IMG/VR virus record: IMGVR_UViG_3300025309_000047
Span: 1-26,235 of that record
DNA: 26,235 nt
Source: a virus
Reading direction: 5' to 3' (one strand)
Positions 1-26,235 of the stretch are shown one piece after another (position 1 is the first letter of the stretch; every line of letters starts with the position of its first letter). The notes under the pieces are model-generated. The model was given only the letters and a program-made list of their open reading frames with translations. It was not told where the DNA came from and made no database searches. Made by a program: the position numbers and the translations under genes.

Positions 1-102
1 TGACCCGCCATTTAGTCTTACCCCCTGACCGTTGCATTTCCCACACTGTTGACACGGATAATCTTTACTGAGTAGGCCGCCTGTCGTCTCACAGTAACTC
101 AC
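1..102 (-). CDS. Cys-rich small protein, 5' part only (runs off the left edge)
   Basis: A GTG start at 102 overlaps the TGA of the preceding gene (GTGA) and has GGAGG seven bases upstream. The 34 visible codons stay open to the window edge. The peptide contains CQQCGKCNG, a CxxCxxC cluster like those in DnaJ-type or ribbon zinc sites, plus an earlier Cys at residue 4. It is probably a small metal-binding phage protein, but the family is not recognised and the C-terminus is missing. Its start inside the end of the lysis cassette suggests it is co-translated with it. Confidence 0.5.
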   Translation of the reverse strand, partial: MSYCETTGGLLSKDYPCQQCGKCNGQGVRLNGGS

Positions 103-227
103 AACTCGACCTCCGCGAACATCGGGCATTGTCGGTATCGTGAACATGCTTTGCCGGTGCAGGACGAGAAGCATTTTAACAGTTCGGTTTCTGCCAGGTC
201 TTCCATACGTTCGTCAAGAATTCCCAT
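99..227 (-). CDS. 42-residue Cys-rich protein of unknown function
   Basis: This short ATG-started frame begins inside the end of the lysozyme gene (14-base overlap) and has GGGAGG six bases before the ATG, so it is probably translated. The N-terminal half is acidic and helical (MGILDERMEDLAETELLK). The C-terminal half holds four cysteines in the pattern C-x3-C-x4-C-x5-C (residues 19, 23, 28, 34), which could bind zinc or form disulfides. I do not recognise the family. Its TGA overlaps the GTG of the next Cys-rich frame, so the two tiny genes form a coupled pair. Confidence 0.55.
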   Translation of the reverse strand: MGILDERMEDLAETELLKCFSSCTGKACSRYRQCPMFAEVEL

Positions 228-660
228 TATGAGCCTCCCAGAGTTCGATTTCGTTCTGCCGTCTGTTTACCAGACCCGCGACTTGTTTGCCGCCCGCTTT
301 TGTCCAACGCATCAACTGTTCTGGTACTGAATTATACTCTCTGCAATTAAGCCTCATGAGTAGCGTCGAATCTAAAAAGGCTCCGGTCCCCACATTGAAA
401 GCAAAGGCTACAAGCGCATCAAATTGATTCTGCGTGAGAGGTACTTTCACGTACATATTTACCACACGCTCAAAGCGTACCAGATCCTTTTTAAGCAGTT
501 CAAACGCTTGGTCGTGAGTGATGCCGTTGCTAAAATCTTCACCCTTCTGGATCAAATGTCCGACTCCAATAGTCGGCAGTCCTGCGGCGTCATTGTAGAC
601 GTGGAGAATTGTCCCTTCCCACTCCATCAGCTTCGCTATGCCGTTATCGGAGATTTTCAT
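214..660 (-). CDS. Endolysin, T4-type lysozyme (glycoside hydrolase family 24)
   Basis: This 148-residue muramidase cleaves peptidoglycan between N-acetylmuramic acid and N-acetylglucosamine to release progeny. The catalytic triad is visible as E15, D24 and T30, with exactly the spacing of T4 lysozyme E11, D20 and T26. It sits in the typical contexts MEWEG and YNDAAGLPTIGVGH. Length fits the family. The N-terminus (MKISDNGIAKL) is not hydrophobic, so there is no signal-anchor and release should need a holin. The ATG overlaps the TGA of the upstream membrane-protein gene by one base (TGATG), coupling the enzyme to a plausible holin or lysis partner. The gene comes directly after tail fibre and lysis-region genes, the usual late position. 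Confidence 0.93.
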   Translation of the reverse strand: MKISDNGIAKLMEWEGTILHVYNDAAGLPTIGVGHLIQKGEDFSNGITHDQAFELLKKDLVRFERVVNMYVKVPLTQNQFDALVAFAFNVGTGAFLDSTLLMRLNCREYNSVPEQLMRWTKAGGKQVAGLVNRRQNEIELWEAHNGNS

Positions 661-1004
661 CAGTGACCACCGTTCGTTTTAAGCCAGTTAATCACAAAGC
701 TCTTAACCATCATAAATATTCCGCTTACCATGCCTGTTACCAAAGCGGTGATAATAACCATTGACGCTATGCGCTGAGTCTTAATCATGTTGCGTGCTCT
801 GGATTTCAACGTCTCTTGTTCTTCACCTTCAAATGGACAGACGTGAGGTGTGTTGGCTACCTTGGCGATCCGGTATATCAACAGCACATCGCCTTTGGTT
901 AATGAGTATTCTCGACGTTCGACTCCCACATGCTCTGTCGAGTCGGGCAAGGACTCCATTATGTCTTGGAGCTTGTCTACTTCGGTTTCCTGGTTATCGG
1001 GCAT
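660..1004 (-). CDS. Single-span membrane protein, candidate holin or lysis accessory protein
   Basis: The protein has 114 residues from the ATG at 1004, which has GGAGGGG a few bases upstream. A longer in-frame TTG at 1058 lacks a comparable site. The first ~75 residues are soluble and acidic (MPDNQETEVDKLQDIMESL). One strongly hydrophobic helix follows at about residues 80-103 (ASMVIITALVTGMVSGIFMM), then a short tail ending WLKTNGGH. Its position immediately before the lysozyme, with a one-base stop/start overlap, makes a holin or other lysis membrane protein the best guess. A single C-terminal span with a large soluble head is unlike classical class I or II holins, so a spanin-like or regulatory role is possible. 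Confidence 0.6.
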   Translation of the reverse strand: MPDNQETEVDKLQDIMESLPDSTEHVGVERREYSLTKGDVLLIYRIAKVANTPHVCPFEGEEQETLKSRARNMIKTQRIASMVIITALVTGMVSGIFMMVKSFVINWLKTNGGH

Positions 1005-1191
1005 TGTCCCCTCCGGTATTAGAATCTTTATAGCACGCCCCGCACTTATGTTTTCCAAGATGGTCGAGTATCCTATTCCCCGCTGTCGTCAAGTCATTGA
1101 TAATCCCATCAATCGGCAGATAATCTCTATCGTCTCGCACAACCATTAGGCGGGCCATTGACTGCCCTATAATGTCGAGAGCGGTTATCAT
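994..1191 (-). CDS. 65-residue hypothetical protein
   Basis: The ATG overlaps the TGA of the tail fibre gene by four bases (ATGA), and the frame ends inside the start of the membrane-protein gene, so it fits the tightly packed operon. The protein starts MITALDIIGQSMARLMVV and has two cysteines near the C-terminus (KCGACYKD), followed by a polar tail. No membrane span or known domain is seen. Its position between tail fibre and lysis genes is compatible with a lysis-region or fibre accessory role, but no function can be given. Confidence 0.6.
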   Translation of the reverse strand: MITALDIIGQSMARLMVVRDDRDYLPIDGIINDLTTAGNRILDHLGKHKCGACYKDSNTGGDNAR

Positions 1192-3449
1192 CTGACCAGT
1201 TCGATTGAGTAAGACGAAAGCGTTATAGATTCCGCCGCATCGCCCAGCTGGAAAAATAACTCCACGAAGAACGTATCCCCGAAATTCACCCCGAATGTCT
1301 GTGTGCCGAATGTGTCTGTCGATTTGGTCCCGGCGTCATAAACCTGTACCTGATAATGTCCAACGTTAGTACTGACCGCGTTAACAAAAACATCCACCGA
1401 CCATGCGTTTGTGGTAGTGACAACCTGATTAACAATACCGGTGCCTGACCCAGCTGCACCCATTTCCACGCGAATAGTTTTGCTTGCGGTACCGGTTTTT
1501 AATCCCGAGGCTTTAACTCTGAATCTCGTCAAACCGTTCAAAACCAGCCATGATCTGATTGGTTTGGAAAATATCAGGGTCTCCGCTGTGGTTCCGGTGT
1601 GGGCTGAGTTTGGAGAAACCCGAGCGACATAGCCGTCGTTCAAAATCCCCTTGACCAGTGCGCCACCTGATTCCGATGTGTTGACGTATGCATTTGTAGC
1701 GCCTTCTAGGATGTTGTTACTGAGTATCATGTCCTGACCGACGTAGGTAGCCCCAGCAGCAATGAGTATTGAATCTGTGTTTGTAAGACCGCAATCATTG
1801 CCAATTACGATGTGCTGTTCGCCAGCTAGCCTCATACCAATTAATTCACCACGGGTGGTGTTGTGGCTAATCGTGCATCCTTTGGCGTATTTAGGTATCG
1901 CAATACCTGCGGCAGTGTTGCTGTACGTCTGATTGCCGGTTACGGTGATGTTATTCTGAATAACCGTATTATCCCCTACGACTGTAATGCCATAGTTGTT
2001 GTCATTGGTATGGTTGCCTGTAACAATCGAACCAGATGCGTCCAAATCGGGGTCGATGTCATGCCCCACATTAATCCCTGATGCATCGTTGTTGTGTGCC
2101 GTACAGCCAATAACCTTGTTACGGGGTCCGTTGATAGATATACCACTGTTGGCTATCCCTGCGCCGTTGCTGTTGGCCGTAACACCTGATATCTCGACAT
2201 CGTTCGAAAGGAAAGTGACAACTCCGGACCCACCGTTGCTGCTGTAACTGCCACCGGATACCCTGTTGCCGTAAGTATTTGTTACGGTGCCATTCAGTTT
2301 TTTGTACATCAAAGCCGAGTATTTGGCGGCAGACATATTGGAGTTGTTGACGACGGCGTTGGAGCATTCAACGAATGTGACACCGGCACGACCGGCTGTT
2401 GTTGCCTCCGAGACTCCGTTGCCGTTGACCATCGTAACGTTATCCATGGCTACGGAAGACGCTCCGGTAATTAGAACTGTGGCGAAGTCGGCGGATTGAT
2501 TCGCCTGGTTGCCGTCTATCGTGATACCGCTTATTTTATGGTTATACGCCCCGGTTGATGATATTAGCGGGGTTGACTGGCTGTCGGCATGTTTCAGCGT
2601 TCCAGAACCTTCTATTTTGACGCTACCGTTATACGTAATAGATGCAGTCGTGTAAGTAACTCCATCTTGTAACTTGACGACTCCACCTGTTGCTATGGCT
2701 TTACCTACTGCGTCCGTGCCGGAACCAAACCACTCCGGGCGGGATTCCTTCAGGCCGGTGAGAGTTTTACCGCTGGCAACAACGAATAATCCCGGCGACT
2801 GAACAACCACGTTTGTATTCGCATGGAATACCGCATTGTCATTGACTGTGATAGGTGAGTCCACAATAAGAGTCACATTTGATGACCCTATTGCCGTTAT
2901 TGCGGCGGAAATGTCGGCCCCGTAGCTGCTGGCGGAAACTGCAATACTAATATAAGGAGGGGCAGAAAGTAAAAACTCGACGGCACTGCCTGCTGCGTTC
3001 CACGCAAACAGACCGGACGGCACAACGGCAGGTAGTGAAACACTTACGGTAGACCCGTGAGGGATTTTTAACGAACGGTCATTCTTTTCTTTTTCCTGCT
3101 GGGCTATCATCATCTGTTTGTCAATAACGGTTTCTAAAGACTCGGCGGTAAAGGCTTCGCCATCGGTATAGTCAGTGTCTTGCGTTAACTCCATATTGCG
3201 GAGAAGGGTCAAAGTTGAACCGGTAGGACATTTGCTCCCAGCCGTCAAAACAACGGTGCCGCCTGCAACATTCCCAGCCCCGGTAACGCTGTAATCGGTA
3301 TTCAATACAAGATCGGTTGCCGCCCCACCTTCTGCAGTTACGACAGCTTGTATATCGTTGTCTTCGAAGATCCTAAACGGATAACTAAAAACCGTTGTGA
3401 CTCCGTTGCCGGAATAAGATACTTTGGTTGTTTCAATTGATACGGTCAT
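1188..3449 (-). CDS. Tail fibre / tailspike with T7-fibre-type N-terminus and beta-helix body
   Basis: The protein has 753 residues from the ATG at 3449, which has GGGGAG five bases upstream and lies one base after the previous stop. An alternative in-frame start at 3482 lies inside the preceding gene. The N-terminal ~150 residues (TKVSYSGNGVTTVFSYPFRI) resemble the virion-attachment part of T7-like fibres and spikes. Roughly residues 230-600 are rich in short Asn/Gly/Val/Ser rungs (for example SGVTANSNGAGIANSGIS and VIGCTAHNNDASGI), the pattern of a right-handed parallel beta-helix seen in tailspikes and pectate-lyase-like depolymerases. The last ~120 residues look like a beta-sandwich. It should bind, and perhaps degrade, a surface polysaccharide of the host. 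Enzymatic activity is inference. Confidence 0.85.
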   Translation of the reverse strand: MTVSIETTKVSYSGNGVTTVFSYPFRIFEDNDIQAVVTAEGGAATDLVLNTDYSVTGAGNVAGGTVVLTAGSKCPTGSTLTLLRNMELTQDTDYTDGEAFTAESLETVIDKQMMIAQQEKEKNDRSLKIPHGSTVSVSLPAVVPSGLFAWNAAGSAVEFLLSAPPYISIAVSASSYGADISAAITAIGSSNVTLIVDSPITVNDNAVFHANTNVVVQSPGLFVVASGKTLTGLKESRPEWFGSGTDAVGKAIATGGVVKLQDGVTYTTASITYNGSVKIEGSGTLKHADSQSTPLISSTGAYNHKISGITIDGNQANQSADFATVLITGASSVAMDNVTMVNGNGVSEATTAGRAGVTFVECSNAVVNNSNMSAAKYSALMYKKLNGTVTNTYGNRVSGGSYSSNGGSGVVTFLSNDVEISGVTANSNGAGIANSGISINGPRNKVIGCTAHNNDASGINVGHDIDPDLDASGSIVTGNHTNDNNYGITVVGDNTVIQNNITVTGNQTYSNTAAGIAIPKYAKGCTISHNTTRGELIGMRLAGEQHIVIGNDCGLTNTDSILIAAGATYVGQDMILSNNILEGATNAYVNTSESGGALVKGILNDGYVARVSPNSAHTGTTAETLIFSKPIRSWLVLNGLTRFRVKASGLKTGTASKTIRVEMGAAGSGTGIVNQVVTTTNAWSVDVFVNAVSTNVGHYQVQVYDAGTKSTDTFGTQTFGVNFGDTFFVELFFQLGDAAESITLSSYSIELVR

Positions 3450-3450
3450 G

Positions 3451-3849
3451 TTATCTCCCCAATACGAAAGTATCTGATTCAAGCGTCAAGTAGAAAGTTT
3501 CAACGCCATTGAGATAAATCTTGACCGGTTCCAAAGTAGCGGTTCCGGTTTGTACGCAAGTAAACTTCATTGCTGACAGAGTAATGTTATTTGTGTATCC
3601 GGTGGTAGAATAATTACCGAATCCCTTAGTACCTAACACATACGACCTGGAATAAGCGGAATCAGGCGAAAAGCCTTGAATCGGCGTTTTCAGATAGCCG
3701 TCTTTTTTAAGAGCGTCACTCATACCGAATACGGTACAGGTTTTCGATGTTGCGGAAGAAAACGCCCTGAATCCGACTTTTGTCAAATCGGTTGCGTTCG
3801 CCATCGATACGGAAAAAATCAAAAGCACCGCTAAAATTACTGTCTTCAT
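3451..3849 (-). CDS. Secreted protein with Sec signal peptide, unknown function
   Basis: This 132-residue protein has a textbook signal peptide: MKT, then a hydrophobic core ILAVLLIFSVSM, then a likely cut after ANA (residue 19). A perfect AAGGAGGT lies five bases before the ATG. The mature part is about 113 residues, mostly beta-type, with two cysteines (about residues 38 and 98) that could pair in the periplasm. It sits between the giant internal virion protein and the tail fibre, an odd place for a periplasmic protein. A second signal-peptide protein lies near the portal gene. It could act at the host envelope (superinfection exclusion or receptor masking) or be a secreted fibre-associated factor. 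The family is not recognised. Confidence 0.7.
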   Translation of the reverse strand: MKTVILAVLLIFSVSMANATDLTKVGFRAFSSATSKTCTVFGMSDALKKDGYLKTPIQGFSPDSAYSRSYVLGTKGFGNYSTTGYTNNITLSAMKFTCVQTGTATLEPVKIYLNGVETFYLTLESDTFVLGR

Positions 3850-3862
3850 TTGATACCTCCTT

Positions 3863-6800
3863 TTATTTCCGCTCTTCAGCGTTCTGTATTTTATTGTTTA
3901 ACTCGTCCAAATCTTCACCTTCGATATCCGTTTTTAACATGTATTTATCAATTTTGCTTTCGTAAATATCACGAAGTTCATCCCGTTGTGAATCAGTGGC
4001 TTTCGACCAAGCATGAATTGCATTCCCAATATCCAGATTATCAAAAGCGGCCTGTATCGCAGTCATTTCGGTCTGCTTTTCGATGTTGGATTGTTCTTTT
4101 GGAGACATGGAGTCAAAAACGGTTTGTTGATCCGGTAATAACGGCTTACCGTTTCTGATCCGACTTATTATATCCCGTTTTTGTTTGCTTACGTCGCTGT
4201 ATGAATTGGCGTTGATACCTATTAAGTCAACCAGTACCCCAGCTACCTTATCGGCGGAAACATCGTCTTTCGCTTTTATGGCATTCTGCAGGCTTATTGG
4301 TGTGAAAGCGCGATAAGTAGCGTTGCCCCCTGTAAATGGCTCGCCTTCCCTATCTTTACCTTTCAGCCAGCTTACCACGACGCTGGTAGTGGGAGGGGTT
4401 TTATTGGTGATGAAATCAATCAATGCATCAAATAGAGTCCTTTGCCCAAAACCTGTACCATATTCGGTGACAAGGCCGGTCTGCGTATTTTTTGACGAAT
4501 TGGTTAAAAGCCTCGCTGCAAGAGTTACGATTGAAGCCGCGCCGCCTGTAATGTCGAAGCGGGTTTCTCCTACCTTGATCTTTCCGAAATCGGTGCTTTT
4601 TGGATCCAACTCCGCGCTACCAGGTTTGAGAGCGTTTGCGATAGACATTAGCGTGGCGGTTTCGGCGACGATCTTAAGCAGATTCACAACGGCTTCTTTG
4701 CGGGCAAATTTGCTTTCTAGTCCCGCTGTAAAGTTATGAGCGGTCAATACATCAATATTACCTTTCAGCATTTTGGGCGCCCATAGAATAAGTCTTATAG
4801 CACCGGACTGCCCACGGTTCCCCCATTGCCCCCTTGATGTTAGGGAGTTGATGAGTTTTCCAAGGCTTTCAGCTTGTGCCTTGTTGGTCATATCGACGCC
4901 GTTTTCCTTGGCCTTGGTGGAAAGCAAGTCGTAAAGATCCGTTCTCATTCTCATACCGCTACCGGTAAAGGCTGCTTCGGATGCTTTAAAAACTCTTCCG
5001 ATTACGGGGATACGTTCCGGTAACGTAGTAGGAAACTGTTCTTCCGTAAGTGCGATAATTTTCGCTCTTTGGTATTCGCCGTTAAGATAATTGGGGCGCG
5101 ACACAATATCGGCCATCATCGCGTCATGGGCGTTTTTGCCTCCAAGAGTATTGGCAAAGTCCGAGAATGATGCTTTTGCACCCGGCCACCAAGCCGAAGG
5201 ATGGGTCATTAAGGTTTTTAAGCCCTGTCTGCCTAAAAATGAGTTATCAAGGGAAGCTACCATTGCAATAGAGTTATCGGTGATGGTCTTCAATGCCCCC
5301 GTCCCGGCGTCCCATACCGCTTTTGACTTGTTGTCCTGCCATGTTGTTTTCAACTCTTGTGCGTGGTTCTTTAACAAAGTCTTTATAGAAGCGTTCGCGC
5401 CTTTTAGGTCGTTTACGTAGTTTTCGTAAGCCACCCTTGCAGCACCATAGTCCAGGCGGTTGCCGCCGCTCTCAATGGCGTCTCGTGCGTCTGAGGCTAT
5501 TTTTGACAAACGGACGATCTGCGCGGCTTCTTCTTTCGATACCGTACCCATTGCACTTTGGGCTGACTGGAAGTTTTCCTTTGCCCTGTCGCGTTCGGCT
5601 TTTAACTTCTTGCCTTGCGCGTCAAGGGTAACGGGCGTTCTTTCCTTCTTGGCAAAATCACCGTCGGCAAGGGCTTTTTCGAGTCTCGCGGTTTCGTTGG
5701 TAATGCGGGTTTTAAAGGACTGCAAACGTGCCGCTTCGGGGTCTTTCGGCGGCTTAGCGTCCTTTTGCATCTGTTTGTATTCTTCGTTCAGTTTATCAAG
5801 TTGCGACTGCTTCTCGGAAATTTCAGGCGTCCGTGGTGTGGCTCTCTGTTTCTTATTCGGTTCAAGGTCGTGTTCATCAATCCGGCGCTGTTTCTCCGCA
5901 ATGGCTTTATCGAGTGCTTTCTCTTTGGCCTTGATCTGCTTTTCCGTGTCAGCCATGAACTTTTTGCCAGCGGTTATCAAAGGGTCTTCGTCGGGGACAC
6001 CCTTCTTTTTCATCTCTTCGAGTAAGGTCTTTTTCTCCTGCCACTTGGTACGGAGGGCGTCGCGTTCGGCGGCAAGCTTGGTTGCCTCTTCGTCGTACTT
6101 GACCGCTTCTTTTTTAGCCAGTTCCCTGCCGGTTTCTATCTGTCTTTTGAGGTCGGCAATCTGATTTTTAAGAGCGGTCTTTCTGGCGTCCTGCGCAGTT
6201 TTCCATTGTTCTTCCGGTGATTTGGTGGAGTCAACATCAAGACCACTTTCCCGCATGGCCTGCTTGACTTCTTTCTGCAGTTCGCGAACCTTGTCGCTTA
6301 CGGGGTCGCGTTGGAGCCCTGACCGTTGGGGGGATTCGCCACCTTGTGCATCTTCGAGAGCCGAAACCAAACGCGCCTGGCGTTTCAATTCCCTTAACTG
6401 GATATTGATTTCGTCCTGGCTCATCTTCGAGGTTTCGCCATAACCTGAAATAGCGTCCCTTATCTCACGTTTCGAAACGCCTTTGATAAAGCGTTGTACT
6501 TCGCTGTGGACTGAATCAACAACACCTTCCACGGTGAGGACACCGGCTTTAATCCGATTCTTTGCCATTTCGACAAGCACCGGGATAGCTGCGGGGTCAA
6601 TACCAACATTCAATTTATTGGGGTTCAGGATGGAATTGAGTTTGCTAGTCAGGTCTTTAAATTCAGCATCAAGCGCGGCTCTGCTTGACTGTCTGGTAGT
6701 CTTACGGGTAGTTTTGGCTATTTCGGTGACAACCTGCTTATGCACCTTTTCGGCGTGCTTCTTGGCAAGTTCCTCTTCGTAGGATGTAAGTTTGGTTTGT

Positions 6801-8434
6801 GCCTCGTCCAGCTTGGCGGTAAGTTCGTCAATTTTGGCGGTTGATTCGGGAGACAGGCCTTGCTTTTTGGCGTTTTCTTTCCGGTCCGCAATGACTTCCT
6901 GAATATCCCTTACAGGGTCCATATTAAGACGAGAGTCAGCCGCTTTGATGGCCTGGCCGTACTCAGTTAGCCTTGTTGGAACGGTTGACTCTGTGGCGAG
7001 TTTGCGGACGGTTTCAACGTCACCTTCCTTAATAGCCCTGATCTTGACCGCTTCATACATAGTGGCTTCACGTACGCCTTCTGGGGGTAATTCTTCACCC
7101 ATAGCCATACGTTTAGCGGCTTCATAGTCGGCTTCCATGATATAAGTAGCGCGGTCGGCCTGGTCTTTCATGGACATGGTTTTGTATTCGGGAAGTGCGC
7201 CGAAATCTTTCGTCAGTTTGGCTTCGATGGCGTCAGCTTCGGCCCGTTGGGCAAGTCGGCTTTCGTTGGTTTCCGGTTTTGGTGTTTCTTCAGGTTTTCC
7301 TTCCGCCACCTTTTCTGCTTCAATCTTTGTTTCGATATCCCTTACCGACGGCTTACTGTCTACGCTCATATCCTTGATATGCTCAGGCGTGATATGTTCC
7401 GCGTTGGCGGCTATATCTGAAACAGGTATTTCAACCGGCTTATCGGTGAATTTTGCCTCATGATACTGTGTCGTATCGGTCAGCACTTCTTCCGGTTTCA
7501 GTTTCTTTTCCGCCAGTAGTGAATCAAACTTTTCAACCGGCATGGTGACGGTAGGCATTTCGCCTGCAGAGGCAGTAAAGTCTTTGAACGTCTCAACGTC
7601 CCGCTTGGCAAGTTTGGATTCTTTGGCTACGTTGACTATATCAAGAATCTTGTTAGCATTCGCATCTGAGATAGTAGCGGGTCTTTCGGCTATTCCGCTA
7701 TGAACTGCCTTGCCAAATACCACCCAAGGAGCGAATTCTCCGGCCACCTGGACGCCTGCGTAAGTATTCGGAAAGTTGCGCTTGAATGTGTCACCTGTCG
7801 CGGCGTCTATCGCGTCTACGGCGGCAGGAATAGCGGTCATTATCTTACCGGTTGCATCGACCTGCTGTTTGCCTGATTCTGTCTGGGGTTGATAAATCTG
7901 TACACCAAGATTCTCGTGAAACTTATCCGAAATACCAGAAAGTGTCGGCATACGCTCGTTGACGATCGCCCCGGCTATTTCCGCCCCTGTGCTGCCAATG
8001 ATATTTGGGATTGCCGTTAGCGTCATTGCGCCCAACTGAGTGACTTGGTTTGCCACGTTTTCCGCTATGCCAACGATATTTTTACCGGCACCCTTCAAAG
8101 CGGTCAAAGCGGTTTCCACTTTGGTCAGTTTCGGATGATCGTCGTAAGATATCTTGGCGTTTTCTGGGTTGGAAAGGAAAGCGGCTGTATAGGGTGAATT
8201 GTCAACTAGCCTGCTAAAGTCGTCCATCAGAATGCTAGCATCTTCCCAACTCGACGGACGTTTGGCGGGTGCGGCTAACGCAACCGGCAGACCGCGCTTA
8301 ATCGTTTTGTTGCGATTAGCGGCGTACTGGTCAGGGTTGGTATCGTGTGCAATCAGTGCCGACTTGGTTAAAGCCGACTTGGTTGCGTTAGAGTCTTCCT
8401 CGTCAAATTGTGCAAGTAAATCTTCGACTGACAC
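3863..8434 (-). CDS. Giant internal virion protein (T7 gp16-like position; large polyvalent-type)
   Basis: The protein has 1523 residues. Its GTG start overlaps the TAG of the upstream gene (TAGTG), with AAGGAAGG before it. Order and size match the third T7-like ejectosome protein, which leaves the capsid and helps form the DNA channel across the cell envelope. About residues 111-155 form a weakly hydrophobic, glycine-rich stretch. About 510-1000 are very rich in Lys, Glu and Ala and look like long coiled coils. From about 1060 a globular region starts (NSFLGRQGL, then LTSRGQWGNRGQSGAIRLI near 1200) like the conserved C-terminal parts of large polyvalent phage proteins. No lytic transglycosylase motif, as found at the N-terminus of T7 gp16, was recognised. 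Confidence 0.82.
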   Translation of the reverse strand: MSVEDLLAQFDEEDSNATKSALTKSALIAHDTNPDQYAANRNKTIKRGLPVALAAPAKRPSSWEDASILMDDFSRLVDNSPYTAAFLSNPENAKISYDDHPKLTKVETALTALKGAGKNIVGIAENVANQVTQLGAMTLTAIPNIIGSTGAEIAGAIVNERMPTLSGISDKFHENLGVQIYQPQTESGKQQVDATGKIMTAIPAAVDAIDAATGDTFKRNFPNTYAGVQVAGEFAPWVVFGKAVHSGIAERPATISDANANKILDIVNVAKESKLAKRDVETFKDFTASAGEMPTVTMPVEKFDSLLAEKKLKPEEVLTDTTQYHEAKFTDKPVEIPVSDIAANAEHITPEHIKDMSVDSKPSVRDIETKIEAEKVAEGKPEETPKPETNESRLAQRAEADAIEAKLTKDFGALPEYKTMSMKDQADRATYIMEADYEAAKRMAMGEELPPEGVREATMYEAVKIRAIKEGDVETVRKLATESTVPTRLTEYGQAIKAADSRLNMDPVRDIQEVIADRKENAKKQGLSPESTAKIDELTAKLDEAQTKLTSYEEELAKKHAEKVHKQVVTEIAKTTRKTTRQSSRAALDAEFKDLTSKLNSILNPNKLNVGIDPAAIPVLVEMAKNRIKAGVLTVEGVVDSVHSEVQRFIKGVSKREIRDAISGYGETSKMSQDEINIQLRELKRQARLVSALEDAQGGESPQRSGLQRDPVSDKVRELQKEVKQAMRESGLDVDSTKSPEEQWKTAQDARKTALKNQIADLKRQIETGRELAKKEAVKYDEEATKLAAERDALRTKWQEKKTLLEEMKKKGVPDEDPLITAGKKFMADTEKQIKAKEKALDKAIAEKQRRIDEHDLEPNKKQRATPRTPEISEKQSQLDKLNEEYKQMQKDAKPPKDPEAARLQSFKTRITNETARLEKALADGDFAKKERTPVTLDAQGKKLKAERDRAKENFQSAQSAMGTVSKEEAAQIVRLSKIASDARDAIESGGNRLDYGAARVAYENYVNDLKGANASIKTLLKNHAQELKTTWQDNKSKAVWDAGTGALKTITDNSIAMVASLDNSFLGRQGLKTLMTHPSAWWPGAKASFSDFANTLGGKNAHDAMMADIVSRPNYLNGEYQRAKIIALTEEQFPTTLPERIPVIGRVFKASEAAFTGSGMRMRTDLYDLLSTKAKENGVDMTNKAQAESLGKLINSLTSRGQWGNRGQSGAIRLILWAPKMLKGNIDVLTAHNFTAGLESKFARKEAVVNLLKIVAETATLMSIANALKPGSAELDPKSTDFGKIKVGETRFDITGGAASIVTLAARLLTNSSKNTQTGLVTEYGTGFGQRTLFDALIDFITNKTPPTTSVVVSWLKGKDREGEPFTGGNATYRAFTPISLQNAIKAKDDVSADKVAGVLVDLIGINANSYSDVSKQKRDIISRIRNGKPLLPDQQTVFDSMSPKEQSNIEKQTEMTAIQAAFDNLDIGNAIHAWSKATDSQRDELRDIYESKIDKYMLKTDIEGEDLDELNNKIQNAEERK

Positions 8435-10152
8435 TATTTGCCTTCCTTCAATAGTTCATTGTAAAGGGCTACTCTTCGTTCACGAGAAAATGTTTTACCG
8501 CGCTTTTTCTCCAATGCATCGATCTTGGCGGCATAATCTGCCGGGATGTCGACGGGTTTGTCTTCCTTGCCTATTTCAATTTTGCGCTTGAGCTTTTTAC
8601 CTCCAAATAGTCCTGGCTCTTTCACAAAGTCCAATTGCATGTTCTCGACTATGGCCGTTTGTGCTTCTGCCGGTGAAAGTGGTGATCCTTTGCGTTTCTG
8701 GGCTGCGGCAATGGCACTTTTGTTCTTGGTGAAATACTTGGCTTTTTCGGAATCGTCCAATCCTGGTATTTTGTCCAAAACATTGTTGATGGTTGCTGCG
8801 TGAGTAGTTGCGTCTCTTAATGCTTCCGGTGTCGAGGCTTTCTTGCGGTCATCCTGCAAGTGGGCGAACTGTTTATCACCCATTTCGAGCCGTAATGCTT
8901 TAAATTCGTTTTCAGGCATAGCAGCAAATAATTCAGGGCGCGAACGGTAATAGTAATAGGATGCATCGTACCGTTGCTGTGTTGCTGCCGCTGCTGCCGC
9001 GTCTGCGCTTCGTTCTGCCGCTACTGCACTCCGTTCGCTTGCGCGTGTCGCGCGTTCCGTGGTGTCTCTGTGTTCGATCTTCTGCCGTATTTTGGCGAGA
9101 ACGTTGCCCTGTTGTGCGATAGTCAGATTTGTAAATTCCGGCATTTTCATGATAGTGGTTGTGGTTAGTTTCGGGTTAACTTCCCACGCATCAGCGATTT
9201 TGCCATAGTTATAATCGAATCGTTCTTTGCCAGCAGCGGCACGATCGGCGGCCAACGATTTTAATTCGGTTCTTACCAGTTTCCGCAAATCGGTATCGGC
9301 AGTTTTCTTGTTGACCTCAGCCATTAACTTGTCGATTTCAAAAGGTGCGTCAAGGTCTTTCGGCATTAAAGGGGTTAATTCGCTGATAACACTGTCCACC
9401 TGTGAAGCTTGGAGTTTGGGCTTAATTTTGGTGTCGAATTCCTGTAGTCGTTCTTTAGTGAGGTATTTATTAAACGTACCCGATTTGATAAGTTCCATAG
9501 CGGCTAAAGGGTTGCGATTAACAACTCCGTCCAGATAGGAATCAGCAATAGCCGACTGACCGGCTACGAGTTTGTTTTCCTTGTCGGTCGGTCTTAACCT
9601 GGGATCGTTTATAATGGACGTGTTGTAGATATTGAGGTTATCGTCAAGCGTCCCGAATCCCTGATAAGCCGATTTCGAAGCACTGGCAAGTGCGCCGATT
9701 CGGGTATCCTCCGCAACCGCATCGCGTTGTTTGGCTTCGTGGCTAGAAAGGCTATTCTTTATTTTAAGGGTTTGCGATTCTATATGTTGAGAAACATCAA
9801 ACTTTTGCCGCTCATCGGTGAGATCTTTGGTATATTTTCCAACAGCCGACTTTTTCCATTCGTCTGCCCATTCCATGCTATTGAAAGCGTCTGTCCCCTT
9901 ACGAGACAGGCTGTCTTTTTCAAAGTTCAAGGCTTCTTCATTTACCAGTGTTCCTATCCGTTGCGTCGAGTAATATTGTTCCTCTTTTTTAATCTCTTGC
10001 TGACGTTTAAGAAGGGTATTGCCAAGATCGCCAATAACCACAGCAGCCCCGGCAAGGGCATTCGGTACTGCTTGCTCACCGAAAGACCCGCCTACGTTCG
10101 GTCCTTGTCCTGATACGGTGCCTTGTCTCTGATATGTCGGGATACGTGGCAT
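8434..10152 (-). CDS. Internal virion protein, T7 gp15-like position
   Basis: The protein has 572 residues. Its ATG overlaps the preceding TAA (TAATG). It lies between the small gp14-like protein and the giant gp16-like protein, the standard order of podoviral internal core or ejectosome genes, and its size fits the middle member. It is largely alpha-helical and charged. A short low-complexity stretch near residues 370-395 is rich in Arg, Ser and Ala (ERSAVAAERSADAAAAAA). No enzyme motif is visible. The assignment rests on synteny, length and composition rather than a diagnostic motif. It would be packaged inside the capsid and ejected with the genome. Confidence 0.75.
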   Translation of the reverse strand: MPRIPTYQRQGTVSGQGPNVGGSFGEQAVPNALAGAAVVIGDLGNTLLKRQQEIKKEEQYYSTQRIGTLVNEEALNFEKDSLSRKGTDAFNSMEWADEWKKSAVGKYTKDLTDERQKFDVSQHIESQTLKIKNSLSSHEAKQRDAVAEDTRIGALASASKSAYQGFGTLDDNLNIYNTSIINDPRLRPTDKENKLVAGQSAIADSYLDGVVNRNPLAAMELIKSGTFNKYLTKERLQEFDTKIKPKLQASQVDSVISELTPLMPKDLDAPFEIDKLMAEVNKKTADTDLRKLVRTELKSLAADRAAAGKERFDYNYGKIADAWEVNPKLTTTTIMKMPEFTNLTIAQQGNVLAKIRQKIEHRDTTERATRASERSAVAAERSADAAAAAATQQRYDASYYYYRSRPELFAAMPENEFKALRLEMGDKQFAHLQDDRKKASTPEALRDATTHAATINNVLDKIPGLDDSEKAKYFTKNKSAIAAAQKRKGSPLSPAEAQTAIVENMQLDFVKEPGLFGGKKLKRKIEIGKEDKPVDIPADYAAKIDALEKKRGKTFSRERRVALYNELLKEGK

Positions 10153-10607
10153 TATTTACTCGCTTTTAGTGCGGAAGATGCGCCGGATAGTAACGAACTC
10201 CCTGCCCCAATGTAACCGGCTGTTTGCGCGTTTTTGCCTCTCATTTTGGAAAGAGTCGCCGCGCTTCTCTGCTGTGCTGCTGCGATATCTCCACCGTGCC
10301 GAATTGCCAGGGCGTCAATCTCGCTTTTGGCTGCGGTGTCTTCCATCACCAATAATGGACTTCCGGTCATATCAACCCCAGATTTGCCGTATAAGGCGCG
10401 TTGAGTGCTTAACAGCTTACGTACGTTGTCCCGGTGTATGTTTTCGTCGTAGGAGGCTTTATCTTTCTCCGCAAGGGCATTTTGCTCTGCTACCTTGGCG
10501 TTGTAATCCGCTTCTTCGGCGGCATTCTCGCCAGCAGAATATTGGCTATACGCGGATACACCTGCGGACACAACAGCAACAGCAACGGCAACGTAAACCA
10601 TGCTCAT
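10152..10607 (-). CDS. Small internal virion protein, T7 gp14-like position
   Basis: The protein has 151 residues. The ATG at 10607 overlaps the previous TGA (ATGA) and has GGAGGT upstream. The N-terminus is hydrophobic (VYVAVAVAVVSAGVSAY), then come charged helical segments (AAEEADYNAKVAEQNALAEK). Further on are the GKSGVDMTGSPL patch and a glycine/alanine/serine-rich hydrophobic C-terminus (GYIGAGSSLLSGASSAL). This helix-rich profile with hydrophobic ends is typical of the smallest ejectosome protein, thought to insert in the outer membrane. It is followed by the gp15- and gp16-like genes in a one-base-overlap chain. Confidence 0.78.
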   Translation of the reverse strand: MSMVYVAVAVAVVSAGVSAYSQYSAGENAAEEADYNAKVAEQNALAEKDKASYDENIHRDNVRKLLSTQRALYGKSGVDMTGSPLLVMEDTAAKSEIDALAIRHGGDIAAAQQRSAATLSKMRGKNAQTAGYIGAGSSLLSGASSALKASK

Positions 10608-11068
10608 GGAGTTACCTCCAAAATCATTTTGATTTGTTCGTCAATGTATAAATCGTAATCAGCCATGGTCGGTACGGTAAGATCGTTTTCAAGTTCTTCA
10701 AGGTCGCATCCTTCGCGTGCGTCAGTGGCATGGACAGTAACCCATATAGTGTCGGAGTGCGTCAACCCCACCCGTTTTATACCTGGGTACGATTTGAGGA
10801 TTAACGGTGCCTGGACCCGTTTCATTCCGGTTTCCGTCCATACTGTAATATCGCCTTGCATCAGAAAATTAAGATGTTCTCGTTTGTGGACTTTTCCGAT
10901 AACCAACGTTCCTGCAGGTATTAGGATCTCTCTTCCGTATAGACCATCAGCAAAATGGTGAATTGGAGTCATGACCACTTGTGGCATATTTTTCATTTCG
11001 GATTCCATCAAAGCTACTTTGTTTCTAATATTTTGGACCGGTGATGTAAGGATATCTATTTCATCCAT
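10604..11068 (-). CDS. Cupin-like conserved phage protein
   Basis: The protein has 154 residues. It starts inside the end of the tail tubular B gene (8-base overlap) with GGAGGTG upstream. The central part (GREILIPAGTLVIGKVHKREHLN, about residues 45-70, followed by GDITVWTETG) looks like a cupin barrel with a His-containing strand, then IKRVGLTHSDTIWVTVHAT. Similar small cupin-like proteins sit among structural genes of many podoviruses, but their role is unknown to me. Metal binding is possible from the histidines (about 38, 61, 65) but unproven. Its position between tail and internal virion genes suggests a minor virion or assembly role. Confidence 0.65.
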   Translation of the reverse strand: MDEIDILTSPVQNIRNKVALMESEMKNMPQVVMTPIHHFADGLYGREILIPAGTLVIGKVHKREHLNFLMQGDITVWTETGMKRVQAPLILKSYPGIKRVGLTHSDTIWVTVHATDAREGCDLEELENDLTVPTMADYDLYIDEQIKMILEVTP

Positions 11069-13625
11069 TGGTTGTCACCTCCGCCATGAGAGCCACCACT
11101 GTAAGAGGCATGGGTTTGTCTTGAACAATCATCAAACGCCCGTCCCTTTCCCACTTCCCATCAAATCCGACAGGGATATCACCTGTAAACAACGGATAAG
11201 CGCCGCCCATAATCAATGTGCGTTCTCTGTCAAACATCGAATCAAGGTTATTAGCGTCACGCCCACACTTGAAAGCCCCTGAACGGTAAACCCTAACAGT
11301 AAGATCGTGAATCTTTTTAACCTTGCCTTGTGACGTTCCGTTGGCCTGTTGCGGGTCAAGTCTCATTGTTTGCAGGGTTCCGGTGTATTCCAGCCCTGCG
11401 TGAACTACTGACGCAGCGGTGTTTAAAGTGATTTGACCCCCGGTTACAGTCTTGCGGGATACATAAGACCCATCTGCGAGGATAACCACTTCTTCGCCTT
11501 CCAGGTGAGACAGTCCTGTGATAGTCGTAGTTGCTGCCCCGCTGTACGTTATTCCTGAGTCCACGAAGAAAGCGTTTAGCCCTTTGTTGGTTCTATATTC
11601 TTCTTCCGTGTCTGTAAACGGTTCGGCTAAAACTTCGATATATTGCACAGTCTGCCCGTTAATAGTCCTTGTCACAACCCGCCATACCTCGTCGTTATCA
11701 ACACCAGGGATACACGCCATGCTTGTGACCGTCCCGGTTGTTGGATGACGGTGCCAGCCGGTAACGTCTTGTTCCCTGAGATATGTGCAAGATACCATCT
11801 TCCCGTCAGTAGTCCATCCCCAAATTGTTGAGTTTGGTTCTTCCTGGAATGTGATACCGCTTATTCCCTCTTGGGATACATGTTCTGCAAGCAGAAGGAG
11901 GTCGGGGGCAGTGTATCCGTTCTGTTCCCATTGGTAGGTAAATTCCCTTATTTTCTTTCCCGACTTAACGTCGGCTCCCGCTTTCTGGATATAAAGCGTG
12001 GATTCGTTTATTGTGATAGGCGCCAAGTCTGCACAGCCTTTTGTACCCCTCCTTTTGCCCTGCACGTTCAACGGGGTCAACGGCTGGCTTGAGTCTTCCG
12101 GCCCTATCCGGCAAGGCCCGTTTGGAGTTCCGGCAATCAAGGCTTCTTTTTCTTCCAACCAAAATATCTTTTTGACCTGGTTCCCACCAAGGGTAAATTC
12201 AAAAGAATCAGAATCATCTACCCCAGGCGTGAAGTTCTCGTAACCTCCGACTACCGATCCCCACATGGTTTCCGGGTATGCTGTGGAACCTGCAAGAACC
12301 AACCTTTCGCCGTATAGAGTCGCACATGATGGATATCCGTTTGTGGAAGACCACACGGCGGATTCAAGTGACCAGTTATTTGTATCTGTGATCGCGGTTA
12401 GTTCTTTAAGAATTACACCTTTAGCCGATCCCGCCGAGACAATAGATGTTATCTCGATCAGACCGCCATGGACTCTGATGTATTTCCCCACGTCCGACGA
12501 CCGGAATATCTCCGCGCTTGCAGGAACTGGCGACCTTCTGACATAACTGTTATTGGGAGTGTCAACGGTGCTTTTTGTGTCTGGATCCGTGCCATCGGAG
12601 AGACGGATATAGATCGTATCGAACCCGAGTGTATCGTTGTCACCAAACGCCCATTGCTCAATACCAAGCGAACCCATTACACCTTCTGGTATCCAGATAC
12701 CGCTAATCAACACCCCGGCAGGCTTGATGCTCGTGTACCCTGGCGCGCTGTCTCTCAGGTAATAGGTTCCTGCGACTGATGACACCGTCCAATAATTCTG
12801 ATCTTCGCCCAAAAGATCAACGTAATCATTCACCGTTTCTGATGCTGCTACGGTAACTATTGCGCCGGTTGGTTTATCGGTGTCGGGTGTGATTCTCTTG
12901 TTTGGCGTCCCTCTCATTGACCACGATTGGGATGCTATGGGGGATGTTGACGCGAAGTCGTCTATGACCTCCAATTCAACTACGGTTGAAGACGTGAACG
13001 CGGTGATAGACCCGACACCCGCCCCTGATATGATGGTTTTGCCCACATCGCCAGAGAGGAAAACTGCAGCGCTTGCCGTCGCAGTTATGCCTATTCCGGT
13101 AACCGCCGAGAGGGTCAGTGTTGCTACTGGTTTAAAGCTTTGTTCGCTGATTGCGGGAGGTTTAAAGTTGATAACCGACAGTACCCATGATGTGTGGCCT
13201 GTACGGGATAATTTGCGTGGTTGATAACTCGGGTGGAGTAAGTAAAGGACATCGGCGGATTGGCATCTGACGTCGATATCTTCAATATCCGCCTCAAGAT
13301 ACGGGGATGCTATTTCATAAGGAACGCCAGTTACTTGTATTTGTGCTTTGTCTTTGTAAAACCTTATGTATTGATCGCCAAATTCAAGCATGTAAGCTTG
13401 CTCAGTTGAAAATTGAAATGGTACTAATCTGGTTTTTTTGGCGCTATTCTTGACACTTGTGATGTATTTAAATCCAGGACGGAAAACGGCAGGGCCGCGA
13501 GGGTCGTTGATGAAATTTTCCATGACATGCACAGCGTTTGCGTACTTGGACAGGTCTGTGCGACCGTCAAGTAGTGGCGAAAATTCACCCGCTGTAAAAT
13601 TTGTCTGGATCAAGTCTTGTGCCAT
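11061..13625 (-). CDS. Tail tubular protein B-like tail protein (T7 gp12 position)
   Basis: The protein has 854 residues from the ATG at 13625, which overlaps the upstream TGA (TGATG). An in-frame TTG one codon earlier is less likely. The N-terminus (AQDLIQTNFTAGEFSPLLDG, then RTDLSKYANAVHVMENFIND) is the characteristic opening of large podoviral tail-tube or stabilisation proteins. The rest is beta-rich, with no catalytic motif. It should form the nozzle below the portal and gatekeeper ring, joining tail fibres to the tube. It directly follows the tail tubular A-like gene, the conserved pairing in T7-like and BPP-1-like phages. Confidence 0.85.
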   Translation of the reverse strand: MAQDLIQTNFTAGEFSPLLDGRTDLSKYANAVHVMENFINDPRGPAVFRPGFKYITSVKNSAKKTRLVPFQFSTEQAYMLEFGDQYIRFYKDKAQIQVTGVPYEIASPYLEADIEDIDVRCQSADVLYLLHPSYQPRKLSRTGHTSWVLSVINFKPPAISEQSFKPVATLTLSAVTGIGITATASAAVFLSGDVGKTIISGAGVGSITAFTSSTVVELEVIDDFASTSPIASQSWSMRGTPNKRITPDTDKPTGAIVTVAASETVNDYVDLLGEDQNYWTVSSVAGTYYLRDSAPGYTSIKPAGVLISGIWIPEGVMGSLGIEQWAFGDNDTLGFDTIYIRLSDGTDPDTKSTVDTPNNSYVRRSPVPASAEIFRSSDVGKYIRVHGGLIEITSIVSAGSAKGVILKELTAITDTNNWSLESAVWSSTNGYPSCATLYGERLVLAGSTAYPETMWGSVVGGYENFTPGVDDSDSFEFTLGGNQVKKIFWLEEKEALIAGTPNGPCRIGPEDSSQPLTPLNVQGKRRGTKGCADLAPITINESTLYIQKAGADVKSGKKIREFTYQWEQNGYTAPDLLLLAEHVSQEGISGITFQEEPNSTIWGWTTDGKMVSCTYLREQDVTGWHRHPTTGTVTSMACIPGVDNDEVWRVVTRTINGQTVQYIEVLAEPFTDTEEEYRTNKGLNAFFVDSGITYSGAATTTITGLSHLEGEEVVILADGSYVSRKTVTGGQITLNTAASVVHAGLEYTGTLQTMRLDPQQANGTSQGKVKKIHDLTVRVYRSGAFKCGRDANNLDSMFDRERTLIMGGAYPLFTGDIPVGFDGKWERDGRLMIVQDKPMPLTVVALMAEVTTNG

Positions 13626-14215
13626 CAACGACCTTCCTTAGCCCATGAATAATTTCCGTTGTCCATGCTTTGTTCGTCCTTGTGCTTCGGTCGGTTGCCT
13701 TCCATGGCGTTCAGGCTGTAAGCAGCAGGTAGCTGGATTTCATGCAGTTCTTGTAAAAGCGCCTGTCTCATGCTCTTATCGCCTGCAAGCTTGGCGGAGA
13801 GTTCCGCCCCCAAATATGTCCCGAAACACGAAACGAATGACGGAGTGAATCGGCCTGATTCTTCCACTCTTCGGATATATCGGATGTAAATTTCGGTATC
13901 TTGGTTCGTTAAGAGTTGACCGCTTTCAACCGCCCATTCTGAATCACCTATAAGCTCCCAGACTCTCAAACAATCAGTTGGAAGTGTATAGGCATAATCA
14001 AACCCAAAAGCCGGGACAGGCGCTACTTGTGCGCTTATATCTGCCCTTGCCATGGCAAAGTTCCATGGATGCGAATAAATCAACTCATCACGCATTAGCG
14101 GATAGAATACTTGGCACGCCCTCGACTCTTTAGTTTCGGGGCCAAGTTCGGTGATTGTGGTTGACCCGAATTTAAGCAGCGCGATATTACATATTTGAAC
14201 CACTGAGGCAGACAT
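13625..14215 (-). CDS. Tail tubular protein A-like adaptor (T7 gp11 position)
   Basis: The protein has 196 residues. The ATG overlaps the previous TAA (TAATG). The N-terminal helix region (VVQICNIALLKFGSTTITEL) and the segment FYPLMRDELIYSHPWNFAMARA are the hallmark of tail tubular A / gatekeeper proteins. These form a ring docked on the portal and receive the tail tube. YAYTLPTDCLRVWEL and YIRYIRRVEE are further family-like patches. The last ~30 residues are polar and probably flexible. It is followed by the tubular B-like gene with a one-base overlap, consistent with a fixed ratio of the two tail proteins. Confidence 0.88.
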   Translation of the reverse strand: MSASVVQICNIALLKFGSTTITELGPETKESRACQVFYPLMRDELIYSHPWNFAMARADISAQVAPVPAFGFDYAYTLPTDCLRVWELIGDSEWAVESGQLLTNQDTEIYIRYIRRVEESGRFTPSFVSCFGTYLGAELSAKLAGDKSMRQALLQELHEIQLPAAYSLNAMEGNRPKHKDEQSMDNGNYSWAKEGR

Positions 14216-14592
14216 TACAGACCCGTTTCGATTCTGGCTTTTTGGAGTTCGTTTTCAAAGCGTTTAAGGCTCCACCTGTTATCATAGGCTTTACCGATCT
14301 TGTCCATGGCATCCTTGATTTCGGCTATTCTGTCTTCTGGGCTTTCTTCGACCGGTGCCGGTGGTTTCATGTCCGCGTTGATCAAATCGGCTGTGTCTTT
14401 GTCGGCAGGCGAACAATGGTTAAGCAGGCCGGAAACGTGCTTGATAGTGACATTACCTTTTTTGTCAGTAATTTCCTTAGTTCCCTTTTCGAGTTCAACA
14501 GTCAGGATTTCTTCGGTTACTTCAACCGTTGCGCCTTCCCGGCGAATGATCCCGTAGAACTGGAAATTTTCGTTGACTATAAATTTTGGCAT
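14215..14592 (-). CDS. Hypothetical structural-region protein with C-terminal helical domain
   Basis: The protein has 125 residues, with AAGGAG five bases before the ATG. The N-terminal ~45 residues form a beta-type module (MPKFIVNENFQFYGIIRREG, then ATVEVTEEIL) like small phage head-tail region proteins. A proline-rich linker (about residues 75-82) leads to a charged helical end (DNRWSLKRFENELQKARIE) that resembles the short helix-extended-helix motifs found at the ends of many phage proteins. It is the first gene after a hairpin terminator downstream of the capsid genes. A virion or assembly role is likely, but the exact function is unknown. Confidence 0.65.
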   Translation of the reverse strand: MPKFIVNENFQFYGIIRREGATVEVTEEILTVELEKGTKEITDKKGNVTIKHVSGLLNHCSPADKDTADLINADMKPPAPVEESPEDRIAEIKDAMDKIGKAYDNRWSLKRFENELQKARIETGL

Positions 14593-14603
14593 ACGTGCTC
14601 CTT

Positions 14604-14632
14604 AAAAGAAGGGGCGAGTCGTCCCCGCCCCT
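14604..14632 (-). terminator. Hairpin terminator/attenuator after the capsid genes
   Basis: Read on the minus strand, AGGGGCG pairs with CGCCCCT (7 bp, GC-rich, at 14610-14616 and 14626-14632) around a 9-base loop. TTCTTTT follows directly. The hairpin starts seven bases after the stop of the cement-like gene. It has the form of an intrinsic terminator and probably lowers read-through from the heavily needed capsid genes into the tail genes. The T-tract is interrupted by a C, so termination is probably partial. Confidence 0.65.
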
Positions 14633-14638
14633 ATGTGG

Positions 14639-15097
14639 TTATTTGCCCTGCTGCAGTGGCGGTCCAATCCAAGAAGTTACCTTGCCGGTTGAAAGCGCCT
14701 GGACAGTCAGGGTTGCAGTTACCCCAAGGTAAGGGCTGAATGTGCCGTTAGGAAGTGCGCGGCTGAACAGATACGTGCCGTCCTTATGCTCGGATGGGGT
14801 ATTTTCGGTGACTGCAAACGAATCAATAACAGTCCCCCCGGTGGTTGGGGTGGAGTCGCTATCTGCGTAGAGGTCGAATGTGATAACACATCCATCGACT
14901 GCGGCCAAAAGATCGGCGCCGTCTACAATGCAGTTCCAAAAGAGTTTACCGGATACGTTTGGCCGGTCATTTGTAGCGGTCCCGGTGTGGTCTTTCATCT
15001 GGGGGATCAGTATCTGATCGGTCAGGACGATTACGTCTGCAGCCGCGCCGGAAATAGCCTGGGCTGTGGTAAATACAAGTTGTGAATCTCGTCTCAT
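14639..15097 (-). CDS. Capsid cement/decoration-like protein (resembles BPP-1 Bbp16)
   Basis: The protein has 152 residues, with AAAGGAG upstream of the ATG, lying 21 bases after the major capsid gene. The N-terminus (RDSQLVFTTAQAISGAAADV) and the strand-rich middle (FDLYADSDSTPTTGGTVIDS) and end (TFSPYLGVTATLTVQAL) fit the jelly-roll cement proteins that sit beside the capsid gene in BPP-1-type podoviruses. There, cement subunits clamp the capsid at symmetry axes and are made in amounts similar to the capsid protein. A terminator-like hairpin immediately follows, which would set such an expression boundary. The family call rests on my recognition of the pattern and on synteny. Confidence 0.75.
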   Translation of the reverse strand: MRRDSQLVFTTAQAISGAAADVIVLTDQILIPQMKDHTGTATNDRPNVSGKLFWNCIVDGADLLAAVDGCVITFDLYADSDSTPTTGGTVIDSFAVTENTPSEHKDGTYLFSRALPNGTFSPYLGVTATLTVQALSTGKVTSWIGPPLQQGK

Positions 15098-15118
15098 TTG
15101 ATTATCTCCTTTCTGCTA

Positions 15119-16093
15119 TTAAGAAATAGCTGTTTCAGTATTGAGAAGGATCTCGCGGTCAACCTGACGGATTGGTACACCTTGGAAGTAAAGAGGCGGT
15201 TCGCCAGACAGGGCATTTCCACCAGGGGTGTAGTAGATGTTCGACTTATCCTTGGCTTTAATTTGCATCTGGGTCAACACCGTTTCGTTGACGTAGATAG
15301 TGCGTCCCGGTCCTTTGCTCATATTGTTGAGCAGGGTAATCAGGTTGTCCTCGTCAAACAGGTTGGAAGTTCCTGCTGTTTCGACGTTTGCAAGACGGGC
15401 TATTGCACGAGGGTTACGAACTACCAGACCACAGCGGACAACAAAGTGGTCACGATAAACTTCGATCAGTCCGGATGTGGTTTCGGAGGTAACCTGTCCT
15501 TTGTCGGTGTGCTGTACGCCAAGGGTTGGTGACATGTTTTTTGGATAAATGAAGTGTGCTTTATCCAGGCCCCAATCAACAATGTATACCGAAGTCACGT
15601 CAGAACCGGTACCAGATTGACCAATACAGAAGCGACCATCCAGCGTATTGAGACGGGCGGCAAGGCCATGCATTGCATCAGGATCCGCATTCGAGTCGGC
15701 ATAGATGATATCGGATGCGATTGTCTGTCCAAGCCCTTCAATGAACGCATCCGATATCATCGACCGGAACATACCAGGAGACGGCATAGAATCAACCAAA
15801 GCCGCGTCCACGTCGCAGTAATCCTCGATTGTTTCAATCACATCCATGATCTCAGTAGTACGAGATACGGAGGCGGCCACACGAGCATTCAACTTACGGC
15901 GTGAACCGGTAGGCAGTGAAGCTCTGCGGGTGGTTTTGTTGGTCCATACGTCGTTAGATGCAACGTGTGGGGCATCACCGAGCATGTTGCCGGTGCTTCT
16001 GTTAAGGACTTCGGCAATCCTTGCGAGATTACCAGAAGGATCAATGCGTTTTGCCTGCTCGACAAAACTGTATGTGCTGGTTTGAAGTGCCAT
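15119..16093 (-). CDS. Major capsid protein (BPP-1-like)
   Basis: The protein has 324 residues, with GGGAG upstream of the ATG. It starts ALQTSTYSFVEQAKRIDPSG and carries a long region typical of HK97-fold capsid proteins of this podovirus type: YCDVDAALVDSMPSPGMFRS, then a basic N-arm-like patch TTRRASLPTGSRRKLNARV at about residues 54-72. The C-terminal part (GGNALSGEPPLYFQGVPIRQ, then VDREILLNTE) matches the usual end of these capsid proteins, where the last strand carries the nearest-surface loop. It is placed after the scaffold gene and before the cement-like gene, exactly the capsid-assembly order. Confidence 0.92.
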   Translation of the reverse strand: MALQTSTYSFVEQAKRIDPSGNLARIAEVLNRSTGNMLGDAPHVASNDVWTNKTTRRASLPTGSRRKLNARVAASVSRTTEIMDVIETIEDYCDVDAALVDSMPSPGMFRSMISDAFIEGLGQTIASDIIYADSNADPDAMHGLAARLNTLDGRFCIGQSGTGSDVTSVYIVDWGLDKAHFIYPKNMSPTLGVQHTDKGQVTSETTSGLIEVYRDHFVVRCGLVVRNPRAIARLANVETAGTSNLFDEDNLITLLNNMSKGPGRTIYVNETVLTQMQIKAKDKSNIYYTPGGNALSGEPPLYFQGVPIRQVDREILLNTETAIS

Positions 16094-16108
16094 TTTATAT
16101 TACTCCCT

Positions 16109-16870
16109 TCATTTAAATTTAGTGTTCGGGAACCTGGCTTTAGCCTTGTCCTCTTCGGACAGTTCCCCGTTGTTTCCGTCACGACCTGAGTTGATTCTGT
16201 CGTCGGATATCTGTTTTCCGATGTTTGCGAATATCTTGAGGAATATAGGATGGTTGCCGAGTGGTATTCCGTTCACCTTTGTTTCTTCGATAAACTTTTT
16301 GCCCTCTTCGCCGCCACCTAATTCCCTGAATGCTCTTACAGCCAGTTCGGAGTTTTCCTTGAAAGCATCACCCTTCCATTCGTCTTTCAGGGTGTTGATG
16401 GCCTTCTCGGTTTCTTCACGTTCCGTTTTTTGCTGTAATTCCAGCCCCTGTTTAGCAAGATTCAGATGTGTTTCGGTTATCTCCTTTGCTTGGGCATCGG
16501 ATAAACCAACCTTGTGAAACAGTTGCTTGTACACCGTCTCGACTTCGGCTGTGTACGGTATTTCTGGCGGCAAATCGGCGGGGCGTGTGTATGTGTATTT
16601 ATCCGGTGATTCCGGCCTCCCCAGTTTTGAATAAAATGCCGCTTTTTCCTCGTCGGTCGACGTCTCTCCCGGGATGTATAATGCGTTCTTGCTCTTGCCC
16701 TCCAACTCAAGCAGAGTCTTTCCCATTTCGCCAATCGTCTTGAATTGGGTCAGCCTCTCGTTGCCTTGCAGGTCTTTGTCAAGCTGCGCTGTCCATGCCG
16801 GTGCTTTATCGCCGCCGTCTGCTGATTGATCGTTGTTACCCCCGTTTTCGAGGTTGGCTTGATCTCCCAT
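16109..16870 (-). CDS. Capsid scaffolding protein
   Basis: The protein has 253 residues and is strongly acidic and helical, with a disordered N-terminus (GDQANLENGGNNDQSADGGD) and a charged C-terminus (ELSEEDKAKARFPNTKFK). The motif GRPESPDKYTYTRP (about residues 81-94) and the following helices (KVGLSDAQAKEITETHL) are classic for podoviral and siphoviral scaffolds. It lies directly upstream of the capsid gene, 15 bases away, with its own strong AAGGAG site. Its role is to nucleate the procapsid and then leave or be removed. No protease domain is visible. Confidence 0.88.
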   Translation of the reverse strand: MGDQANLENGGNNDQSADGGDKAPAWTAQLDKDLQGNERLTQFKTIGEMGKTLLELEGKSKNALYIPGETSTDEEKAAFYSKLGRPESPDKYTYTRPADLPPEIPYTAEVETVYKQLFHKVGLSDAQAKEITETHLNLAKQGLELQQKTEREETEKAINTLKDEWKGDAFKENSELAVRAFRELGGGEEGKKFIEETKVNGIPLGNHPIFLKIFANIGKQISDDRINSGRDGNNGELSEEDKAKARFPNTKFK

Positions 16871-16981
16871 CGTTTAAATCTCCTTTGCTTAAAATAAAAT
16901 ACCCCTGAAAACACATTCCGGTTTTACGGTGATGGTCTTCAGGGGAGGTCGAAACGTGCCCTGTTTGGTTGTGTTCTGATC
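16871..16981 (-). other. Longest gene-free stretch of the operon; leader of the capsid genes
   Basis: This 111-base gap between a small hypothetical gene and the scaffold gene is the largest non-coding interval seen. It holds a long-looped hairpin with a T-rich tail and the scaffold ribosome site (AAGGAG). I see no convincing sigma-70 promoter in it: TATTTT follows the hairpin, but no -35 element is placed correctly. No phage RNA polymerase promoter could be recognised. Confidence 0.5.
16891..16945 (-). terminator. Possible terminator or RNA-processing hairpin upstream of the scaffold gene
   Basis: On the minus strand, CCCCTGAA (16938-16945) pairs perfectly with TTCAGGGG (16902-16909). Two further pairs follow across one mismatch, closing a loop of about 24 bases. 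TATTTTATTTT follows the 3' arm. The long loop makes it weaker than a standard terminator, so an mRNA stability or processing element protecting the scaffold-capsid message is an alternative. Confidence 0.45.
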
Positions 16982-17188
16982 TTACTTAGTTAAATAAATA
17001 GTTCCGTCTATATTAACTATTTTACCTTTCAGTTCTTTTCCTTGGTAAATATATACTTCATCCCGTGGAATAGTACCGTTGCATTTGAATGTAAACGATC
17101 CGTCTTTAGAATGATCTTTTTCTTTCTCCAAAGCAGCAACAATGCCTTTCAAGTGGCGAATTACGGTTTCTATTGTTTCGGGTTTCAT
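16982..17188 (-). CDS. 68-residue hypothetical protein
   Basis: The ATG overlaps the previous TGA by four bases (ATGA). The N-terminal half is a charged helix (IETVIRHLKGIVAALEKEKD). The C-terminal half is beta-type (GSFTFKCNGTIPRDEVYIYQ). No known motif is seen. With its upstream partner it forms a pair of AT-rich small genes inserted between the virion genes and the scaffold, suggesting accessory 'moron'-like cargo. Confidence 0.6.
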   Translation of the reverse strand: MKPETIETVIRHLKGIVAALEKEKDHSKDGSFTFKCNGTIPRDEVYIYQGKELKGKIVNIDGTIYLTK

Positions 17189-17436
17189 ATACAGCTACCT
17201 CTCATGTACTCTTCTACAACACCCTTTATCCGTATAAGCTCCATAACATTCATATTTGGGTAAAAAGCCTCAATATATGGATAAAGTTCACCAATAATAA
17301 AATCACCTTGCCAGCAGGGGGGGCATGCTGCAATTAGCTGCTTGTCAATCTCACACACTATCTTCCCATATTTGACTGACAATACATCTAAACCGTCTTT
17401 TTTTTCTTCTTTAATCTCAATAGGCGGCGTTTTCAT
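17185..17436 (-). CDS. 83-residue hypothetical protein
   Basis: AAAGGAG precedes the ATG. The protein starts MKTPPIEIKEEKKDGLDVLS and has cysteines at CPPCW (about residues 38-42), a CxxC that might bind metal or be redox-active, plus others at about 28 and 82. Local base composition is more AT-rich than the flanking structural genes, hinting at separate acquisition. It is coupled to the following 68-residue gene by a four-base overlap. Function is unknown. Confidence 0.6.
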   Translation of the reverse strand: MKTPPIEIKEEKKDGLDVLSVKYGKIVCEIDKQLIAACPPCWQGDFIIGELYPYIEAFYPNMNVMELIRIKGVVEEYMRGSCI

Positions 17437-17454
17437 ACGGGCTACTCCTTTGTT

Positions 17455-18288
17455 TTAAATTTCGTACCAGCTTAAAAGCGTATTTATCAGGTTCGCTGCA
17501 GTTGAAGACGTTATCCTCAAGATGTATTTTGTGTTGGCCTTTAAAACTATCTCGTTTCTACCGTTCAGCGTACCGCCTTGCGTTACAAGCGTTGCCCCCG
17601 CTCCGGTTGAAAGACCACCCTGATAGTTGAATATCAACGTGCCGTCAGTGGTCCCGCCTGATGTCCCCTTGTGAACGGTTGTTGCCGCCACGTTCGATGA
17701 TGGACGGTAACTGTTGTGCGTGGTTTGAAGCGTCGTTCCTGTTCGGTCGGCCCCTTCATACAGTTGAATCTCAGTCACAAACAGATAAACAATGTCAAAC
17801 AGAAAATGCGCTCTTACCGCCGTGTTTGGTGTGGTTATCAAATAATCCTGTACGGCAGCAGCGTTGAGCGTTACCGGATCGGTATAGAAATAATTGTTTC
17901 CATCGTGTATTTCACCGTGGTCATGGTTGATGACAAGTGGATGTGTCGTCACCGGGTCAAAATCAAGTTGATCGGTCACAGCTTTGATACCAGCTAGATT
18001 ACCCCCGGCTTCGAGGGCGAGTGCCGATGTGTTCAGGTTTGTCCCGGCGCTGGCAGTCACCGGTATTGCCGTCGCCCTTAGTTGTGTATCCGTCAACGGC
18101 CCTGATACGTCAACCGGTGCCGCTCGTAATGCCGTGTTCGTGAGGGGGCCGGATACCGGCACAGGTGTTGCTCGTAGTTCAGTATTCGTTAAACCGTTAG
18201 TCTGTAATGGCGAGTCGTCGGTGACGTTTCCATTGACGATCCCGCTTACGTTCGATGACCCTTTATACATGCTCTGCTTGACGGCCAT
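17455..18288 (-). CDS. Repeat-containing virion-associated protein, function uncertain
   Basis: The protein has 277 residues, with AGAGGA before the ATG and one base from the upstream stop. Residues 32-78 contain three near-identical 16-residue repeats: GLTNTELRATPVPVSG, PLTNTALRAAPVDVSG and PLTDTQLRATAIPVTA. This 'LTD.ELRA.PVPVSG' module is common in phage structural and adhesin-like proteins as an extended stalk. The C-terminal ~170 residues are beta-rich (YLFVTEIQLYEGADRTGTTL, ending LINTLLSWYEI). Placement between portal and scaffold suggests a head or neck appendage. A head fibre is a fair but unproven guess. Confidence 0.6.
   Translation of the reverse strand: MAVKQSMYKGSSNVSGIVNGNVTDDSPLQTNGLTNTELRATPVPVSGPLTNTALRAAPVDVSGPLTDTQLRATAIPVTASAGTNLNTSALALEAGGNLAGIKAVTDQLDFDPVTTHPLVINHDHGEIHDGNNYFYTDPVTLNAAAVQDYLITTPNTAVRAHFLFDIVYLFVTEIQLYEGADRTGTTLQTTHNSYRPSSNVAATTVHKGTSGGTTDGTLIFNYQGGLSTGAGATLVTQGGTLNGRNEIVLKANTKYILRITSSTAANLINTLLSWYEI
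18055..18195 (-). repeat. Three tandem 48-base units coding the LTNTELRA-type repeats
   Basis: The DNA encodes three consecutive 16-codon copies in the 277-residue protein (third copy truncated by one codon here). The copies differ at several third positions and a few amino acids. They are therefore an old, diverged tandem duplication rather than a recent one, but copy number could still vary between relatives. Confidence 0.75.
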
Positions 18289-18289
18289 T

Positions 18290-18562
18290 TCAATCCTCTA
18301 CCGGTTTCGGCAACGGTTGTTTCATAAGACGCTTAGTAAACTGTTCAATACTGTCCTGCGATGGTTCGCCACCTGCCAGAATATTTACCAATCTGGTACC
18401 GTAGTTTTTCAGTGCGACATCTTCCGCGCCCTCGGTAATCTCGACAAATACGCCCAAATCATACAGCATGTGAGACAGAACCTGCATACCAGCGCCAGAC
18501 GAGAATACCTGCCGATACAGGCTGATTAGATCGTTATTTGGGAACAAATCTAGTCTACGCAT
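18290..18562 (-). CDS. Small conserved protein downstream of the portal
   Basis: The protein has 90 residues. The ATG at 18562 lies within the end of the portal gene (8-base overlap). The sequence is helical (LISLYRQVFSSGAGMQVLSH, then MLYDLGVFVEITEGAEDVAL), ending in a proline-rich tail. Small proteins of this length and look follow the portal in many podoviruses, but no function is known to me. It probably assists head assembly. Confidence 0.65.
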   Translation of the reverse strand: MRRLDLFPNNDLISLYRQVFSSGAGMQVLSHMLYDLGVFVEITEGAEDVALKNYGTRLVNILAGGEPSQDSIEQFTKRLMKQPLPKPVED

Positions 18563-20216
18563 TCATTCCCATCATTTCCGACAGTTTTCCGCCTGATATT
18601 TCGTCGGTTTCTGCCATGTTTTTCATAACCGGGGCAACTCGCTCAATCGCGTCGCGTTGTGTTGCTTGCTCTTGGGCTCTCATGCGGCCTTCGCGGATAG
18701 CATCGTATTTTTCTTTTGGCCTCAGTATTTCGACCGGAACAGAGTTGTTTTCCGCCATCAACAACACAACAGCATCAGTATCAATGAGGTCAAGCGTGTT
18801 CTGATCGGCCTGGACTATCGGCCCAATGTCGATAAAGAACTTGCTTAGTCCGTCCTTCTGGAACCTCTCTCGCTGTGCTTGTGCCAGTGGTCCCATATAT
18901 TGAGGGTCAAACCGTAAATTGGGGTCTTGTTCTGCCATTTCCTGTAACACGTCAGGAGGTGGAGCAATTCTACCCGCGGCAGTTTCGATATCAAATACAC
19001 GATCGAGGATGTTATCCAGGCAAGTGTTGAGCGGCCCAAGCTCTGCACCAAGCACAGCGGCTTTCTCGCTCATCATCTGGGAAACTTCGTAAGCTGTGCG
19101 TTGTCCCCTACCTTCGAGGTTAGCCAGCATCAGGAATGTGTCAACATGAAACCTTTCGCGAATGCTTCTCTGCTTGGCCTGTTCACGGTCGATACCAATC
19201 GGGAACCCCTGGCCGGTGTGGATAGGAGTTATGCTGTCGCCGTTTTTCTGATAGTTCAGGCCGCGTGGCTTGAGTTGGACTTTACCTTCCAAATACGCCG
19301 GGACGTTGTAAGCGGGGTCAACAGACAGTTGAGCAGCACCTAACAAGGTCTTACTCATCAGGTTTAGACCTTTGATGTCCGACATTGCCAAATGTGCAGG
19401 ACTGATACCAAACGGGTCTTTACCCGTCCTGAGATATCGCCACACATTGTAAGGGAACGCATCCATTCCCGATTCGCGGCAAATGTGATTGCTCTGTGTA
19501 ACCATCCACACTGATGCAAACTTCTTACTCTTGCCGTCCTTCTTGCGGTCGTCGTAATCGTCTCGAGGGTAAACAGCGTGGATTACCTCGAATTCTTTGA
19601 ACGGATCGGACTCGCAGGCATTACAGACATACTGAGGGCAATCTTTCTCCCCAAACATTTGTACAAGCTTTCGAGCGGCTAACTTGCGCTTACGGTGCAG
19701 AATATCGATTTCGCCGTACTTGTTTTCGGCTATGTACACTTCGCCAGGGTGGACGGCCTCGAATATGATTCTACCGTCTGTCAGATCCTCTTCGGCATAA
19801 ATCGGAGCTGTGCCAATAGTGAACCCGTCGTAGATATATGACCACATTTCTGAGTAGAAATTAGACCGATTCAGCGCCGTGTAGATGTTAAATTCCGTGT
19901 CTTCCAGCCACTCTTTGACTTCCGGCACTTTGTTTGCCGCTTTTCGGTTCATTGTGTACTTGAACCAAGGGAAAGCAGGGGATACATGATAGCCGTGGAT
20001 ACCATCAGCAGCCAGAACAGCGGCACTTACAGCAGTTCCATCGAATATCTTTGTACCTTTCTTCTCTCCTGGCAGCCGATTGCCCAGAATATCGTCACGA
20101 TGTGGACAAACGTAGTCCGCAACGTCCTGCATCCGGTCGTTAAAGCTGATTTTGGTCTGTTCGAGCTTCGTTTGACGGCCCGTAATCAGCTTTATGAGAG
20201 TCTGGTTTTGTTCCAT
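18555..20216 (-). CDS. Portal (head-tail connector) protein
   Basis: The protein has 553 residues. The ATG overlaps the previous TAA (TAATG). The N-terminus (LIKLITGRQTKLEQTKISFN, then DRMQDVADYVCPHRDDI) is characteristic of T7-type head-to-tail connector proteins. Later patches also fit: EWLEDTEFNIYTALNRSNFY, the wing/stem region with LRTGKDPFGISPAHLAMSDI, and EGRGQRTAYEVSQMMSEKAA. Twelve subunits form the ring through which DNA is packaged and ejected, and on which the tail adaptor docks. Length fits the family (about 500-560). Confidence 0.92.
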   Translation of the reverse strand: MEQNQTLIKLITGRQTKLEQTKISFNDRMQDVADYVCPHRDDILGNRLPGEKKGTKIFDGTAVSAAVLAADGIHGYHVSPAFPWFKYTMNRKAANKVPEVKEWLEDTEFNIYTALNRSNFYSEMWSYIYDGFTIGTAPIYAEEDLTDGRIIFEAVHPGEVYIAENKYGEIDILHRKRKLAARKLVQMFGEKDCPQYVCNACESDPFKEFEVIHAVYPRDDYDDRKKDGKSKKFASVWMVTQSNHICRESGMDAFPYNVWRYLRTGKDPFGISPAHLAMSDIKGLNLMSKTLLGAAQLSVDPAYNVPAYLEGKVQLKPRGLNYQKNGDSITPIHTGQGFPIGIDREQAKQRSIRERFHVDTFLMLANLEGRGQRTAYEVSQMMSEKAAVLGAELGPLNTCLDNILDRVFDIETAAGRIAPPPDVLQEMAEQDPNLRFDPQYMGPLAQAQRERFQKDGLSKFFIDIGPIVQADQNTLDLIDTDAVVLLMAENNSVPVEILRPKEKYDAIREGRMRAQEQATQRDAIERVAPVMKNMAETDEISGGKLSEMMGMNA

Positions 20217-20743
20217 TACGGCTGTTCGTAGATTTCTATAACATCTATACCATTGTCGGTGAATATAGCATACTTGCCTGTTGCAACCGATGCCCCGGTT
20301 TGTCCGGTGACTTTCAATGTCACAGCCTGGCCGGAGTTGTTATAAACTGTACGGAATTTACCGGCTGAGGCCGCAGGCAGAATAGCATTTACCGCCCCGC
20401 TGGCATTCGTGAAAACCGCCATAGAGCATTTAGCCTCCGCAACTGTCATAGACCAGTCAACAACTGAATCATCATAATCATGCGATGCGATACAGTTGAT
20501 AGCGGCCTCACCGGTTGCGTCGGGGATTGTAACCGTTCTGTCTGCAGTTGGGTCCGTTACCGCTACGGATGTTTGATAACCGTCAACAGTGGCACCTTCC
20601 ATGACGAATGGCGTAGCCCCCTGGATAGTTCCCTTGATAGTCGTTGGGCCGGTGAAAGTGGTTTTATCTCTGATTGTCGTGGCATAGCACAAACTGGTTG
20701 ATACAAGAAATCCGAGAACAACATACGCAATAAATCGTTTCAT
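20216..20743 (-). CDS. Secreted beta-rich protein with Sec signal peptide
   Basis: The protein has 175 residues, with AAGGAG upstream of the ATG. The signal peptide is clear: MKRF, hydrophobic core IAYVVLGFLVSTSL, likely cut after CYA (residue 21). The mature protein starts TTIRDKTTFTGPTTIKGTIQ and looks like beta-stranded phage fibre material (PTADRTVTIPDATGEAAI), with two cysteines at about residues 84 and 106. It sits between a lipoprotein gene and the portal and ends with a one-base overlap to the portal. It may be an exported decoy, a receptor-blocking factor, or a structural protein that kept an N-terminal hydrophobic stretch. No family is recognised. Confidence 0.65.
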   Translation of the reverse strand: MKRFIAYVVLGFLVSTSLCYATTIRDKTTFTGPTTIKGTIQGATPFVMEGATVDGYQTSVAVTDPTADRTVTIPDATGEAAINCIASHDYDDSVVDWSMTVAEAKCSMAVFTNASGAVNAILPAASAGKFRTVYNNSGQAVTLKVTGQTGASVATGKYAIFTDNGIDVIEIYEQP

Positions 20744-20756
20744 TTCTTTGTCTCCT

Positions 20757-20996
20757 TTAAGCCCCTAATAGGGTTTTTTGCTGATTCTGATCGGTAGCCA
20801 TTGGTGTCAGGATAGTTGATTGCCGCCCACGGCGCTTGCTGGCGAGTTCTTTTTCCTTGCGCAACGCTTCTTGCACTGAGGGATCTTCCAGTTTCGGGGC
20901 TGGTTTATATGGTTGTACCGGGGGAGGTCCCCCACCGCAAGCGAACAGCGGGAATAGCATCACTGATTTGATGATAAATATGATTTTTTTTAACAT
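20757..20996 (-). CDS. Small phage lipoprotein between terminase and portal
   Basis: The protein has 79 residues. A lipobox LFAC places the lipidated Cys at residue 20 after a basic and hydrophobic start (MLKKIIFIIKSVMLFPLF). The mature part is proline-rich (GGGPPPVQPYKPAPK). Next come a charged helix (DPSVQEALRKEKELASKRRG) and a C-terminus with STILT and KTLLGA. I recognise the STILT...KTLLG ending from small proteins next to terminase and portal genes in many podoviruses; most are of unknown role. The ATG overlaps the acetyltransferase gene by seven bases, with GAGGA upstream. A role in superinfection exclusion is possible if it is truly lipidated. Confidence 0.75.
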   Translation of the reverse strand: MLKKIIFIIKSVMLFPLFACGGGPPPVQPYKPAPKLEDPSVQEALRKEKELASKRRGRQSTILTPMATDQNQQKTLLGA

Positions 20997-21469
20997 TGTT
21001 TAGTCCTCATTGATTGTTTTCCTATAATCATCACGTACATTCCACCAACGGGATCAAAACCAATTCTCTGATATAATTTGCCCGTAGCTTCTTGATTAAC
21101 TCCGGTGGTCTGATTCAGGAATATCAACTCAGCGCCAAGAGATTTTGACCATTCGATGTATTCCTTGACGAGCCTTAAAAACGCTGTGCCGCCTCTATGC
21201 TCCGGTGAGACGAAAACAAGGATATCACTAGCAATTAACGATTGGCCAAACTCGTACTCAAACACCTGGCCTGCCATCATGCCTGTTATTGTCTCGCCTT
21301 TGATCGTCACCCAGCACCGGATTTGGGGATTTACGAGTGCATCGTTACATTTCGCTATTACTTTATCGGGGGAAAAATGAAGGTAGGAGTATTGTGACTC
21401 ATCATGCATGAGTCTTCCAAGGTGGATAATTTGGGGGATATCTGCTTCCGTGAGTTGCCGAATATCCAT
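20990..21469 (-). CDS. GNAT-family N-acetyltransferase
   Basis: The protein has 159 residues. It shows the GNAT fold: MDIRQLTEADIPQIIHL at the start, then a strand and acetyl-CoA-binding loop with motif A DILVFVSPEHRGGTAFLRLV (residues 82-101). LYQRIGFDPVGGMYVMII follows near the end, the typical GF of motif B. It should transfer an acetyl group to an amine; the substrate is unknown. Such genes are common next to terminase and portal genes in podoviruses and may modify host or virion proteins. It is the first gene after a candidate promoter. Confidence 0.85.
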   Translation of the reverse strand: MDIRQLTEADIPQIIHLGRLMHDESQYSYLHFSPDKVIAKCNDALVNPQIRCWVTIKGETITGMMAGQVFEYEFGQSLIASDILVFVSPEHRGGTAFLRLVKEYIEWSKSLGAELIFLNQTTGVNQEATGKLYQRIGFDPVGGMYVMIIGKQSMRTKQC

Positions 21470-21487
21470 AGTTTACCCCTTGAGTGT

Positions 21488-21518
21488 TATTTATTTACTC
21501 AATCGTGCTGTTTGTCAA
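21488..21518 (-). promoter_or_regulatory. Candidate sigma-70 promoter upstream of the late structural genes
   Basis: On the minus strand a perfect TTGACA (21513-21518) is followed by TAAATA-type sequence at a spacing of 15 or 19 bases, neither ideal. The stretch is AT-rich and falls in the 58-base gap between the terminase stop and the acetyltransferase start, one of the few non-coding gaps. It could start transcription of the virion operon. Confidence 0.35.
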
Positions 21519-21527
21519 CATATTTTT

Positions 21528-22889
21528 TTAATCGAATGGGGACCATGCTTCTGCCTGTTTTGTATTGCCGGTTGCTGCAGCCCTAAAACGCTCTGCTAAT
21601 TGCGGCGTGTAGCCAACAGCAAACGTACGGAATGAATCGGCACCGTGTGATTCCCAGCTATGTAATGGCCTGTTGCCGAGTTTCTTTTTGACTTCATCAT
21701 ATTCGGCCCTATAGCCCTCTAGTGCCGATATACCCTTTGCACACTTCTCAGCATCGAACCAGCACAACGGCAGGATCATACGCACTGCGGGAATATGCAC
21801 GTTGATGATTACATCCATGTTCTTTGCGCGGGGGACGACTTCAATCGGCCTGATTCCTAATGATTCGGCAATCTCTTTGCGGCTTTTGGCTATCTCCCCG
21901 CTTCCCATCTCACGCTGTTCTGCGTCATGCGGCATCCAGTGATTGCCGTAATTGTATCCACGATCTTTCAACACTTTCGCGTAATGTTCAAGCCCAAATC
22001 CGGTGTTTTCATAGTAGTCTATCACATGGAATGATTTACCTACCGGCTGGACGAACCAAATCGTCATTGAATCGTCAACACCTAAATCCCAGAACGTGTC
22101 GACCTCTGTGCCGGTCTGGTACGGTACGCGGGTAATTCTGAACTCTTGTCTTGCGGCTGTCATTTGCTTCGAGTAATAGGCTCCTGGTACACATCCCTCA
22201 AATGAGCAGTTGTATTCCTGATTATAAAGCGCTTCGCCTTCGTTGTCGCCATAGATTGAGATCAATCCCGCGCGGATGTTGAGCAATTGTTTTTGCGTGA
22301 ATACACCGGTACTATCAGCCGTGAGTAGTTCAGCGAACCAATCAGGGTGCTGCATAGCATGATCATACATCGTCTTGCCGTGGTTCGCTCCCCTCGGAGT
22401 GTAGGGGAATATCGCCCACCCGCCGTTTTCCTCTAGTATCGGCTCAATGAAGCCCCACGCTCTAGGATCAGCTAGGGACCATTCGGAGAATACAACACCG
22501 CGAGGTGGAGATCCTACCAACGCATTGAAATTATCAGAGCCGACAATGTGCCAGACCGCACCGCCTACCAGCTCTATTTTCATTTCCTGCTGATTGGTTT
22601 TTGTTCTGATCTCTAAAGGAAATGCCTCATCGATGCGTTTCTTGCCTGTATGGGGGTTGACTGCATCCCAGATAGCGCGCCGACCGTGAGAGTATTCCGG
22701 CATCATGTGCCAGTAGTTGCCTGGGTTCTGGATAGCGTCGCAGGCCGTCCAGTGAAGTGCCACTTCATCTTTTCCGGCTCTTCTGTGCCAAACTTCAACA
22801 GCGCGCTTGCCGCCGTTTTCGAGGTATGACCATGTTGGGAGTTGATACGGTCTGGGACGCCAGTTGTTTGGGAGAGTGATTTTAGCCAT
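21528..22889 (-). CDS. terL: Terminase large subunit (DNA packaging ATPase/nuclease)
   Basis: The protein has 453 residues. The ATPase half has the Walker A variant HRRAGKD (35-41), Walker B VVFSE (132-136) and a coupling-type motif YTPRG (163-167). The nuclease half has acidic residues expected of the RNase H-like fold: FWDLG (D268), MPHDAEQ (D322) and HGADSF (D418). It cuts concatemeric DNA and pumps it into the procapsid through the portal. The ATG overlaps the TAA of the upstream open frame (TAATG), so translation is probably coupled to that frame, which holds the CRISPR mini-array. No small terminase subunit is recognised nearby. Confidence 0.93.
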   Translation of the reverse strand: MAKITLPNNWRPRPYQLPTWSYLENGGKRAVEVWHRRAGKDEVALHWTACDAIQNPGNYWHMMPEYSHGRRAIWDAVNPHTGKKRIDEAFPLEIRTKTNQQEMKIELVGGAVWHIVGSDNFNALVGSPPRGVVFSEWSLADPRAWGFIEPILEENGGWAIFPYTPRGANHGKTMYDHAMQHPDWFAELLTADSTGVFTQKQLLNIRAGLISIYGDNEGEALYNQEYNCSFEGCVPGAYYSKQMTAARQEFRITRVPYQTGTEVDTFWDLGVDDSMTIWFVQPVGKSFHVIDYYENTGFGLEHYAKVLKDRGYNYGNHWMPHDAEQREMGSGEIAKSRKEIAESLGIRPIEVVPRAKNMDVIINVHIPAVRMILPLCWFDAEKCAKGISALEGYRAEYDEVKKKLGNRPLHSWESHGADSFRTFAVGYTPQLAERFRAAATGNTKQAEAWSPFD

Positions 22890-23230
22890 TAGACATCTTC
22901 TTCAATGCAAGACATCGCATTCATTGTCAAGACCTGCCTGATAACGTTTGTCGCATGTTCCAAAGATGATTTGAACCACTCAGAACCTTTTTTCCACGGG
23001 CTTATGCATTCTGTTCCCCGCATGCGCGGGGATGAACCGCGCACGCCGGTCTCGGCGGTGCGCTCGTCGGCCTGTTCCCCGCATGCGCGGGGATGAACCG
23101 TATGTTCCCTTCTGCGAATGATGCGCAGTGTGCTGTTCCCCGCATGCGCGGGGATGAACCGGCATAGGGCTGTCGCAGGGCCATCAAACTTGATGCGTTC
23201 TTGTATTGCTTTTAGTTCTTTTGGGGTCAT
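22889..23230 (-). CDS. 113-codon open frame spanning the CRISPR array; chimeric or disrupted terminase-upstream gene
   Basis: The ATG at 23230 has GAGG five bases upstream, so translation is plausible. The first 23 codons (MTPKELKAIQERIKFDGPAT and three more) look like genuine coding sequence. The next 50 codons are antisense CRISPR repeat/spacer (RFIPAHAGN, VHPRACGEQ and SSPRMRGT are the three reading frames of one repeat). The last ~40 (WKKGSEWFKSSLEHATNVIR onwards) again look like real protein and end in a TAA that overlaps the terminase ATG. A longer start at 23320 lies inside the methyltransferase gene and is unlikely. The real product may be two fragments of an older gene, perhaps at the small terminase position, or a short peptide. 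As one functional protein it is doubtful. Confidence 0.4.
   Translation of the reverse strand: MTPKELKAIQERIKFDGPATALCRFIPAHAGNSTLRIIRRREHTVHPRACGEQADERTAETGVRGSSPRMRGTECISPWKKGSEWFKSSLEHATNVIRQVLTMNAMSCIEEDV
23011..23161 (+). CRISPR. Phage-borne type I-E-like mini CRISPR array (3 repeats, 2 spacers)
   Basis: Three identical 29-base repeats lie at 23011-23039, 23072-23100 and 23133-23161. They start CTGTTCCCCGC and end GCGGGGATGAACCG. Two spacers of exactly 32 bases lie at 23040-23071 and 23101-23132. Repeat length, 61-base period and the CCCCGC/GCGGGG hairpin with a four-base loop are diagnostic of type I-E. By comparison with the E. coli repeat, crRNA polarity is the plus strand, opposite to all phage genes. 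No cas1, cas2, cas3, cas6e or Cascade gene is in the window, and no obvious leader promoter precedes the array. Spacer 1 is about 81% G+C; spacer 2 is 50%. I found no match to either spacer elsewhere in the window. Confidence 0.96.
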
Positions 23231-23276
23231 GTTGGCCTCATAGTACAAAAGTGATGGATTTTGGTGACGGTTTGTA

Positions 23277-24230
23277 TTAGCCAAACAATGTAGTTTGTTC
23301 GTGTTCTTCGACTTCGGCAAAGCTCACGTTTTTAACGGCCTGCCGGTAATAGGATTCTTTAAGCTCAAACCCAATACCTCTGCGACCAAGAGAAACAGCC
23401 CCATATACTTCCGACCCAACACCCATAAATGGGGTCAATACAACCTCGCCGGGATTAGTCCTTAATGTGATAGCACGTTCAATAACATCCAGTTGCAAAG
23501 GATGCACATGCTTTTCATCGTCGGTGTCCCTTGCCGGACGATAAGGCAATACTCGTTCGATTCGTATATCATCCCAGAAGGAAGAAGCATATTGCCTCCA
23601 TATCCAATGAGAAAAACGGTTCTCGGTTTGTTTCCCTTCGTGGCCTTTATAACACTGAATTTCTTGAGGCATTACCCGTTCGCCAATGTAGTTCAATAAA
23701 CCAACTGGATGAGAAACAGGTATAGGGTTATCACCTTTGTTCCTGAATAAAAGAAGATAATCCATTGAAGCGATACCGCACAGGCTTGAATCGATAGTAA
23801 GAGTTTGGTGGGCAAGATTCTTTTGCATGGTTCTTAATCTCACGGCCAGTGGTTCTTTCCATATGCCATGCCTGCCGATATATTCAAGACCGTGTTTTTG
23901 ATGAAGACGGATAATGTCACCAGGGAAGTCGTTATAACTATCCCTTCCACAATTGCTATTAGGCGTATCCATGCAATGAACCGCCGACAACCTTCCCGGA
24001 AGGGTGATACGGGCAATCTCTTTAACCACAAACTCGTAATGCTCAAAAAATTGATCGTAGCTGTCGCAGTTCGACAAATCTTGTTCATGCGAACTGTATT
24101 GATACAACCCGCAGAAAGGCGGCGAATATATGGTGAAGTGTACCGATTTGTCGGGCAAACCCTTCATCCCTTGGACACAATCAGAATTATATAGTGCGTA
24201 TTTATCAGTTACCGTTTGGTTTATTACCAC
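23277..24230 (-). CDS. DNA methyltransferase, beta-class (N4-cytosine or N6-adenine)
   Basis: The protein has 317 residues from a GTG at 24230 with GGAGG seven bases upstream; the start lies 26 bases inside the HNH gene. The catalytic motif IV is SPPF (36-39) and comes before the AdoMet-binding motif I region LTPFMGVGSE (265-274), followed by GIGFELKESYY. This order (IV before I) marks beta-type amino-methyltransferases. It would methylate the phage DNA, probably against host restriction. The target sequence cannot be read from the protein. A helicase and HNH gene lie just upstream, a neighbourhood often seen in phages. Confidence 0.88.
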   Translation of the reverse strand: MVINQTVTDKYALYNSDCVQGMKGLPDKSVHFTIYSPPFCGLYQYSSHEQDLSNCDSYDQFFEHYEFVVKEIARITLPGRLSAVHCMDTPNSNCGRDSYNDFPGDIIRLHQKHGLEYIGRHGIWKEPLAVRLRTMQKNLAHQTLTIDSSLCGIASMDYLLLFRNKGDNPIPVSHPVGLLNYIGERVMPQEIQCYKGHEGKQTENRFSHWIWRQYASSFWDDIRIERVLPYRPARDTDDEKHVHPLQLDVIERAITLRTNPGEVVLTPFMGVGSEVYGAVSLGRRGIGFELKESYYRQAVKNVSFAEVEEHEQTTLFG

Positions 24231-24588
24231 GGTTGCGCCTCCCTAAATTATGTTTTTTCATGTGCCATAAAATGGCTGCATGTGTTACCCCGAAGACCTC
24301 TGCTATCCCATATAAGGTCATGGTTTTATACATAGTAATTAATTCGTCTTTGGTTACATTTATTTTTGATTTAAATTGTGTACCTGCCCCTATTTCTCTA
24401 TGTAGCTTTTTGTGATCGCTCCGTGTTGTCAATTCTAGATTATCTATACTGTTGTCGTTTACATCGTCGTTTTTGTGGTGTACTAATTCCGAAGAGAGCA
24501 GTTTTCTACCTAAATAATTCTCCATCACATACCTGTGTTTCCTAACTTGCCTTCCATCAACCTGAACACTAGGATAATACTTATACAT
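24205..24588 (-). CDS. HNH endonuclease with C-terminal DNA-binding helix-turn-helix
   Basis: The protein has 127 residues, with an AGGGGG-containing site upstream of the ATG. The HNH core is visible as ELVHHKNDDVNDNSIDNLEL (residues 34-53), with the HH pair at 37-38 and the later Asn residues. It is preceded by the usual RKHRYVMENYLGRKL region. The C-terminus (LITMYKTMTLYGIAEVFGVT, then HAAILWHMKKHNLG) is a helix-turn-helix-like DNA-binding end. This is the architecture of free-standing phage homing endonucleases. It sits between helicase and methyltransferase genes and overlaps the latter by 26 bases. Composition is more AT-rich than its neighbours, consistent with recent insertion. Confidence 0.88.
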   Translation of the reverse strand: MYKYYPSVQVDGRQVRKHRYVMENYLGRKLLSSELVHHKNDDVNDNSIDNLELTTRSDHKKLHREIGAGTQFKSKINVTKDELITMYKTMTLYGIAEVFGVTHAAILWHMKKHNLGRRNRGNKPNGN

Positions 24589-24639
24589 TTGGCACCCCCT
24601 TTGTTTAGTTAATGGGAGTGTACCTTATGCACCGCCGTT

Positions 24640-26007
24640 TTACAATAAAAATGATGGAACCTCCATTTTTCGATTGAATGACTTTTTATTGTCAATTTTG
24701 AGTACGTTGTTCATTTCGGCAATCAGGCTGTTAAACATTTCGTCGGCCTGTTTTGCTTTACGCTGCAAGTTGGCTAAAACTCTATGCTCACCCTCAGTAG
24801 TGATAACATCGACCTTTACAGGACGTTTTTGGCCAAATCTCCAACACCTTCGGATAGCCTGATAATATTGCTCGAAAGAATGAGATGGAAATGAAGTCAT
24901 GTGATTGCAATGCTGGAAATTTAAACCCCAAGCCCCTATGACAGGCTTGACAACCAGTACTCTATATTCACCATTCACAAAGTCCATCAGTTTCTTTTCC
25001 TTCTTTTCATCACCATCTTTGCCGGATACCTGCACCGAATCTGGAATCAATTTCTCCAGTAAATCCCCTTCGTCGTTCATGTGACACCACACTATTGCAT
25101 AATCACCGGTATCATTAACGAGGCTAGCGGCCTTCTCACATCGTTCTTGGACAGATCTTCTTCGTTCCTCTCGTTGTTCCTTCATACCAACAGCAGGAAG
25201 GGCAAAAAGCATATCCGGTGCAAGCTTTCGAGCTTCTACCACATGTTCCGATTCGGTCAATTCAGGGAGAATAAAATCACCGTCTTCATAACCCATATCC
25301 GATGGTTTTCTTATGGCCCTTGACCATGAAGCGACCCATCTCCAAAAAGCTTGTTTTGCGTGTCCTTTCAATCTCCACTTGATTACCTCTCCGCCGATTC
25401 TGCCGGTTGAACTATTGTTGAGGTCGTTTTTAAAAAACTTGTTCAGCATGTCCATGTGTCCCATGTATCCTAAAACTTCGCTGGACGTTCCAAGTTCAGG
25501 AAAATCATTAGGAGAAGGCGTGGCAGTAGCAAGTAAGCGGTATTGTACCTTGCGCATAAATATGGTGATTTCGAGTCTCATCTTGCCTTTAAAGTTCTTT
25601 AAAATAGAACTCTCATCACATATGACTCCGGTAAAATCCGATGGGTTTAAAAGGTGTAATCTTTCGTAATTGCATACCGTTATGCGGCCTATTTCGCCAT
25701 GATGGGACCGTGTAACATCTATGCCGAATTTAATCCCTTCTTGGACAATTTGAGCGGCGACGGCGCATGTCGTCAAAATCAAAACATTTCCGTTAGTGTG
25801 ACGAGCTACGTTTTCAGCATACACCAATTCAATTAAGGTTTTGCCCATACCGCAATCCGCAAATATTGCAGAACGTCCTTGATTTATAGCGTAATCCACT
25901 AACTCGGATTGAAAATCAAACAGGCAATCCGGCATGAAGTTAGGTTTAAACCCATGCCTATTTCCAAGTTGGCGTTTACTTGATAAAAAAGAATCGTAAT
26001 CATTCAT
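24640..26007 (-). CDS. SNF2/DEAD-type superfamily II helicase
   Basis: The protein has 455 residues, with GGGG upstream of the ATG. Visible motifs: a Q-motif-like Gln at 33, Walker A GMGKT (53-57), motif II DESS (131-134) in place of DEAH, motif III TATP (161-164), and late motifs GAWGLNFQHCN and QAIRRCWRFGQKR, typical of motifs V and VI of SNF2-type translocases. It hydrolyses ATP to move along DNA. Phage homologues often neighbour DNA methyltransferases; their task (recombination, replication restart or remodelling) is not settled. The ATG overlaps the end of the preceding small gene by eight bases. Confidence 0.88.
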   Translation of the reverse strand: MNDYDSFLSSKRQLGNRHGFKPNFMPDCLFDFQSELVDYAINQGRSAIFADCGMGKTLIELVYAENVARHTNGNVLILTTCAVAAQIVQEGIKFGIDVTRSHHGEIGRITVCNYERLHLLNPSDFTGVICDESSILKNFKGKMRLEITIFMRKVQYRLLATATPSPNDFPELGTSSEVLGYMGHMDMLNKFFKNDLNNSSTGRIGGEVIKWRLKGHAKQAFWRWVASWSRAIRKPSDMGYEDGDFILPELTESEHVVEARKLAPDMLFALPAVGMKEQREERRRSVQERCEKAASLVNDTGDYAIVWCHMNDEGDLLEKLIPDSVQVSGKDGDEKKEKKLMDFVNGEYRVLVVKPVIGAWGLNFQHCNHMTSFPSHSFEQYYQAIRRCWRFGQKRPVKVDVITTEGEHRVLANLQRKAKQADEMFNSLIAEMNNVLKIDNKKSFNRKMEVPSFLL

Positions 26008-26176
26008 GTTTTAACCCCAGACTTTCCATTCTTGATTTTACAGTAAACAAGCAAGCCTCCTGCAACGCTATCTCATTCTCCGGCTTGTTGGCTCGTTGCA
26101 TGGCAAACAGTACCTTCTCCAACCATCGCACTTGATCGGAGAGGGAGATAAGGCGGATATCGGCGGCTACTGGCAT
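26000..26176 (-). CDS. 58-residue hypothetical protein
   Basis: The ATG at 26176 has GAGG seven bases upstream, and the TGA overlaps the helicase start. The product (starting MPVAADIRLISLSDQVRWLE, with a Lys-rich tail ending SLGLKHE) is helical and probably a small accessory protein co-translated with the helicase. No motif is recognised, and it is supported mainly by its ribosome site and overlaps on both sides. Confidence 0.6.
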   Translation of the reverse strand: MPVAADIRLISLSDQVRWLEKVLFAMQRANKPENEIALQEACLFTVKSRMESLGLKHE

Positions 26177-26235
26177 TTAGTGGCCTCTTTAAAATACAAA
26201 TCCAGCGCGCACCTGACAAGCTCCGAAACACCCTT
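26167..26235 (-). CDS. C-terminal end of an upstream gene, possible ribbon-helix-helix protein
   Basis: Twenty-two codons and a TAG are visible, entering from the right edge in frame with its first base. The segment KGVSELVRCALDLYFKE has the look of the first helix, turn and second helix of a CopG/Arc-type ribbon-helix-helix DNA-binding protein. Its stop overlaps the start of the 58-residue gene. Too little is present to be certain. Confidence 0.4.
   Translation of the reverse strand, partial: KGVSELVRCALDLYFKEATKCQ

Follow-up and report, generated by a model that had tools for sequence, protein, structure and literature searches.

How phages come to carry leaderless CRISPR mini-arrays, and whether they make any use of them, is the question raised by a small array in the virus record analysed here (26,235 bases, referred to as the window), and also by a comparable array known from two alleles (L208 and L219) of an unrelated phage. 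Published phage mini-arrays are leaderless, and it has been suggested that their spacers come by recombination with host arrays (PMC6858448, PMC11656645). A sequence-only reading of the window described its array as a cas-less type I-E mini-array that might serve against rival viruses. We have examined the structure of the array, its distribution in viruses and bacteria, its junctions with the phage genome and the possible targets of its spacers.

The array and its genomic setting

The main genes of the window lie on the minus strand, and include those for an endolysin, tail fibre and tail proteins, an internal virion protein, a tail tubular protein, the major head protein, a head-tail connector (PF12236) and the terminase, followed by a methyltransferase, an HNH endonuclease and a helicase. 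The tail-tube and internal virion protein matches would fit a podovirus-like phage. A 1,523-aa protein encoded at 3863-8434 had no match in PHROGs or PADLOC, and a GNAT acetyltransferase gene (20990-21469) of the late region adjoins the terminase gene. The array is flanked by phage genes on both sides, as had been described: on its left by the terminase large subunit gene (21528-22889, minus strand), which was assigned from its location and its homology (phrog_2472) with no match in Pfam, and on its right by minus-strand genes assigned through protein family searches to an N6/N4 DNA methyltransferase (23277-24230), an HNH endonuclease (24205-24588) and a DNA helicase (24640-26007). No cas gene matches were found among the phage proteins of this partial contig scanned with PADLOC, PHROGs and Pfam, which bears out the description of the array as cas-less; the locus thus combines repeats of cellular type and two spacers with a virus genome in which no cas genes were found.

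The array occupies 23011-23161 and consists of three 29-nt repeats (CTGTTCCCCGCATGCGCGGGGATGAACCG) that are 100% identical (23011-23039, 23072-23100 and 23133-23161, plus strand). Between them lie two spacers of exactly 32 nt each, i.e. spacer 1 (CGCACGCCGGTCTCGGCGGTGCGCTCGTCGGC, 23040-23071, 81% G+C) and spacer 2 (TATGTTCCCTTCTGCGAATGATGCGCAGTGTG, 23101-23132, 50% G+C), and the repeat-to-repeat period is exactly 61 nt, so that the layout first read from the sequence proved correct to the base. The repeat, with its ATGAACCG handle, folds into a hairpin of -14.3 kcal/mol on both strands alike; together with the spacer length and the period, these are the features expected in type I-E. An exact copy of the 29-mer also occurs at 22 bacterial genome loci, mostly in long arrays and mostly alphaproteobacterial, its carriers being Paracoccus, Donghicola, Xanthobacter, other Rhizobiales, Gemmobacter and a Bdellovibrionales bacterium. 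Type I-E cas genes were checked in four of these genomes and lie beside the repeat: Cse1, Cse2, Cas7, Cas5, Cas6e and Cas1e in L085, Cas6e and Cas1e in L092, Cas7e in L084, and Cas1e in L083. The repeat is therefore a good type I-E repeat, and bacteria with type I-E systems that use exactly this repeat exist; the absence of such a bacterium, one of the two refutations foreseen in the sequence-only reading, is thereby answered. A chance origin is ruled out, as all three 29-mers are perfect, in register and identical to the repeats of bona fide bacterial arrays; the last point also excludes the creation of repeats from phage sequence by off-target Cas1-Cas2 integration. We conclude that the phage carries a genuine mini-array of type I-E that is both leaderless and cas-less.

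The repeat is uncommon: allowing one mismatch at most, it was found in two genomes out of 398 drawn evenly from the phylum, one of the two being the centre genome itself. A host assignment through relatives of the terminase was tried and set aside, as none were found in the 17 repeat-carrying genomes, and matches of 41-52% were found in 11 of the 398 sampled genomes (one phylum).

Presence of the array in a second contig

A single further contig of IMG/VR contains the exact repeat. This 4.3-kb contig (IMG/VR 3300025009_001142, L002) carries the same array with the same spacers and both flanks, and extends 580 bases further. It differs from the window at 3 of 3,745 bases; the three differences cluster in a stretch of ten bases inside the terminase gene (22617-22626), and the other 3.7 kb are identical. 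We count L002 as a second assembly, since a 3.7-kb overlap would be atypical of contigs from one assembly. L002, with the array set between the same two flanks, makes a simple join to a bacterial contig unlikely. Such a join had been named as a possible refutation in the sequence-only reading; so far as it could be tested, that objection fails. Nor does the array belong to a longer host array, since homology to phage sequence starts again at most one base away from the last repeat.

The interrupted gene and the module boundary

Strictly speaking, the array is not intergenic, as a minus-strand open frame of 143 aa (22889-23320) runs through it. This frame is made up of the first 23 codons of a putative HTH gene, the array, and a tail of 39-40 codons whose stop overlaps the terminase start. 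The 23 codons (MTPKELKAIQERIKFDGPATALC, 23162-23230, minus strand) are the remnant of this small putative gene, which the array cuts, and were recognised through an intact homologue, a 106-aa protein encoded at 2947-3267 of contig L106. Our reading of its sequence is that this is a small HTH protein, putatively DNA-binding; it has no Pfam family match. The cut gene and L106 share 88% DNA identity over 124 bp, and the match stops within one base of the last repeat. The distal edge of the array is thus the 3' end of repeat 3, whose final G is also present in the uninterrupted L106 sequence, where the homologue reads CAG, not AAG. The left flank (22889-23010, minus strand) forms the end of the open frame, with WKKGSEWFKSSLEHATNVIRQVLTMNAMSCIEEDV before the stop; for these 122 bases no homologue was found in IMG/VR or among phages, and no empty allele was found for the left junction. 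A close relative of the terminase, L003, has a Terminase_2 small subunit at the corresponding place. The sequence GCAT(T/A) at both edges of the array was considered as a target-site duplication and set aside, the match spanning 4 bp. All three minus-strand frames through the array are open, and hence the array would not need to halt translation toward the terminase.

The relatives of the genes on the two sides do not co-occur. Methyltransferase matches were at best weak in the 38 terminase-relative records searched, and so were terminase matches on the methyltransferase side, in 36 records made up of L106 and 35 relatives of the methyltransferase; furthermore, all four methyltransferase-side records searched for the helicase had it, and it was found neither in the short L106 contig nor in any of the 25 terminase-side records searched. 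This places the array within ~120 bases of a module boundary, and the modules on either side of it are, to judge from these distributions, of different ancestry. The coincidence of array and boundary could be due to chance, as such boundaries are common in phages.

Orientation of the array and targets of its spacers

Type I-E polarity places the crRNA on the plus strand, which is antisense to all the neighbouring genes. A scan of both strands at 22400-23700, which a phage-specific or alternative-sigma promoter would escape, revealed no sigma-70-like promoter, and the 60-70 bases upstream of the array, compared by eye with bacterial leaders of the same repeat, showed no resemblance to them. A plus-strand promoter may conceivably lie further off, for instance inside the terminase gene; as far as can be judged from these features, the array is probably not expressed as crRNA now.

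The spacer search that had been proposed as a check was run on phage, plasmid and genome collections, and gave no credible match. Both spacers were compared with IMG/VR (exact except at every sixth base, five wobble positions), with INPHARED phages and PLSDB plasmids, and with 385-398 sampled genomes at up to three mismatches, and spacer 1 also with the 17 repeat-carrying genomes; in none of these was a credible protospacer found. The best match of spacer 1 (28 of 30 bases) lies in a transporter gene of a Chelatococcus plasmid, with CCG and not AAG at the PAM position. It was rejected as a target, the gene being high in G+C, an AAG PAM being absent and hundreds of weak high-GC matches existing. 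Partial matches of spacer 2, at 17-23 nt, were too short. The G+C content of spacer 1 is above that of any other 32-mer of the window (maximum 75%), and a spacer so much richer in G+C than the phage would not come from the phage itself or from a close relative. When 645 bacterial spacers from repeat-carrying loci were compared with the window, there were only short chance-level matches among the matches listed.

Comparable arrays in other viral contigs

A mechanical scan of IMG/VR for GTTCCCCGCNNNNGCGGGGATGAACCG returned 40 stretches. Besides L002, 29 contigs have at least two type I-E repeats in close register; if arrays that share spacers are counted as one, this makes about 23 distinct arrays. 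By tblastn one of the 29, L226, has type I-E cas genes nearby. A type I-E viral mini-array is therefore less unusual than had been stated, and cas-less type I-E phage mini-arrays are a recurring kind, consistent with the published ones. By mechanical gene calls, the array of the window is alone among the scanned arrays in having the nearest gene antisense on both sides; many of the other viral type I-E arrays lie in sense, just behind a gene. For three other mini-arrays, no empty alleles were found in the phage collection.

The most informative comparator is IMG/VR 3300028357_000036 (L208) with its four sister contigs (L194, L196, L199 and L209), from a phage unrelated to the window. To the left and right of a type I-E array of four spacers, these contigs match L219 at 99.4-99.8% identity; in L208 (8097-8371) the array replaces 2.1 kb of L219 (1597-3718). 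What is lost from the L219-type allele is most of a gene whose translation reads as ParB-methyltransferase-like, and the open frame that follows it. Like the array of the window, the L208-type array is cas-less and of type I-E, replaces part of a gene and has its edges at complete repeats, in this case at both edges. It differs from that of the window in its repeat, in being sense to the replaced gene, in having an empty allele covering both sides, and in having one self-matching spacer. At the distal edge the empty allele of L219 reads GAAG/CATACCC, i.e. AAG, the type I-E PAM, with the G coinciding with the last repeat base. The self-matching spacer (8248-8280 of L208) recurs exactly at 9798-9830, about 1.5 kb away in the same phage, and also at 138-170 of L219. 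The repeat before it ends in A, and an A likewise precedes the genomic copy (TGA, not AAG). The last base of a repeat derives from the prespacer, and the shared A is consistent with this. L196 (2425-2575) has the same flanks as L208 with two spacers in place of four, which suggests loss or gain of repeat-spacer units; L219 has an 8-repeat type I-E array of its own, with a different repeat, at 9661-10121.

In the window as well as in the L208/L219 pair, then, the array sits at a gene-destroying junction, and the resolved edges coincide with complete repeats. By our own estimate, if breakpoints fell anywhere in the 61-nt unit, any one edge would end in a whole repeat in about one of every 30-60 random captures. 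The resolved edges are precise in three of three cases, from two events only, which makes this a lead, not a demonstration.

Origin and possible function of the array

The best explanation, to which we give a probability of roughly 0.55, is that a fragment of a host type I-E array became fixed at a deletion or recombination junction of the phage, truncating the putative HTH gene, and is probably a passenger. A bacterial array fragment (repeat-spacer-repeat-spacer-repeat, with neither leader nor cas genes) would have come from a host array by recombination, possibly with the help of Cas1-Cas2e, because the edges fall on complete repeats, and would have been fixed just upstream of the terminase gene. 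It would be tolerated there because the three open frames on the operon strand keep the terminase region from being shut off by stops. Since the crRNA strand opposes the operon and no promoter is visible, the array is most likely a passenger at present. If the plus strand were transcribed in a host with matching Cas6e and Cascade, it would yield crRNAs with AUGAACCG 5' handles, as in other phage mini-arrays. As a counterpoint, the identical repeats in two contigs could reflect maintenance by selection rather than passenger status.

As a rival reading, it may be a working inter-phage array, whose two spacers, brought in by the phage, host Cas6e and Cascade would process and use against competing phages or plasmids in co-infection. 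Virus-borne cas-less mini-arrays have been shown or proposed to act in this way (PMC6858448, PMC11656645), and the window has both a repeat identical to type I-E host repeats and perfect repeats in two contigs. This use is unlikely, however, for an array that is antisense to the operon, with neither a promoter-like site at 22400-23700 nor a host-like leader, with no credible protospacer in the collections searched, where the best spacer 1 match was the CCG-flanked one in a plasmid, and with a spacer 1 whose G+C content speaks against origin from a close relative; the proposal that the array targets rival viruses has thus gained no support. A viral mini-array need not be a weapon; the one described here runs against its operon, and no target was identified for it. 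Still less probable is an RNA decoy, in which phage-transcribed repeats act as a Racr-like anti-CRISPR occupying Cas6e or Cas7e, or the antisense transcript pairs with host pre-crRNA and blocks its processing. Phage repeat RNAs can be anti-CRISPRs (PMC10651486), and a transcript of the operon would contain the three perfect repeats in antisense, each with the stable hairpin, but Racrs are solitary and often right behind a promoter, whereas here there are three repeats in register with full spacers, antisense and with no promoter-like site in the scanned region, which is not a solitary repeat unit (Racr/SRU); moreover, antisense repeat RNA as an anti-CRISPR is absent from the literature consulted on Racrs and mini-arrays. 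We give the lowest odds to an assembly artefact in which two phage segments were misjoined via a shared or bacterial array. The nearby module boundary, with relatives of the two modules occurring apart, would suit it, as would the array's 151 bp, close to common read lengths, but the same junctions recur in a separate contig with a long overlap and its own cluster of differences, flank-to-array junctions require real reads, and a comparable replacement of a gene by an array is seen in several contigs of the L208 type.

The precise edges raise a further and rather doubtful scheme, namely that Cas1-Cas2 joined phage DNA to repeats. Host enzymes would treat the phage genome as a giant spacer and join its ends to repeats, the PAM-proximal end to a repeat's 3' edge, where the G of the PAM would serve as the final base of the repeat, and the opposite end to a repeat's 5' edge, with the intervening sequence lost; repeat-repeat recombination would then free a phage with n repeats. 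The L208/L219 pair (both edges exact, AAG at the distal one) and the exact distal edge of the window (shared G, CAG in L106) argue for it, and it would, if true, account for the complete repeats at the edges and the gene deletions, as well as for random orientation and the lack of leaders; solitary repeat units would be a further product of it. In the literature on spontaneous array formation we found no directly useful paper. The contrast is testable: accidental recombination should leave ragged edges, and repeat-edge-specific joining by host adaptation proteins precise edges with PAMs.

The host-derived fragment that we favour resembles known systems in part. With the leaderless phage and prophage mini-arrays of Faure et al. 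2019, as far as they are described where cited (PMC6858448, PMC11656645), it shares one to few spacers, cellular repeats and the lack of leader and cas genes; according to those accounts their spacers mostly match related viruses, whereas those of the window have no credible match in the collections searched, and the array of the window interrupts a gene and opposes its operon. The mini-arrays of the Sulfolobales portogloboviruses SPV1 and SPV2 (PMC6858448) likewise have two spacers, are cas-less and would need host machinery, but they are archaeal and intergenic, have promoter-containing leaders and target each other. RNA anti-CRISPRs, or solitary repeat units (PMC10651486), are also phage-borne host-like repeats without cas genes; unlike the array here, they are solitary repeats expressed from a promoter, and arrays were excluded from that search.

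Other type I-E repeats in viral contigs

Two pairs of viral contigs have a cas-less type I-E mini-array in common, namely L214 (3144-3233) with L229 (1922-2011), and L205 with L225, and in both pairs the array is sense to the nearest leader-side gene. In addition, solitary type I-E repeats occur in viral contigs L197, L201, L202, L206, L207, L216, L217 and L228, and these are candidates for solitary repeat units or RNA anti-CRISPRs.
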